This document shows positions 1 to 62,895 of a stretch of 62,895 bases of DNA, piece after piece. The position numbers and the translations under genes are program-made. Position 1 is the stretch's first letter. Every line of letters begins with the position of its first letter. Source of the DNA: Bacteroides sp. (GTDB lineage Bacteria; Bacteroidota; Bacteroidia; Bacteroidales; Bacteroidaceae); contig SUXY01000008.1 in assembly GCA_015060705.1 (NCBI GenBank), positions 1 to 62,895 on the forward strand. Direction: 5' to 3'. The notes under the pieces are model-generated. The model made no database searches, was not told the origin of the DNA, and worked only from the letters and a program-made list of their open reading frames with translations.

Positions 1-116
1 ACATGTGTTCAACTTCGTGTGAATAAATCATATTCTTTACGTTTTTATTAGTAATAAAAAATTGTTCGTAACCACAAATGAAATATGCTGTTACACATTT
101 CAGCTACAAAGTTAGC

Positions 117-124
117 CGTTTTAT
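117..124 (-). promoter_or_regulatory. -7 promoter box facing left
   Basis: The minus strand reads TAACTTTG, matching the Bacteroidetes -7 consensus TAnnTTTG. It faces out of the window, so it probably drives a gene beyond the left edge that is divergent from the DMP19-like gene. Confidence 0.45.
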
Positions 125-186
125 TCTTTTTTGCAACTTATTATCGCTTACTTTTTTAAAAAGTTTTTTCTTTTCAATGAAAGACG

Positions 187-194
187 TATCTTTG
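187..194 (+). promoter_or_regulatory. -7 promoter box of the DMP19-like gene
   Basis: TATCTTTG lies 20 bases before the ATG at 215. Because transcription should begin just after the box, the longer in-frame start at 131 is very unlikely. Confidence 0.6.
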
Positions 195-214
195 CCAAAA
201 GAAATTTGCATTTT

Positions 215-718
215 ATGGAAACAATTAAGATATCGGATGAGGCTCTTCGAATAGGAGCTGAAGAAGGAATGGACGGATTCCTTCAAGTGTTTATCGACAA
301 ATATCTGGAAGTGACGGGTGGAGAAATCAATGCGGAAACTATGCCGTTGCTCAATGGACATCAGCATACTTTGCTGGGGTATCATTTTCTTCGCGAGGAA
401 CTGAATGTAGGAGGTTTTGTCCAATTGATTCAGAATGGTTATGGTCCTTATATTTTCGATAATCCGTTTGCCAAGGCTATGCGTTTGTTTGGCTTGAAAG
501 AATTTTCGAAGCTGATTTATGCAGCCAAGAAGATTTACGATGAAAACAAGCAGGATTTGGAAAAAGAACGTGATGATGATGAGTTCATGGCGATGTACGA
601 ACAATACGAGGCGTTCGATGATTTGGAAGAACAGTTTATGGATATGGAAGAATATGTTACAGCCAAGCTAGCTGAATACGTGGATGAACATCTGGATTTT
701 TTTGCGGAAATCATATAA
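215..718 (+). CDS. DMP19-like (DUF4375) protein
   Basis: This is a 167-residue soluble acidic protein with no signal peptide or membrane segment. A central motif VGGFVQ...NGYG resembles the NGGF-x-Q-x3-NG signature of the DMP19/DUF4375 family, named after a Neisseria DNA-mimic protein. The C-terminal third is very rich in Asp and Glu, which fits a DNA-mimic or protein-binding role, but function in Bacteroidales is unknown. The start at 215 is chosen because a -7 box sits immediately upstream; the longer frame from 131 begins with a poorly conserved-looking basic stretch. It is a single-gene unit that ends in a bidirectional terminator shared with the convergent gltS. Family call is likely; role is not inferred. 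Confidence 0.75.
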   Translation: METIKISDEALRIGAEEGMDGFLQVFIDKYLEVTGGEINAETMPLLNGHQHTLLGYHFLREELNVGGFVQLIQNGYGPYIFDNPFAKAMRLFGLKEFSKLIYAAKKIYDENKQDLEKERDDDEFMAMYEQYEAFDDLEEQFMDMEEYVTAKLAEYVDEHLDFFAEII

Positions 719-722
719 AAAG

Positions 723-749
723 AAAAGGACTCCCAATAGGAGTCCTTTT
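723..749. terminator. bidirectional rho-independent terminator
   Basis: An 11-bp perfect stem (723-733 with 739-749) around a 5-base loop has A-rich and T-rich flanks, so it can end transcription of the DMP19-like gene on plus and gltS on minus. Confidence 0.85.
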
Positions 750-752
750 TCT

Positions 753-2075
753 TTATCTTATAAACCATTTCTTGAAATAGGCTACTGACAATACACCTAA
801 ACAGGCTGCCAAACAAATGCCGGAGAATATAAGTCCGTATCCGTTGGTGAATGCTACCGGTGCAAAAGTGATGAGCGATATTTCTACCGGTGCGATGAAC
901 AGATAGGCTAGGGCGTAGCTGTCCAAACAATGGCTTTTCATCTTTGGGTCGACTACTCTCAAGAGGGCTATGCCCATGGCCATGGTTCCGGTGAACCAAC
1001 CCCATGTGAAGAGGGCTTTTTCGAACCAACAGTCTTTCATTAATTTTCTAGCCATGAAGAAAACGTAGAACAAGGTTACAGCCAAGCCTGACAATAATAG
1101 GATAGAGAGTGGTACGATGTATTCGATGACAACGGAAACCTTGATGGAAGCAATTCCGAATGCTACCAAAAAGTCGGTCATGGCACCACTGATGTGTCCT
1201 ACTGTTTGTGGGCAAATGGATTCACTGGCACGTGTGCGGTCGAGTACCTTTTTGATGAGGATACCGGCTACGAATGCACAACTGAATACAGGAAGCTCAA
1301 AACCTGGCATGAAATAGGTCGCTAGCTTACTGATGCCGTATCCACCTAATGCAATGGCACATACTACAGCCAAATTGAAGGTCAGTGAGTCGATGGAGAT
1401 GGATGAACAAGTACTTTCACCCATGCTTTCGCGCTTTTCTGTTGGAAGAAGACCGGTACGGAGTTCGCTTGGCAAATCGTTATAATCGGCCAAATAAGTG
1501 GTGTGCTTATTTTTAGCTCCCCATTTCACGAAGATAAGTCCCAAAATAACTGATGCCACAATGCCAAAAGTAGCGGCAGTCATGGCTAATGTTAGGATTT
1601 CATCAAATCCCAATTGACCGAAGGCTTGTCCGATAGCAGCGGCTGTTCCATGACCACCACAATATCCACTTGGCATGGTAATGCCAAATCCAGGACTTAG
1701 TGGCCAAATCTGACAGAGAATCAACAGCCCCAATAAACCGCCAAATGCCCATTGAAGCAACAAGCCGGCTTGCGAATATACCCACATGCTACCTATTTCG
1801 GAACTGTTTCCTTTGGCTTTCTGCGAAGTTAAAGGAAGGGCGCCGAAAATAAAGGCAATCAAAATACCGGCGTAAGTGCCAGTTTGGTTAGATAAAGGAA
1901 GGATATTGAATCCGTATGGACCTAATGCCAATCCGATAAAACCGGCTAATAGACTAGGAGGAATAAAGAGTTTTTGTACCCATTTGATTTTTACTCGCAT
2001 CAGTTTACCTGTCAAGAGGAGCAGGGAAATGATGCCTATGTCTACAAACAATGTCCAGGGGCTAAATGCTTCCAT
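753..2075 (-). CDS. gltS: sodium/glutamate symporter GltS family
   Basis: This 440-residue integral membrane protein has about ten to twelve hydrophobic segments across its length and belongs to the GltS sodium:glutamate symporter family. The family would import glutamate with sodium across the inner membrane. The GGHGTA motif near residue 140 is a conserved GltS element, in the segment thought to contribute to the translocation path. The length is slightly above E. coli GltS (about 400). It is transcribed alone, with a TATCTTTG box at 2110-2117 and a shared terminator downstream. The exact amino-acid substrate cannot be proved from sequence. A glutamate transporter fits the nitrogen genes found further along, but they are not linked in an operon. 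Confidence 0.85.
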   Translation of the reverse strand: MEAFSPWTLFVDIGIISLLLLTGKLMRVKIKWVQKLFIPPSLLAGFIGLALGPYGFNILPLSNQTGTYAGILIAFIFGALPLTSQKAKGNSSEIGSMWVYSQAGLLLQWAFGGLLGLLILCQIWPLSPGFGITMPSGYCGGHGTAAAIGQAFGQLGFDEILTLAMTAATFGIVASVILGLIFVKWGAKNKHTTYLADYNDLPSELRTGLLPTEKRESMGESTCSSISIDSLTFNLAVVCAIALGGYGISKLATYFMPGFELPVFSCAFVAGILIKKVLDRTRASESICPQTVGHISGAMTDFLVAFGIASIKVSVVIEYIVPLSILLLSGLAVTLFYVFFMARKLMKDCWFEKALFTWGWFTGTMAMGIALLRVVDPKMKSHCLDSYALAYLFIAPVEISLITFAPVAFTNGYGLIFSGICLAACLGVLSVAYFKKWFIR

Positions 2076-2109
2076 ATAAAGTGTGTTTTTCTTAATGAAT
2101 AATAATGCC

Positions 2110-2117
2110 CAAAGATA
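2110..2117 (-). promoter_or_regulatory. -7 promoter box of gltS
   Basis: TATCTTTG on the minus strand, 35 bases upstream of the gltS start. Confidence 0.6.
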
Positions 2118-2161
2118 CGGATTTATTTTTGAATAAAGAATAATGAAGGATGTATTGGCAT

Positions 2162-2190
2162 GAAAAAAGCCCCGACTTGTGGTCGAGGCT
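2162..2190 (-). terminator. rho-independent terminator of the NigD-like gene
   Basis: A 9-bp stem with one mismatch (2168-2176 with 2182-2190) is followed on the minus strand by six T residues, 24 bases past the lipoprotein stop. Confidence 0.8.
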
Positions 2191-2213
2191 TAGGTATTCT
2201 GATGAAAAGTGTA

Positions 2214-2981
2214 TTAATACATCGGAGCATGGAAGTCCTTTACGGCCATCTTGCATTCTCCCACCTTGGTCAATTGCTTGTCACCATAGTTGGTGATGGC
2301 GTTCAATACCAAGTTGATGGAGTCTGATTGGAAATTGAATTCGATATCTTCAGGCAATCTGAAGCTGAATACACTTGTACCTTGGTCGTAAGGATTGCTA
2401 GACTTGCTATTGTAGTAGAGGTTCAAGTGGAATGTATTGTTGTCTACATCAATACATTCGTCTGTATAGTAAGTGTTCAGATAGAATGTCTTGCTTTGTT
2501 CGTAATTCAGAGTCATCTGTGCATTGACATAACCGTTTGCCGCCCAAATGTTGTTGTTTACATTGTTGATAACTTGGTTGTCTGTATGCAAAGAGTCTGT
2601 TGCTTCGAACGAATAGAGTGTCTGGTAAGTAGGGATGGCATAGTTGGAATAGTAGGATGAACCCAATACAATTTGATATGTTTCACCAGGTCTCAGGAAT
2701 CCGTCAGCCGGTGCGTTCATTACGTCGAACGATACGAATGCACGCTTTACGTTGGAGTTCTTCAAGCCCGGCAATACTTGGTCGATACTGGCCGATGTAG
2801 GAATCAGGATGGCACCATTGTCTGCATAGAATTTATATCCGAAAGCTTGGTCACCTGCGATGGTTACGTAAGAAAAGTATGCTGGACCACTAGAGTCGTC
2901 GGAGTCGTCCAAGCAAGAACTGAATGCAAATACTGATGCTAATACAAGCAATAAAGTTTTAAGTTTCAATGTTGTTTTCAT
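2214..2981 (-). CDS. NigD-like lipoprotein
   Basis: This is a 255-residue predicted outer-membrane or periplasmic lipoprotein. A short basic N-terminus, a hydrophobic core and the lipobox FSSC put the lipidated cysteine at about residue 23, followed by an acidic Asp/Ser stretch. The rest is beta-rich and follows the NigD-like pattern of an N-terminal OB-type domain and a C-terminal beta sandwich. NigD was named from a Bacteroides bacteriocin-linked locus, but most family members have no known function. It stands alone with its own -7 box and terminator. Family assignment is by overall pattern and is less certain than the lipoprotein call. Confidence 0.7.
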   Translation of the reverse strand: MKTTLKLKTLLLVLASVFAFSSCLDDSDDSSGPAYFSYVTIAGDQAFGYKFYADNGAILIPTSASIDQVLPGLKNSNVKRAFVSFDVMNAPADGFLRPGETYQIVLGSSYYSNYAIPTYQTLYSFEATDSLHTDNQVINNVNNNIWAANGYVNAQMTLNYEQSKTFYLNTYYTDECIDVDNNTFHLNLYYNSKSSNPYDQGTSVFSFRLPEDIEFNFQSDSINLVLNAITNYGDKQLTKVGECKMAVKDFHAPMY

Positions 2982-3010
2982 TTTTTTTGTTTCTATTTTA
3001 TTTGATGTCG

Positions 3011-3018
3011 CAAAAGTA
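3011..3018 (-). promoter_or_regulatory. -7 promoter box of the NigD-like gene
   Basis: TACTTTTG on the minus strand, 30 bases upstream of the lipoprotein start. Confidence 0.6.
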
Positions 3019-3132
3019 CATAAAAGAATTGACTTGTGAAGAATAATTCATGACTCTTAACATTTAAATGAAAGAATGTTGGATGAGACAGACATTTAAA
3101 GATAAGAGTTGTTGGTTATTTCATTTTTTTTG

Positions 3133-3140
3133 TACCTTTG
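3133..3140 (+). promoter_or_regulatory. -7 promoter box of the yip1-smpB-metH unit
   Basis: TACCTTTG lies 36 bases before the TTG start of the Yip1 gene. A TTG at 3112-3114, 18 bases upstream, may be the -33 element. Confidence 0.65.
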
Positions 3141-3176
3141 CGGTTTGTCTAGTGAAAATTAAAAAAAGATTGAACA

Positions 3177-3746
3177 TTGAATTACAAGGAATTATTAAAT
3201 AGGACAACTTTGTTGATTTCTTCACCGGCTAAAGCTTGGGAGGGAATTGTAAATGAGACCAATCGGAAGGCGGTGATGGGCGAGTTTGTATATCCGATGA
3301 TTGGATTGTGCGGTTTGTCGGTGTTTATCGGTACATTTATCGGTAATACGGCTGGGGTATCTGCCTTTCAAATTGCAATGACTCGTTGCTGTGCTACTTT
3401 CGTATCTTTGTTTGGAGGTTTCTTTTTGGCTTCTTATTTGACCAATTTGTTGGGTAAACAGATTTTAGGTAAAGAAGACGAATTGGAATTGAATCAACAA
3501 TTTGTTGGGTATTCGATGGTGGTTACATTTGTACTCGATATCATTACGGGTTTGTTCTCTCTTTCCATCTTACGTTGGATCTTGCAATTCTATACGGTGT
3601 TTGTCGTATACGAAGGGGCTGCATCGTTGATGAATGTGGAAAAGAAGGATTTGACGCGTTATTCGTTGATTGCGTCATTTATTATCATGGTATGTCCTAG
3701 TTTGATAGCTGCTGTATTTGATAAATTATCTCTAATAGTGAATTGA
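3177..3746 (+). CDS. Yip1 domain membrane protein
   Basis: This 189-residue protein has about five hydrophobic segments and the general form of the Yip1/DUF1282 family. It starts with TTG; no better ATG exists near the promoter. Bacterial members are inner-membrane proteins without an established reaction. The gene leads a three-gene unit: its TGA stop overlaps the ATG of smpB by one base, which implies translational coupling, and metH follows. There is no obvious functional link between a Yip1 protein, trans-translation and methionine synthesis, so the grouping may be historical. The membrane call is firm; the family call is good. Confidence 0.75.
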
Positions 3747-4198
3747 TGAAACCTACACCAATCAATATAAAGAATAAAAGAGCCTCATTCGATTACGAGT
3801 TTATTGAGACTTATACAGCCGGGATTGTGCTGACGGGAACTGAAATCAAATCGATTCGTCTCGGAAAGGCTAGTCTGGTGGATACATATTGCTATTTTGT
3901 TCGGGGTGAATTGTGGGTAAAGAATATGCACATTGCAGAATATTTTTATGGTTCATACAATAATCACGTGGCTCGTCGGGAACGTAAATTGTTGTTGAAC
4001 CGGAAGGAGCTTCGTAAGTTGCAGGATGCGGAAAAGAATCCTGGCTTTACGATTGTTCCTACTCGACTGTTTATCAATGAGAAGGGATTGGCCAAGTTGG
4101 TTATCGCTTTGGCAAAGGGTAAGAAGCAATATGACAAACGACAATCGATCAAGGAAAAGGACGATCGTCGGGAAATGGACCGCATGTTCAAGCATTGA
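3746..4198 (+). CDS. smpB: SsrA-binding protein SmpB
   Basis: SmpB binds tmRNA and guides it to stalled ribosomes for trans-translation. The 150-residue protein has the usual length, the core GTEIKSIR...SLVD, the tmRNA-binding stretch around HIAEYFYGS, and a basic C-terminal tail (KGKKQYDKR) that mimics mRNA in the ribosome channel. The ATG at 3746 is preferred over an in-frame TTG one codon earlier, because the ATG overlaps the upstream stop by one base in the typical coupled arrangement. The tmRNA gene itself is not in this window. Confidence 0.97.
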
Positions 4199-4237
4199 TA
4201 AGCTTGGCGGTTAGGTATTAGTAAAAAGGTAATAATT

Positions 4238-6985
4238 ATGTCTACAATTGAAGAATTGGTTCGAAAGCGTATCCTTATTTTGGATGGCGCTTTAGGAACC
4301 ATGATCCAAAAATATAATCTTACAGAACAGGAGTTCCGAGGTGAACGCTTTGTGGATCAGCCCGGACAGATGAAAGGTAACAATGACTTGCTGTGTCTAA
4401 CTGCTCCCCAAGTTATTCAGGATATTCATCGGAAATACTTGGAAGCGGGAGCCGATATCATTGAAACCAATACCTTCAATGCACAACGTGTTTCAATGGC
4501 CGATTATCATGTGGAGACCTATTGCCGTGAAATCAATTTGGCTGCTGCTAAGCTAGCCCGTGATTTGGCGGATGAATATACGCGGAAGAATCCTCAAAAG
4601 CCTCGTTTTGTTGCAGGTTCTGTCGGTCCTACCAACAAGACATGTTCCATGAGCCCGGATGTAAACAATCCGGCTTTCCGTGCCATTACTTACGATGAAA
4701 TGGTAGAAGCTTATCAGGAACAGATGGAAGCTTTGCTTGAAGGAGGCGTTGATGCTATTTTGATTGAAACAATCTTTGATTCACTCAATGCGAAGGCAGC
4801 TGTCTATGCAGCTATGGAAACCATGGAAAAGGTGGGTCGAACTGTTCCTTTGATGCTTTCTGTTACAGTTTCTGATACGGGGGGACGCACTTTGTCTGGT
4901 CAGACATTGGATGCGTTCTTGGCTTCTGTGCAGCATGCTCCGATTTTTTCCATTGGTTTGAATTGTTCGTTCGGTGCTAAACAACTGAAACCTTTCTTGA
5001 AGCAATTGGCAGCACGTGCTCCTTATTATATCAGTGCATATCCGAATGCCGGACTTCCAAACAGCATGGGTGAATATGATCAGACTCCGGAAGATATGGC
5101 TTCCGAAGTAGAGGAATACATCAAGGAAGGAATGGTCAACATTATAGGTGGTTGCTGTGGTACTACCGAAGCTTACATTGCCAAGTATGTTCCGTTGGTG
5201 GAAGGAGCCAAACCTCATGTTCCTAATCCGAAGCTTGAAACTTTCTGCTTGTCGGGATTGGAATTACTGGAACAATCTCCTGAAGTAAAATTCATTAATG
5301 TGGGTGAACGATGCAATGTGGCTGGTTCGCGCAAGTTCCTTCGTTTGATCAATGAAAAGAATTACGAAGAAGCGTTGGGTATTGCCCGTAAGCAGGTGGA
5401 AGACGGAGCGTTGGTAATCGATGTAAATATGGATGACGGCTTGTTGGATGCAAAAGAGGAGATGAAAACTTTCCTAAATCTCATCATGTCTGAACCGGAG
5501 ATTGCTCGTGTACCTATTATGATTGATTCTTCCAAATGGGAAGTGATTGAGGCAGGTTTGAAGTGTTTGCAAGGAAAATCAATCGTTAATTCCATTTCGT
5601 TGAAGGAAGGTGAGGAGAAGTTCGTGGAAAGAGCCCGACTTATTAAGAAGTTGGGAGCGGCTACCGTTGTTATGGCATTTGACGAAAAGGGGCAAGCGGA
5701 TACGTTCGAACGTAAGATAGATGTATGCGGACGTGCTTATCGTATTTTGACCGAGCAAGTGGGCTTTAATCCGAATGATATCATTTTCGACCCGAATGTA
5801 CTTTCGGTGGCTACGGGTATGGAAGAGCATAACAATTATGCGGTTGATTTCATCCGTGCAACGGGGTGGATTAAGCAGAATTTGCCGGGTGCACATGTGA
5901 GTGGTGGAGTAAGTAATTTGTCTTTCTCATTCAGGGGGAATAACTATATCCGTGAGGCTATGCATGCCGTATTCTTGTATCATGCTATCCAACAGGGTAT
6001 GGATATGGCGATTCTGAATCCGGCTACTTCCGTTTTGTATAGTGATATTCCTGCTGATGTATTGGAACGTATTGAAGATGTGGTGTTGAATCGTCGTTCC
6101 GATGCGGCAGAACGATTGATTGAAACGGCTAATGCTTTGAAGGAAGCTTCTTCGTCTACAGTTTCCAATCAGGCGATAGTTCAACAAGTTTGGCGTGAAG
6201 CATCGATAGAAGAACGTTTGCAATATGCTTTGGTCAAGGGACAAGCTGAATATTTGGAAACCGATATCCAAGAAGCACTCACGAAATATTCAAGAGCGGT
6301 AGATATTATCGAAGGTCCTTTGATGGAGGGTATGAATAAAGTCGGTGAACTGTTTGGTGCAGGAAAGATGTTCCTTCCACAAGTGGTGAAGACTGCTCGA
6401 ACGATGAAAAAGGCGGTGGCTATTCTTCAACCGGCCATTGAAGCCGGAAAGGAAAAAGGTGCCAAGACCGCAGGTAAGGTATTGCTTGCTACTGTCAAGG
6501 GTGATGTGCATGATATTGGTAAGAATATCGTTTCGGTAGTAATGGCATGTAATAACTATGAAATCATAGACCTTGGAGTAATGGTTCCAGCCGAAACAAT
6601 CGTTCAGAAAGCCATAGAAGAAAAGGTGGACATTGTTGGGCTGAGCGGTTTGATTACCCCGTCATTGGAAGAAATGGTTCATGTTGCTAGTGAAATGCAA
6701 CGTGCCGGACTTCAGATTCCTATCATGGTAGGTGGGGCAACTACTTCAGCTTTGCATACGGCATTGAAGATTGCACCGGTGTATTCTGGTCCGGTCGTTC
6801 ATCTGAAAGATGCATCACAGAATGTGCTGGTTGCTGCTAAATTGTTGAATTTGGAACAAAGAACCGAATATGTTCAGTCGTTGAATGAAGAACGGGAACG
6901 GTTGATATTAAAGAATAATGAAAAACAAGTGAAACTGGTGTCTTTGGAGGAAGCTCAAAAGAATAAGTTAAAGTTGTTTGATTAA
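4238..6985 (+). CDS. metH: cobalamin-dependent methionine synthase lacking the reactivation domain
   Basis: MetH transfers a methyl group from methyltetrahydrofolate to homocysteine through methylcobalamin, forming methionine. The 915 residues contain the homocysteine domain (about 1-325, zinc-ligand cysteines in GLNCSFG and IGGCCGT), the pterin domain (about 345-610, starting FINVGERCN), the helical cap (about 650-740), and the B12 domain with the cobalt-ligand motif DVHDIG near residue 755. E. coli MetH has about 1,227 residues. Here the protein stops in the linker after the B12 domain, so the S-adenosylmethionine reactivation domain is missing. No remnant follows the stop, so this looks like normal architecture rather than a frameshift. 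A separate activation protein may act in trans. It follows smpB by 39 bases. Confidence 0.95.
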   Translation: MSTIEELVRKRILILDGALGTMIQKYNLTEQEFRGERFVDQPGQMKGNNDLLCLTAPQVIQDIHRKYLEAGADIIETNTFNAQRVSMADYHVETYCREINLAAAKLARDLADEYTRKNPQKPRFVAGSVGPTNKTCSMSPDVNNPAFRAITYDEMVEAYQEQMEALLEGGVDAILIETIFDSLNAKAAVYAAMETMEKVGRTVPLMLSVTVSDTGGRTLSGQTLDAFLASVQHAPIFSIGLNCSFGAKQLKPFLKQLAARAPYYISAYPNAGLPNSMGEYDQTPEDMASEVEEYIKEGMVNIIGGCCGTTEAYIAKYVPLVEGAKPHVPNPKLETFCLSGLELLEQSPEVKFINVGERCNVAGSRKFLRLINEKNYEEALGIARKQVEDGALVIDVNMDDGLLDAKEEMKTFLNLIMSEPEIARVPIMIDSSKWEVIEAGLKCLQGKSIVNSISLKEGEEKFVERARLIKKLGAATVVMAFDEKGQADTFERKIDVCGRAYRILTEQVGFNPNDIIFDPNVLSVATGMEEHNNYAVDFIRATGWIKQNLPGAHVSGGVSNLSFSFRGNNYIREAMHAVFLYHAIQQGMDMAILNPATSVLYSDIPADVLERIEDVVLNRRSDAAERLIETANALKEASSSTVSNQAIVQQVWREASIEERLQYALVKGQAEYLETDIQEALTKYSRAVDIIEGPLMEGMNKVGELFGAGKMFLPQVVKTARTMKKAVAILQPAIEAGKEKGAKTAGKVLLATVKGDVHDIGKNIVSVVMACNNYEIIDLGVMVPAETIVQKAIEEKVDIVGLSGLITPSLEEMVHVASEMQRAGLQIPIMVGGATTSALHTALKIAPVYSGPVVHLKDASQNVLVAAKLLNLEQRTEYVQSLNEERERLILKNNEKQVKLVSLEEAQKNKLKLFD

Positions 6986-6997
6986 TCATTTGCAATC

Positions 6998-7177
6998 ATG
7001 ATGAAAAATCCTATCTTTGTGAAAAATGGATTCTTCATCATGATTTGGCTTATTATACTTTTCGCTTTAATCGTAGCCTTTGTCGCTCGCATTGTTGCTT
7101 GTATTCAGAAATGCAAGCAATCAGGAGAGGAATGGAACCTTACGGACAAATATGCTGCTAATGAATTTGGCGAATAA
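6998..7177 (+). CDS. small single-span membrane protein
   Basis: A 59-residue ORF starts 12 bases after the metH stop. It has a basic N-terminus, one strong hydrophobic helix (about residues 12-37, ending ...VARIVAC) and a polar C-terminal tail. Its last 20 bases overlap the end of the convergent murU-like gene. No family was recognised. Position and composition favour a real gene in the metH unit, but a chance ORF cannot be excluded. Confidence 0.4.
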   Translation: MMKNPIFVKNGFFIMIWLIILFALIVAFVARIVACIQKCKQSGEEWNLTDKYAANEFGE

Positions 7178-7892
7178 AGTCTTCGGCTTGAGCAAGTGTC
7201 TCGGGCTTGCCAATGTCAATCAATTGTAATTCTTCCTTGATGTAGTTACCCAAATGTGCTTTGTGGCAAGTATTCAGGTAGAAATCCATTAACGAGAATT
7301 TTCCTGTCCACTCATCCCCCATATAATTAAATAAAGTAGGAGAGATGATGTGGATGCCCCCGAAAGCATATTCTTTTTGTACTTCCGGTTGATAGACAAA
7401 ACCTTTTGGCTTGGTTTGCATGGTATCTTTGTTCACCCAGCCTTGCAGATGATTGTTTTCGTCGAAAATCAGATAGCGAACGGTCTTTCTTGGACTCACT
7501 AACAAGGTCGCATCGTTGTCGCTCTTCAAGTGATAGTCGTACATGGCTTTCAAATCCACGTTCGAAAGGATGTCCGCATTGTGTACAAGGAATGGTTCAT
7601 CAAAATAGCCTGAGGCTTTCTTGATGCCCCCTCCCGTGTCGAGCAATTCATCGGTTTCATCCGAAATCCAGATTTTGATGCCAAAATTATCTTTAGCTTT
7701 CAGAAAATCAATGATGTGATTGGCGAAATGATGTACGTTGATGACGATTTCGTCGAAACCTGATGCTTTCAATTTTTCAATCACATGTTCCAGCATCGGT
7801 TTGCCGGCTACGGGAGCAAGTGCCTTTGGCATGTGGTCAGTGAGGGGCTTGAGTCGTGTGCCCAAGCCCGCTGCAAATATCATTGCTTTCAT
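7158..7892 (-). CDS. murU: MurU-like sugar-1-phosphate nucleotidyltransferase
   Basis: This 244-residue nucleotidyltransferase has the N-terminal signature FAAGLGTRL-x-PLT and the lysine of PKAL, which bind the NTP and sugar phosphate. LDTGGGIKKA and the acidic VHNADIL follow. Length and pattern match MurNAc-1-phosphate uridylyltransferase (MurU), which makes UDP-MurNAc in the anhydro-recycling shortcut. The stop of the upstream kinase and this ATG abut (TAAATG), so the two are translationally coupled. That pairing is the main reason to prefer MurU over glucose- or mannose-specific relatives. The sugar specificity is inference. Confidence 0.8.
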   Translation of the reverse strand: MKAMIFAAGLGTRLKPLTDHMPKALAPVAGKPMLEHVIEKLKASGFDEIVINVHHFANHIIDFLKAKDNFGIKIWISDETDELLDTGGGIKKASGYFDEPFLVHNADILSNVDLKAMYDYHLKSDNDATLLVSPRKTVRYLIFDENNHLQGWVNKDTMQTKPKGFVYQPEVQKEYAFGGIHIISPTLFNYMGDEWTGKFSLMDFYLNTCHKAHLGNYIKEELQLIDIGKPETLAQAEDFIRQIH

Positions 7893-9323
7893 TTAGTTCT
7901 TTGCTTCAAAAGTTTGTTCGATGTTTTGTTCGCGGTGAATCAGTTCCACTTTTACACCGAATTTCTTGTTCAAGTGTTCGGCCATGTGTTGGGCTGAATA
8001 AACGGAACGGTGTTGACCGCCGGTACAACCAAAGCATACCATCAAGTTGCTGAAGCCTCTTTCCATGTATCGTTTTACGGATGCATCTACCAATGCGTAT
8101 GCATTTTCCAGGAACGGGAAAATTTCTCCGTCGTCTTCCAGGAATTTGATGATTGGTTCATCCAATCCGGTGAATGGCTTATAGCGTTCGTATTTACCTG
8201 GATTGTTCACCGCACGGCAGTCGAAAACAAAGCCGCCACCATTGCCGGTCGGGTCGTTCGGAATACCTTTCTTGTACGCGAAACTCATCACCTTGACGGT
8301 CAATTGGCGCTTCTTCAAATCATCCTTGAATTGCTTCATTTCGGTCAGCTCACGGAGTACGGAGCAGAGGTACGGATATTCCGGATAATCCTCACGCAAC
8401 AGCTGACGGAGGTTCTCGATAGCAAACGGTACGCTTTGGATAAAGTGAGGTTTCTTTTCGAAGTAACCGCGGAAACCATAAGCACCGAGCACTTGCAACG
8501 TACGGAAAAGCACGAAGTGACGCAATTGGCTGAAGAAATAGATGCGGTCAATGTTCACGTATTTCGATACCGCCTTGATGTATTCATCCAACAATTCATC
8601 ACGCAGACTTTCCGGATAACGGGCTTTCGCTTGCCACAAGAAAGAGGCGATGTCGTAGAAGAACGGTCCCTTGCGTCCACCTTGGAAATCGATGAACCAT
8701 GGCTCGCCATCCTTGATCATCACGTTGCGGCTTTGGAAGTCACGATACATGAACGTGTCGGAAGAACTGCGGAGCAATACGTCGCTCATCTTTTGGAAAT
8801 CGTCTTCCAATTTGTTTTCTAAGAATTCCAATCCGGTTGCTTTCAAGAAGCAATACTTGAAGTAGTTCAAGTCCCAAAGCACGGAGCGTTCGTTGAACTC
8901 AGGTTGCGGATAGCAATGGTTGAAGTCAAATCCTTCAGCACCGGCGAACTGGATGCTCGGGAGCAAACGGATAGTCTTTCGGAGCAATTCCTTCTCTTCT
9001 TCCGAGAATGAATTGGTGACACGTCCTTTCTCGATAGCATGGAAGAGGAGGGTATCTCCCAAATCTTCTTGCAAGTAAAAGAACTTGTCTTCCGATACGC
9101 ACAACACTTGTGGTACAGGCAAGTTTTTCTTCTTGAAATGTTCAGCCATGTAAAGAAAGGCTTCATTTTCTTCAACGCTGGTACCATATACACCGATGAG
9201 GCTTTGTGCACCCTTCAAGCGGAAATAGCGACGGTTAGAACCTGAGGCTGGCATTTCGATGATTTCTTCTGCCGGCACACCTGTATATTGTTGATAAAGT
9301 TTCTGTAAATTTTCAGTAATCAT
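7893..9323 (-). CDS. AmgK-like sugar kinase fused to a RapZ C-terminal domain
   Basis: This is a 476-residue two-domain protein. Residues about 1-325 form an aminoglycoside-phosphotransferase-type kinase like AmgK, with catalytic YRDFQSRN (Asp195) and metal-binding FIDFQGG. AmgK phosphorylates the anomeric hydroxyl of MurNAc or GlcNAc during cell-wall recycling. Residues about 341-476 match the C-terminal domain of RapZ, including MSFAYK-x-G, VFDCR and GCTGGQHRSV; in E. coli that domain binds glucosamine-6-phosphate. The P-loop ATPase half of RapZ is absent. The ATG at 9323 is chosen because the upstream in-frame TTG at 9344 lies inside the -7 box. It is the first gene of a two-gene unit with murU. 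Confidence 0.85.
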   Translation of the reverse strand: MITENLQKLYQQYTGVPAEEIIEMPASGSNRRYFRLKGAQSLIGVYGTSVEENEAFLYMAEHFKKKNLPVPQVLCVSEDKFFYLQEDLGDTLLFHAIEKGRVTNSFSEEEKELLRKTIRLLPSIQFAGAEGFDFNHCYPQPEFNERSVLWDLNYFKYCFLKATGLEFLENKLEDDFQKMSDVLLRSSSDTFMYRDFQSRNVMIKDGEPWFIDFQGGRKGPFFYDIASFLWQAKARYPESLRDELLDEYIKAVSKYVNIDRIYFFSQLRHFVLFRTLQVLGAYGFRGYFEKKPHFIQSVPFAIENLRQLLREDYPEYPYLCSVLRELTEMKQFKDDLKKRQLTVKVMSFAYKKGIPNDPTGNGGGFVFDCRAVNNPGKYERYKPFTGLDEPIIKFLEDDGEIFPFLENAYALVDASVKRYMERGFSNLMVCFGCTGGQHRSVYSAQHMAEHLNKKFGVKVELIHREQNIEQTFEAKN

Positions 9324-9341
9324 ATTATGTAATGTTTTCAG

Positions 9342-9371
9342 CAAAGATAACCATTTCTGACGGGATGCAAA
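9342..9371 (-). promoter_or_regulatory. promoter of the kinase-murU unit
   Basis: The -7 box TATCTTTG covers 9342-9349 and a -33 TTTG covers 9368-9371, 18 bases apart. The box overlaps the alternative TTG start, which fixes the kinase start at 9323. The -33 element sits inside the edge of the preceding terminator. Confidence 0.7.
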
Positions 9372-9410
9372 AAGAAAGGGAACGATTTCTCTATCGTTCC
9401 CTTTCTTTTT
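9369..9410 (-). terminator. rho-independent terminator after the RNase gene
   Basis: A long stem of about 17 bp (9369-9385 with 9393-9410) starts at the RNase E/G stop codon and ends in T residues on the minus strand. Confidence 0.85.
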
Positions 9411-10983
9411 ATTTGATTTCGATTTCCTCTTTCATGTCTATTTCTTCTTTCTTGTTGTCAGTAAATTTATACTGCAAGAAGGCCAGACTCTGATCAGGGA
9501 TAACCTTGATGCCGAATCCGTACTTCATTTGCCACTTACGCTTGATGGAAACCAAGCCTTGGTTCACATAGGCAGCGATGTACGGGTGGATGTACAAGTT
9601 AAATTTCTTAATCTTCAGTTTGTTGACCAGGTAGTCAATTTTACTTTCCAGCGTGTCGGTGAAGAGGATGGACGACTTGATTTTGCCTTTGCCGAAGCAA
9701 GTAGGGCAAGTTTCGTCGGTGGTCACATCCATGGCAGGGCGAACACGTTGACGGGTGATTTGCATCAATCCGAATTTGCTGAGAGGCAGAATGTTGTGCT
9801 TGGCTCTATCCTTCTGCATGTTTTGGCACATGCGTTCGTAGAGCTTCTGTCTGTTCTCGGCCAAATTCATGTCAATGAAGTCGACAACAATGATGCCGCC
9901 CATATCGCGTAATCTCAATTGTCGGGCAAGCTCATCGGCAGCTCCCAAGTTCACGTCGAGGGCATTGGCCTCCTGACCATTGGCGGATTTCGAACGGTTG
10001 CCACTGTTCACGTCAACTACGTGCATGGCTTCGGTATGCTCGATGATGAGATAAGCTCCGCTCTTGTAGGAAATGGTCTTTCCGAAGGAGGATTTCAGTT
10101 GTTTGGTAACGGCAAAATTGTCGAAGATGGGAAGTTGTCCTTTGTACAATTTCACGATGTCTGTCCGGTCAGGGGCGATGAGCGATACGTAGTCCTTGAT
10201 TTCGTGGAATACGGTTTCGTCATTTACATAGATATTTTCGTACGAAGGGTTGAACAGGTCACGCAGCATACCTACGGTTCTACTGGTTTCTTCGTGAACC
10301 AATGTAGGGAGCTTGTCGTGCTTCTGTACTTTAGTAATCATTTCTTCCCAATGTCTGAGCAAGACTTTCAGTTCGGCATCGAGCTCGGCCACTCTTTTAC
10401 CTTCAGCCACGGTGCGTACAATCACGCCGAAGTTTTTCGGTTTGATGCTTTGCAATAATTGCTTCAGGCGGGCGCGTTCTTCGCTCGACTTAATTTTTGA
10501 GGATACGGATACCTTGTCGTTGAAAGGGATAAGCACCAGGTAACGACCTGCAAAAGACAGTTCGCAAGTGAGGCGTGGTCCCTTGGTAGAGATAGGTTCC
10601 TTAACGATTTGGACGATGACTTCCTGTCCCTGTTGGAGGGTGTTTGCTATGGTACCTTCCTTGTCGAGGTCGGGTAATGTGGAGGCCTTCGTCACAGGGT
10701 AAAGTTTCTTACGGTCGCTGACGACTTGCTTCAGATACTTCTGATAGGAATTGAATTGAGGACCCAGGTCAAGATAATGAAGAAAAGCGTCTTTACCGAA
10801 ACCGACATCCACAAAGCATGCGTTCAGGCCCGGCATCAATTTCTTGACCTTGCCTAAATACATGTTCCCCACATTGAAGGAAGCCGTTTGGTTTTCCTTC
10901 TGAAATTCTACCAATGCCTTGTCTTCCAACAGAGCGATGGAGATTTCTTTGGGTTGTACGTCAATTACAAGTTCGCTTGTCAC
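9409..10983 (-). CDS. rng: ribonuclease E/G family protein
   Basis: This 524-residue RNase E/G family endoribonuclease would process rRNA and mRNA at single-stranded AU-rich sites. It has an N-terminal S1-type RNA-binding region (about 35-125, with an insertion), the 5'-sensor and RNase H-like core, catalytic-site acidic motifs HVVDVNSG and IVVDFIDM, and the zinc-link TCPTC. The size and lack of a long disordered C-terminus fit RNase G-type proteins, common in Bacteroidetes. Translation starts at GTG. It follows the small basic protein and HU on the minus strand, with a stem-loop in the leader between them. Confidence 0.93.
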   Translation of the reverse strand: MTSELVIDVQPKEISIALLEDKALVEFQKENQTASFNVGNMYLGKVKKLMPGLNACFVDVGFGKDAFLHYLDLGPQFNSYQKYLKQVVSDRKKLYPVTKASTLPDLDKEGTIANTLQQGQEVIVQIVKEPISTKGPRLTCELSFAGRYLVLIPFNDKVSVSSKIKSSEERARLKQLLQSIKPKNFGVIVRTVAEGKRVAELDAELKVLLRHWEEMITKVQKHDKLPTLVHEETSRTVGMLRDLFNPSYENIYVNDETVFHEIKDYVSLIAPDRTDIVKLYKGQLPIFDNFAVTKQLKSSFGKTISYKSGAYLIIEHTEAMHVVDVNSGNRSKSANGQEANALDVNLGAADELARQLRLRDMGGIIVVDFIDMNLAENRQKLYERMCQNMQKDRAKHNILPLSKFGLMQITRQRVRPAMDVTTDETCPTCFGKGKIKSSILFTDTLESKIDYLVNKLKIKKFNLYIHPYIAAYVNQGLVSIKRKWQMKYGFGIKVIPDQSLAFLQYKFTDNKKEEIDMKEEIEIK

Positions 10984-11016
10984 TTCTTTTTCTTAATTAG
11001 GATTTTCTACTTAAAC

Positions 11017-11064
11017 AAAGAACAAACCCGTAAGTCGATTGTTGCTTTACCAGGTTTGTTCTTT
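11017..11064 (-). terminator. stem-loop between the small basic protein gene and rng
   Basis: A 12-bp perfect stem (11017-11028 with 11053-11064) with further internal pairing lies 30 bases after the small gene and 34 bases before the rng start. The T-run on the minus side is weak, so it may be a terminator, a processing site, or a regulatory structure in the rng leader. Confidence 0.5.
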
Positions 11065-11094
11065 ATTTTTGTTGTCTCAACAGACTACAAATGC

Positions 11095-11184
11095 TTATTT
11101 GCTTTTATGTCTGTTCTTGCGCAGTCTTTTTTTACGCTTGTGAGTAGACATTTTGTGTCTTTTTTTCTTCTTTCCGCTTGGCAT
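11095..11184 (-). CDS. COX24/AURKAIP1 (mS38-like) small basic ribosomal protein
   Basis: This 29-residue, extremely basic peptide begins MPSGKKKKRHK and contains KMSTHKRKKRLRK followed by RHK. That pattern matches the short bacterial proteins with the COX24/AURKAIP1 C-terminal domain, related to the mitochondrial small-subunit protein mS38 and widespread in Bacteroidetes. It likely sits on the 30S ribosomal subunit. The ATG at 11184 is the only in-frame start, with a stop nine codons or fewer upstream. It lies 32 bases after the HU stop, probably on the same transcript. It is well below usual gene-finding length cut-offs. Confidence 0.8.
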   Translation of the reverse strand: MPSGKKKKRHKMSTHKRKKRLRKNRHKSK

Positions 11185-11216
11185 AGCTTCAAAATTTTAT
11201 AGGGTTAATACTAGAG

Positions 11217-11492
11217 TTATTTCTTTACTGAAAGATTGAATGTCTTTGCTGGCTTAAATGCCGGAATATTATGTTCCGGAATAATGATTGTCGTATTCTT
11301 GGAAATATTACGAGCAGTCTTTTGAGCTCTCTTCTTTACGATGAAGCTACCGAAGCCGCGCAAATATACATTTTCTTCTTGTGCCAACGATTCTTTCACT
11401 GTTTCCATGAAAGCTTCGATGGTATTGAGCACCGTGTGCTTGTCGATGCCGGTCTTGTTCGTAATCTCATTTACGATTTCTGCCTTAGTCAT
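11217..11492 (-). CDS. hup: HU family DNA-binding protein
   Basis: This 91-residue histone-like protein of the HU/IHF family bends and compacts DNA as a dimer. It starts MTKAEIV, contains the core VYLRGFGSF, and has the DNA-binding arm with the IPxxxxPAFKPAK segment near residues 73-82. Length is normal. Its own promoter box lies at 11542-11549, and the small COX24-like gene and rng follow on the same strand. Confidence 0.95.
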   Translation of the reverse strand: MTKAEIVNEITNKTGIDKHTVLNTIEAFMETVKESLAQEENVYLRGFGSFIVKKRAQKTARNISKNTTIIIPEHNIPAFKPAKTFNLSVKK

Positions 11493-11541
11493 TTTTATCT
11501 TAGTTTTATGGTTATTCTAATACTCTTAATTTTTTGGACTG

Positions 11542-11549
11542 CAAATATA
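11542..11549 (-). promoter_or_regulatory. -7 promoter box of hup
   Basis: TATATTTG on the minus strand, 50 bases upstream of the HU start; it probably also serves the small basic gene and rng. Confidence 0.6.
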
Positions 11550-11624
11550 TAGAATTTCCGTCGGTTGGAGAAATATATTCAAAATAAATTTTAGAAAAAG
11601 TCGGTTTGTGTCCTTTTCTTGCTT

Positions 11625-11632
11625 TATTTTTG
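11625..11632 (+). promoter_or_regulatory. -7 promoter box of the mutY unit
   Basis: TATTTTTG, 18 bases before the ATG at 11651. It is divergent from the HU promoter. Confidence 0.6.
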
Positions 11633-11650
11633 CACAAATAATTGAATGTA

Positions 11651-12709
11651 ATGAGTGAATTTGCTGATAAACTGATAAGTTGGTACAAGGAAAACAAGCG
11701 TGATCTACCTTGGAGAGATACTCGGGATCCTTACCGGATATGGATTTCGGAAATCATTCTCCAACAGACCCGGGTGGCTCAAGGGTATGATTACTTTGTG
11801 CGGTTCATGCAACGCTTTCCCGATGTCTTTACATTAGCGGAGGCTGAGGAAGATGAAGTCATGAAGTATTGGCAAGGTTTGGGGTATTATTCCCGTGCCC
11901 GCAATCTTCATGCGGCAGCCAAGCAAATAGCTGAATGGGGAGCTTTTCCGACGGATTATAAAGAAGTCTTGTCTTTGAAAGGAGTAGGAGAGTATACGGC
12001 AGCAGCCATTTGCTCTTTTGCATACGATATGCCTTGTGCCGTTGTCGACGGTAATGTGTATCGCGTACTTTCCCGTTGGTTGGGGATTGATACCCCGATT
12101 GACTCTACGGAAGGAAAGAAACAGTTTGCTTTGGTAGCTAGTGAATTGCTGGACCGGCAGCATCCGGCCACTTACAATCAAGCCATTATGGATTTTGGAG
12201 CTTTGCAATGCACTCCGGCTTCTCCCGATTGTTTGCGCTGTCCTTTGGCAGATAGTTGCGTGGCATTGGCAGCAGGGAAGGTCGATCGTCTTCCGGTAAA
12301 ACAGCATAAGACCAAGATAACCAACCGCTACTTCCATTATATATATGTACGTACGGGTGAATGTACCTTTATCCGTAAGCGGACGGGCAATGACATTTGG
12401 AAAAACCTTTATGAACCTTTCTTGATAGAAACGGAGGAGGCACTTTCAGAAAATGATGCGATGCTTATCCAACAACTTCAGGATGTTTTTGGTAAACGTA
12501 CGGATATGTTCTTGCGTCCGGTCAAAAGAGGAGTAAAGCATGTCCTTTCCCATCGGGTGATTTATGCCGATTTCTATGAATTGGTTTTGTCGGAAGAATG
12601 GGAGGCATTGGAAGGTTATCAGAAGGTGCCAATAGAAGATTTGCACAAATTTGCTGTATCTAATTTGGTTTATCAGTTTTTTTCGCTAATTTTGGAGCCT
12701 AATAATTAA
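11651..12709 (+). CDS. mutY: A/G-specific adenine glycosylase MutY
   Basis: MutY removes adenine mispaired with 8-oxoguanine. The 352-residue protein has the catalytic Glu in ISEIILQQTRV, the helix-hairpin-helix LKGVGEYTAAA, the catalytic Asp in IMDFGALQC, and a 4Fe-4S site spaced C-x6-C-x2-C-x5-C (about residues 194-210). The C-terminal part is the NUDIX-like 8-oxoG recognition domain. An in-frame TTG three codons upstream exists, but the ATG at 11651 gives the usual N-terminus. It leads the mutY-ssb-gldE-PPTase unit. Confidence 0.96.
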   Translation: MSEFADKLISWYKENKRDLPWRDTRDPYRIWISEIILQQTRVAQGYDYFVRFMQRFPDVFTLAEAEEDEVMKYWQGLGYYSRARNLHAAAKQIAEWGAFPTDYKEVLSLKGVGEYTAAAICSFAYDMPCAVVDGNVYRVLSRWLGIDTPIDSTEGKKQFALVASELLDRQHPATYNQAIMDFGALQCTPASPDCLRCPLADSCVALAAGKVDRLPVKQHKTKITNRYFHYIYVRTGECTFIRKRTGNDIWKNLYEPFLIETEEALSENDAMLIQQLQDVFGKRTDMFLRPVKRGVKHVLSHRVIYADFYELVLSEEWEALEGYQKVPIEDLHKFAVSNLVYQFFSLILEPNN

Positions 12710-12721
12710 AAAATGTAAAGA

Positions 12722-13144
12722 ATGTCAGTAAATAAAGTCATATTGATTGGTAACGTCGGAAAAGATCCGGACGTGAGATATTTGGATAGCGGTGTAGCCG
12801 TTGCTACTTTTTCACTTGCTACAACAGAACGTGGATATACCTTGCAGAATGGTACACAGGTACCTGACCGTACAGAATGGCACAACATTGTGTTGTGGCG
12901 TGGATTGGCTCAGACTGCCGAGAAATATGTACATAAAGGTGACAAACTCTACATTGAAGGTAAAATCAGAAGCCGTTCTTACGATGATCAGAATGGTGTG
13001 AAGCGTTCCATTGTCGAAATCTTTGCAGACAATATGGAAATGCTTACTCCACGTGGTACATCACAACCACAGGTGGCTGCTCCGGTACAACAACCTGTTC
13101 AGCAACCGGTAGCGGATAATCCAGCCGACGATTTGCCGTTTTGA
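12722..13144 (+). CDS. ssb: single-stranded DNA-binding protein
   Basis: This 140-residue SSB has an N-terminal OB fold (about 1-105, starting SVNKVILIGNVG), a Gln/Pro-rich flexible linker (about 115-130) and the acidic tail ending DDLPF that recruits replication and repair enzymes. It follows mutY by 12 bases with no promoter of its own visible, which links a base-excision enzyme with replication. Confidence 0.97.
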   Translation: MSVNKVILIGNVGKDPDVRYLDSGVAVATFSLATTERGYTLQNGTQVPDRTEWHNIVLWRGLAQTAEKYVHKGDKLYIEGKIRSRSYDDQNGVKRSIVEIFADNMEMLTPRGTSQPQVAAPVQQPVQQPVADNPADDLPF

Positions 13145-13177
13145 TGAAAATCAGATGTTTAACTAAAATTTCATTCC

Positions 13178-14518
13178 TTGGACCCCGATTCGTATTTATG
13201 CCGCTTGGCGGAATTATTTGACGGTGTAGCCGTTTACTCTCCCTCGTTGGGAGCCATTATAGCTATTACTCTAGCTGTATTGTTGTTGTTTGCATCAGGT
13301 TTTGTGTCTGCTTCCGAAATCGCCTTCTTTTCTTTGTCTCCGAGTGACCTCAGTGAGATAGAGGAAGAGAATCATTCTTCGGACAAGCATATTACAGCTT
13401 TACTGGAAGATTCTGAGCGCTTGTTGGCGACTATTTTGATATCCAACAACTTTGTCAATGTGACCATTATTATGCTCTGTAACTACTTCTTTGCGGAAGT
13501 GGTAGACTTTGGTGGAGCGGTCATTGTTGAATTCTTGGTCATTACGGTAATCCTGACTTTCCTTTTGTTGCTTTTCGGCGAAATCATGCCAAAGGTTTAT
13601 TCGGTGCAGCATACGTTGAAGTTCTGTCGTTTTGCGGCACCGGCCATCATGGTATTGAAGAAGGTGTTCAGCCCATTGTCCAATTTGTTGGTACGCTCGA
13701 CATTCATTGTCAATAAATGTGTGGCGAAGCGTAACTATAATATCTCTGTAGACGATCTTTCACAAGCATTGGAATTGACGGATAAGGCTGAAATATCGGA
13801 AGAAAGTAACATTCTGGAAGGTATCATCCGTTTTGGTGCGGAGACAGCCAAAGAAGTCATGACTCCTCGTTTGGACATGGTGGATTTGGATATCAGTGCG
13901 TCGTTCAAGGAAGTATTGGATTGTGTGGTCGAAAACGGTTATTCCCGTGTGCCGGTTTATGAGGATTCCCGCGATGATATCAAGGGTATTCTTTACATCA
14001 AGGACTTGTTGCCGCACTTGAAGAAAGGGGATGATTTCAAGTGGCAGAACTTGATTCGTCCGGCTTATTTCGTACCGGAAACCAAGATGATTGACGACCT
14101 TTTGCGTGATTTCCAGTCGAATAAGATTCATATCGCCATTGTGGTGGATGAGTTTGGTGGAACCTCTGGTATTGTTACCATGGAAGATATCATCGAAGAA
14201 ATTGTAGGCGAAATCAATGATGAATACGATGAAGAAGAACGTTCGTATGTGAAAATCAACGATCGTACTTATGTGTTCGAAGCCAAGACGCTGCTCTCCG
14301 ATTTCTTCAAGATTGTGAAAGTGGATTCGGATGTGTTCGAAGAAGTGGAAGGCGATGCAGATACCTTGGCTGGCTTGTTGCTTGAAATCAAGGGTGAGTT
14401 CCCGAAACTTCATGAAAAGATAGAATATGAACACTTTGAGTTCGAAGTACTCGAAATGGATGCCCGTCGTATCTTGACGGTCAAAGTTATTATCGGCGAA
14501 CCGAAGAAAGAAGATTGA
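13178..14518 (+). CDS. gldE: GldE, CNNM/CorC-type membrane protein
   Basis: This 446-residue protein has an N-terminal CNNM domain of about four membrane segments (residues 20-190), paired CBS domains (about 210-335) and a C-terminal CorC/HlyC domain. It fits GldE of the Bacteroidetes, implicated with GldD in gliding and lipoprotein handling in flavobacteria; in non-gliding Bacteroidales its role is unknown and may concern ion transport. It starts with TTG at 13178, giving MDPDSYL, the usual family N-terminus. It sits between ssb and the phosphopantetheinyl transferase with a 3-base gap to the latter. Confidence 0.88.
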   Translation: MDPDSYLCRLAELFDGVAVYSPSLGAIIAITLAVLLLFASGFVSASEIAFFSLSPSDLSEIEEENHSSDKHITALLEDSERLLATILISNNFVNVTIIMLCNYFFAEVVDFGGAVIVEFLVITVILTFLLLLFGEIMPKVYSVQHTLKFCRFAAPAIMVLKKVFSPLSNLLVRSTFIVNKCVAKRNYNISVDDLSQALELTDKAEISEESNILEGIIRFGAETAKEVMTPRLDMVDLDISASFKEVLDCVVENGYSRVPVYEDSRDDIKGILYIKDLLPHLKKGDDFKWQNLIRPAYFVPETKMIDDLLRDFQSNKIHIAIVVDEFGGTSGIVTMEDIIEEIVGEINDEYDEEERSYVKINDRTYVFEAKTLLSDFFKIVKVDSDVFEEVEGDADTLAGLLLEIKGEFPKLHEKIEYEHFEFEVLEMDARRILTVKVIIGEPKKED

Positions 14519-14521
14519 TCA

Positions 14522-15154
14522 ATGCCTTTATATCGTACATACAAACAGAAGGATTTGACGGTAGGTGTATGGAAAGTGGATGAAACGATTGAGCAACTGC
14601 GCTCGATGTTTCATCAATTTTCTATCTACGAGGAGGGCTTTGAGCGTTTCAAGGCGGAGAAGCGGAAGCTGGAATGGCTGGCTGTACGGGTATTGTTGAA
14701 GGAGCTGTTGGGAGAGGAGAAGAAGATTGTTTACTTACCTTCCGGCAAGCCTTGTTTGGAAGATGGTAGTGCCTGCATCAGTTTCTCGCATACGCCCGGT
14801 TATGTGGCGGTAGCTATTCATCCGTCGGCTGAGGTGGGAGTGGACATCGAACAGTATGGTACTCGGGTGCAACGGCTGGCTTCCCGTTTCGTTCGGGAAG
14901 ACGAACAGGTTTCTGTTGCTTCGGGAGATGAAATTTATGCATTGCTTCTTCATTGGTCGGCCAAGGAAACGATGTTCAAGCTCATGGAGGAAGAAGCGGT
15001 GGATTTCTTGGACCACTTGCGTATATTTCCTTTTACTTTGCAAGAATCAGGAGTAATGGATGCGCAAGAGTTTCGTTCGTCCAACGAACAGAAATTCCTC
15101 ATTCATTACGATACACATCCGGATTATGTTCTGACTTTTGCTTGCTTGGACTGA
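14522..15154 (+). CDS. 4'-phosphopantetheinyl transferase (Sfp type)
   Basis: This 210-residue enzyme attaches the 4'-phosphopantetheine arm of CoA to carrier proteins. Diagnostic elements are VGVDIE (magnesium ligands, about residue 107), WSAKETMFKL (about 146-155), and SGKP with ISFSHTPGY upstream. It belongs to the Sfp/Gsp class rather than the short AcpS class, so in these bacteria it may serve the acyl carrier protein or other carriers. It is coupled tightly to gldE and ends four bases before the convergent histidine kinase gene. Confidence 0.9.
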   Translation: MPLYRTYKQKDLTVGVWKVDETIEQLRSMFHQFSIYEEGFERFKAEKRKLEWLAVRVLLKELLGEEKKIVYLPSGKPCLEDGSACISFSHTPGYVAVAIHPSAEVGVDIEQYGTRVQRLASRFVREDEQVSVASGDEIYALLLHWSAKETMFKLMEEEAVDFLDHLRIFPFTLQESGVMDAQEFRSSNEQKFLIHYDTHPDYVLTFACLD

Positions 15155-15158
15155 TATC

Positions 15159-16937
15159 TTATTCTTTCGACAAAGTAAAGATAAACTCCAATCCACCTTC
15201 CGGATTCTTCTTGGCGAAAATACTTCCACCATGCAGCAATACAGCATTCTTGACAATGGCCAGCCCTAGTCCAGTTCCGCCCAACTTACGCGAACGTCCT
15301 TTGTCCACCCGATAGAATCGCTCAAACAATCGTCCCAAATGCTCAGGACTAACTCCGATACCTGTATCTGCAAAACTGAAATAGTAGAATTTCTCTCCTT
15401 GACGGAAGCATTGGATCGTAATGCTGATATCGGTACCGGCATACGCAATCGTATTGTCTGTCAAGTTCCGGAAAATGGAATAAAGCAACGAAGCATTCCC
15501 TTGAATCTCCAAGTCCGTCGGCAATAAGTTCTGTGCCTTGATTTGCTTTTCCTCCAGTTGTAAGGTCACTTCGTTGAAGATGCTTTGTACCATTTGATAG
15601 AGGTTTACGGTTTCCTTTTCGGTCATGTTAGGTGCCTCTTCCATTCGGGTCAGGAGGGAAATGTCGCTCAACAAGTGAGTCAACCGGTTGCTTTGGGCAT
15701 AGCTTCGTGAAAGGAATTGGTCCAGTTTCTCGCGAGGTAGATCGGGGTTGTTGACAATCGTTTCCAGATACCCTTGTATGCTGCTCACCGGTGTCTTCAG
15801 TTCATGAGCAATGTTCTGTGTCAGTTGCTTTTTCAGACGCGCCTGTTCGGTTTCTTGTGTCACATCATTGATTGAAATCTCGAAACTGCTGTCTTGGAAG
15901 ATGATACATTCCAATGTAAAGATTCGGCCATCCTTCTCGATTTCCAGCGACATTCGCTTCACTTCCTTGTTGTTCTTCTCTTTGTTTTCAGCAATGAAAA
16001 GAGTAATCGGCTCCAGTTCGGGTACGGAAAAGATTTCTTTCATGTGGCTGAGGTTCTTGTCGGAAATGAAGTTGATATATTGCTTGAACAGCAAGTTGAC
16101 AAGAATTTCTTCTTTCTCTTTGGTAAATACGCCCAGTCCTTCGTGCGAAATCTGAAGGTGGGTAATCAGTTTCTCGCGTTCGATGTAAAGCGCTTCTTTG
16201 GTGCGGTGCAACCGATGATAAATCTGGATGATGTGGGTAGAGATTTCTCCCAATTCATTCTTCGGAAATGATTTCTGGATGTCGGGGTCTATCGGTTCGT
16301 TTCGGTCGGCTTTCAATGCAAATTGCTGCAAATGGGTGACCGACATGCTCAACTTGCGGGTGAGGCTATAAAACATACAGATTAAGACCAGACTGATGAT
16401 ACCTGCAAACCAAATGTAGTGTGAATCTGTACTTAGCGATTGCGTCAAACTGACATTATAAGGTAATGCCGAACGGATAATCATCCCCAATTCGGGATAA
16501 TAACGGGCAGAATAAAAGAATTCCCCTCCCACGCTTTCAGACATACGGTGGATAGCATATCCGCTACCTTGTTGCAAGGCTTGCTTGATTTCAGCTCGGT
16601 TCAGGTGATTCCTGAATTGGCCCGTGTTCTTGCTGAGATTATCATAGACCACTTTCCCTTGGGAGTTTATCAGAGTGACACGGAGATCATTCAGGTGATG
16701 AGTCTTTACGTATTGTTCTAACAAATGAGTGTCCAGCGTATCTTGTTGGAGTATGTATTCGCTGAATTTGTCATTGTAGTATTGCAGCTGGGTGTTCATC
16801 AATTCCACTTTATAGTCTTTTTCACGGCGATATTGGAAAGCCATGAAGCAAACTACAAATGCCAGGAACAGCACAACGACAGAATAGAACAATCGTTGGC
16901 TGAAAGACAGCATTTGATAAGGGAAAGAGAATTTCAT
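15159..16937 (-). CDS. membrane sensor histidine kinase
   Basis: This 592-residue sensor kinase has a first membrane helix at about 15-35, a periplasmic sensor region to about 172, a second helix at about 174-192, a HAMP-like linker, a middle PAS-like region, and the kinase core. The phosphorylated His is His378 in NIAHELKTPVSS. The N box (RNLTDN), G1 box (DTGIGV), F box (FERFYRVD) and G2 box (GGTGLGLAIV) are all intact. It is transcribed 12 bases after the response regulator and overlaps nothing. The stimulus is not deducible. It is PhoR/VicK-like in architecture, and there is no neighbouring phosphate operon. Confidence 0.93.
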   Translation of the reverse strand: MKFSFPYQMLSFSQRLFYSVVVLFLAFVVCFMAFQYRREKDYKVELMNTQLQYYNDKFSEYILQQDTLDTHLLEQYVKTHHLNDLRVTLINSQGKVVYDNLSKNTGQFRNHLNRAEIKQALQQGSGYAIHRMSESVGGEFFYSARYYPELGMIIRSALPYNVSLTQSLSTDSHYIWFAGIISLVLICMFYSLTRKLSMSVTHLQQFALKADRNEPIDPDIQKSFPKNELGEISTHIIQIYHRLHRTKEALYIEREKLITHLQISHEGLGVFTKEKEEILVNLLFKQYINFISDKNLSHMKEIFSVPELEPITLFIAENKEKNNKEVKRMSLEIEKDGRIFTLECIIFQDSSFEISINDVTQETEQARLKKQLTQNIAHELKTPVSSIQGYLETIVNNPDLPREKLDQFLSRSYAQSNRLTHLLSDISLLTRMEEAPNMTEKETVNLYQMVQSIFNEVTLQLEEKQIKAQNLLPTDLEIQGNASLLYSIFRNLTDNTIAYAGTDISITIQCFRQGEKFYYFSFADTGIGVSPEHLGRLFERFYRVDKGRSRKLGGTGLGLAIVKNAVLLHGGSIFAKKNPEGGLEFIFTLSKE

Positions 16938-16949
16938 ACCGATTGTAGA

Positions 16950-17639
16950 TTATTCACATTCGAAACAATAGCCGTATCCCAAACGGGTGACGATACGTTT
17001 CCCGTATTCACCGATTTTTTTACGCAGGCGGGTGATGTTCACATCAATGGTACGGTCGAGTACACAAACTTCGTCGTGCCAGACTTTCGAGAGGATGTCT
17101 TCTCTAGAAAATACACGGCCTTTGTTCTGCAAAAAGAGCATGAGTATCTCAAATTCTTTTTTGGTTAAAGCAACTTCAGTCCCGTCAATGCTAACTTTTT
17201 TCTGAGGAATATGGAGGTTTAGTCCTTTGTATTCCAATAGCTCTTCTTTTTGGACGGGGAGCACCGAAGAAGTACGTCGTAAGACAGCTTTCACGCGTAC
17301 CATTACTTCACGCAAGGAAAAAGGCTTGGAGATGTAGTCATCCGCACCCAGATTGAATCCGGTGATGGTATCGTTTTCGGTGTCTTTGGCAGTAATGAAA
17401 ATGATAGGGATCTGTGCCGTTTTCTTGTCTTTCTTCAGCATGTTGGCCATGCGGAAGCCGGATATTTCTCCCATCATCACGTCAAGCAACAACAAATGAT
17501 ATTGAGGTAAATCCATCTTCAATGCCTCTTCGGCAGAGTAAGCGGTATCTACTTCATATCCTTCGTTCTCCAAGTTGAACTTGAGGATTTCACACAAGTC
17601 TTCTTCGTCGTCTACGACTAAAATTCGGTAATTGTCCAT
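16950..17639 (-). CDS. OmpR/PhoB-family response regulator
   Basis: This 229-residue DNA-binding response regulator has a receiver domain with acidic pocket Asp10/Asp11, phospho-acceptor Asp53 in LLLLDVMMG and the conserved Lys of ISKPF. A winged-helix output domain (about 130-229) ends with the typical RLGYGYCFE hairpin. It is the first gene of the pair with the histidine kinase. Targets are unknown. Confidence 0.95.
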   Translation of the reverse strand: MDNYRILVVDDEEDLCEILKFNLENEGYEVDTAYSAEEALKMDLPQYHLLLLDVMMGEISGFRMANMLKKDKKTAQIPIIFITAKDTENDTITGFNLGADDYISKPFSLREVMVRVKAVLRRTSSVLPVQKEELLEYKGLNLHIPQKKVSIDGTEVALTKKEFEILMLFLQNKGRVFSREDILSKVWHDEVCVLDRTIDVNITRLRKKIGEYGKRIVTRLGYGYCFECE

Positions 17640-17661
17640 TCTATCGTCTTCTTTGATGATA

Positions 17662-17669
17662 CAAAACTA
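17662..17669 (-). promoter_or_regulatory. -7 promoter box of the two-component pair
   Basis: TAGTTTTG on the minus strand, 23 bases before the response regulator start. Confidence 0.5.
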
Positions 17670-17750
17670 AGATTTTTCTTTTTTAGTACGGCAAAGATGG
17701 CGACTTTTTATTTCGAATTCGTGTAACAGGTGTGACGATTCTGTTACAAA

Positions 17751-18794
17751 TCAAGCTTTGGTGAATTCTCCGGCAATCGGCTGGTTCATCAGTTCGCGTA
17801 TTTCCTTGTCGGATTTGCCATGACCGAGGAGGAACATCAACTTGGTGATCAATGCTTCTACGGTACTGTCATAACCACTGATCACACCCGCATCGAGCAG
17901 ATGAAGGCCGGTTTCGTAGCGTCCCATCTCCACCATACCGGTAGGACATTGCGAGATGTTGACTATCACGATACCTCTTTCCGTTGCGTCCTTCAGCAGC
18001 TTGATGAACCAAGGCTTTTGTGGCGCATTTCCCGAACCATAGGTCTTGAGCACCACCGCACGGAGTCCCGGAGTCTGGAGAATGTTCCGGATGATGTTTT
18101 CCTGAATACCCGGGAAGAGTGTCAATACAATCACATTGGTATCGTATAGGAAATACGGCTTCAACGGAAGGGTAGGGTCCGGTCTGTGAATCTTGTCGAA
18201 TTCATACTTGATGTGGATACCTGCCGTAGCCAGAATCGGGTAGTTGTACGAACGGAACGCATTGAAGTTTTCCGCATTGATTTTGGTGGTACGGTTTCCA
18301 CGGAGCAAGTGGTTTTCAAAGAAGATACATACTTCAGGCACAGCCGCATTTCCGTCCGGATGCTTGGCAGCCGCAATTTCGACGGCAGTAATCAGGTTTT
18401 CCTTGCCGTCTGTGCGGAGCTTGCCGATAGGAAGTTGGCTACCGGTCAAGATCACCGGCTTGCTCAAGTCTTCCAGCATGAAGCTGAGGGCAGAGGCGGT
18501 GAAAGCCATGGTATCCGTTCCATGCAGAATCACGAAACCATCGTATTTGTCGTAATTCTTATCAATGATCTTCACGAGCTTCGACCAAAGCGAAGGTTCC
18601 ATGTCCGAAGAGTCGATAGGAGGGTTGAACTGATAGGAATCGATGTTGTAATTGAATCGCTTCAATTCCGGTACATTTTCTATCAATTGGTCGAAGTTGA
18701 ATGCTTCGAGTGCTCCTGTCTCAGGATTTTCTACCATACCGATAGTTCCACCGGTATAAATTAACAAAACGGAAGGTTGATTGGCTTTGCTCAT
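17751..18794 (-). CDS. ansA: type I L-asparaginase
   Basis: This 347-residue asparaginase hydrolyses asparagine to aspartate and ammonia. The two threonine active-site motifs are present: YTGGTIG (about residues 13-19) and HGTDTMA (about residue 95), and TGSQLPIG confirms the family. With no signal peptide it is the cytoplasmic, low-affinity type I form. It has its own promoter and is a stand-alone gene. Confidence 0.94.
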   Translation of the reverse strand: MSKANQPSVLLIYTGGTIGMVENPETGALEAFNFDQLIENVPELKRFNYNIDSYQFNPPIDSSDMEPSLWSKLVKIIDKNYDKYDGFVILHGTDTMAFTASALSFMLEDLSKPVILTGSQLPIGKLRTDGKENLITAVEIAAAKHPDGNAAVPEVCIFFENHLLRGNRTTKINAENFNAFRSYNYPILATAGIHIKYEFDKIHRPDPTLPLKPYFLYDTNVIVLTLFPGIQENIIRNILQTPGLRAVVLKTYGSGNAPQKPWFIKLLKDATERGIVIVNISQCPTGMVEMGRYETGLHLLDAGVISGYDSTVEALITKLMFLLGHGKSDKEIRELMNQPIAGEFTKA

Positions 18795-18820
18795 GGTGTA
18801 TCTTCATTGAAATTGTGGCA

Positions 18821-18828
18821 CAAAGATA
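18821..18828 (-). promoter_or_regulatory. -7 promoter box of ansA
   Basis: TATCTTTG on the minus strand, 27 bases before the ansA start. Confidence 0.65.
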
Positions 18829-18910
18829 GTAAAACTCTGAATATTCGACAAAAAGTTGCAACGGTTTTTTCTACTCGTGCTTGATTTCCGTTTTATCATC
18901 AATTTTATTT

Positions 18911-20782
18911 TTAGAACTGAAGATGGAAACCACCCATGAAAGTCGCTTTCGGCAAAGGATAACCGGCATTGATTTCGTAGCTCTCTGCCAAGAGATTTTC
19001 GCCCTTCAGGTAGAGACGGAGATGCTTGTTGAGCTGATAGTTCACCGTCATGTTCCAGAGGGTAAAGGTCTCTTGAGTAGACTGCTTTGTCGAGACGGAG
19101 GTATATAGTCCGTTGACGTGTTGTACACCGGTAGCTAGGTTCCATCGTTTGTGGGAATAGTTAGCTCCGACAAACCCTTTATGCTCGGGCGAACCTACGA
19201 CCGGATGTTCCATGTGCAGATAGCTGTAATTGGCATTCAAGGCAAAGGAAGAAGATACCTGATAGTTGAATTGCACTTCGACACCTGTGTTCTTCACCTT
19301 GCCGGTATTGACATTCTTCATCCCGTTTTCGGTCGCCTGGGTTACAATCAAGTTGTCTCCATCGATGTGGAAGAGATTGATGTCGTATGATAGACGGTTG
19401 TCCCAAAGACATTGCGAGAAGGAGATTTCGTAGTTCCACAAGCTTTCAGCTTCCAACTCTGGATTCTTGGAGCCCCACATGAACATTTCACGGATGATGG
19501 GATAGCGGAAACCACGGCTGGCCAGCAATTTCACTTCGGCTTGTTGGGGCAGATGGATGGCAGTACCGATTTGTGGAATCCATTCACTACCCGATTTTTC
19601 GTGATGATCTAGACGGATTCCGGCATTGAGGGTGAGCCAGGAAGTCAGGTCGTGCCGATAGTTTCCGTAACCAGCCACTTCGTTCATGCTTTGATCCACA
19701 AGTTCGGTCCGTTTTCCTTGCTGATCGCCCTCGACAAATAGGTTCCATGCCTTGCCTCCCGTGTGATACCAGTCTGCGCCCAATGTGAAATGTGCGGAAG
19801 CCCCCAGTTGTACTCCTTGATTCCAGGAAATGCCCCACATCTGGTCACTGGAATGGAAACGGTAGTCCAATGGTGTTTCGCCTTTTGTGGCATTGTAACC
19901 GTCGTTGATTTTGTGCCTTCCCCAATTGTAGAAAAAGCTGAGGGTACCGGAAGTCTTTTCGTATCGGTTCTGTAGCGCCAAGGAAGTCATTCCACGGGTA
20001 ATGCGTTGGTCAGCATCCAATAGCGGAGCGGTGAGTGTTCCGGGATGTGATGCATTGAAATGAGTCAGGTTCACATCGGCCCAGGTTTGCCAATGTTCGG
20101 ACCACTGATAGCCCAACTTGGCATATCCGTTGTATTGTTCGAAATCCATGTCGGAGCGATGACCGTCTGTCCGGTTGTACGAACCGCTGACGATGGAAGT
20201 AAACTTTCCTTGGTAGAACCGGTTGGCGACTTCGGTCTGTAAAGTATTGTACGAACCATATCCCACATGAGCATCTGTCCGTGTTCCTTTTTCGTACATT
20301 TTTCGTGTCACGATGTTGATGACACCGCCCATGGCATTCGATCCGTACAGGACCGAAGCCGGTCCGCGAACCACCTCCACCCGTTCGGCCATTAAGGATT
20401 GATGACTGTCGGAGATGGGATGTCCCATGATACCCATGTATTGAGGATGTCCATCGATCAATACCATCATACGACCGGCTCCTCCGCTCAATCCGCGGAT
20501 ACTGATGCTGCCGGCTGCTCCTCCTGAAACACCGTACCCCATGATTCCTCTAGAAGAAACAAAGAGTCCGGGGACTTGTTCTGTCAGTGTAGGAAGGATG
20601 GAAGGAGTATGAGTTTGTTCCAATTTGTCTCGGCGGATAATCGAAACGCTGACAGGCAAGTTCTTCAGCTCGGTTTCTTGTCTGGTTCCTGTAACTACCA
20701 CTTCTTCCATCTTCATGTTCCGAGAGATGTTAAGGGTGTCGCTGTTCAGTAAAATTACACTCAATAGTATTGTTAGTATCAT
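18911..20782 (-). CDS. TonB-dependent outer-membrane receptor
   Basis: This 623-residue beta-barrel receptor has an N-terminal plug (about 25-155, TonB-box-like EEVVVTGTRQ, conserved RVEVVRGPASVLYGSNAMGG) and a 22-strand-type barrel ending in an aromatic residue (QF). It has no SusC-type N-terminal extension, so it resembles metal-chelate or vitamin receptors of the CirA/BtuB type. No TonB-linked lipoprotein or transport partner is adjacent, so the substrate is unknown. Upstream there is an unusually long untranslated region with two promoter candidates and inverted repeats. A cobalamin riboswitch was looked for and not found. Confidence 0.88.
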   Translation of the reverse strand: MILTILLSVILLNSDTLNISRNMKMEEVVVTGTRQETELKNLPVSVSIIRRDKLEQTHTPSILPTLTEQVPGLFVSSRGIMGYGVSGGAAGSISIRGLSGGAGRMMVLIDGHPQYMGIMGHPISDSHQSLMAERVEVVRGPASVLYGSNAMGGVINIVTRKMYEKGTRTDAHVGYGSYNTLQTEVANRFYQGKFTSIVSGSYNRTDGHRSDMDFEQYNGYAKLGYQWSEHWQTWADVNLTHFNASHPGTLTAPLLDADQRITRGMTSLALQNRYEKTSGTLSFFYNWGRHKINDGYNATKGETPLDYRFHSSDQMWGISWNQGVQLGASAHFTLGADWYHTGGKAWNLFVEGDQQGKRTELVDQSMNEVAGYGNYRHDLTSWLTLNAGIRLDHHEKSGSEWIPQIGTAIHLPQQAEVKLLASRGFRYPIIREMFMWGSKNPELEAESLWNYEISFSQCLWDNRLSYDINLFHIDGDNLIVTQATENGMKNVNTGKVKNTGVEVQFNYQVSSSFALNANYSYLHMEHPVVGSPEHKGFVGANYSHKRWNLATGVQHVNGLYTSVSTKQSTQETFTLWNMTVNYQLNKHLRLYLKGENLLAESYEINAGYPLPKATFMGGFHLQF

Positions 20783-20835
20783 GGTTGCTAATCATTCAAA
20801 GTTTAAATTAATCAATTGTTTCACTGTAATCCATT

Positions 20836-20847
20836 CCCATGAATGGG
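20836..20847 (-). promoter_or_regulatory. short palindrome next to the proximal promoter
   Basis: Five-base arms CCCAT and ATGGG face each other over two bases, just downstream of the proximal -7 box. This could be an operator or a small 5' hairpin of the receptor transcript. Confidence 0.3.
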
Positions 20848-20854
20848 ATAATTG

Positions 20855-20862
20855 CAAAATTA
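20855..20862 (-). promoter_or_regulatory. proximal -7 box of the TonB receptor gene
   Basis: TAATTTTG on the minus strand, 73 bases before the receptor start. Confidence 0.45.
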
Positions 20863-20956
20863 GAAATAAATTTACAAATCCTACTCTATTCTCTAATGTT
20901 TTATAATTTTTTTTACATTGATTCCGTTTTTAAGTTAGTGGTTATGTCCTATTCGT

Positions 20957-21031
20957 GTTCGTTGAAAGATGTTACATCCTGTTTGGGCTCAACGTATTTT
21001 TCACACGCTTAAGACGTATCATCTTTCGTTG
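20957..21031 (-). promoter_or_regulatory. possible structured leader of the TonB receptor gene
   Basis: The minus strand carries GAAAGATG and, about 45 bases on, its exact complement CATCTTTC, inside a wider imperfect inverted repeat. It would lie at the start of a transcript from the distal promoter. No known riboswitch class was recognised. Confidence 0.3.
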
Positions 21032-21037
21032 ACAACA

Positions 21038-21045
21038 CAAAGATA
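21038..21045 (-). promoter_or_regulatory. distal -7 box upstream of the TonB receptor gene
   Basis: TATCTTTG on the minus strand. If used, the receptor mRNA has an untranslated leader of about 250 bases. Confidence 0.5.
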
Positions 21046-21227
21046 GTACATCGAAAAGTCGTTTGGCGCTTTATGGAACTTTATGGAGCGTTATTGCGCG
21101 ATATGGAGAGAAAGGCAGAAACATTAAGAACTCCTAATGGGTTGAATGAAAGTAAACTATTTCAGTAAAACAGCCAACTTTACCAGGAGTACTTGTCAAT
21201 TATTTCCGTACAAAAAGTGTAGACATC
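21046..21227. other. gene-free stretch
   Basis: No gene, RNA or repeat could be supported between the distal receptor promoter and the octamer repeats. It forms part of the longer 20783-22033 gap without intact genes. Confidence 0.5.
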
Positions 21228-21379
21228 TTAGGCAGTTAGGCAGTTATTGAAAATGAATTTTAAAAGTAAAAAAGAAGTTTTATTAGTATATATATAATTA
21301 ATTATATATATACTAATAACTATTTTGTTGAACGTTTTTTTCTTAATTTAAAAAACTGCCTAATTGCCTAACTGCCTAA
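21228..21379. repeat. octamer repeats flanking a perfect 40-bp palindrome
   Basis: Two copies of TTAGGCAG run from 21228 to 21243. Three copies in the opposite sense (CTGCCTAA, TTGCCTAA, CTGCCTAA) fill 21356-21379 without gaps. Midway, 21280-21319 is a perfect 40-base palindrome, very A+T rich, centred between bases 21299 and 21300. The whole is a roughly symmetric 150-bp dyad. The octamers have no spacers, so this is not CRISPR. It could be a replication, partition or regulatory site of a lost element. Confidence 0.85.
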
Positions 21380-21558
21380 TATTAACTATTTTTATCCAAT
21401 TGATTATCAGTTGGTTATCTGGTAGTTATCTTTGCTTTCAAAAAGATTTCTTGTTTTTCTGCATTAAGAATATCCAATTTTCGAGCATCAATTCCACAGA
21501 TTTTTTGCGCCATAAGTCGCATCGATTGTTCAATAGCAGTCATTTTTGGATATAACAA

Positions 21559-21966
21559 AGTTGAAAATTGTGTGCCGGAAACGCAACAAATAGCCATATT
21601 TCGGGAATTTCTATATGATGTAATTGAAAAACGTGCTTGGAATAGAGGCAGCATTTTCCGTGAAGCAAAAGACGGTATCGAAATGTAATACGCTGTGTAT
21701 GAGCGTTTCCATGACTTTCTAACCATCTTCAAAACTGACTCCCGATTCGGCGATGTGTTCAAAAGGAATTTGGAATTATTTGAGCGAATATTGGATGAAA
21801 CCGGAACTTTCGAGGCAAATTATTCGCCTTTTCTCCTGTCGAATGAGACGTTCATCCTAAAAATACCTTTATATAGCCACAATCGAACGATCCTATCTTT
21901 TCATTTTTGCCTAATTTTCGCACCTCATAAGTACTCAAATCATCTTTCATCATTTTTACCATAAAG
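21559..21966 (+). pseudogene. decayed reading frame of unknown family
   Basis: One plus-strand frame from about 21559 reads protein-like sequence (VENCVPETQQIAIFREF, then IEKRAWNRGSIFREA), meets a TAA at about 21686, then continues in the same frame (YERFHDFLTIFKTDSRFG, RNLELFERILDET). This suggests a gene broken by a stop and missing its start. No family was recognised, and a minus-strand frame across 21415-21762 competes with it. Confidence that this is a remnant is modest. Confidence 0.35.
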
Positions 21967-22033
21967 CCTTATCCTTTTAATATTTTCTAAATGGCTTCAT
22001 GGTGTTCATGGCGGATTCTTTTCTTTTAAAAAG

Positions 22034-22634
22034 ACACGTTAATATGGGTACCATTGGTTCCAATATTCCCAAACTTCACCTATCTTTGTAGCCATGAACG
22101 AAGAAGTAAAACTCCACATATTTTCAGCACGACAAAACAAAGTACCGTCTTTCCATATCGTTTTAGTCCGTATCTGTCCGGCAAAGTCATAGAGACCGCC
22201 AAAGAGATAAGCGTGGATTTGTTGAAGCGAACTGACGGTTCCTATCTCCATGCTATCGAGTAATCCGCTCTCTATAAGTGTATAAGCCTTTTTCTTGCTT
22301 TGTCCGTCAACACTTTGTCACTATATACAAACCAATCAAGAAAAGCACTTGCACGGTTATTAGGATAGTTCTTGGCCACAATCTGTACGCCTTCTGCGTC
22401 TAGCACATCACCTGTTCTCATTTTACCATCAGGAGCTTCGAATTTGAACTGGTTAGTAGCACTAACCAGTTGGAATCCCGCTTTCTGTAGCTTCCCTTTC
22501 AGATACTTCCAATAGTTACGGCTTTTGGTGTAGTCATCTTCGTTGTTGATGGCACGCACAATATCGGTAGCAGAGAACCACCACTTGGCATGTTCTTCAG
22601 TAAGGCAGTTATTTTTATCAGATGTGAATCCCAT
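22034..22634 (-). pseudogene. remnant of a BRO-like/Fic fusion gene
   Basis: The upstream part (22272-22634) encodes a BRO/antirepressor-like domain with WWFSATDIV, YWKYLKGKL and FLDWFVYSDKVL. Near 22290-22310 the frame must shift by one base; then KKAYTLIESGLLDSMEIGT and LQQIHAYLFGGLYDFAGQIR follow, which is the N-terminal part of a Fic domain. The Fic AMPylation motif HxFxxGNGR is absent because the frame ends at 22039. The 5' end is also clipped, overlapping the last codons of the Lrp/AsnC gene. A phage-type gene broken by frameshift and truncation is the best reading. Confidence 0.65.
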
Positions 22635-23079
22635 AATCGTGCTTGATTTCGTCCATCACAAACGTGCTTTCCAAGGAGCCGAGGTTTTCAATGGTTCCCA
22701 GCACGTTCAGCACAAATTCCTGATAATACTTCATGTTGGGAGCATGAATCTTCAGCAAGAAGTCGAACCTGCCGGAAATGTTGTAACACTCCGTCACTTC
22801 GGGAATGTTCCGGATGATTTGAGTGAAGTCTTGAGCTATATCACGGCTCAGTCGGCTCATCTTGATGTTGCAGAAGACGATGAAGCCTTGATTCAGCTTT
22901 TCTGCATCGAGTACAGCGATGTATTTCTTGATATAACCATTGTTCTCCAAGCGTCTCAGCCGTTCGAATACAGGGGTGGAAGAGAGGCTGACACGAGAGG
23001 CCAGTTCCTTGGTGGTCAATCGGGCGTTTTGTTGCAGTGTCCGTAGGATCTGCATGTCTACTTTATCCAGTGTTTCCAT
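22618..23079 (-). CDS. Lrp/AsnC-family transcriptional regulator
   Basis: This 153-residue regulator has an N-terminal winged helix-turn-helix (about 5-60, LDKVDMQILRTLQQNAR) and a C-terminal RAM ligand domain (about 65-145). It is divergent from metY, 180 bases away, so it may control sulfur amino-acid synthesis and respond to an amino acid such as methionine or leucine; that link is inference. Its 3' end runs into the BRO-Fic remnant, but the protein looks full length. Confidence 0.9.
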   Translation of the reverse strand: METLDKVDMQILRTLQQNARLTTKELASRVSLSSTPVFERLRRLENNGYIKKYIAVLDAEKLNQGFIVFCNIKMSRLSRDIAQDFTQIIRNIPEVTECYNISGRFDFLLKIHAPNMKYYQEFVLNVLGTIENLGSLESTFVMDEIKHDYGIHI

Positions 23080-23148
23080 AAAGAAAAATATTCTGCCAAA
23101 GGCGTTTTTAGAGGGATATTGAAAATCGGTTTATTCTAATTTGTGGTG

Positions 23149-23156
23149 CAAAATTA
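23149..23156 (-). promoter_or_regulatory. -7 promoter box of the Lrp/AsnC gene
   Basis: TAATTTTG on the minus strand, 70 bases before the regulator start, back to back with the metY promoter. Confidence 0.5.
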
Positions 23157-23207
23157 GTGATATTTTCTAAAATTCAAACGAATATTGTATGAAAACTCCA
23201 TGTAGTA

Positions 23208-23215
23208 TACCTTTG
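23208..23215 (+). promoter_or_regulatory. -7 promoter box of metY
   Basis: TACCTTTG, 45 bases before the metY start. Confidence 0.6.
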
Positions 23216-23259
23216 CAACGAAGAAAAGAACAAAACGATAACTTTTAAATAGTTGAATT

Positions 23260-24549
23260 ATGGAAAGAAGAAAACTTCACTTTGAGACATTGCAATTACA
23301 CGTTGGTCAAGAACAACCGGATCCGGCAACCGATGCCCGTGCGGTACCTATTTATCAGACTACTTCGTATGTGTTCCGTAATTCCCAACATGCGGCCGAC
23401 CGCTTCGGACTCCGTGATGCAGGAAATATCTATGGCCGGTTGACCAACTCTACGCAAGGGGTATTCGAAGAACGTATAGCAGCTCTGGAGGGTGGGGTGG
23501 CAGGACTGGCCGTCGCTTCGGGAGCAGCAGCCATTACTTATGCCTTGCAGAACATTCTTCAGGCTGGCGACCATGTAGTAGCGGCAGACAATCTTTACGG
23601 GGGATCGTACAATCTCATCACTCATACTCTTGCCACACAAGGTATCACCCACACCATTGTACGGGTCAATGATCTTGAAGCCCTGGAAGCTGCTATTCAG
23701 CCCAATACCAAGGCGGTATTCGTAGAAACTTTCGGTAATCCCAATTCCGATGTGTTGAACCTCGAAGGCGTATCGGAAGTAGCTCATCGGCACGACGTTC
23801 CTGTGATAGTGGATAATACCTTTGCTACTCCGTTCCTGTTCCGTCCGCTTGAACATGGCGCCGATATTGTGGTACACTCGGCTACCAAATTCATCGGTGG
23901 ACACGGCACTTCGTTGGGTGGAGTGATTGTAGACGGTGGAAAATTCGATTGGAAAGCCTGTCCGGACAAATTCCCTACCTTGGCGAAACCCGATCCAAGT
24001 TATCATGGTGCGGTCTTTGCCGATGTAGCCGGAGCGGCCGCTTTCGTAACTCGTATCCGTGCGGTCATCCTTCGGGATACTGGTGCCACACTTTCACCCT
24101 TCAATGCATTCATCCTGTTGCAAGGTTTGGAAACACTGTCGCTCCGTGTAGAACGCCATGTGGAGAATGCACTGTCTGTGGTCAGATTCTTGAGCAATCA
24201 TCCGAAGGTACTGAAAGTGAATCATCCTTCCTTGCCGAATCATCCCGACCATGCGCTCTATCAGCGATACTTCTCCAATGGTGCAGCCAGCATCTTTACT
24301 TTCGAGGTGAAGGGTGGTCAGGAAGCAGCCTGGAAGTTCATCGATTCGCTCGAAATCTTCTCGCTTCTGGCCAATGTAGCCGATGTGAAGAGTCTGGTCA
24401 TTCATCCGTATACCACCACTCACTCCCAGCTTTCGCCGGAGGAACTGGGAGCCCAGCACATCACACCTTCCACCATTCGTTTGTCAATAGGTACAGAGCA
24501 TATTGTCGACTTGTTAGGGGATATCAGTCGAGCATTGGATAAGATTTGA
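23260..24549 (+). CDS. metY: O-acetylhomoserine sulfhydrylase
   Basis: This 429-residue PLP enzyme of the Cys/Met metabolism family makes homocysteine from O-acetylhomoserine and sulfide. The PLP lysine lies in HSATKFIGGHG (about residue 210). The N-terminal LQLHVGQ, IYGRLTNST, and a length above 420 separate it from cystathionine synthase or lyase. Homocysteine is the substrate of the MetH encoded near 4.2-7.0 kb. It is transcribed alone, divergent from an Lrp-type regulator. Confidence 0.93.
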   Translation: MERRKLHFETLQLHVGQEQPDPATDARAVPIYQTTSYVFRNSQHAADRFGLRDAGNIYGRLTNSTQGVFEERIAALEGGVAGLAVASGAAAITYALQNILQAGDHVVAADNLYGGSYNLITHTLATQGITHTIVRVNDLEALEAAIQPNTKAVFVETFGNPNSDVLNLEGVSEVAHRHDVPVIVDNTFATPFLFRPLEHGADIVVHSATKFIGGHGTSLGGVIVDGGKFDWKACPDKFPTLAKPDPSYHGAVFADVAGAAAFVTRIRAVILRDTGATLSPFNAFILLQGLETLSLRVERHVENALSVVRFLSNHPKVLKVNHPSLPNHPDHALYQRYFSNGAASIFTFEVKGGQEAAWKFIDSLEIFSLLANVADVKSLVIHPYTTTHSQLSPEELGAQHITPSTIRLSIGTEHIVDLLGDISRALDKI

Positions 24550-24621
24550 GCTATGAAAAAAGATGATAGCAGCTATCGGAACATTCATTAGCCAAATGAA
24601 TATCGCATTTTTCGGAAATAT

Positions 24622-24629
24622 TACTTTTG
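24622..24629 (+). promoter_or_regulatory. -7 promoter box of the ThrE-like unit
   Basis: TACTTTTG, 26 bases before the small membrane gene that opens the unit. Confidence 0.55.
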
Positions 24630-24654
24630 CCGCAGATTTATTAACTATGGTATA

Positions 24655-24861
24655 ATGATTATGACACATTCAGTGATTGTTTGGAGCGGTATTATTGTAG
24701 TAATAGTATTTGCTTTTGTTTTGAGAGTGGTGGAAAAATGTTATCAGGCGAAGGACTTCCGGAAGAAACATATCCACTTGATAGAAATGAGTAAGGAAGA
24801 AGAAATGTTTTATTGTCCAGGCGATGAAAACATGGAGGTGAAAGATGATTCAGAAAACTAA
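24655..24861 (+). CDS. small single-span membrane protein upstream of the ThrE halves
   Basis: This is a 68-residue protein with one N-terminal membrane helix (about 8-25) and a charged cytoplasmic tail rich in Lys and Glu. It has its own promoter, and its last 17 bases overlap the start of the ThrE N-half gene, which supports a real, coupled gene. No family was recognised. It may be an accessory subunit of the exporter, by position only. Confidence 0.6.
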   Translation: MIMTHSVIVWSGIIVVIVFAFVLRVVEKCYQAKDFRKKHIHLIEMSKEEEMFYCPGDENMEVKDDSEN

Positions 24862-25630
24862 ATTACCAACTGATATTCAGGATATTTGTCTGTTCTTTTC
24901 TGAATATGTAACGTGGCTGATGAGTAGTGGAGCAACCTGTATACGTATGGAGAAGAATGTAGCTAGAATAGCCGAAGCCTGGAAGGTGGATGTCCGTATG
25001 ACCATCATGCCATCGCACATCATGATCTGTGTGTGGGATGGAAAACATACTACATCCTATAGCAATATCTGCCGGGCTTGCTTCAATCAAAACAATTTTT
25101 ATGTCAATGCCCTATTGAGTAAACTAAGCTGGGAGATTGCCGATGGGAAAGCCGATTTTCAGGAAAGTAAGAACAGGCTAAAAAGAATTGTACAGACTCC
25201 TCCTCTTGACCGGTGGGTGGTTTTGGTACTTGTTTCTTTTGCCAATGCAGCCTTTTGTGGATTGTTCAAAGGTGATATGATATCCATATTACTGGTTTTT
25301 GTGGCTACTATGGTTGGATATAAATTGAAACTAGACATGCAAGAAGATAAGGCGGATATCCGCTTTATCTTTTTATGTTGTGCTTTCGTTTCTTCGGTCA
25401 TTGCATCCGGAAGTTATGTGTTCGGTTGGGGAAATACTCCGGACATCGCTTTAGGGACGAGTGTCCTTTACTTGATTCCGGGTATACCTTATATTAATGC
25501 CGTAAGTGACATGCTGGACGGACATTACATCTGTTCCTTTAGCCGAATGATGAATGCAGCTATACTTACCTTTTGTTTATCTGCTGGATTATACGGAGGA
25601 GTATTGATCATGAATATCCATTGGTTCTAA
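24845..25630 (+). CDS. threonine/serine exporter, N-terminal half (ThrE/DUF1212)
   Basis: This 261-residue protein has a soluble N-terminal part (about 1-110) that includes GATCIRMEKNVARIA, then about five membrane segments. It matches the DUF1212 half of ThrE exporters. The separate partner half follows 13 bases downstream. Split pairs of this kind export threonine and serine in other bacteria; the substrate here is inferred. Confidence 0.85.
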   Translation: MIQKTKLPTDIQDICLFFSEYVTWLMSSGATCIRMEKNVARIAEAWKVDVRMTIMPSHIMICVWDGKHTTSYSNICRACFNQNNFYVNALLSKLSWEIADGKADFQESKNRLKRIVQTPPLDRWVVLVLVSFANAAFCGLFKGDMISILLVFVATMVGYKLKLDMQEDKADIRFIFLCCAFVSSVIASGSYVFGWGNTPDIALGTSVLYLIPGIPYINAVSDMLDGHYICSFSRMMNAAILTFCLSAGLYGGVLIMNIHWF

Positions 25631-25643
25631 CAATCCATTAACT

Positions 25644-26126
25644 ATGACTACTCTTTATTTGATACAAGATGGTGTATTGGCGGCTATTGCTGCTATTGGT
25701 TTTGCTGCTATCAGTCATCCGCCACGTTCCGTATATGTATGTTGTTCATTGACTGCAGCTATCGGGCATGCTTGTCGTTATTTGCTCATGAATAATTCAA
25801 TATGCACCATTCACATCATTCCCGCTAGCGGATTGGCGGCTTTTTTAATCGGGACACTTGCCGTTTTCATTGCTCCCCGCATCAAATGTCCGGCAGAGGC
25901 TTGTTTCTCGCCTGCCTTGCTTCCGATGATTCCCGGCATGTATGCTTATCGGAGTTTCAAGGCATTGTTGCTTTGTCTATTCCAACAAGAAGATATGTAT
26001 GGACATTACCTCTATTTGTTGGTCAACAACGGACTGAATGCAGCATTTATTGTTTTGGCATTGGTTGTCGGAGCTACTTTGCCTATTTTCTTGTTCAAAA
26101 AGATTTCATTCCAAGCTACCCGGTAA
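25644..26126 (+). CDS. threonine/serine exporter, C-terminal half (DUF3815)
   Basis: This 160-residue protein has about five hydrophobic segments and matches the short membrane half of split ThrE exporters, including PALLPMIPGMYAYRS in the middle. It should form one transporter with the preceding gene. Confidence 0.83.
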   Translation: MTTLYLIQDGVLAAIAAIGFAAISHPPRSVYVCCSLTAAIGHACRYLLMNNSICTIHIIPASGLAAFLIGTLAVFIAPRIKCPAEACFSPALLPMIPGMYAYRSFKALLLCLFQQEDMYGHYLYLLVNNGLNAAFIVLALVVGATLPIFLFKKISFQATR

Positions 26127-26138
26127 ACAGCAATTCAT

Positions 26139-26146
26139 TAACTTTG
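26139..26146 (+). promoter_or_regulatory. -7 promoter box of the LysR gene
   Basis: TAACTTTG, 23 bases before the LysR start. Confidence 0.5.
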
Positions 26147-26169
26147 CATTCATTAGTAAATAGCTAATT

Positions 26170-27075
26170 ATGGAACTCAGACAATTAAAAAGTTTTGTCA
26201 AGGTGGCCGAACTTTTGAATTTTTCAGCGGCTGCCAAAGCCTTGTGTATCACCCAAAGTACATTGTCGCAACAAATCCAACAACTGGAACAAGAATTGGA
26301 CGTACAACTATTCCAGCGCAACAGTCATACGGTCAGTCTTACAGAATCGGGAGAAGAACTGTTGCCATTGGCGCATCAAACCCTACACGACGCCGATATA
26401 TGCAAATCGCGGATGAACGACTTGAAAGCCCTGTTGGCCGGCACCTTGAACATTGGTGCAACACATACGTTCAGTCCTATATTGACAGAAACATTGTTGG
26501 ACTTTATGAAACTGTATCCTAAAGTGAAGCTCAACATTCATTATAAATCGATGGAAGAATTGATGGACATGTTGGAAAAGAATGAAGTGGATTTCGTTTT
26601 GGCATTTAAGCCCAGCAGGAGATATGAAGGAGTGGAATCACATATTCTTTTCAATAATCATCTGGCTGTCATTGTCAACAATCATCATCCTCTATCTCAG
26701 AACAAATCTGTAACTCTAACCGAAATCGGGAAATATGACATCGCCTTACCTGCCAAAGGAATGCAGGCACGAAATGCCTTTGAGCAAGTCATCGTTCATT
26801 ATTCTCCTCAGTTTCGTGTCCGTTTAGAATTGAACGAAGTACATATCTTGTTGAAGCTTATCAAGCAAAGTGACTTGATAACCATTCTTTCTGAAGCGAC
26901 GATACATGATGAACAGGGAATCAAAGCTATTCCAATAGATGTCCCGGAAAGTGGAATGGAGGGATGTGTCCATCTATTGAAGAACAGTTATCGTAAACGT
27001 TCGGCTTTAGAGTTTATTCGGTTATTAAGTGAATCGAATGCCATCCGTGAACGAATCCGTGATTGGATAACTTAA
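26170..27075 (+). CDS. LysR-family transcriptional regulator
   Basis: This 301-residue LysR-type regulator has an N-terminal winged helix (1-65, with FSAAAKALCITQSTLSQQIQQLE) and a substrate-binding domain (about 90-295). It lies 43 bases after the ThrE halves on the same strand but has its own promoter, so it may act elsewhere or on the exporter. The ligand is unknown. Confidence 0.92.
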   Translation: MELRQLKSFVKVAELLNFSAAAKALCITQSTLSQQIQQLEQELDVQLFQRNSHTVSLTESGEELLPLAHQTLHDADICKSRMNDLKALLAGTLNIGATHTFSPILTETLLDFMKLYPKVKLNIHYKSMEELMDMLEKNEVDFVLAFKPSRRYEGVESHILFNNHLAVIVNNHHPLSQNKSVTLTEIGKYDIALPAKGMQARNAFEQVIVHYSPQFRVRLELNEVHILLKLIKQSDLITILSEATIHDEQGIKAIPIDVPESGMEGCVHLLKNSYRKRSALEFIRLLSESNAIRERIRDWIT

Positions 27076-27096
27076 CGTGAGGCCGACGAGTTTAAT

Positions 27097-27143
27097 AAAA
27101 AAAAACGCCTAATCCAAAAAACACACCGTTTTTCGGATTAGGC
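27097..27143 (-). terminator. rho-independent terminator of the receptor-phosphatase unit
   Basis: A 16-bp stem with one mismatch (27107-27122 with 27128-27143) is followed by nine T residues on the minus strand, 22 bases past the phosphatase stop. Confidence 0.9.
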
Positions 27144-27164
27144 AACATCAAAGCATTGTTCAGC

Positions 27165-28100
27165 TTATTTCTGCCTTCTCACCGTATAAAGCACCTTGCC
27201 GTTCTTGTCTATCATGTGTAGGCAAAGTTCCTTCTTGTCAGCAGCTATCACCGAGAAACCAGCTTCGGGGCTACAGAACCGCGTACCCTCTATCGGCTTG
27301 ACCTTGCGACTGAGCGAAGCCGATGAGTTGACCACATAATCTATCGAACTGCCCGGTACACGGATGTGTTGGAAATTGTGGATATGACCGCACAAGTACA
27401 TCGCTACGTTCGGATGCTTACGGAGCACCTTGCCCAAGGTGTTCTGCATATCTAGGCGTTCGCTTTCGTCCTTCGATGTTTCGGCATAAATGGGATGATG
27501 ACCTACTACCATGACCCAATCTTCTTTGGCTACATTCAAGACCGAATCGACCCAAGCCAACTGCTTTTCATTGTCTTGAAGACAAGCTTCGGGGTATTTC
27601 TGATTTTCTTCGCGATACTTGCTCATCAACGGAGTGGTATCGACCATCACGATACGAACAGATGTACCTTCTTCTTCATAGACACGGGTATAGTAACGGG
27701 CAGGCATCTCCCAACGACGGCTTACGTCCGAATAGTCCATCACGGCCTGTGTACTTCCTCGGTATTCGTGGTTTCCCAAAGTCGGAAGCCAGTCAATCAT
27801 CAGCTCAGGATGGCTGTAGATTAGTTCATAATTGGTCATCCACAACGGGTCATGGATGCTCTGTACACCATCGAAGTGATGCACGTCACCGGCAGCCAAT
27901 ACACATTCTGGACCGATTTCTTCGCCCATCACGCCCATCAGTTCGGCGATGGGCTTCTGGTCATAATATCCGTTCCGTCCAAGGTCGTTGGCGAGAAAGA
28001 AGTTAATGTCCTTCTTCAAGGTAGCCCATTGTTCGGGAGTTTGGGCAAAAGTGATAAGGGTTGCCATCAGCAGGATGGCCCATGTTGTCATTCTTTTCAT
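27165..28100 (-). CDS. secreted metallophosphatase (purple acid phosphatase-like)
   Basis: This 311-residue calcineurin-like phosphoesterase has a signal peptide ending near residue 19 (TFAQ) and the metal-binding motifs NDLGRNG, AAGDVHHFDG, LGNHEY, GHHPIY and GHIHNFQH in order. The pattern resembles tartrate-resistant (purple) acid phosphatases. It follows the TonB-dependent receptor by 12 bases, which suggests that phosphate is released from an organic ester that the receptor imports. That substrate link is inference. Confidence 0.87.
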   Translation of the reverse strand: MKRMTTWAILLMATLITFAQTPEQWATLKKDINFFLANDLGRNGYYDQKPIAELMGVMGEEIGPECVLAAGDVHHFDGVQSIHDPLWMTNYELIYSHPELMIDWLPTLGNHEYRGSTQAVMDYSDVSRRWEMPARYYTRVYEEEGTSVRIVMVDTTPLMSKYREENQKYPEACLQDNEKQLAWVDSVLNVAKEDWVMVVGHHPIYAETSKDESERLDMQNTLGKVLRKHPNVAMYLCGHIHNFQHIRVPGSSIDYVVNSSASLSRKVKPIEGTRFCSPEAGFSVIAADKKELCLHMIDKNGKVLYTVRRQK

Positions 28101-28112
28101 TGTTCCGTTCTT

Positions 28113-30962
28113 TTAAAAGTTAATCTTTACTCCGGCATTCAGACGAACGCCATAATATTCTGCTTGCATTGTTCTGTCCTTCGTGCCTTGATAATAGCGC
28201 AAAGGTTGGTTGAGCAAGTTGTTTGCTTCCACATAGAAAGTGGTCTTGAACTTGTCGCCAAAGGTATAGCTGGCATTGGCATCCAGGTAGTTCACCTTGT
28301 CATAATATCGGTCAAGGGAAGCCACGGTGCCGAACTCATCTACAAACTCGGATGCAAAGTTATAGGAAAGTCTCACATTCAGTCCTTTCTTTTCAAAATA
28401 AAGCGATGCATTGGCGGTATGTTCCGGCGAACCAGTCATCTTGATGTCCTCGCCTTCTTCCATTGTGCGATGCTCGAATTGATGGTTCTTGGTCGAACTA
28501 TGCGTATAAGTATAAGTTCCATAGAAACCGATGCACTTCAAAGCCTGGGCGATGAAACCGAAGTCACGCTGATAGGCAAACTCCAAGCCGAAGAGATCGG
28601 CATCATACGCATTGATGGGCTTGGTGATTTCGTACTTCACCGGTTCTCCGTCTTCGTTCAGGAGACCTGCCGGGATGTTCGGGGCATTGGTCGATTTCCA
28701 TTTCTCATCCGCAATAACATCCTTCACATTCTTGTAGAAGAAGCCCAGACTCACTAACCCCACACTCTCAAAATAGTATTCACCACTAAGGTCAAAGTTA
28801 TAAGAAGTGGTCGGCTTCAAGTTGGCATTACCGAATCTTGCTTCCTCCTCGGCGATGTTGTAATGGATGCAAGGCACAAGTGCCGAATACTTAGGACGTG
28901 ACAAAGTCTTGGTGAACGAAGCACGGAACTTCAGATCGTCGGTGGCATTATACTTCATCAGGATGCTCGGTAACCAGTTGGTATAATCGTTCTTCTTCTC
29001 GCCGGTGGCTTCCAATCGACCCTGTTCGTCTTCCAAATCATCTACCACCCAATTGAATCCGTTATAGTTCAATGCCGTATGCTCCATGCGAAGACCAAGC
29101 ACCATATCGAGCTTGCTACCCAACTGCTGGTCGAAACGCAGATAAGCACTGGTTATCTTTTCACTGGCCTTGTAGTTGCCCGATGCTTCTTCATAACGTT
29201 CGTATGCACCGGCTTGGGTCGGGTTCATTGTCAAGCTTCCCAAGTATTCTTTCGTAATGAAGGATGTATTAGTCGGATAATTTCCTTCGGGCATGAATCC
29301 GCTACGGATTTGTCCGTTCAGTTGGTTCATCCAAGCCTCATCGTATGCCTCTTCATAGGGTTCGATGTAGTCAAAGCAATGCACTTCCTTCTCCTTCGAC
29401 TTATCGGTGTATTTAGCACCGAAACGAAGTTTATTGGCGTAGAGACCTTGATGAAGTGGAAGTTCGAAGTTTAGGCGGAACTTCCATTCATTTTCGCTGA
29501 TTTCCTGATCGGAGTTGGTCAGTTCGTCGATACTCCAATCGTAGTCACTCAATTGTCCGATGACTTTATTGGGATAAGGATTGCGGCCACCGGCATTCAC
29601 GAATTGCAAACCACTGAAGTATTCTTCATTCTTCTTTCCCTTCATCGCCACCCCGAAGTAACGTTCGCCTGGACGGTCTTCGGTAGCTCGCGAATAGGAA
29701 CCTGCCCAATCCATATTCAATCGTCCGAAGGTGTGTTCCCCGTCGAGGGTGAAGTCCATCGTTTGTTGTAATTCCAATCGGGCATTCCGATTGTCTCCTA
29801 AACCACCTTTGGTCTGCAATACGATGGATTGCTTGGAAGGCGCATCGTTCAACTTCTTATAAGTGATGCGATAACGGTTTTCCCAATCGCTCCGTCGGTT
29901 GTACATCCCCTTAAAAGACACCTTATGGTTTGCATTGAACTCATAGTCCGTAGCCAACGAATAGCTCTGGCGTTCACGGGTAACATAATACTGACGCATT
30001 TCAGCTTTGTCCAGATAAACTTTTCCGTCATCATCCACATCGTATTCAAACTCCACATTGTCTGCTCCACCCGGTGCATTCTGATAGCTTGCCGCCAGCA
30101 TCACACCCAACTTGTCATCCAAATAACGGTCACCATACGTCAATCCCAAGTTGAGCTGCATCTTGTCGGCCACCCAGTTGTATCCGCTTCCGGCAGTAGC
30201 ATTCAGTACTCTTTTGTAAGGTGTATTCTTTGTCACAAGGTTGATGGCTCCCCCGATAGCATCACCGTCCATATCACTGGTCACCACCTTGCTCACTTCG
30301 ATGGTCTGTACCATATCCGCCGGGATCAAGTCGAGCTGAACATTTCTTGTATCGCCCTCAGCCGAAGGAATGCGGTTTCCGTTCACGGTCACGGAAGTCA
30401 AGTCGGCACTGGTACCTCTTACCTGACCGAAGCGGGCTTCACCCATATCGTATTGCACATTGATACCATTAATACGCTTGAGAGCATCACCGATGTTGGA
30501 GTCCGGGAACTTACCCACTTGGTCGGCAGAGACAACATTCGTCACCCCCATGCCGTTCTTCTGCATATTGACGGCCTTTCGTTGTCCTTGGAAGGCACCC
30601 TTCACTTCTACCTGTTGAAGCTCAATACCTTCGTTCATCACGATATCCTTTTCCAATGTCTTTCCTCCCGACACGGTCATCTTCATCTCCATCGGAGCAT
30701 AGCCCACGTATGTCACCTTAATCGTATAAGTGCCCGGTTTCAAGTTCGGTAATGCATAGAAACCATTGATGTCACTGATAACACCTGTCTTCAAATCTTC
30801 GATGAAGATGGAAGCTCCCGGAAGAGTTTGCTTCTCGTTATCAATCACACGACCGTGAATGGCACCATCGCGAGGGGTAGTCCCTCTTTTGTCAGCAACG
30901 GCATTTCCTGAGAAACCCGTCAAAAGCAGCATCAATGACACTGCCCGTACAATCTTTTTCAT
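28113..30962 (-). CDS. TonB-dependent receptor with carboxypeptidase-like N-terminal domain
   Basis: This 949-residue outer-membrane receptor has a signal peptide (about 1-24), a carboxypeptidase-regulatory-like domain (about 32-115, GRVIDNEKQTLPGASIFIED), a TonB plug (about 125-245, IGDALKRINGINV) and a long barrel ending INF. The start at 30962 (MKKIVRAVS) is chosen because the 29-codon upward extension overlaps the -7 box. It lacks a SusD partner; instead a secreted phosphatase follows in the same unit. The architecture resembles TonB receptors that import oligomeric or phosphorylated nutrients. Confidence 0.9.
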   Translation of the reverse strand: MKKIVRAVSLMLLLTGFSGNAVADKRGTTPRDGAIHGRVIDNEKQTLPGASIFIEDLKTGVISDINGFYALPNLKPGTYTIKVTYVGYAPMEMKMTVSGGKTLEKDIVMNEGIELQQVEVKGAFQGQRKAVNMQKNGMGVTNVVSADQVGKFPDSNIGDALKRINGINVQYDMGEARFGQVRGTSADLTSVTVNGNRIPSAEGDTRNVQLDLIPADMVQTIEVSKVVTSDMDGDAIGGAINLVTKNTPYKRVLNATAGSGYNWVADKMQLNLGLTYGDRYLDDKLGVMLAASYQNAPGGADNVEFEYDVDDDGKVYLDKAEMRQYYVTRERQSYSLATDYEFNANHKVSFKGMYNRRSDWENRYRITYKKLNDAPSKQSIVLQTKGGLGDNRNARLELQQTMDFTLDGEHTFGRLNMDWAGSYSRATEDRPGERYFGVAMKGKKNEEYFSGLQFVNAGGRNPYPNKVIGQLSDYDWSIDELTNSDQEISENEWKFRLNFELPLHQGLYANKLRFGAKYTDKSKEKEVHCFDYIEPYEEAYDEAWMNQLNGQIRSGFMPEGNYPTNTSFITKEYLGSLTMNPTQAGAYERYEEASGNYKASEKITSAYLRFDQQLGSKLDMVLGLRMEHTALNYNGFNWVVDDLEDEQGRLEATGEKKNDYTNWLPSILMKYNATDDLKFRASFTKTLSRPKYSALVPCIHYNIAEEEARFGNANLKPTTSYNFDLSGEYYFESVGLVSLGFFYKNVKDVIADEKWKSTNAPNIPAGLLNEDGEPVKYEITKPINAYDADLFGLEFAYQRDFGFIAQALKCIGFYGTYTYTHSSTKNHQFEHRTMEEGEDIKMTGSPEHTANASLYFEKKGLNVRLSYNFASEFVDEFGTVASLDRYYDKVNYLDANASYTFGDKFKTTFYVEANNLLNQPLRYYQGTKDRTMQAEYYGVRLNAGVKINF

Positions 30963-30991
30963 TTTTCTATTTGCGTTAAAAATTAACGCTG

Positions 30992-30999
30992 CAAAGGTA
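30992..30999 (-). promoter_or_regulatory. -7 promoter box of the receptor-phosphatase unit
   Basis: TACCTTTG on the minus strand, 30 bases before the chosen receptor start. Confidence 0.65.
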
Positions 31000-31056
31000 G
31001 AGGCATCAGATTTCAAAAGTATGACAAGGTTGTTATGTTTCTTATCCAAAGTTGTT

Positions 31057-31098
31057 TCAAGAAAAAATCCTTGCGATATATCACATACAGCAAGGATT
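31057..31098 (-). terminator. rho-independent terminator of the second Lrp gene
   Basis: A 9-bp perfect stem (31066-31074 with 31090-31098) over a 15-base loop is followed by a T-run on the minus strand, about 130 bases after the Lrp stop. Confidence 0.8.
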
Positions 31099-31227
31099 CA
31101 AACAATTTATTGTGAAGAATTTGCGCCATTATCAAGCGTAAATATGCAAAAAAATGTTTATAACTATTCTACTTTCCTATAAACAATACCACAAAATTAT
31201 ACTACGTATTTGTCAGAATGATTTCAG

Positions 31228-31713
31228 TCAAGTTACATTTTCTTTACCTTCTATAGGCAATACTGTCAACTGTTTTTTGATGATTTGACGGAAAGAAAGG
31301 ATGATTTTGGAATGTGATAGACCGACAGGTTTCAGCTTTTCATGAATAATGGTAAGCAAGTGGTCATTATTACGGGCATGGACTTTGATGAAGAAATCGA
31401 AGGGCTCGTTGGTGCAATGACATTCCACTACTTCGGGTATTTGCTCCAAAGCTTCTATTGCCTTATCAAACGGGACATCTTCTTTAAGATACAATCCGAT
31501 ATAGGCGCATGTTTCGTAACCTATTTGGGTAGGGTCTATCTGATACGCTGCACCTTGCAGCACTCCCATTGCACTGAGACGTGCCACACGTTGATGAATG
31601 GCCGTACCTGACACTCCACAAGCCCGTGCCACTTCAAGGAATGGCACACGGGCATTTTCTGACAACATCCGGAGAATGACTTCATCCATCTTATCCAGTT
31701 GATAATTTTCCAT
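31228..31713 (-). CDS. Lrp/AsnC-family transcriptional regulator
   Basis: This 161-residue regulator has a winged helix (about 5-65, LDKMDEVILRMLSENAR) and a RAM domain (about 70-150). It lies at the 3' end of the dapF-dapL-glnN cluster, with its own -7 box at 31746-31753, so it may regulate nitrogen or lysine genes there; that is inference from position. Confidence 0.9.
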   Translation of the reverse strand: MENYQLDKMDEVILRMLSENARVPFLEVARACGVSGTAIHQRVARLSAMGVLQGAAYQIDPTQIGYETCAYIGLYLKEDVPFDKAIEALEQIPEVVECHCTNEPFDFFIKVHARNNDHLLTIIHEKLKPVGLSHSKIILSFRQIIKKQLTVLPIEGKENVT

Positions 31714-31745
31714 ACGTTTCTTCCTCTTTCAATGATTTTCTTCCG

Positions 31746-31753
31746 CAAATTTA
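31746..31753 (-). promoter_or_regulatory. -7 promoter box of the second Lrp gene
   Basis: TAAATTTG on the minus strand, 33 bases before the Lrp start. Confidence 0.5.
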
Positions 31754-31816
31754 TTCTTTTTTTTGTTGCAAATCATACACCCCAACTGAAAATATCGGCA
31801 TGGCGAAACCATTTTT

Positions 31817-32728
31817 TTATTCCAGCCGGTGCAGGAACGGGGATGCAACAATACGCCTGACCCGCTCGAATGGATGGTTACGGGCACAAGCGACAAAAAC
31901 TTCATTCGCTTGTCGCTTACGGCGTAAGGAGGCAATGTCGATGTCGGCAACAGCGATTTGTCCGTCGAGTGAAAAACGTCTGGTCTTGCCGACAAGTTTC
32001 CCGTTTTCATAGATGATGCCATTACCGGCAAATACCACATCGGCGGTTGACTCTCCGAATCCTGATGAACTATATACATAGCCCGAACAAGTGCGAAGGG
32101 ACTGATCGGTCAAGAGCGAACAAAGATAATCGTGCTTTCCCGAACATTCATCGGATGCCGAAAGATTGAAGATGACATCTGCTCCGTTCATGGCCAGACA
32201 GGAACTGGGTGGAATCGGTGCCCAAAGGTCTTCGCAAAGCTCGATGCCGAAGTTTCCCGCAGGAGTACAGAACACCAAATCGTTTCCCAATGGAACGAGC
32301 TGCTGATGAAGGATTGTTTCTTTTACATCGCAGCAGCAGGCAGAAACAAACCAGCGCTTTTCTTGAAACTCCCTGTAATTGGGCAGATAACTCTTGGACA
32401 CCACACCCAGCATACGGCCTCTTTGCAGGACAACAGCCGTATTCAGCAACAGGCTTTCCACCGCAAGGGGCATTCCGACAATCACGATGATGTCTTGCAG
32501 CAAGGTGGCATCAGCAATCTGACGCAAGGACTGCACGGCACCGTGAAGCAGTGTTTCCTGGAAGAACAAGTCACCACAAGAATATCCCGTAATACACAGT
32601 TCCGGGAATACGATGACTTGCACTTCCATGCTTACAGCTTCGTTTACACACCGAATGATTTCGGAGGCATTGAAGTCACAGTCCGCCACTCTTACCCGGG
32701 GAACGGCAGCAGCTACTTTCATAGACAC
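31817..32728 (-). pseudogene. nadE: NadE-like glutaminase (nitrilase) domain without the synthetase domain
   Basis: This 303-residue protein matches the N-terminal nitrilase-type glutaminase of glutamine-dependent NAD+ synthetase. It keeps the expected triad: Glu in FPELCITGYSCGD, Lys in KSYLPNYREF and Cys in IELCEDLW. Full NadE has about 640-680 residues, and the ATP-dependent synthetase half is completely absent: the frame stops, and the promoter of the Lrp gene follows within 65 bases. It may be a 3'-truncated copy or a stand-alone amidase with a new role. It sits nine bases after glnN. A full-length nadE should exist elsewhere in the genome if this one is inactive. Confidence 0.7.
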
Positions 32729-32737
32729 CCGGATTAG

Positions 32738-34927
32738 TTATCGGATAAACAGCAATTCGCTGTATTTAGGCAATGTCCACTTCTCATTATCAACAATCAA
32801 TTCCAGTTTGTCAACATGATAGCGGATTTCTTCCAGCATCGGAGCGATATGGTCATGATAAACTATAGCCTTTTCACGTTCGTCCGTTATCTTGTTTGCT
32901 ACCTTTCGGGTTTCCACCATAGCATCCACATGTTCGGTGATGAAAAGGACACGTTCGCCTATTTCCTCTATCAGTTTCAGATTCTCTCGGGTCAGTCTGG
33001 CCGATTTCTCTTCGGCGAAGAGTTCTTTCATCTTATACACATTGTCTATCAAGCGGCTTTGGTAGCCAGTAGCCACAGGAATGATGTGATTCATGGCGAG
33101 ATCGCCCAGCACACGCGCTTCAATCTGAATCTTCTTCGTGTAGGTTTCCCATTTCACTTCATTTCGTGCCTTCAGCTCCTTGTGAGTCATGACGCCTGTT
33201 GACTCGAACATGGCAACGGTTTCAGGCTTCAGGTAATTATCGAAAATAATCGGGCAGCTGGTTTCACAGTCTAATCCACGGCGAGCGGCTTCCTCTTTCC
33301 ATTCATCGCTGTATCCGTTGCCATCGAAACGGATAGGCTTGCACTCCTTAATGTATCGGCGCAAAACGGTGAGGATGGCTTTCATAGTCTCTTCGCCTGT
33401 CTCAACCAATGCGTCCACTTCCGTCTTGAAAAGCGACAACTGATGAGCCACAGCAGCGTTGAGCGCAATCATGGCACAAGCACAGTTGGCTTCAGATCCT
33501 ACGGCACGGAACTCGAAACGGTTACCCGTAAAGGCGAAGGGCGATGTACGGTTGCGGTCGGTGTTATCGATGAGCAGTTCCGGAATCTGAGGAATATCCA
33601 GTTTCAATCCCTGTTTGCCGCAAAGGGTGAGGATGTCGTCGGTGCCGTTCTCTTCCAGATGGTCGAGCACTTCGCTGAGCTGTTTGCCCAGGAATGAAGA
33701 GATGATGGCGGGAGGTGCCTCATTGGCTCCCAGCCGGTGGGCATTGGTGGCACTCATGATGGAAGCTTTCAGCAAACCATTGTGCTTATAGACTGCCATC
33801 AATGTATTCACTACAAAGGTAATGAACCGCAAGTTGTCTTTGGCGGTCTTTCCCGGTGAGTGCAACAGGATACCGGTATCAGTGCCAAGGCTCCAGTTGT
33901 TGTGCTTGCCACTGCCGTTCACTCCCTTGAAGGGTTTTTCGTGAAGCAGTACACGGAATCCGTGATGACGGGCTACACGACGCATCAGCGACATCAGCAG
34001 CATGTTGTGATCGACAGCCAAGTTGCATTCCTCATAGACGGGAGCCAACTCGAACTGATTGGGAGCGACCTCGTTGTGACGGGTCTTGACAGGAATGCCC
34101 AACTCCAAAGCCCGTATCTCCAAATCCTTCATGAAGGCCGCCACACGCTCGGGGATGGCTCCAAAGTAATGGTCTTCCAGTTGCTGGTTCTTGCCGGCTT
34201 CATGTCCCAACAAGGTACGTCCGGTCAACAGCAAGTCGGGACGTGCTGCATAAAGTCCTTCATCGACCAAGAAATATTCCTGCTCCCACCCGAGATAAGC
34301 CACCGCTTTTCTGACATCGGGATTGAAATAGCGGCACACCTCCGTAGCAGCCTTGTCCACGGCACGCAAGGCACGCAGCAGGGGAGCCTTGTAATCCAAC
34401 GACTCGCCGGTATAGGCAATGAAGACGGTAGGGATGCAGAGAGTGTCGTCCACCACGAAGACAGGAGAGGAAGGATCCCATGCACTATATCCACGGGCCT
34501 CGAAGGTGTTGCGGATGCCGCCGTTCGGGAAACTGCTGGCATCGGGCTCTTGCTGCACAAGCAGTTTGCCGCTGAACTCTTCCATCATACCTCCTTTTCC
34601 ATCGTGTTCCAGGAAAGCATCGTGTTTCTCGGCCGTACCCTCGGTAAGCGGTTGGAACCAATGGGTGTAGTGCGTTACACCCAACTCTTCCGCCCATCGC
34701 TTCATGCCCATCGCTACCTCGTCGGCCACACTGCGGTCCAACGGTGCTCCGTTGTCCATCACATCCACCAACTTGTCATACACCTTGCCGGGCAGATACT
34801 TGAACATCTTTTCGCGGTTGAACACATACTTGGCAAAGTATTCACTCGGTCTTTCACTTGGAATTTCTACGGGAGCTGCCTTTTTCTTGAAAGCGGTCTC
34901 CACGACTCTGAATCTTAACTTTGACAT
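32738..34927 (-). CDS. glnN: type III glutamine synthetase
   Basis: GSIII makes glutamine from glutamate, ammonia and ATP. Starting at 34927 (MSKLRFRVVE) the protein has 729 residues, the length known for the Bacteroides fragilis enzyme; the 14-codon longer frame has a basic, unlikely N-terminus. GSIII signatures include FKGVNGSGKHNNWSLGTDTG and NRTSPFAFTGNRFEFRAVGS. It is the third gene of dapF-dapL-glnN, 50 bases after dapL. Glutamine made here would feed the amidotransferases encoded on the opposite strand. Confidence 0.96.
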   Translation of the reverse strand: MSKLRFRVVETAFKKKAAPVEIPSERPSEYFAKYVFNREKMFKYLPGKVYDKLVDVMDNGAPLDRSVADEVAMGMKRWAEELGVTHYTHWFQPLTEGTAEKHDAFLEHDGKGGMMEEFSGKLLVQQEPDASSFPNGGIRNTFEARGYSAWDPSSPVFVVDDTLCIPTVFIAYTGESLDYKAPLLRALRAVDKAATEVCRYFNPDVRKAVAYLGWEQEYFLVDEGLYAARPDLLLTGRTLLGHEAGKNQQLEDHYFGAIPERVAAFMKDLEIRALELGIPVKTRHNEVAPNQFELAPVYEECNLAVDHNMLLMSLMRRVARHHGFRVLLHEKPFKGVNGSGKHNNWSLGTDTGILLHSPGKTAKDNLRFITFVVNTLMAVYKHNGLLKASIMSATNAHRLGANEAPPAIISSFLGKQLSEVLDHLEENGTDDILTLCGKQGLKLDIPQIPELLIDNTDRNRTSPFAFTGNRFEFRAVGSEANCACAMIALNAAVAHQLSLFKTEVDALVETGEETMKAILTVLRRYIKECKPIRFDGNGYSDEWKEEAARRGLDCETSCPIIFDNYLKPETVAMFESTGVMTHKELKARNEVKWETYTKKIQIEARVLGDLAMNHIIPVATGYQSRLIDNVYKMKELFAEEKSARLTRENLKLIEEIGERVLFITEHVDAMVETRKVANKITDEREKAIVYHDHIAPMLEEIRYHVDKLELIVDNEKWTLPKYSELLFIR

Positions 34928-34977
34928 AACTTTAATCTCTTGAAAACAATTTTTTACCTTAAAAACCAATACCTATA

Positions 34978-36174
34978 TCACATTCTCTCTCTGATTCTCT
35001 TCATCGCTTTCACGCAGTCTTCCCTTTTCCCGAAAGCGGTCAGGCGGACAAATCCTTCGCCCTCGGCCCCGAAACCGGCTCCGGGAGTGACAACCACGTT
35101 TGCCCGGTGCAACATCCTGTCGAAAAATTCCCAAGACGTGACGCCTTCCGGTGTCTTCACCCACAGATAAGGTGCATTCTCGCCCCCTGTCACACCGAAT
35201 CCGGCATGCTGCAAGTCTTCTTTCATCCTACGGGCATTCTCCATATAATAGGCAATGATTTGCCTTGTCTGCTCTTTTCCTTCACGGGAATAGACAGCCT
35301 CTGCACCCCGTTGGGTGATGTAGCCGGTGCCATTGAACTTGGTGCATTGCCGACGGTTCCACAAACGGTTCAAGGAGATGCGTTCGCCATGGCGGGTAGC
35401 GGCAGTCAGCTTTTCAGGAACGATCGTATAGCCGCACCGCACTCCTGTGAATCCGGCCGTCTTCGAGAAGCTACGAAGCTCGATGGCACAGAGCGAAGCT
35501 CCGTCAATTTCATAAATGGAATGGGGAATTTCAGCATCCTGTATATAGGCTTCGTATGCCCCGTCGTAAACAATCAGCGAATCGTTCTGCAACGCATAGT
35601 CCACCCAGCGTTTCAGTTCCGCCCGGGTCAGCACCGTGCCTGTGGGATTGTTGGGATAACACAAGTAAATGATGTCCAGTTTCTTGTCCGGCAATGAAGG
35701 CACGAAACCGTTCGCCGCACGACAGGGCAGATAGGTTATGGTGCGTCCACACATCACATTCGAGTCAGCATAGACCGGATAGACAGGGTCGGTCATTCCC
35801 ACGGAGTTGCCTACACTCAGCATGTCGCCGATGTTTCCGCAATCGCTCTTGGCACCATCGCTGATGAACACTTCGTCCGGCTTCAACTTGATACCCCGCG
35901 GCAGGTAATCGTTGCAGATGATGGCCTCAATCAGGAAATCATATCCTTGTTCAGGGCCATATCCCCGGAAAGTCCGGGCGTAAGCCATCTCTTCGGCTGC
36001 CTGTTTCATCGCATCCACGGAAGCACGGGGCAGCGGTCGGGTCACATCGCCGATTCCCAAGCTGATGACTTCGGACGACGGATGGCCGGCTTTATAAGCT
36101 TTCACTCTTTGGGCTATCTCCGAAAACAAGTAATTGTTCGGAAGATGGAGGAAATTTTCGTTTATCAGTGCCAT
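34978..36174 (-). CDS. dapL: LL-diaminopimelate aminotransferase
   Basis: DapL converts tetrahydrodipicolinate to LL-diaminopimelate in one step of lysine and peptidoglycan synthesis. The 398-residue fold-type I PLP enzyme has LGIGDVTRPL, GYGPEQGY, CYPNNPTGT, the Asp and Tyr of YDGAYEAY, and the PLP lysine in SFSKTAGFTG (Lys238). ATG 36174 is preferred over an in-frame TTG two codons upstream. It is followed by glnN and preceded by dapF, so two consecutive steps of the pathway are adjacent. Confidence 0.95.
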   Translation of the reverse strand: MALINENFLHLPNNYLFSEIAQRVKAYKAGHPSSEVISLGIGDVTRPLPRASVDAMKQAAEEMAYARTFRGYGPEQGYDFLIEAIICNDYLPRGIKLKPDEVFISDGAKSDCGNIGDMLSVGNSVGMTDPVYPVYADSNVMCGRTITYLPCRAANGFVPSLPDKKLDIIYLCYPNNPTGTVLTRAELKRWVDYALQNDSLIVYDGAYEAYIQDAEIPHSIYEIDGASLCAIELRSFSKTAGFTGVRCGYTIVPEKLTAATRHGERISLNRLWNRRQCTKFNGTGYITQRGAEAVYSREGKEQTRQIIAYYMENARRMKEDLQHAGFGVTGGENAPYLWVKTPEGVTSWEFFDRMLHRANVVVTPGAGFGAEGEGFVRLTAFGKREDCVKAMKRIRERM

Positions 36175-36189
36175 AATCAATTCTTCTTA

Positions 36190-37041
36190 TCAGTCGTTCC
36201 ATTCGATTGTTCCTTCAAAGACCTTGACGGCGGGTCCTTGCATATAGATATGATTGTCCGCCTTGTTCCAACGGATGCACAGTTCTCCACCATCCATACA
36301 GACCTTCACTTCGTGTCCGGCCCGTTGGGTCAGCAGGGCGGTCACAGCTGTGGCACAGGCTCCCGTCCCACAGGCTTGCGTCACTCCCGAACCCCGTTCC
36401 CAGACACGCATCCTGACCGTATCGGCATCCTTCATTTCGGCAAACTCGATGTTCACCCTCTGCGGAAAAAGCGGATGGCTTTCCAACCGTCGGCCTATCT
36501 GCTCGATGGGCAGATGCTCCACATCCGATACAAACAGAACCAGATGCGGATTTCCCATGCAGACAAACACACCCTCCACCGGCGTGCCGCACACATCGAA
36601 GAGGTGTCCGTGCAGCGCTCCGTCGGCAGTGGCCACCTGCTCCTTGTTCTGCAACAGCGGCTCGCCCATATCGACCGTGACTTCATCCACCCGCCCACCA
36701 CGGACGGACAGCGAAAGCTTCTTGATGCCCGAAAGCGTTTCGAGGGTGATGTCCGTTTGCGATGTCCATCCTTTTTCGTAAACATACTTTCCGACGCACC
36801 GGCTGGCATTGCCGCACATCATGGCTTCCGAGCCGTCGGCATTGAATATCCGCATGGAGAAGTCGGCCACCTCGCTATGTCCAATCAGCACCAAGCCGTC
36901 CGAACCTATTCCCGTATGTTGCCGGCTCCAAAAGACGGCACAACGCGACGGATTGCTTATCGGAGACAGACGGGAATCGATATAGATATAGTCATTTCCC
37001 AATCCATGCATCTTCGTAAAAGGGATAGTTGTTGACATCAT
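36190..37041 (-). CDS. dapF: diaminopimelate epimerase
   Basis: DapF interconverts LL- and meso-diaminopimelate. The 283-residue protein starts MM, then [11 protein letters not shown], and carries both catalytic cysteines: [10 protein letters not shown] and ACGTGACATA. It is transcribed just ahead of dapL (15-base gap), the preceding enzyme in the pathway. A -7 box lies at 37087-37094. Confidence 0.96.
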
Positions 37042-37086
37042 GCAATCTGTTTCTTTGTTTGACTGTTTATATTCTTTTCTCTGCTA

Positions 37087-37094
37087 CAAAATTA
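37087..37094 (-). promoter_or_regulatory. -7 promoter box of the dapF-dapL-glnN unit
   Basis: TAATTTTG on the minus strand, 46 bases before dapF. Confidence 0.5.
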
Positions 37095-37255
37095 CGTCAT
37101 TCTGCAACGATGCAAACCTCTTTCTGGTTTTTCTGTCAGATAAAAATATCACTGACTTTGAATTTGAAACAAAGCGAATCATAAAGCGATGCAATCTGCA
37201 ACTCTAAACCGTATTTCTGATGCAAGTTTGAAAGTCTGTAGAGAAGTCAGAGGAG

Positions 37256-38482
37256 TTACAACCAGCTTTTCAGCCGTGCAACAGCCTCTTCGCAATCGGG
37301 ACGGCCGGCAAAGGCACTCAGACGAACGTAGCCTTCGCCATTAGGACCGAAAGCGACACCGGGCGTACAGATGACATGGGCACCATAAAGCATCATCCGG
37401 AAATATTCCCAGGCGCTATGAGCATGAGGGATACGGAGCCAAAGGTATGGCACGTGCTCGCCACCATAGAGACGGACGCCTGTGGCAGAAAGCTCGCGGC
37501 GCATCATCATCACATTCTGCATGTAATAGCCGATGGCATGGCGCACCTCTGCCATCCCCTCGGGCGTATAGATGGCGGCCGCTGCACACTGGGTGACATA
37601 GCTGACGCCATTGAAACGGATGCGCTGGCGGTAATTCCACAAACGGTTCATCGAGATGCTACGCCCATCCAACGTCTGCACCTGCAACTCGTGAGGGATG
37701 ACCGTATAGCCACAACGAAGGCCGGTGAAACCTGCCGTGCGCGAGAAGCTGCGCAACTCGATGGCCACCTTCTTGGCGCCGCGTATCTCGTAGATGGAAT
37801 GAGGGATGCCGGGCGACTGGATGTATGCCTCGTAAGTGGCATCGAAAAGGATGAGCGTATGGTTCTTCAACGCATAGTCCACCCACCGCTTCAAGCCCGT
37901 CTTGCTGAAAGCCATGCCTGTGGGATTGTTGGGCGAGCAGAGATAAACCACATCGACCGGATGGTCAGGAGGTTGAGGTACGAAACCGTTGGCTTCCACA
38001 CATTCCAGATAGTTGACATTGCTCCAATGCCCTCCACGGAAGACACCCGCCCTGCCCGAAACCACATTGCTCTCCACATAAATGGGATAGATAGGGTCTG
38101 CTACGCCGATGGCATTGTCGTTACCTAAAATCTCACCGATGTTGCCAATCTCACTCTTGATGCCGTCGTTGACGAATATCTCTTCGGGCGTAAGATGAAT
38201 ACCCCGGGGATTGAAATCGTGCTTGATGATGGCTTCGCGCAAGAATCCGTAGCCTTGTTCCGGGCCATAGCCATGGAAGGTTTCCACCTGCGCCATTTCA
38301 TCGACTGCCTGCCGCATTCTTTCGGCCACATGCTCACCAAGCGAGTGGGTCACATCGTTTACACTCAGGTCGATAAGGCGGTAAGACGGATGAATCACCT
38401 TGAACTTTTCTACCTCCCGACGGATGTCCGCAAACACATTGTCTTGCGGAAGTTCCAGAAAATTTTCGTTCACCAATGCCAT
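37256..38482 (-). CDS. DapL paralogue lacking the PLP lysine
   Basis: This 408-residue protein aligns with DapL throughout: GYGPEQGYGFL, CSPNNPTGM, FDATYEAYIQ and HSIYEI are kept. At the Schiff-base position DapL reads SFSKTAGFTG, but this protein reads SFSRTAGFTG: Arg248, codon CGC at 37739-37741 read on the minus strand. Without that lysine normal transamination is not expected. It also has a short insertion around RGGHWSN. The frame is intact over 1.2 kb with its own promoter, so it looks maintained rather than decayed. It may be a regulatory pseudoenzyme or have acquired another activity. It is a tandem neighbour of dapF and dapL. Confidence 0.88.
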   Translation of the reverse strand: MALVNENFLELPQDNVFADIRREVEKFKVIHPSYRLIDLSVNDVTHSLGEHVAERMRQAVDEMAQVETFHGYGPEQGYGFLREAIIKHDFNPRGIHLTPEEIFVNDGIKSEIGNIGEILGNDNAIGVADPIYPIYVESNVVSGRAGVFRGGHWSNVNYLECVEANGFVPQPPDHPVDVVYLCSPNNPTGMAFSKTGLKRWVDYALKNHTLILFDATYEAYIQSPGIPHSIYEIRGAKKVAIELRSFSRTAGFTGLRCGYTVIPHELQVQTLDGRSISMNRLWNYRQRIRFNGVSYVTQCAAAAIYTPEGMAEVRHAIGYYMQNVMMMRRELSATGVRLYGGEHVPYLWLRIPHAHSAWEYFRMMLYGAHVICTPGVAFGPNGEGYVRLSAFAGRPDCEEAVARLKSWL

Positions 38483-38515
38483 ACTAACCTTTCTTTTTTA
38501 GCGTTTACAATGCTG

Positions 38516-38523
38516 CAAAAATA
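38516..38523 (-). promoter_or_regulatory. -7 promoter box of the DapL paralogue
   Basis: TATTTTTG on the minus strand, 34 bases before the start. Confidence 0.55.
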
Positions 38524-38725
38524 CAGAAATCTTCGGAAACAAGAGGTACGCCCGCTTTCTTTTTCATTCCCGAGGAAAACCACAGGCTTGCGGTTTGCAA
38601 GAAAATATCTAGCTTTTGGTTTCAGACCAGTTTCGTTCGCACCCGAATCGTTGGAATATGAAACTTCGGGCATTTTTATCCGATGAAACAGGAACCGTCG
38701 TCCGTCCGTTTGGGACGACATCCGT

Positions 38726-38733
38726 TACTTTTG
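38726..38733 (+). promoter_or_regulatory. -7 promoter box of the purF-carAB-guaA-pyrG run
   Basis: TACTTTTG, 25 bases before the purF-like start and divergent from the DapL paralogue. No other clear promoter was seen before 48.4 kb on this strand. Confidence 0.6.
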
Positions 38734-38757
38734 CCATAGAAAACAAAGCAAGAACGG

Positions 38758-40590
38758 ATGGAACCTCTGAAACATGAATGCGGAGTAGCCATGGTAAGGC
38801 TACTGAAACCGCTAAGCTATTACCAGGAAAAGTATGGTACCCCACTGTGGGGACTCCATAAAATGTATCTGCTGATGGAAAAGCAGCACAACCGGGGGCA
38901 GGAAGGAGCCGGATTGGCATGCGTGAAACTGAATGCAACACCCGGAGAGGAATATATGTTCCGTGAACGGGCTACGGGCACAGCCGCCATCACCGAAATC
39001 TTTCAGAATATAAGCGCACACAGCGAGGAATTTGCCGCCGAACTCTACATGGGGCATCTGCGATACTCCACCACGGGAAAGAGCGGGCTGACCTACATAC
39101 ACCCTTTCCTGCGGCGCAACAATTGGCGGGTGAAGAACCTGGCCATTTGTGGCAATTTCAATCTGACAAACGTTGATGAGGTTTTTGCTGGTATTACCGC
39201 CGAAGGCCAACATCCGCGCCGCTATGCCGACACTTATATTCTTTTGGAACAATTGGGACATCGGTTGGATAGGGAAGTGGAACATCTGTATAGCCAGTAT
39301 CAAAAGGAAGGTTTGGAAGGACTCGATATGAACTGTGCCATCGAAGAACATATTGACTTGACGAATGTGTTGAAGACTACGAGTCGTACTTGGGACGGGG
39401 GCTACGTGATATGCGGAGTGACCGGCAGTGGAGAGAGTTTTGCGGTACGTGATCCTTGGGGGATACGAACCGCTTTTTGGTATAAGAATGATGAAGTATT
39501 GGTACTTGCCAGTGAGCGTCCGGTGATACAAACGGTTTTCGATGTACCATTGAAAGAGGTACATGAGTTATTACCGGGGCAAGCATTATTGGCAAAACGG
39601 AACGGAGCGATGCATTTAGCAGAAATCAGTCGTTCGAAAACGTGTTCCGCTTGTTCTTTCGAACGTATCTACTTCAGCCGGGGGAGCGACCTAGACATTT
39701 ATCGGGAACGGAAAATGTTGGGCAAACAGTTGGTCTCACACATTTTGAAAGTGGTGGACTATGATGTGGAACACACTGTATTCTCGTTCATCCCCAATAC
39801 GGCGGAAGTGGCTTTCTATGGGATGTTGGAAGGACTGGATGAATACTTGAATGAACGGAAGGTGAAGCACATCGAGGCATTGGGACACAAGCCCGACCAT
39901 GCAGAACTGGAACGCATCCTGTCCATGCGCATCCGTAGCGAGAAGGTGGCCGTCAAAGACATCAAGCTGCGCACATTCATTGCCGAAGGAAACAGTCGAA
40001 ATGACTTGGCGGCCCATGTGTATGACATTACGTATGGCAGTGTACAGTCTAGAATCGACAATTTGGTGGTCATCGACGACAGCATCGTGCGGGGAACCAC
40101 CCTCCGGCAAAGTATCATCCGCATACTCGACCGCCTGCAACCTAAGAAATTGGTTATCGTTTCATCCTCGCCCCAAGTGCGCTATCCCGATTACTATGGC
40201 ATCGACATGTCCAACTTGGAACAGTTCATCGCATTCAAGGCTACTGTCAGCCTGTTGGAGGAACGGCAGATGAAGGATGTCATCACGCGCGCCTATCGGA
40301 ATGCCAAGCGGCAGGAAGAGCATCCCGGCGGACGGATGGAGAATTACGTGAAGCAACTCTATGCTCCCTTTTCCGATGAAGAGATTGCCGGACGCATAGC
40401 CTCATTGCTGACTCCCGAAAACATTCACGCCAAGGTACAGATAGTCTATCAGAGTTTGGAGGGACTGCACAAGGCTTGTCCGCAGCATCGGGGAGACTGG
40501 TATTTCAGTGGCGATTATCCTACGGAAGGAGGATTGCGCCTGCTGAACAAGGCATTCATTGAGTTCATTGAAAAGAGGTATCAATTCTAA
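38758..40590 (+). CDS. purF: amidophosphoribosyltransferase-like protein
   Basis: This 610-residue protein has an N-terminal class II glutamine amidotransferase domain and a C-terminal phosphoribosyltransferase domain with the PRPP loop VVIDDSIVRGTT (about 440-451). PurF catalyses the first step of purine synthesis. The nucleophile should be Cys8 in HECGVAM, so a seven-residue leader must be removed, as in Bacillus-type PurF. It is about 100 residues longer than typical PurF (480-510). Bacteroides genomes generally have a second, canonical PurF, so this one may be a specialised paralogue. It starts a run of glutamine-using nucleotide genes. Confidence 0.85.
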   Translation: MEPLKHECGVAMVRLLKPLSYYQEKYGTPLWGLHKMYLLMEKQHNRGQEGAGLACVKLNATPGEEYMFRERATGTAAITEIFQNISAHSEEFAAELYMGHLRYSTTGKSGLTYIHPFLRRNNWRVKNLAICGNFNLTNVDEVFAGITAEGQHPRRYADTYILLEQLGHRLDREVEHLYSQYQKEGLEGLDMNCAIEEHIDLTNVLKTTSRTWDGGYVICGVTGSGESFAVRDPWGIRTAFWYKNDEVLVLASERPVIQTVFDVPLKEVHELLPGQALLAKRNGAMHLAEISRSKTCSACSFERIYFSRGSDLDIYRERKMLGKQLVSHILKVVDYDVEHTVFSFIPNTAEVAFYGMLEGLDEYLNERKVKHIEALGHKPDHAELERILSMRIRSEKVAVKDIKLRTFIAEGNSRNDLAAHVYDITYGSVQSRIDNLVVIDDSIVRGTTLRQSIIRILDRLQPKKLVIVSSSPQVRYPDYYGIDMSNLEQFIAFKATVSLLEERQMKDVITRAYRNAKRQEEHPGGRMENYVKQLYAPFSDEEIAGRIASLLTPENIHAKVQIVYQSLEGLHKACPQHRGDWYFSGDYPTEGGLRLLNKAFIEFIEKRYQF

Positions 40591-40608
40591 AAAAAGATAT
40601 ATAAAGGT

Positions 40609-41694
40609 ATGAAAAAAGCAACGCTGATACTGGAAGACGGAAGCCGTTTCGAGGGCGAATCTTTCGGTTACGAAAAACCGGTGACGGGTGAAGTGGTATT
40701 CAATACAGCCATGACAGGTTATCCCGAAAGCTTGACGGATCCTTCGTATGCAGGCCAACTGATGGTGCTGACCTATCCGTTGGTAGGGAACTATGGAGTA
40801 CCGTCTTTCTCCACGGAGGAAAACGGACTGCCCACTTATATGGAGAGCGGACGAATCCATGCGGAAGCGCTCATCGTGAGCGATTACAGCGAAACTTTCA
40901 GCCATTGGAATGCCCGTGAAAGTTTGGGAGATTGGTTGAAGCGCGAACAAGTACCCGGATTGACAGGCATCGACACACGCCGACTGACAAAAGTGCTGCG
41001 CGAACATGGAGTGATGATGGGAAAAGTGGTATTCGACGCCCAGGAGGAATCCTTCTGTAAATATCCCGATTATACTCAGGTGAATTATGTAGACCAAGTG
41101 AGTTGCAAGGAGATTATCCGATACAACGAAGGAGCCGGAAAGAAAGTGGTACTGATAGACTGTGGCGTGAAGGCAAACATCCTTCGTCTGTTGCTGAAAC
41201 GGGAGGTAGAGGTCATCCGTGTGCCATGGGATTATGACTTCCACGCATTGCACTACGACGGCCTGTTCATCTCCAACGGTCCGGGCGACCCCGATACCTG
41301 TGAAGCTACGGTCAGGAATATCCGTCGGGCCATGCAGGACGAGCGTCTGCCCATTTTCGGCATCTGCATGGGCAACCAGCTCCTTGCCAAGGCCGGTGGA
41401 GCGTCTGTGTATAAACTGAAATACGGACATCGCAGCCATAACCAACCCGTGCGGATGGCAGGAACAAGCCGTTGCTTCATCACGAGCCAGAATCATGGCT
41501 ATGCGGTAGATAGTGATACGTTGGCTGGCGAGTGGGAACCTTGGTTCGTGAACATGAACGACGGCTCCAATGAAGGCATCCGTCATCGGACAAATCCGTG
41601 GTTCTCGGTTCAGTTTCATCCCGAAGCGGCATCCGGGCCAACGGACACGGCTTTTCTCTTTGATGAATTTGTAGAATTGCTTAAAAACAGGTAA
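40609..41694 (+). CDS. carA: carbamoyl-phosphate synthase small subunit
   Basis: CarA hydrolyses glutamine and passes ammonia to CarB for pyrimidine and arginine synthesis. The 361-residue protein has an N-terminal CPSase domain and a class I glutaminase with nucleophile Cys in GICMGNQ (more often GICLGHQ) and His/Glu in QFHPEA. It is 18 bases after the purF-like gene and 4 bases before carB. Confidence 0.96.
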   Translation: MKKATLILEDGSRFEGESFGYEKPVTGEVVFNTAMTGYPESLTDPSYAGQLMVLTYPLVGNYGVPSFSTEENGLPTYMESGRIHAEALIVSDYSETFSHWNARESLGDWLKREQVPGLTGIDTRRLTKVLREHGVMMGKVVFDAQEESFCKYPDYTQVNYVDQVSCKEIIRYNEGAGKKVVLIDCGVKANILRLLLKREVEVIRVPWDYDFHALHYDGLFISNGPGDPDTCEATVRNIRRAMQDERLPIFGICMGNQLLAKAGGASVYKLKYGHRSHNQPVRMAGTSRCFITSQNHGYAVDSDTLAGEWEPWFVNMNDGSNEGIRHRTNPWFSVQFHPEAASGPTDTAFLFDEFVELLKNR

Positions 41695-41698
41695 ACCT

Positions 41699-44600
41699 AT
41701 GAAGAAGGAACAGATAAAGAAGGTATTGCTCTTGGGGTCAGGAGCATTGAAGATAGGCGAGGCAGGGGAATTCGACTATTCGGGTTCGCAGGCACTGAAA
41801 GCCTTGAAGGAAGAAGGCATCCGTACGGTGCTCATCAATCCGAACATCGCCACCGTGCAGACTTCGGAAGGGGTGGCCGATGAAATCTACTTCTTGCCCG
41901 TCACTCCCTATTTCGTGGAGCGGGTCATCGAGAAGGAACGTCCTGACGGCATACTCCTGTCTTTCGGTGGACAGACGGCATTGAACTGTGGCGTATCGCT
42001 CCATCGGTCGGGAGTGTTCGAACGATACGGGGTGCAGGTATTGGGCACTCCCGTACAAGCCATTATGGACACGGAAGACCGCGAGCGGTTTGTCCGCCGG
42101 CTGGACGAAATCGGTGTCAAGACCATCCGCAGCGAAGCCGTGGAAACCTTGGAAGACGCCCGTCGTGCAGCTAAGGAATTGGGCTATCCCGTCATTATTC
42201 GTGCTGCATATGCCTTGGGCGGTCTCGGTTCCGGATGCTGTGACAATGAAAATGAATTGGATGCTTTGACTGAGAAAGCTTTTTCGTTCTCACCGCAGGT
42301 GTTGGTGGAGAAGAGCCTGAAAGGATGGAAGGAAATAGAGTACGAAGTGGTGCGCGACCGGTTTGACAATTGCATCACCGTGTGCAATATGGAGAACTTC
42401 GACCCGTTGGGCATCCATACCGGCGAGTCGATTGTCGTTGCCCCCTCGCAGACACTGACCAACAGCGAATACCATAAACTTCGCGAACTTGCCATCCGTA
42501 TCATCCGCCACATCGGTATCGTAGGCGAGTGTAATGTGCAGTATGCATTCGACCCTGAGAGCGAAGATTATCGGGTCATCGAAGTGAATGCCCGGTTGAG
42601 CCGTTCGTCGGCATTGGCCAGCAAGGCAACGGGGTATCCATTGGCTTTCGTTGCAGCTAAACTCGCGTTGGGTTACGGATTGTTCGACTTGAAGAATGCT
42701 GTCACCCAAACCACTCCGGCTTTCTTTGAACCGGCACTTGACTATGTAGTCTGCAAGATTCCCCGTTGGGACCTTGGTAAATTTCATGGAGTAGACCGGG
42801 TGCTGGGCAGTAGCATGAAGTCGGTTGGCGAAGTGATGGCCATTGGTCGCACGTTTGAGGAGGCTATTCAGAAAGGGCTCCGTATGATTGGACAAGGGAT
42901 GCATGGCTTTGTAGAAAATAAGGAACTGGTGATTGCTGATATGGACAAGGCACTTCGGGAACCGACCGACAAGCGCATCTTCATCATCAGCAAAGCTATG
43001 CATACCGGTTATACCGTGGACCAGCTCCATGAACTAACAAAGATAGACAAATGGTTCTTGCAGAAACTGCAAAACATCATGGATACGAGTTGGGAATTGC
43101 ACGGCTGTGATGGCTGCAGCCCTTCTTTCGCCGCTCTCCTCCGTAAAGCCAAGCGTCAGGGTTTCTCCGATTTCCAGATAGCCCGTGCCGTCGGGTGGGA
43201 AACGGAGACAGGAGGCGAAGCGGCTGCCTTGCGCATCCGTGAACAGCGTAAGCGGCTGGGCATCCTTCCTGTGGTGAAACAAATTGATACGTTGGCGGCC
43301 GAATATCCAGCACAGACCAACTATCTCTACCTCACTTATAACGGAACCGAAAACGATGTGGATTACCCGGACGACAAGCAATCGGTAGTGGTGTTGGGAA
43401 GCGGAGCCTATCGCATCGGTTCCAGCGTGGAGTTCGACTGGTGTGGTGTGCAGGCCCTGAACACCATTCGTCAGGCAGGTTGGCGCAGCGTGATGATTAA
43501 CTACAATCCCGAAACCGTCAGTACGGATTACGACATCTGCGACCGTCTTTATTTCGATGAACTGACCTTCGAACGTGTCCTCGACATTGTGGAGTTGGAG
43601 AACCCGCATGGGGTGATTGTGAGTACAGGCGGCCAGATTCCGAACAACTTGGCTCTCCGTCTCGATGCGCAGGGTGTCAGGATTTTGGGGACATCGGCCG
43701 CGAGCATCGACCGGGCAGAAGATCGTGACAAGTTCTCCGCCATGCTCGATGCCATCGGGGTCGATCAGCCGGAATGGCGTGCATTGACTTCGTTGGAAGA
43801 CATTCAGGAGTTCGTTCAGGAAGTGGGTTTCCCTGTATTGGTGCGCCCGTCGTATGTATTGAGCGGTGCAGCCATGCATGTATGTTCCAACGGCGAGGAA
43901 TTAGCACGCTTCTTAGCATTGGCTGCCGATGTGTCGAAACAGCATCCGGTGGTGGTGAGCCGTTTCATCGAACATGCCAAAGAAGTAGAAATGGATGCCG
44001 TAGCCAAGGAGGGTGAAATCATCGCATACGCCATCAGCGAACACATCGAATATGCCGGTGTACATAGCGGCGATGCCACCATTCAGTTCCCGCCACAGAA
44101 ACTTTATGTGGAAACCATGCGACGCGTCAAGCGCATCAGTCGCCGCATAGCCCGGGAGCTGAACATTTCCGGTCCGTTCAACATCCAGTTCCTTGCCCGC
44201 GACAATGACATCAAGGTAATAGAGTGTAATTTGCGTGCTTCGCGGTCTTTCCCGTTCGTGAGCAAGGTACTCAAGCTGAATCTGATCGAATTGGCAACCC
44301 GTGTCATGTTGGGCATGGAGGTCCGTAAGCCGGACAAGAGTCTCTTTGACTTGGATTATGTGGGTATCAAGGCCAGCCAGTTTTCTTTCAACCGTTTACA
44401 GCATGCCGACCCCGTGCTGGGAGTGGATATGGCATCGACTGGAGAGGTGGGCTGCTTGGGACAGGACACTTCTTGTGCCTTGCTGAAAGCGATGCTTTCG
44501 GTAGGCTATCGTATACCTCAGAAAGGAATCCTGCTTAGCACCGGAGACTCCAAACAGAAAGTGGATATGCTGGAAGCTGCCCGTATGCTGCAACAGCGAG

Positions 44601-44926
44601 GATTCACCTTGTATGCCACTGGTGGAACTTCCGCTTTCCTTGAAGAAAACGGAGTGAAAACCGTCCGTGTCTATTGGCCGAGCGAAGAAGGAACTCCACA
44701 AGCACTCGACTTGTTGCACCGGAAAGAGATAGACATGGTAGTGAATATTCCCAAGAATCTGTCTTCCCGTGAACTTAGCAATGGTTACAGGATTCGTCGT
44801 GCATCCATCGACTTGAACATTCCGCTGATTACCAATGCCCGTTTGGCTAGTGCTTTCATTGGAGCGTTCTGTTCGATGAAAGTGGAGGATTTGGCTATCC
44901 AATCCTGGAGTGAATATCAATCATAA
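41699..44926 (+). CDS. carB: carbamoyl-phosphate synthase large subunit
   Basis: This 1,075-residue protein has the two homologous ATP-grasp halves (about 1-400 and 555-930), an oligomerisation region between them, and a C-terminal MGS-like regulatory domain (about 935-1075) containing [16 protein letters not shown]. It makes carbamoyl phosphate from bicarbonate, ammonia and two ATP. Full length, no oddity seen. Confidence 0.97.
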
Positions 44927-44937
44927 ATATTAGGTAT

Positions 44938-48098
<3,161 letters not shown>

Positions 48099-48108
48099 AA
48101 GAAAAAGA

Positions 48109-48336
48109 ATGAACATAGCTGTTTTACTTTCAGGAGGAGTCGATAGTTCGGTTGCTGTGCATTTGCTTAATGAACAGGGCTATCGTCCGTCCTTGTTTTA
48201 TATTCGGATAAGCAGTGACGGAACTTGGCATGTTGAGGCTGATACTCCCATTCAAGGCATAGCTCCCGGTCAATTCGGTGCAATATACGATAGGGAACAT
48301 CGTTTGTGTTTGGGAAGTGGGGAGATTAGGTGTTGA
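48109..48336 (+). pseudogene. mnmA: mnmA remnant with the middle deleted
   Basis: The 75-residue frame joins two distant parts of the tRNA 2-thiouridylase MnmA. Residues 1-34 are its N-terminus with the PP-loop [15 protein letters not shown] and LFYIRI. Residues 35-75 match its C-terminal barrel, [16 protein letters not shown], then LCLGSGEI. MnmA usually has about 350-380 residues, so roughly 280 are missing in frame, including the catalytic cysteines. It starts 10 bases after pyrG. A functional mnmA should be elsewhere. Confidence 0.8.
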
Positions 48337-48431
48337 TAAACCTATATTTTTGTCAAAGTATAATGATATAAGGATACAGGTATTTGTCATCTTTGTTCCA
48401 TATTTTTTGGATTATATTTGAATTTTTGACG

Positions 48432-48439
48432 TATCTTTG
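48432..48439 (+). promoter_or_regulatory. -7 promoter box of the Crp-like gene
   Basis: TATCTTTG, 34 bases before the regulator start. Confidence 0.55.
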
Positions 48440-48473
48440 CCCAAAAGAAAACATATAAAACACGTATAAATCT

Positions 48474-49064
48474 ATGAGTCGTCAATTTGAAATAGCTAAA
48501 CAGATTATTGAGGAGACTTGTCCTCATCGAAAGTTGAAATTAGAAAGCATACGTTTGTTTGCCAGTGTCATTCAATGTAAAAAATACCACAAAGGGGATA
48601 TTGTTTTGGACGAAGGTAAAGTGTGCAACCACTTGTTATATATTGAAAAGGGATTGCTAAGGCAGTACTATGTCAAACATGGGAAAGATATGACGGAGCA
48701 TCTTTCATGCGAGGGAAGTGGTGTTGTATGGTGTATTGAAAGTTATTTTCGTCGGACACCAACACATTTGTTGATGGAAGCCTTGGAACCGAGCATTGTA
48801 TGGGAAATTCCACGTGACATCATGGAAGAAATGTCGGATACGAATTGTGATATGTCCTATTTGTATCGACGTTTTTTTGAGGACTCTTTGATACTTTCAC
48901 AGGTGAAAGCAGATATGCTTCGTTTTGAATCGGCAAAGGACAGATACTCAAGACTGATACAACTTTTCCCGGAAATCGTAAAAAGAGCACCTCTTACATA
49001 TATTGCTTCTTATCTTCAGATGTCTTTGGAAACATTGAGTCGTGTCCGCTCTTCCATGATATAA
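48474..49064 (+). CDS. Crp/Fnr-family regulator
   Basis: This 196-residue protein has an N-terminal cyclic-nucleotide-binding fold (about 25-115, KGDIVLDEGKVCNHLLYIEKGLLR) and a C-terminal helix-turn-helix (about 165-190, TYIASYLQMSLETLSRVR). It lacks the RxS phosphate-binding cassette expected of cAMP sensors, so its ligand is unclear. Many Bacteroidetes proteins of this form are of unknown target. It is followed by a terminator. Confidence 0.85.
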   Translation: MSRQFEIAKQIIEETCPHRKLKLESIRLFASVIQCKKYHKGDIVLDEGKVCNHLLYIEKGLLRQYYVKHGKDMTEHLSCEGSGVVWCIESYFRRTPTHLLMEALEPSIVWEIPRDIMEEMSDTNCDMSYLYRRFFEDSLILSQVKADMLRFESAKDRYSRLIQLFPEIVKRAPLTYIASYLQMSLETLSRVRSSMI

Positions 49065-49068
49065 AATG

Positions 49069-49098
49069 ACGAGGAGGGTATATTCATACTCTCCTCGT
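49069..49098 (+). terminator. rho-independent terminator of the Crp-like gene
   Basis: A 13-bp stem with one wobble pair surrounds a 4-base loop and starts four bases after the stop. The following T-run is short. Confidence 0.7.
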
Positions 49099-49169
49099 TT
49101 CATAAAACAGAGTTAACTAAAAATGTCCTTCTTTAAATGGACTTAAAGTGTTTATGTGATTCTTTGTCT

Positions 49170-49571
49170 TTAGTATTTTATAATTTTATTCTGTGCTAAA
49201 AAATCAGAAGTACTTTTTATATAAGGGTTTAAACCTTTGTTACGTAATTGGCTGTTTAATATGCGTAAATACTTTTTATATTGGTCTTGACTTAATGTAC
49301 TTCTCATCAGTTTCAAATTGCCATATACAGCTTCATTCAAATATTTGATTTGTCGTTTCCCCATCGAGTACTTGGCACTTTTCATCTTGTCGGAAAAGAA
49401 ATCAATGGCATCGGATACATGTTCGTATTGAATGGAATTCAAGTCTAAATATCGAGCCAAATCAGAAAGATGCATTTCCATATTCCAATCAGTGATTTCT
49501 AACTTTTCCTGTGAAAAACATACGGTCGACAAACATAAAACCGTAATAACGGATAAAAATAGTCTTTTCAT
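49170..49571 (-). CDS. small secreted protein of unknown function
   Basis: This 133-residue protein has a signal peptide (about 1-20, ending VCFSQ). The mature part is mostly helical and charged. No family was recognised. A 40-codon ORF lies just upstream on the same strand, and their promoter box is at 49837-49844. Neighbouring genes give no clue. Confidence 0.65.
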   Translation of the reverse strand: MKRLFLSVITVLCLSTVCFSQEKLEITDWNMEMHLSDLARYLDLNSIQYEHVSDAIDFFSDKMKSAKYSMGKRQIKYLNEAVYGNLKLMRSTLSQDQYKKYLRILNSQLRNKGLNPYIKSTSDFLAQNKIIKY

Positions 49572-49602
49572 AATCTATCAATGTTAATGTTGTTTCTTTT
49601 GT

Positions 49603-49725
49603 TTAATGCATGATGGGATTCATTCCGGTTGGACACCAAAAGTTTATTTTTCTGTAATTTTTAGTATTTACGTCCACGGAATGGTCTGCAAATACAGACT
49701 TGATAAAATCTACAATCTTTTTCAT
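49603..49725 (-). CDS. possible 40-residue peptide
   Basis: A short ORF (MKKIVDFIKSVFADHS...) precedes the secreted protein by 31 bases, with GAAGG just before the ATG and a -7 box about 110 bases upstream. It could be a genuine small gene or part of an untranslated leader. No similarity recognised. Confidence 0.3.
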   Translation of the reverse strand: MKKIVDFIKSVFADHSVDVNTKNYRKINFWCPTGMNPIMH

Positions 49726-49836
49726 CCTTCAAATTTTTAAATCCTTTCTGTTGGAAGGTTGGGTTAATAACTTCTACCTATTGAAAATGTTGTTTCATCG
49801 TTCTTGCTTACTTTTAGTTTCTCTAGTTTTACGCAG

Positions 49837-49844
49837 CAAATATA
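49837..49844 (-). promoter_or_regulatory. -7 promoter box for the small peptide and secreted protein
   Basis: TATATTTG on the minus strand. Confidence 0.45.
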
Positions 49845-50038
49845 TGGCAAAACGAAATTGATTGGAGTAAAATAATGGCAAAAAATGAAAAATAAGCCCA
49901 TTTATTTGATAAATGTCAAATATTTCTTGTGGGGAAGCTGCTAAATGTTAAACCGTATGCCCGATTGGAGAACGGTATATTCTTAATAATGGGGCGTATC
50001 AGAAGGATATTTAAATGTATTACAACTTATACTAGAAG

Positions 50039-50139
50039 AATCCGAACCATGCTGCCACCTGTGCAACAAACATTCAACTCACTATCATTCAAGAAGAAGC
50101 TGTTGCACCGATGGTGCAACAGCCTTGATTTCGTGCAAC
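50039..50139. repeat. left 101-bp inverted repeat flanking virE
   Basis: This arm matches the reverse complement of 51753-51853 at 93 of 101 positions with no gaps. It ends one base from the virE stop. Each arm contains GTGCAAC or its complement four times, two of them forming a hairpin (10-bp stem, 3-base loop here). Confidence 0.93.
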
Positions 50140-50140
50140 G

Positions 50141-51388
50141 TTATAAAGGTACTACCCTGTAATAACTTCCGGTTCGTGTTCGTACACGTTCTATTCCCAT
50201 GGCCAACAACATTCGCCCCATGTTACTGATACTTCTTCCACGGAAAGCACTCGGAAAACGTTTCTGTAGTTTGCAGAATATTTCGGTAGAAGATATTTGG
50301 ATTCCTTCTTCTCCCTCCATGGGTAAGCGGAAACAACGGAAGAAGACATCCTGCTCCGGTGAAAACTTATAGAACATACGGTTATGCTCCTGAATTTTCC
50401 TTTCCTCTTCCGATGTGAACCAATAACGCTCGCCATTCAGCAACTCTGTTTTCAGTTGGGCATACAATTGGGCATAATCCGGCAAGGTACAATCGATTTT
50501 CCCTTTCACTTCCACACAGAGAAAACGACGGCTTCCGGTGGTGTCAGTCAGTAATTCCTTCTGATTGCTGGTGCCAATGAAGGACGCAATTCGGGGTAAT
50601 TGACTATAATACGCTCGATGCGATTTGCGGAAAGTGAGCTTCTTCAATTGCATCAGATTCTTCAAGGTAGCCATCGTTCGGATGCCATAACGGTCGAACT
50701 CATCCATATTAATCAAGCCGAAGAGTGAAAGTTTCTGTTCGCATCCGCTTACACTGGTGATGTCAAACTTGTCGATATAGAAGCGTTGCAATTCAGTCGG
50801 CAATAAGATTGAGCAAAACGTAGATTTACAACGCCCTTGCTCGGTACTGACGAGTAGAGGAGCTACAGCATTCGCACACTGGACATCCATCGCCATCCAT
50901 TGGGCAGTCATCCCAAGCATCCATCGATGAAAACCCTCTATCCACAAGGGAGCGTCCGATACACGGGAGGCCAATTCCGATACGCGGTCGATACCATCCC
51001 AATCCGGGAGGTTATCCATATAATCAAGGAACGGATGATAATCGGCAATCTCTTGGGAGAGAAGCAGTCGACTTACATCCTTGTCCCAACAATTGATGCC
51101 ATTTTTTCGTGCCACCAGACAAAGCGTGTTCAGTACACGTTGGTCCACCAACTCATAGATAGAAGTTCCTTTCGGTGCATATTCCGTCTGTTCCGTCAGC
51201 ACATTGAACCGGAAATCGAAACGGTCAAACAGACATGCTTCCAGATTGTCCAACAAAGACGAATTCTTGAACGTCGTTTCGGTCTTTTCCTTTGTTTTCG
51301 CCGATACATCCATCGTCTCATTCAAAGAGGTTTCTACACCCTTCTTTCCGAACCATTTCTTCCAGATTTCTTTCATTTTTTCGAACAT
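50141..51388 (-). CDS. VirE-family (DUF3874) helicase/primase-like protein
   Basis: This 415-residue protein belongs to the virulence-associated E group, P-loop ATPases akin to phage and satellite helicases. The nucleotide site is unusual: VSTEQGRCKST (about 180-190) has Cys where a second glycine is expected, while the Walker B-like LINMDEFDR is clear (about 225-233). A C-terminal DUF3874-type region follows. No primase domain is present, so it may be an N-terminally short form. It lies between 101-bp inverted repeats with iteron-like repeats upstream, which suggests a replication-linked mobile cassette. Biochemical role unknown. Confidence 0.85.
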   Translation of the reverse strand: MFEKMKEIWKKWFGKKGVETSLNETMDVSAKTKEKTETTFKNSSLLDNLEACLFDRFDFRFNVLTEQTEYAPKGTSIYELVDQRVLNTLCLVARKNGINCWDKDVSRLLLSQEIADYHPFLDYMDNLPDWDGIDRVSELASRVSDAPLWIEGFHRWMLGMTAQWMAMDVQCANAVAPLLVSTEQGRCKSTFCSILLPTELQRFYIDKFDITSVSGCEQKLSLFGLINMDEFDRYGIRTMATLKNLMQLKKLTFRKSHRAYYSQLPRIASFIGTSNQKELLTDTTGSRRFLCVEVKGKIDCTLPDYAQLYAQLKTELLNGERYWFTSEEERKIQEHNRMFYKFSPEQDVFFRCFRLPMEGEEGIQISSTEIFCKLQKRFPSAFRGRSISNMGRMLLAMGIERVRTRTGSYYRVVPL

Positions 51389-51419
51389 ATATTATTTGTT
51401 TTTTAGGTTTCTGATAGTG

Positions 51420-51427
51420 CAAATATA
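51420..51427 (-). promoter_or_regulatory. -7 promoter box of virE
   Basis: TATATTTG on the minus strand, 32 bases before virE, with a TTG about 20 bases further upstream as a possible -33 element. Confidence 0.5.
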
Positions 51428-51554
51428 ATACCTCAAAATCCTGATGTCAAGTGTTTTATGCAGAAAAATGAACTAATGAAAAAGACCCCATTTTTGGGTG
51501 CATGCTCCTATATACATTCCATTTCAGATAAGCATCTGTAGACCATCTCACTCC

Positions 51555-51642
51555 AATGATAAACATGTATAACTCTAGTGAGACGGTCGTATAATTTCAG
51601 TGATACAATCGTATTAATAGAGTGATACAATATATATACTTA
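51555..51642. repeat. four 22-bp iteron-like direct repeats
   Basis: Units begin at 51555, 51577, 51599 and 51621, exactly 22 bases apart. The core AGTGATACAATCGTATTAAT is shared, best between units 2, 3 and 4; unit 1 is weaker (about 13 of 22). A two-turn period upstream of a helicase gene resembles plasmid-origin iterons or multiple repressor sites. Confidence 0.75.
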
Positions 51643-51752
51643 ATATCTTTAGGTGATGATGACTGTATTTGTGAGGGAAGAAGATAGTAAACGAAGAATA
51701 GTTTTACGAAACGGTGTTTCGCTTAGGTATCAGAAAATGGGAAAGACACACG

Positions 51753-51853
51753 GTTGCACGAAATCAAAGCTGTTGCACCATCGGTGCAACGGTTTCTTTC
51801 TGAATGATAGTGAGTTGAGTGTTTGTTGCACGGGTGGCAGCATGGTTCAGATT
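51753..51853. repeat. right 101-bp inverted repeat flanking virE
   Basis: Reverse-complement partner of 50039-50139 (93/101). It lies 364 bases beyond the virE start and outside the 22-bp repeats, so the repeats and gene are both enclosed. Confidence 0.93.
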
Positions 51854-51892
51854 AATAGTGTTGTTGAAATATGGAGTCACTTTCGGCGTGGT

Positions 51893-51938
51893 ATAGTTTA
51901 CCAAATCATGTATTTTATTGGTACATTTGGTAAACTAT
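51893..51938. repeat. perfect 14-bp inverted repeat
   Basis: Arms 51893-51906 and 51925-51938 (ATAGTTTACCAAAT and its complement) surround 18 bases. No T-run follows on either strand, so it is not a usual terminator. Confidence 0.85.
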
Positions 51939-51964
51939 CGACATGTTTGTGAAATAAAGTACAG

Positions 51965-52003
51965 TCAAGGTGAATGCGAAATCATAGAAGTCTAGCACCT
52001 TGA
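51965..52003. repeat. 8-bp inverted repeat
   Basis: TCAAGGTG at 51965-51972 and its complement at 51996-52003 form the second of three stem-loops between the virE cassette and trpB. Confidence 0.6.
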
Positions 52004-52011
52004 TTATAGAA

Positions 52012-52052
52012 TATGATGCAAAGACGACAAAATACTGTGTCTTTGCATCATA
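52012..52052 (-). terminator. 14-bp stem-loop after trpB
   Basis: Perfect arms 52012-52025 and 52039-52052 lie 13 bases past the trpB stop. The position suits a terminator, but no real T-run follows on the minus strand. Confidence 0.5.
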
Positions 52053-52065
52053 ATATCTTTTCTCT

Positions 52066-53247
52066 TCACCTTCCGTATGTAAGGTATGTTTCGATGTCTT
52101 TGTCTCCTCTACCTGATACGGTCAAGACTACTATATCAGTAGGATGGAAGTCCGTCTTTTCCAATGCTCCTAAAGCATGCGAACTTTCAAGGGCAGGAAT
52201 GATACCTTCCAATCGAGTCAACAATCGGGCGGCTCGGATGGCTTCATCGTCATTGATGGCAACGACATTGCTACGCTTTTGTTGGATGAGATGAGCATAT
52301 AGAGGCCCTACACCTGGATAGTCCAATCCCGGTGAGATGGAATAGGCTTCTTCCGGTTCACCCTTTTCGTTTTGGATGATTAATGTTTTTGCACCATGTA
52401 GGATGCCGGTCTTTCCTAGTAGCATGGTAGCTGCCGTTTGGTTGGTTTCGAGTCCTTTACCTCCGCCTTCAGCCAACACAATCTTTACGCGTTCATCATC
52501 CAAGTAATGATAGATGGTACCGGCAGCATTGCTTCCTCCACCCACACAAGCTATCAAGTAATCGGGATATTCCCTTCCTTCGTGTTCCATAAGCTGTTTA
52601 CGGATTTCTTCGCTAATGACGGACTGGAGTCGGGCTACCATATCCGGATAAGGATGAGGCCCCACCGCCGAACCAATCAGATAGTAAGCCTCTTCGGCAT
52701 GAGAACACCAGTATTGCAAGGCTTCGTTTACGGCATCGTTCAACGTCATGGTGCCTGATGTGGCAGGAACGACTTCAGCTCCCAGCATCTTCATCTTTTC
52801 CACATTCACCCGTTGACGTTCCATGTCCGTTTTTCCCATGAAGATGGTACATTTCATATCCATCAGGGCACAGACGGTAGCTGTAGCCACTCCGTGCTGA
52901 CCGGCTCCTGTCTCAGCAATGATGTGTTTCTTTCCCATCCGTTTGGCCAGCAAGGCTTGTCCGATGGCATTGTTGATTTTGTGTGCTCCGGTATGATTCA
53001 AGTCTTCACGTTTCAGATAAATCTTGCAACCATACTTTTCACTCAATCGGTGAGCCAGATAGAGAGGTGAAGGACGACCTACGTAGTCTCGGAGCAACTG
53101 ATGAAACTTACGTTGGAAGCTTTCGTCTTCCAGCACTTGCAGATAAGTGTTCCGCAGTTCGTCGATACGCGGTTTCAATACTTCGGGGATGTAAGCACCG
53201 CCAAATTCTCCGTAATAACCTTCCTGGTTTACTTGATACTTTTTCAT
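52066..53247 (-). CDS. trpB: tryptophan synthase beta chain
   Basis: TrpB condenses indole and serine to tryptophan. The 393-residue PLP protein has the lysine motif HTGAHKINNA and the glycine-rich GGGSNAAGT. It is complete and is preceded by a full trp leader. In Bacteroides the trp operon usually continues from trpB into trpE and the other genes. Here no trp gene follows; instead come stem-loops and the inverted-repeat virE cassette. Without TrpA, TrpB could still use free indole. Confidence 0.96.
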   Translation of the reverse strand: MKKYQVNQEGYYGEFGGAYIPEVLKPRIDELRNTYLQVLEDESFQRKFHQLLRDYVGRPSPLYLAHRLSEKYGCKIYLKREDLNHTGAHKINNAIGQALLAKRMGKKHIIAETGAGQHGVATATVCALMDMKCTIFMGKTDMERQRVNVEKMKMLGAEVVPATSGTMTLNDAVNEALQYWCSHAEEAYYLIGSAVGPHPYPDMVARLQSVISEEIRKQLMEHEGREYPDYLIACVGGGSNAAGTIYHYLDDERVKIVLAEGGGKGLETNQTAATMLLGKTGILHGAKTLIIQNEKGEPEEAYSISPGLDYPGVGPLYAHLIQQKRSNVVAINDDEAIRAARLLTRLEGIIPALESSHALGALEKTDFHPTDIVVLTVSGRGDKDIETYLTYGR

Positions 53248-53289
53248 GATTGATAATAATTAAAGGGTTAATAAATGGGTAAAACAAAA

Positions 53290-53317
53290 AAGGCCCGTCG
53301 TAAGTACGACAGGCCTT
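53290..53317 (-). terminator. trp attenuator terminator
   Basis: A 13-bp stem with one wobble pair is followed by a T-run on the minus strand, 43 bases before the trpB ATG and 36 bases after the leader-peptide stop. Leader bases 53386-53393 are complementary to 53297-53304 of the stem, which would allow an alternative antiterminating structure. Confidence 0.85.
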
Positions 53318-53352
53318 CTTGCATTTCCTTTCTATATAATATTAAAGGTATA

Positions 53353-53445
53353 TCATGGGTGGATGAATACACACGGCTTGCTTCCCTTACGACTGTTGGA
53401 GTAGTAAGAGCGCCACCAATTTGTATTTACCATCATTGCTTTCAT
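53353..53445 (-). CDS. trpL: trp leader peptide
   Basis: This 30-residue ORF starts MKAMMVNTNWWRSYY; tandem Trp codons at residues 10-11 (53413-53418) and tandem Tyr at 14-15. It starts about 20 bases after the expected transcription start and ends just before the attenuator hairpin. The Trp codons would let ribosome stalling control trpB transcription. Confidence 0.8.
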   Translation of the reverse strand: MKAMMVNTNWWRSYYSNSRKGSKPCVFIHP

Positions 53446-53468
53446 TGACTTTTTTCTTGTTTCAACGG

Positions 53469-53499
53469 CAAATATATCTATTTTGTTTCAACGAACAAA
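53469..53499 (-). promoter_or_regulatory. trp promoter
   Basis: The -7 box TATATTTG at 53469-53476 and -33 TTTG at 53496-53499, 19 bases apart, match the Bacteroidetes promoter consensus. Confidence 0.75.
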
Positions 53500-53503
53500 G
53501 GAA

Positions 53504-54034
53504 TTACTGACTTTTTTTATTTAAAGAGGATTTCTCTTCTCCCTGCTCATCATATTCTTTCCGTTTTCCCACCGGTGGTTCGGTCAAGGTGATGCGGACA
53601 ACGGCCGTATGAGAAAGACTTTGCTTGATAGCATCATCGAAAGTTTCCATGTGATGAGGAAGGAACCGTTGACAAATCAGCCGCAAAGCTTCAACCTTTT
53701 CCGTTTCATCCTCTACGATCTCTGCACGTCCCATGGCGATGGCGGAGCGGAACTCCAACGTGAAGGAATTGTCTTTCGGACCAATGGTAGGTTTGCATCG
53801 ACTTACGGCCGATAGGCACACGATGGGATGATGCGCTATGCAGTCCAACTTTTCGCCTTCCTGGGCACAATGGAAATAGAAGGTCTGCTCATCGGCTTGT
53901 GCCAACGAGAGGGGAACGGCGTAGGGTGTTCCGTCGGGGCGAGTCATGCTCAGGGTGACATAGGGCGCCTTGCCAAGTACTTCCAGGGCAAAGGAGGCAT
54001 CCATTTCGCGGGTGGTTCTTCTCATTTTTCTCAT
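53504..54034 (-). CDS. PNPOx-like flavoprotein, NimA-related
   Basis: This 176-residue split-barrel protein of the pyridoxamine-phosphate-oxidase-like superfamily has features of the Nim group: an N-terminal MRRTTREM, PYAVPLS, IYFHCAQEGEK-type segment (here FYFHCAQEGEKLD) and EFRSAIAMGRAEI. Nim proteins are linked to 5-nitroimidazole reduction, but many relatives have no such role, so resistance cannot be claimed. The start at 54034 is chosen because the upstream in-frame ATG at 54079 abuts the -7 box at 54069-54076. Confidence 0.75.
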   Translation of the reverse strand: MRKMRRTTREMDASFALEVLGKAPYVTLSMTRPDGTPYAVPLSLAQADEQTFYFHCAQEGEKLDCIAHHPIVCLSAVSRCKPTIGPKDNSFTLEFRSAIAMGRAEIVEDETEKVEALRLICQRFLPHHMETFDDAIKQSLSHTAVVRITLTEPPVGKRKEYDEQGEEKSSLNKKSQ

Positions 54035-54068
54035 GGACAATGGGGGTACTTTGATATTAATATTTTGA

Positions 54069-54076
54069 CAAAGATA
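54069..54076 (-). promoter_or_regulatory. -7 promoter box of the NimA-like gene
   Basis: TATCTTTG on the minus strand; its position decides the start at 54034. Confidence 0.65.
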
Positions 54077-54179
54077 CAATAAATCAAGAATAATGATGGC
54101 AGATGGTATAATAATCTTCTGAAGATTGCTTATCCCTAAAATCTTTCCTATCTTTACATGCCCTTAAATGCTGATAAAT

Positions 54180-57005
54180 ATGAAAAGATTGTTTGTATGC
54201 TTGTTCTGCTTGACCGTTGCCTTAGTCATGAATGCAGAGAGAAAAGATTCTTTCCCGATTGTTTCGGAAAACCCTGTGGATGGTTATTTCCCTTTGGTGG
54301 AAGCAAGTGGTGTGTCTACCATTTGTATCGATAGTAACGATTATCCGGTTGTAAGTATTTCTGCAGGGATGTTGGCCGATGATGTGGAAAGGGTTTCGGG
54401 TAAAAAGCCATCTTTGGTAAAGATAGATAATTGGAAGGAAATTCCTGAAGGTACGGTGCTTGTGGCTGGTACATTGGGTAAGAACAGGCTCATCGACCGG
54501 ATGGTGGAAAAGCAATTGATTCATGTGGAAGGTCTTGAAGGAAAATGGGAGTCGTTCGTGATAACCACGGTTGAACATCCGGACGATCAAACTCCGATGC
54601 TGGTTATTGTCGGAAGTGACCGACGGGGAACGGCTTATGGATTGACATCGTTGAGTGAAGCTATTGGTGTATCCCCTTGGTATTGGTGGGCAGATGTTAC
54701 ACCCTCCCGGAAGAATGCCCTTTATATAGAGCCGGGATGTTTTCGTCAGGGTGAGCCTTCGGTGCAATATCGAGGAATCTTTATCAATGATGAACGCTTC
54801 GGTGGATGGTCTCTGTGGGCTGAAAAGACTTTCGAGGAAGAGACTGGTAAGGTAGGTCCGAAGACATATCAGAAAGTGTTCGAACTCTTGCTCCGTCTGA
54901 AGGGTAACTATTTGTGGCCTGCGATGCACAATGGGACCAAGGCATTCAATTCCAATCCCGAGAATGCCCGTCTGGCAGATGATTATGCCATTGTGATGGG
55001 GTCTTCCCATTGTGAACAGATGTTGCGCAATAATGAAGACGAATGGAAGAACGTCGGCACCTATGGCGATTTCAACTACATCACTAATCGGCAGACGATG
55101 ATAGACTATTGGGAAGAACGTGTCAAGACGAATGGAGCTTATGAAAATATCTATACATTGGGCCTTCGTGGTATTCACGATTATCCGATGGAAGGAGCTA
55201 GAACAACAGAAGAACGGGTGGCTTTGATGCAAAAAGCCATCGATGACCAACGTGACATTTTACGTCGGAATATCCAAAAACCGGTTGAGGAAGTTCCCCA
55301 GATTCTCTGCACGTATGAGGAGGTACTCGATGCTTATCACAATGGTTTGAAGATACCCGAAGATGTGACACTTCTTTGGTCGGACGACAAGCATGGGTAT
55401 ACACGAAATCTCTCCAATCCGGAGGAACGTGAACGCAAAGGGGGAGCAGGCATCTATTATCATCTTTCGTATCATGGCGATCCTTCCAGCTGGATATGGT
55501 TAAGCCCGTTGTCGCCTTCTTTTGTTTCTACTGAGTTGACCAAAGCTTATACTTTCGGTGCAAGGAAGATTTGGGTATTCAATGTCGGCGATATCAAACC
55601 GGCAGAAAAGGAACTTTCGTTTGCCATGGAATTGGCTTGGGACATTGACCGATGGAAACCTGAACTTGCTCATGATTTCATTGCTTATTGGGCGAGCAAG
55701 ACTTTCGGTGCGTCCTTGGCACAGGAGATAGCCGATATACAGGCTTCTTATTATCAGCTTCAAGCTGCAGGAAAGGATTCGCATGTGTGGTTCATCAACT
55801 ATACGGAAGAACAGATTGCAGAACGTATAGCCCAATGGCGGGACTTGGCAAAACGGGTAGTGACATTGGCCGGACAAGTGCCAGCACCCTTGAAGGATGC
55901 TTATTTCGAATTGGTGAGCTATCCGGTTCGGGGTGCTGCCATGCTGAATGAATATCAGTTGTTGGCTCGCCGTAGCATGACTCGTGCCACACAAGGTGAT
56001 GAAGATGGTGCACTGGCGGATGCCGGATGTGTCAAGCGGATGTTCGATGAACTGAATGCATGGACCCATCATTATAACAACGGAATCCTTCAAGGCAAAT
56101 GGGCGGAGTTTTTCAATTGGCAACCTTATCATTGGTATCGTTCTACGAAGATAGAAGTTCCGATGTGTACTCCATCGCTTTTGGAAGAAATCAAACAGAT
56201 GCCTGAGGCTCGCTTTCTTTCAGTCAAGGAAGCTCTTTCCGATGGTGGTGTCATCATAGAAAGTGAAGTTGAAGCGGAAATTCCTTTGTGGATGGAAGCC
56301 CTTTCTCCCATCCGTAATTTTTCCAAAGCACCGGAAGACAATGTGTTTTGTCATGTTACGATGGGAGAGGATCGTTTTGATGCTTCTGCTACACCTATTA
56401 ATAATGTATGGCATGCTCCGTATGTCGGTCCGATGTGGAGCAAGGTAGGTACCTTGCATCTCAAGAAAGGAAAGAACCGATTGCTGGTTTCCGACTTGAA
56501 GTCCGATGCACGGATTGATAGGATATTCATGGGAGTCTATCCACCGTTTAATGAAGAGCCTCGTTTACGAATACCGGCATATAGCTATCGACGTGTTTTC
56601 GATGGTCTGGAAGGAAATGTGATTCGGGTAGCCGGATTGGGTTATTCGGACGGTGTGTTGATGCAACCTTTTGATACGCCTTCCTTCGAACCGGATTCGG
56701 CACCATATGTGGAATACGAAATCGATTTGAAAGAAGGTGACCGGACAATTGAGATTCGGACACTTCCTACACTTCATGTATACGAAGGTAGGGAAGCCCG
56801 TTATGCGGTTCAATTAGGAGAGGAAACGCCTCAGATGTTTTCCATTCATACCGATGATTTTTCTGCTGAATGGCGATGGAATGTCTTGCGTGGTTATTCC
56901 TCACGAAGTATAACTGTCCCGTCTGCTTGTCGCGGAAAACAAACTCTCAAAATTTATCTCTTGGATCCGGGAATTGTCTTGCAGGAGATTCTGGTCAACG
57001 AATAG
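54180..57005 (+). CDS. glycoside hydrolase family 115 enzyme
   Basis: This 941-residue secreted enzyme has a signal peptide (about 1-19, ending MNAE) and the GH115 body, including WYWWADVTP, RGIFINDE, and LKGNYLWPAMH. GH115 enzymes are alpha-1,2-glucuronidases that remove (methyl)glucuronic acid from xylan. The start at 54180 (MKRLFVC) is preferred to an ATG four codons earlier because it begins the signal peptide. There is no SusC/SusD pair or sensor nearby, so it is not in a classical polysaccharide utilisation locus. A weak TATCTTTA box lies upstream. Its end overlaps the convergent phosphoesterase gene by 11 bases. Confidence 0.92.
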   Translation: MKRLFVCLFCLTVALVMNAERKDSFPIVSENPVDGYFPLVEASGVSTICIDSNDYPVVSISAGMLADDVERVSGKKPSLVKIDNWKEIPEGTVLVAGTLGKNRLIDRMVEKQLIHVEGLEGKWESFVITTVEHPDDQTPMLVIVGSDRRGTAYGLTSLSEAIGVSPWYWWADVTPSRKNALYIEPGCFRQGEPSVQYRGIFINDERFGGWSLWAEKTFEEETGKVGPKTYQKVFELLLRLKGNYLWPAMHNGTKAFNSNPENARLADDYAIVMGSSHCEQMLRNNEDEWKNVGTYGDFNYITNRQTMIDYWEERVKTNGAYENIYTLGLRGIHDYPMEGARTTEERVALMQKAIDDQRDILRRNIQKPVEEVPQILCTYEEVLDAYHNGLKIPEDVTLLWSDDKHGYTRNLSNPEERERKGGAGIYYHLSYHGDPSSWIWLSPLSPSFVSTELTKAYTFGARKIWVFNVGDIKPAEKELSFAMELAWDIDRWKPELAHDFIAYWASKTFGASLAQEIADIQASYYQLQAAGKDSHVWFINYTEEQIAERIAQWRDLAKRVVTLAGQVPAPLKDAYFELVSYPVRGAAMLNEYQLLARRSMTRATQGDEDGALADAGCVKRMFDELNAWTHHYNNGILQGKWAEFFNWQPYHWYRSTKIEVPMCTPSLLEEIKQMPEARFLSVKEALSDGGVIIESEVEAEIPLWMEALSPIRNFSKAPEDNVFCHVTMGEDRFDASATPINNVWHAPYVGPMWSKVGTLHLKKGKNRLLVSDLKSDARIDRIFMGVYPPFNEEPRLRIPAYSYRRVFDGLEGNVIRVAGLGYSDGVLMQPFDTPSFEPDSAPYVEYEIDLKEGDRTIEIRTLPTLHVYEGREARYAVQLGEETPQMFSIHTDDFSAEWRWNVLRGYSSRSITVPSACRGKQTLKIYLLDPGIVLQEILVNE

Positions 57006-58077
57006 TCATCACCAACATATCGCTGTCCGTACCGATGCGGAAAGGAGGTCCCCACAAGGAAAGACCGCTCGATACATAGACGTGTGAATGGGTCCATTTA
57101 CGGTAGCCATGGCTTTGTTCGTATATGTTGTCTACCAAAAGGCTGAGGGGCCATACTTGTCCGCGGTGGGTATGTCCGCTGAACTGGATGTCGATGCCGA
57201 GACTGTCTTTCTTGGCCACTTCGTAAGGTTGGTGGTCGAGAAGGAGAGTGGGTTTCGCTGCATCGGTTTGCTTCATGAGCTGTGCAAGAGGGGTACGACG
57301 ACGGTTGGAACGGTCGTCCCGTCCGATGATTTGAAGTCCGTTGGGTAAGGTCACAATCGAGTCGTGAAGCAAACGGACAGGGGTGTCTTTCAAGAAATTC
57401 TTGCACTCTTCGATGCCACTGATGTATTCGTGGTTGCCGGGTACCATGTAGATACCCATCGGCGCTTTCAGCTGTTTCAGTTCTTCCTGCATCTTCTGTT
57501 GGTAGAGGGGCAGAAGACTGTTGTCTATCAAGTCGCCGCCAATCACAATCAGATCGGGTGCTTCGGCATTGATCATTTCCACGAACTTCTTCAGTTGAGG
57601 CTTGCGGGTGCCGTTACCCAGATGTAAATCGCTGATGGCAACGACCTTCATCGGATTTCCTTGCAGCGGCTTCTCCAGGGTGATGTCGAGGCGTTTAATG
57701 TCCGGATGCTTGTAGTTGAAATATCCGTAGGTCAATAGACAGACGGTGAATCCCAACGGAGCGATGAATCCGTACGGTTTTCCAATCGGGAAGAAGATGC
57801 GTGCGATATCGGTCACAAGCAATGCCAGTACCATATACAGGGTAAATACCAACCATACGGAACCGATGTTGAACAGACTTCTAGCCAAAACTTCGGGCAT
57901 CTCAACATTGCGTGCAAAAAGAGAGATGACCAAGGCAAATGCTGCCAACCAATAGCAGACGGAGAACACTACCTTGCCTCCAAGTGAAAAGCCCGAAAGG
58001 GTTTGTAAGGCACGGATAAAGATATAGACATTGCCGCACAGGTAAGCGGCTATCAGGATCATAAACATTGTTTTCAT
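56995..58077 (-). CDS. membrane-anchored metallophosphoesterase
   Basis: This 360-residue protein has four hydrophobic segments in the first about 125 residues and then a calcineurin-like phosphoesterase domain: SDLHLGNG, GGDLIDN, PGNHEY, LLDHQP and SGHTHRGQ. It resembles YaeI-type enzymes, some of which act on lipid-linked phosphates such as UDP-diacylglucosamine, but the substrate here is unknown. It has its own promoter at 58099-58106. Confidence 0.9.
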   Translation of the reverse strand: MKTMFMILIAAYLCGNVYIFIRALQTLSGFSLGGKVVFSVCYWLAAFALVISLFARNVEMPEVLARSLFNIGSVWLVFTLYMVLALLVTDIARIFFPIGKPYGFIAPLGFTVCLLTYGYFNYKHPDIKRLDITLEKPLQGNPMKVVAISDLHLGNGTRKPQLKKFVEMINAEAPDLIVIGGDLIDNSLLPLYQQKMQEELKQLKAPMGIYMVPGNHEYISGIEECKNFLKDTPVRLLHDSIVTLPNGLQIIGRDDRSNRRRTPLAQLMKQTDAAKPTLLLDHQPYEVAKKDSLGIDIQFSGHTHRGQVWPLSLLVDNIYEQSHGYRKWTHSHVYVSSGLSLWGPPFRIGTDSDMLVMTIR

Positions 58078-58098
58078 CGATCAAGTTTTTTAGTGCGA

Positions 58099-58106
58099 CA
58101 AAAGTA
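58099..58106 (-). promoter_or_regulatory. -7 promoter box of the metallophosphoesterase gene
   Basis: TACTTTTG on the minus strand, 22 bases before the start. Confidence 0.6.
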
Positions 58107-58193
58107 AAGGTTATTTATGGGTGAAACAAACATCCGGTGAACAATCCTTGTTAAAAATGGTTTCTAGTAGTATAATCCTAAAACAGAAAGCGT

Positions 58194-58328
58194 ATGAAAC
58201 AAAAGACATGGATGAGAGTGGTGGCTGTGGTTTTGGCTGCACTCTTGCTTTGGTGGCTCTTCTGGGCGATCTTGATAGACGAGGATGAAAATGCCTTGGA
58301 GCTACCGAATACGGAAATTATTGAATAA
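58194..58328 (+). CDS. 44-residue single-span membrane peptide
   Basis: A short ORF begins MKQKTWMRVV, has one strong hydrophobic helix (about 8-27) and an acidic tail (DEDENALE). The positive-inside pattern and clean acidic end look like a real small membrane protein. It is divergent from the phosphoesterase. No family recognised. Confidence 0.5.
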   Translation: MKQKTWMRVVAVVLAALLLWWLFWAILIDEDENALELPNTEIIE

Positions 58329-58444
58329 GCGATGAACAAATTTTCGACATCTGATGTTATCTAGTAAACTGCCATATCGTTCGTGTGAATAATCAGCAGG
58401 AAAAATGAACCATAGTATGTGATTTTTAAGGTTAACTCTCTCTT

Positions 58445-58479
58445 AGCTCTGGCTTGCGAAAGTCGGAGCTTTCTTTTTA
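58445..58479 (+). terminator. rho-independent terminator
   Basis: A 5-bp outer stem with additional inner pairing ends in TTTCTTTTT, about 115 bases after the small membrane ORF. No other gene on this strand needs it. Confidence 0.6.
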
Positions 58480-58495
58480 CACCAATTGTCATTCA

Positions 58496-58573
58496 GAGCG
58501 AAGCGAAGAATCTCGATGACATATACGTGGATGTTATCGAGATTCTTCCTCCCTTCGGTCGTCTGAATGACAA
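58496..58573. repeat. REP-like inverted repeat
   Basis: Arms starting TTGTCATTCAGA and sharing GAAGAATCTCGAT face each other over 78 bases. The form TGTCATTC-x-GAGCGAAGCGAAGAATCT is a repeat I recall from many Bacteroidetes genomes. It fills most of the 358-base gap before the DUF308 gene. Confidence 0.75.
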
Positions 58574-58686
58574 AATAGTGTTAGAAGTATTTGTTCCCAA
58601 AATTTATCTAAAAGAATGGGGGTAAATAGGGATAATGTGCAAAATATTTGTTATATTCGCATAACGAACTAAAAATTAATAGACTT

Positions 58687-59274
58687 ATGAGAATGATGAA
58701 TTATAGTATCATGCGTTGCGTGAGTGCCATTGCGATAGGTATCCTGTTGATGGTTTGGCCGGAAACGGCTATTATCTATTTGGTTATTGCCATTGGTGCA
58801 ATGTTCTTCTTGCCTAGCTTGTTTACCATCATCGGCTATTTCATGAAGGGACGTCAGCTCGGTATGTATTTCCCGATAGTCAGTTTGGGAAGTTTGTTGT
58901 TCGGCTTGTGGCTAATGGTTTCGCCGGCCTTCTTTGTCGGCATCCTGATGTATGTGTTGGGGGCTGTGCTGGTATTTGCCGGTGTAAGTCAGATAGCCGG
59001 TTTGTTGGGTGCCCGTAGTCACGCAACGGTACCGTTCGGCTATTATGTAATGCCGGTATTGATTCTGTTTGCCGGACTGGTGGTGTTGGTCAATCCATTT
59101 GCAGCGGCTACCGTTCCGTTCATTATCTTGGGAATCAGTAGTACCGCTTATGGCATTTCGGAACTGATCAATGTGTATAAGTTCCGTCGGAAGGAAGAAA
59201 AGCAGATGCCGAATGAAATCGTTATAGAAGATGTAACTCCGATTGAGGAAATTCCAACTGAAGTGAAAGAATGA
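58687..59274 (+). CDS. DUF308 (HdeD-like) membrane protein
   Basis: This 195-residue protein has about six membrane helices and the DUF308/HdeD form. The start at 58687 (MRMMNYSIM) is preferred; a longer TTG frame begins in the leader. The last four bases overlap the copA ATG (ATGA), so the two are translationally coupled. HdeD-like proteins are tied to acid or envelope stress in enterobacteria; a link to copper is inference. Confidence 0.78.
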   Translation: MRMMNYSIMRCVSAIAIGILLMVWPETAIIYLVIAIGAMFFLPSLFTIIGYFMKGRQLGMYFPIVSLGSLLFGLWLMVSPAFFVGILMYVLGAVLVFAGVSQIAGLLGARSHATVPFGYYVMPVLILFAGLVVLVNPFAAATVPFIILGISSTAYGISELINVYKFRRKEEKQMPNEIVIEDVTPIEEIPTEVKE

Positions 59275-61757
59275 GTGAAATAAAGAAAGATACTTTCCCC
59301 GTATTGGGGATGAGTTGTGCTTCCTGTGCGGCACGGGTGGACAAGACCTTGAACGGTCAGCCTGGCGTACAGGAAGCATCCGTTAATTATGCGGCAGCCA
59401 CCGCACAAGTGGTGTACGATGCCGATGAATGTTCACCGCTTGTCTTGAAAGCGGCGGTGCAACAAGCTGGGTATGATTTGTTGGTCGAAACCGAAAACGA
59501 TATCACTGATGAAGCAGAAAAGGCTCATGCAGCCCGATACGAGAGTCTGAGGAAACGGACTCTTTGGGCGATTGTGCTGGCGGTTCCTATCATGGTGCTT
59601 AGCATGGCATTCATGCATGTGGGGTGGGTGAACTATGTGGTATGGCTGCTTTCCACTCCGGTGGTATTTGTACTGGGTAGAGGTTTCTTCGTCAGTGCTT
59701 GGAAACAACTGAAGCATGGCACATGCAACATGGATACGCTCGTGGCATTGAGTACCGGTATCGCTTATCTGTTCAGTCTGTTCAATTTGTTCTTTCCTCA
59801 ATTCTGGTTGGCTAGAGGCATCGAACCGCATGTGTATTTCGAAGCATCGAGTGTCATCATCGCCTTCATTTTGTTGGGAAGATTGTTGGAAGAAAGAGCC
59901 AAGCGGAATACATCGGCTGCTATCCGGAAGTTAATGGGACTTCAACCTAAGACCGTAACGGTATGGACTTCGGAAGGGGAACGGATTCTTCCGATTACAG
60001 CCATTCGTCAAGGAGATACGGTCGTGGTCAAGCCGGGTGAACGGATAGCGGTGGACGGAGTAGTGAGCGAAGGCCAGTCGTATGTAGACGAGAGCATGCT
60101 CAGCGGAGAGCCGGTGCCTGTTCGCAAGCAGAAGGATGCGAAAGTGTATGCCGGTACCATTAATCAGAAAGGAGCTTTCCGTTTTGTGGCGGATAAGATT
60201 GGACAAGATACCTTGTTGGCCCAAATCATCCGCATGGTGCAAGATGCACAAGGCAGCAAAGCACCCGTCCAGAAGTTGGTCGACAAGATTGCGGCTGTGT
60301 TTGTACCGACCATCATCATCGTTGCTTTGGTTGCTTTTGTTGCATGGAACCTGTTGGCTGCCGAAAATGGCTTTACGCATGGTTTATTGGCAATGGTTAC
60401 CGTGCTGATTATCGCCTGTCCGTGTGCATTGGGTTTGGCTACCCCGACGGCGCTCATGGTAGGTATCGGTAAAGGAGCGGAAAATGGAATCTTGATCAAG
60501 GATGCGGAGAGCCTGGAAGTGGCTCGGAAAGTAGATACCGTGGTATTGGACAAGACAGGCACCTTGACCGAAGGACATCCGCAAGTAACGGATGCTATCT
60601 GGCTGGAAGAGGAGGCGAAACACATTCTTTACAGCTTGGAAAAGAGTTCTGAACATCCGTTGGCAGAAGCTGTCGTGAAGTATCTCAAAAACATTCCGGG
60701 TAGGGAAGTGAAAGACTTCGGGGTATTGTCTGGAAAAGGGGTGGAAGGATACATCGAAGGCAAGAAATATTATGCCGGTAATCTTACTTTGTTGCAAGAG
60801 AAAGCCATTGTTTTGGGAGAGGTTTTGAAAAAGAAAGCCGAATCGTGGACCAGCGAAGCCAAGACGGTCATTGCTTTGGCGGATGAACAAAAGGCATTGG
60901 GGGTATTGGCCATTACCGACCGGCTGAAGCCGACGACCGTACAAGCTATCGAGGAACTTCATAAACAAGGTATTGAGGTATGGATGCTGACGGGAGATCA
61001 GCCGGAAGCGGCTCGGGAAGTGGCCAAGCAAGTGGGGATTGCTCACTATCAAGCAGGGGTACTTCCACAAGAAAAGGCGACATTCGTTCAAACACTTCAA
61101 GCAAAGGGAAAGAAAGTTGCCATGGTGGGTGACGGCATCAACGATAGTGCTGCCTTGGCACAAGCCGATCTCAGCATTGCCATGGGTCAAGGAAGTGACA
61201 TTGCCATGGATACAGCCATGGTGACCATTCTGTCTTCGGATTTGGTAAAGATTTCGGAAACCATCCGTCTGTCCCAACTCACTGTCCGGACCATTCAACA
61301 GAATCTCTTTTGGGCTTTCTTTTATAATCTGATAGGAGTACCGATTGCAGCCGGTGTGCTTTATCCGATCAATGGCTTCTTGCTCAATCCGATGATTGGG
61401 GGAGCAGCTATGGCATTCAGTAGTGTCAGTGTCGTCACCAATAGTCTTCGCTTGCGGAGAAAACGCATGGAAACAGAACGGATCCTTCTGAACGAAACGA
61501 AGGAGTTGGAATCAGCTACGGAAGAAGTCGTAGAAGAAGTCAAGAAGGTTACTCGTACATACAAGGTAGCAGGTATGATGTGCAAACATTGTGTGGGTAG
61601 AGTAGAACGGGCATTGAACAGCATCGACGGCATTCAGGCAACCGTTACACTGGAACCACCGGTAGCTACCGTAATATTTGACAATCAACCCTTGTCGATG
61701 GAAGAATTACAACAGATTATAACAGAAAAAGCCGGAGATTATCAGATTACGGAATAA
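59271..61757 (+). CDS. copA: Cu(+)-exporting P1B-type ATPase with N- and C-terminal HMA domains
   Basis: This 828-residue copper ATPase has an N-terminal metal-binding domain (GMSCASCAAR, about 15), membrane metal site CPCALG, phosphorylated Asp in DKTGTLTEG, and hinge motif GDGINDSAALAQAD. After the last membrane helices (about residue 725) a charged linker leads to a second HMA domain (GMMCKHCVGR, about 765-828). In most CopA proteins all HMA domains precede the membrane part; here one is at each end. Confidence 0.94.
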   Translation: MSEIKKDTFPVLGMSCASCAARVDKTLNGQPGVQEASVNYAAATAQVVYDADECSPLVLKAAVQQAGYDLLVETENDITDEAEKAHAARYESLRKRTLWAIVLAVPIMVLSMAFMHVGWVNYVVWLLSTPVVFVLGRGFFVSAWKQLKHGTCNMDTLVALSTGIAYLFSLFNLFFPQFWLARGIEPHVYFEASSVIIAFILLGRLLEERAKRNTSAAIRKLMGLQPKTVTVWTSEGERILPITAIRQGDTVVVKPGERIAVDGVVSEGQSYVDESMLSGEPVPVRKQKDAKVYAGTINQKGAFRFVADKIGQDTLLAQIIRMVQDAQGSKAPVQKLVDKIAAVFVPTIIIVALVAFVAWNLLAAENGFTHGLLAMVTVLIIACPCALGLATPTALMVGIGKGAENGILIKDAESLEVARKVDTVVLDKTGTLTEGHPQVTDAIWLEEEAKHILYSLEKSSEHPLAEAVVKYLKNIPGREVKDFGVLSGKGVEGYIEGKKYYAGNLTLLQEKAIVLGEVLKKKAESWTSEAKTVIALADEQKALGVLAITDRLKPTTVQAIEELHKQGIEVWMLTGDQPEAAREVAKQVGIAHYQAGVLPQEKATFVQTLQAKGKKVAMVGDGINDSAALAQADLSIAMGQGSDIAMDTAMVTILSSDLVKISETIRLSQLTVRTIQQNLFWAFFYNLIGVPIAAGVLYPINGFLLNPMIGGAAMAFSSVSVVTNSLRLRRKRMETERILLNETKELESATEEVVEEVKKVTRTYKVAGMMCKHCVGRVERALNSIDGIQATVTLEPPVATVIFDNQPLSMEELQQIITEKAGDYQITE

Positions 61758-61762
61758 ATCGT

Positions 61763-61770
61763 TACCTTTG
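61763..61770 (+). promoter_or_regulatory. -7 promoter box of the S9 peptidase gene
   Basis: TACCTTTG, 35 bases before the start. Confidence 0.6.
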
Positions 61771-61804
61771 TGGTTATTGTTTGAATATATTAATCTTTTT
61801 CACT

Positions 61805-62895
61805 ATGAAGAAACAAATACTTCTTGCAGGTGCCCTTTGTGCAAGTATGCTGGCATCGGCTGAAAATATCGACGTGAAGAGTTTCCGCTATGCGGGGCCT
61901 TACGTGGTGCAACAACCTTATTTGGTAGACAGCGTGGATGTAAATTCCAAAGCGTTTGCCATGAAGAGTCTACTCGATACACCGTTGGCATTGGAGCAGC
62001 TCCAACAAGGAACCTCTTTCACTGGTGAGGTGCTTCCGAATACCAGCAATGGCTATGCACTCCATTTGCTTGGATTCACACTGCAAAGCAAGGCGTATAC
62101 CAAGGCTTCCTTGAAGGTGGAAGGTGTAAAGAATTATCAACTCTATGTGAATGGTAAAAAGCAGAACGGAACGGAGTTGACGCTCGAACCGTCCACGCAT
62201 CCGGTCGTTATCAAGTATCTTTCCGAGGCCGGAAAAGATGACAATATCAAGGTTAGCGTGGAAACCGAAAAAGACGGTATCGTAACTCTTCGTGAAGACG
62301 GAAAGCGTAATTATACCTTGGGTGATGTACTCCATGGAACCCGCTTCTCTGGTATGAGCCTTTCTCCGAATGGTAAATACTTGATGACTTCCTATCGTAC
62401 GACTCAAGTGGGTGGCCGTTCGTCGGGATATACCACTATCAAGGAATTGGCAACGGGAAAGGTATTGACACGACGCACTGAACGCTTGCAATGGATGCCA
62501 AAGAGCAACCTTTACTATTATACTCGCACAGGAGTAGAGGGTCGTCAGTTGGTGACCGTTGATCCATTGAGTGGGCAAGAAAGTATTTGGGTAGATAAGT
62601 TACCTGAAGGCTATTTCCAAGTAGCTCCGACCGAAGACTGGTTGCTTTATTCGTTGACACAAGAGGGTCCGAAGGAACGCAAGGAAATCTATGAAGTCAT
62701 TGAACCGGACGACCGTCAACCGGGTTGGCGTGACCGTTCCTCCTTGGCCAAGTATGACTTGAAGACTGGTTTGATGCAACCATTGACTTTCGGCTATCAC
62801 AATGCGTGGGGACTGGACATTTCATCGGATGGGCGCTATGTGTTGATGATGACTAGCCGTAGCCGTCTGACCCAACGGCCGACTACACTTTCTAC
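61805..62895 (+). CDS. S9-family peptidase, 5' part
   Basis: An open frame of 363 codons runs off the right edge. It starts MKKQILLAGALCASMLASAE, a signal peptide, and continues with a long N-terminal region whose repeats (LSPNGKYLMTSYRT, ISSDGRYVLMMTSR) look like blades of the beta-propeller of prolyl oligopeptidase-type (S9) enzymes. The catalytic hydrolase domain would lie beyond this window, so peptidase activity is inferred. Confidence 0.75.
   Translation, partial: MKKQILLAGALCASMLASAENIDVKSFRYAGPYVVQQPYLVDSVDVNSKAFAMKSLLDTPLALEQLQQGTSFTGEVLPNTSNGYALHLLGFTLQSKAYTKASLKVEGVKNYQLYVNGKKQNGTELTLEPSTHPVVIKYLSEAGKDDNIKVSVETEKDGIVTLREDGKRNYTLGDVLHGTRFSGMSLSPNGKYLMTSYRTTQVGGRSSGYTTIKELATGKVLTRRTERLQWMPKSNLYYYTRTGVEGRQLVTVDPLSGQESIWVDKLPEGYFQVAPTEDWLLYSLTQEGPKERKEIYEVIEPDDRQPGWRDRSSLAKYDLKTGLMQPLTFGYHNAWGLDISSDGRYVLMMTSRSRLTQRPTTLS

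Follow-up and report, generated by a model that had tools for sequence, protein, structure and literature searches.

An intact vapE gene between iteron-bearing inverted arms: a probable HU-less member of a Bacteroidaceae family of transposon-like elements

The virE/vapE-type gene of the Bacteroides contig analyzed here (the window, a stretch of 62,895 nucleotides) is enclosed by long inverted repeats, and on balance the locus is probably an HU-less copy of a transposon-like Bacteroidaceae element family whose mobility would be driven by VapE and HU without a transposase. Genomes of the Bacteroides group are rich in VirE/VapE genes, for which annotation commonly offers the label virulence-associated protein E or DUF3874 protein and no role. 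If some of them are the coding half of a mobile family with miniature progeny, this annotation puzzle turns testable, and the question becomes one of a helicase and an HU protein spreading DNA without a transposase. Such a family would also account for one type of repeat found between the genes of this clade.

The two 101-bp arms lie at 50039-50139 (plus strand, read from outside to inside) and 51753-51853 (minus strand) and are identical at 93 of 101 positions without gaps, as described in the initial annotation of the locus. Each arm carries four copies of the heptamer GTGCAAC/GTTGCAC (at 50061, 50102, 50114 and 50133 on the left and at 51753, 51772, 51784 and 51825 on the right), again as annotated, and the arms hold 8 of the 19 copies present in the whole window. 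The heptamers at 50102 and 50114 form the dyad of a predicted hairpin, and the left arm does end one base from the stop codon of the vapE reading frame. In a scan of one geometry at 238 positions in 250-base steps, the inverted-repeat score reached 86 and 85 at the arms, the next best value being 19. A profile (R1) built from 38 arms matches at 50044-50142 and 51750-51848; the window arms belonged to this training set, whose members match by construction. An array of imperfect palindromes with no strand assignment occupies 51541-51629 (self-complementary matches at positions 153-241 of the stretch 51389-51752), which corresponds to the zone between the divergent HU and virE genes of full relatives. 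The window copy comprises both arms, the central palindromes and an intact vapE, and no HU gene was found beside its right arm. The ORFs of the cassette include no transposase or integrase, in agreement with the annotation, and an Rfam scan of 49900-52000 at E ≤ 0.1 returned no family.

The vapE gene (50141-51388, minus strand) encodes 415 amino acids with a VapE-like ATPase domain (PF05272, E 6e-27) and a C-terminal DUF3874 domain (PF12990, E 1e-22). Walker A (QGRCKST) and Walker B (NMDEF) motifs are present, and an alignment of 14 sequences shows conservation of the Walker residues. The gene is under purifying selection, with pN of 0.13-0.19 versus pS of 0.72-0.81 against five relatives. A profile search of PDB sequences at E ≤ 1 gave a single match, 7pds (E 6e-12), described as 'Similar to D. 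nodosus vapE'. Of 301 Bacteroidaceae genomes sampled, 134 have a homologue at E ≤ 1e-20, frequently more than one; the source genome (G000) has further copies or pieces on contigs C70, C87, C88 and C100. The paralogue on C100 (L050, 5784-6809) is broken by an insertion of ~1 kb with a 303-aa ORF, which looks like an IS982-like transposase. In the complete genome G293, two virE copies are each split by ~11.5 kb (L296, C1:616142-628758; L297, 2962599-2975270), and the genome has shorter, incomplete copies at about 5008.5 kb and 238 kb. A known defence family for VapE was rejected, as PADLOC assigns it none; for HU it gives two weak partial ones (E 2e-4 and 1.5e-3).

Fourteen relatives were taken from genome contigs for comparison. 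In L006, L008, L010, L011 and L015, inverted arms of ~100 bp again enclose vapE, with one arm at the virE stop. L008, L010, L011 and L049, the last within the source genome itself, are units of ~2.3 kb with a divergent HU-HIG gene whose stop codon lies at the other arm, so that the full element of ~2.3 kb runs arm, HU-HIG, central palindromes, divergent vapE/DUF3874, arm. The HU gene belongs to HU-HIG (PF18291, E 8e-37 for L011) and has a weak wHTH match in its C-terminal part; by the Pfam description, HU-HIG is an HU domain fused to a wHTH, Ig or Gly-rich motif. The window copy, L006 and others have no HU. In the tree the HU-less rows are scattered, the window copy pairing with the HU-less L005 (84/90, unstarred), so HU loss appears recurrent. 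The HU alignment omits L007, which has one stop within its range. No integrase or recombinase was found among the ORFs of the 1.8-2.3 kb elements in the window, L006, L010 and L011, and the eight gene-bearing units examined, all drawn from vapE loci, contain vapE with or without HU and neither a transposase or recombinase nor a RAYT (tyrosine HUH) gene.

The initial annotation had taken the locus for a small cassette of mobile type whose long terminal repeats contain iterons, a reading borne out by the recurrence of the same plan in relatives; the several copies flanking VirE-like genes that it suggested looking for occur both in the source genome and in other genomes. Two of its points need correction. 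It had noted that HU, DUF4248 and amidase genes are missing; all are indeed absent at the window, but HU is part of the system, as several relatives carry HU-HIG between their arms, and the window copy is better described as an HU-less variant of the family. It had also held that arms unique to this locus would speak against mobility. By ordinary blastn the arms are unique, with two matches in their own genome (an 88% complete draft) and a weak 31-base match (E 2e-4) in one other genome among 301 of Bacteroidaceae. By profile they are dispersed, because the arm sequence varies between elements on a common plan.

A pairwise test measured how regularly such arms accompany virE. An inverted-repeat score of at least 22 was obtained around virE at 22 of 65 scored loci, versus 1 of 85 control ORFs of the same loci; at a cut of 28 the numbers were 15 and 1. 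Of 75 loci, 65 were scorable, with orthologous G249/G293 pairs kept in the count and two contigs counted twice (L013/L053 and L017/L103, all under the cut). The remaining 43 of the 65 loci, the HU-bearing L013 included, have no arms by this test. L007 likewise has none pairwise, yet profile R1 finds both of its arms (as L149, by its length the same contig).

Of 61 genomes of the genus searched at E ≤ 1e-4, 11 close ones account for 198 matches to profile R1 and the other 50 for 2; some of these 50 carry vapE copies with different arms. Within the source genome the count is 33 at this threshold and rises to 38 when the threshold is relaxed to E ≤ 0.01. Stray arm matches appeared when elements and flanks were searched in the 11 close genomes, and many of these are inverted pairs around a short gene-less spacer. 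Some arms are unpaired, several of them near contig ends; many of the compared genomes are draft MAGs. Among the 150 matches listed, neighboring arm pairs face inward in 33 of 33 cases within 600 bp (12 of which, by hand tally, included a training-set arm) and in 9 of 10 cases at 600-2600 bp. The nine longer inward pairs comprise seven vapE elements, a unit without any ORF above 100 aa (L230, G000:C30) and G317:C17:371-1273. The arms are conserved, paired, inward-facing termini.

Thirty-one arm-bounded units were examined, 23 of them lacking any ORF above 100 aa and the other 8 containing vapE, some with HU and some without. The gene-less units span 0.2-0.5 kb and occur in the same genomes as vapE elements. 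Four 450-bp units of G317 are 76-83% identical end to end, a fifth (L184) being alike in the arms only; five miniature units of the source genome are 64-80% identical along their length, three of G318 66-70% and three of G324 68-90%, the highest value being that of L194 and L247 (90%). For 16 units of these four genomes, whole-unit identity is 0.64-0.90 and flank scores range from 0.01 to 0.43, mostly ~0.1 with a few at 0.3-0.43. Because most of the units compared are alike over their full length and their flanks are mostly unrelated, they behave as miniature non-autonomous elements, and we read the pattern as whole units having probably spread. These gene-less units are the strongest sign of mobility. 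At 28 of the 31 units the 3' end of a gene, as mechanically called ORFs, faces the unit, often within a few bases. One orthologous site, with flanks 86-90% identical, holds the full element L149 in G316 and a 509-bp unit, L167, in G319. L167 retains both arms and central repeats and reads as a probable internally deleted copy of L149; G319 has ~4.65 kb of other DNA beside it. A blastn search of the source genome turned up no miniature unit with arms close to those of the window element. Central palindromic arrays are present in the window, L006, L008, L010, L011 and L049 and in the five miniature units examined for them (L179, L180, L184, L186 and L188), with differing motifs. An array of the GATACGTATC type in G317 (L246; contigs C1, C2, C6, C20, C40 and C42) lies beside arms too, not just between them.

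The box sequence of the arms is element-specific on a common plan. The window uses GTGCAAC, L011 and L049 mostly CTGCCAC, L010, L152 and the G317 units nearly all T-type boxes (TTGCAAC/TTGCCAC), and L015 an altogether different word. In G317 the full element and the miniature units have the nearly pure T-type iteron in common; those of the source genome combine C- and G-type boxes, which leaves G317 as the only genome where full and miniature elements match cleanly in class. A per-element 6-mer test gave a strong result at the window element (2 of 500 shuffles) and a weak one for several others (L098, L106, L107 and L014), and element-specific iterons therefore rest on the close group. In the 38 arms, the first letter of box 1b covaries with the inverted box 2 (C-G 14, U-A 12, G-C 8, other 4). 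We read the covarying boxes as one putative protein-binding word held in register rather than as RNA pairing. An RNA-structure reading of the arms was rejected, since the RNAalifold consensus of the 38 arms has four pairs only, taken as the shared iteron letter.

No target duplication was found in 30 pairs, in which matched k-mers (k = 3-8) were not commoner than in mispaired flanks, the exact element tips being uncertain by some bases. A base-exact empty site was not found with whole-element queries in 11 genomes, with joined flanks, at the L244/L295 site pair or in a complete-genome pair; these searches returned near-empty, rearranged or interrupted sites. The best near-empty site, in the rpoC-DUF3467 interval (L152 versus L159), is flanked on one side by ~1.4 kb of additional DNA, and the L244 site in G322 holds ~400 bp of other sequence. 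Among the matches listed in the joined-flank search of 11 units, none ran across the junction. The case for mobility therefore rests on dispersal and not on insertion polymorphism, and this dispersal supports probable mobility of the arm-bounded units.

Phage records matching vapE number 214, all below 60% identity, and include Cellulophaga phages with annotated VirE. A phage origin of the element was rejected, as a pattern scan of viral contigs (22 stretches) confirmed no relative and three of the 214 records, unannotated virome scaffolds, have no arm pair around virE. Of 48 matching plasmid records, three were inspected and have neighbor genes that look chromosomal; arm pairs are present in two, L317 and L319, and none encloses the gene in L318. 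L317 (2536-6229, Bacteroides finegoldii) has an arm pair around a DUF4143 AAA ATPase gene, HU and VapE, the ATPase gene being possible cargo. The long-type VirE loci L319 (3540-6252), L102 and L106 have arm pairs of ~155-170 bp, L102 with a PF08800 N-domain, which suggests that the arm plan may extend past the HU type to long-type VirE.

Several known systems resemble the family in part. REP/RAYT systems likewise combine palindromic units scattered between genes with one or a few coding copies; their RAYT protein is a tyrosine HUH nuclease, and the eight gene-bearing units here have no RAYT-type gene. Bacteroides VirE genes of the BT4734-like type occur in clusters with HU, DUF4248 and amidase genes, known to us as gene clusters and not as termini-bounded elements. 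They share the VapE and DUF3874 module, and some long-type VirE loci also have arms, whereas DUF4248 and amidase are absent from the window element. The SaPI and SCC modules offer a parallel in replication. According to PMC7581432, the C-terminal domain of SaPI Rep helicases recognizes iterons directly downstream of the helicase's own gene, and Cch2 of SCC likewise binds repeats downstream of its own gene. Common to these modules and the window element are a helicase of the self-loading type (here predicted) and iterons arrayed immediately behind the gene encoding it, and the PF05272 and 7pds profile matches point to a VapE/D5-type Rep helicase. Those islands carry an integrase or recombinase, and none was seen in the window family, which differs further in having two inverted iteron arrays as its ends, an HU-HIG partner and miniature units. 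Among bacterial IS MITEs, BrickBuilt of Porphyromonas gingivalis is similarly short, intergenic, gene-less, inverted-repeat-bounded and multicopy, but has short TIRs resembling ISPg1/ISPg9 (PMC4596501), in contrast to the ~100-bp iteron arms, missing target duplication and coding partner vapE/HU of the window family. The PINSR repeat of Prevotella was rejected as the identity of the arms because, according to PMC4755523, it has no terminal repeats. We file the family with mobile elements of the inverted-repeat/MITE kind, its coding content not being familiar from that kind. The literature covered, which took in few subscription journals and no bioRxiv preprints, yielded no account of VirE elements that have terminal repeats or MITEs.

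The favored reading supposes that the arm-bounded units moved rather than arose otherwise. By analogy with SaPI and SCC, VapE would be a self-loading Rep helicase whose C-terminal DUF3874 reads its own iterons. Loading of VapE at its own arms is proposed from the repeat binding of SaPI Rep and SCC Cch2 together with the four-iteron arm one base behind the vapE stop, and the arms would then act as paired inverted origins. HU-HIG may bind the central palindromes or the arms, folding the DNA, and the two proteins together would melt and replicate the arm-bounded DNA. Host recombination or an unrecognised activity would insert the copy, mostly close to the 3' end of a gene, and no target duplication would result. 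Miniature units would ride in trans, and the window copy may borrow HU from a sister element, e.g. that on contig C70 of the source genome. The absence of target duplication disfavors standard DDE transposition. Counting against the scheme, we know of no strand-transfer chemistry in a helicase or an HU protein. Carried furthest, it describes a transposase-less transposable element in which a self-loading replicative helicase of the VapE family, together with HU-HIG, copies whatever DNA lies between two inverted iteron 'origins', the copies being seeded close to the 3' ends of genes with no duplication of the target; the replication origin itself would be the transposable unit and the miniature units its parasites, and recognition would co-diversify, each lineage copying mainly its own ends. 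This extended version is offered tentatively, as a possibility short of a probable one.

A rather doubtful, though serious, alternative is that an unlinked conventional transposase or recombinase moves the arms and miniature units, vapE/HU being cargo or a passenger that gained ends. We know of no transposase activity in the VapE and HU-HIG families, which counts in its favor, and another gene, that for the DUF4143 AAA ATPase of L317, can sit between arms. Typical MITEs moreover borrow the transposase of an IS, according to PMC4596501. Such a transposase fits poorly with the missing target duplication, with 100-bp four-iteron arms so different from short IS ends, and with arms that vary in sequence between elements while vapE stays adjacent; the eight gene-bearing units all carry vapE and none a transposase, although these were chosen from vapE loci.

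Explanations that do without movement of the elements are less probable still. It is improbable that vapE/HU serves the chromosome as a module of defence or replication interference against invaders, in which the arms would be its operators or decoy origins and the units scattered through the genome amplified binding sites. Element-specific iterons would suit an arms race, and Burroughs et al. reportedly made a prediction in 2017 tying expanded Bacteroidetes HU families to the recognition of mobile elements; units alike over their length in unrelated flanks are, however, the trace left by mobile DNA, one vapE paralogue is broken by an insertion, and PADLOC offers no VapE family and only the two weak partial HU ones. 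A role of the arms as bidirectional terminators of transcription, or as phase-variation repeats, with none in mobility would agree with the dyad in each arm and with the gene 3' ends facing most units, but termination needs neither four iterons nor inward pairing nor dispersed units alike over their full length, and with a four-pair consensus fold and no Rfam family we consider this very improbable.

The immediate neighborhood of the window element is rearranged in the compared relatives, where trpB has other neighbors, and no empty site is therefore readable for the window copy. In G318 the Crp/DUF segment is inverted beside pyrG (window 48405-49958 versus L139, G318:C5). The element thus appears to lie near a rearrangement breakpoint. 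At 48109-48336, behind pyrG, a short ORF joins the start and end of one gene, presumably of the mnmA type, as an internally deleted remnant. Further along the window, 58486-58572 is a copy of a different, abundant repeat of ~87 bp (4424-4510 of the query) that matches many contigs in these genomes.
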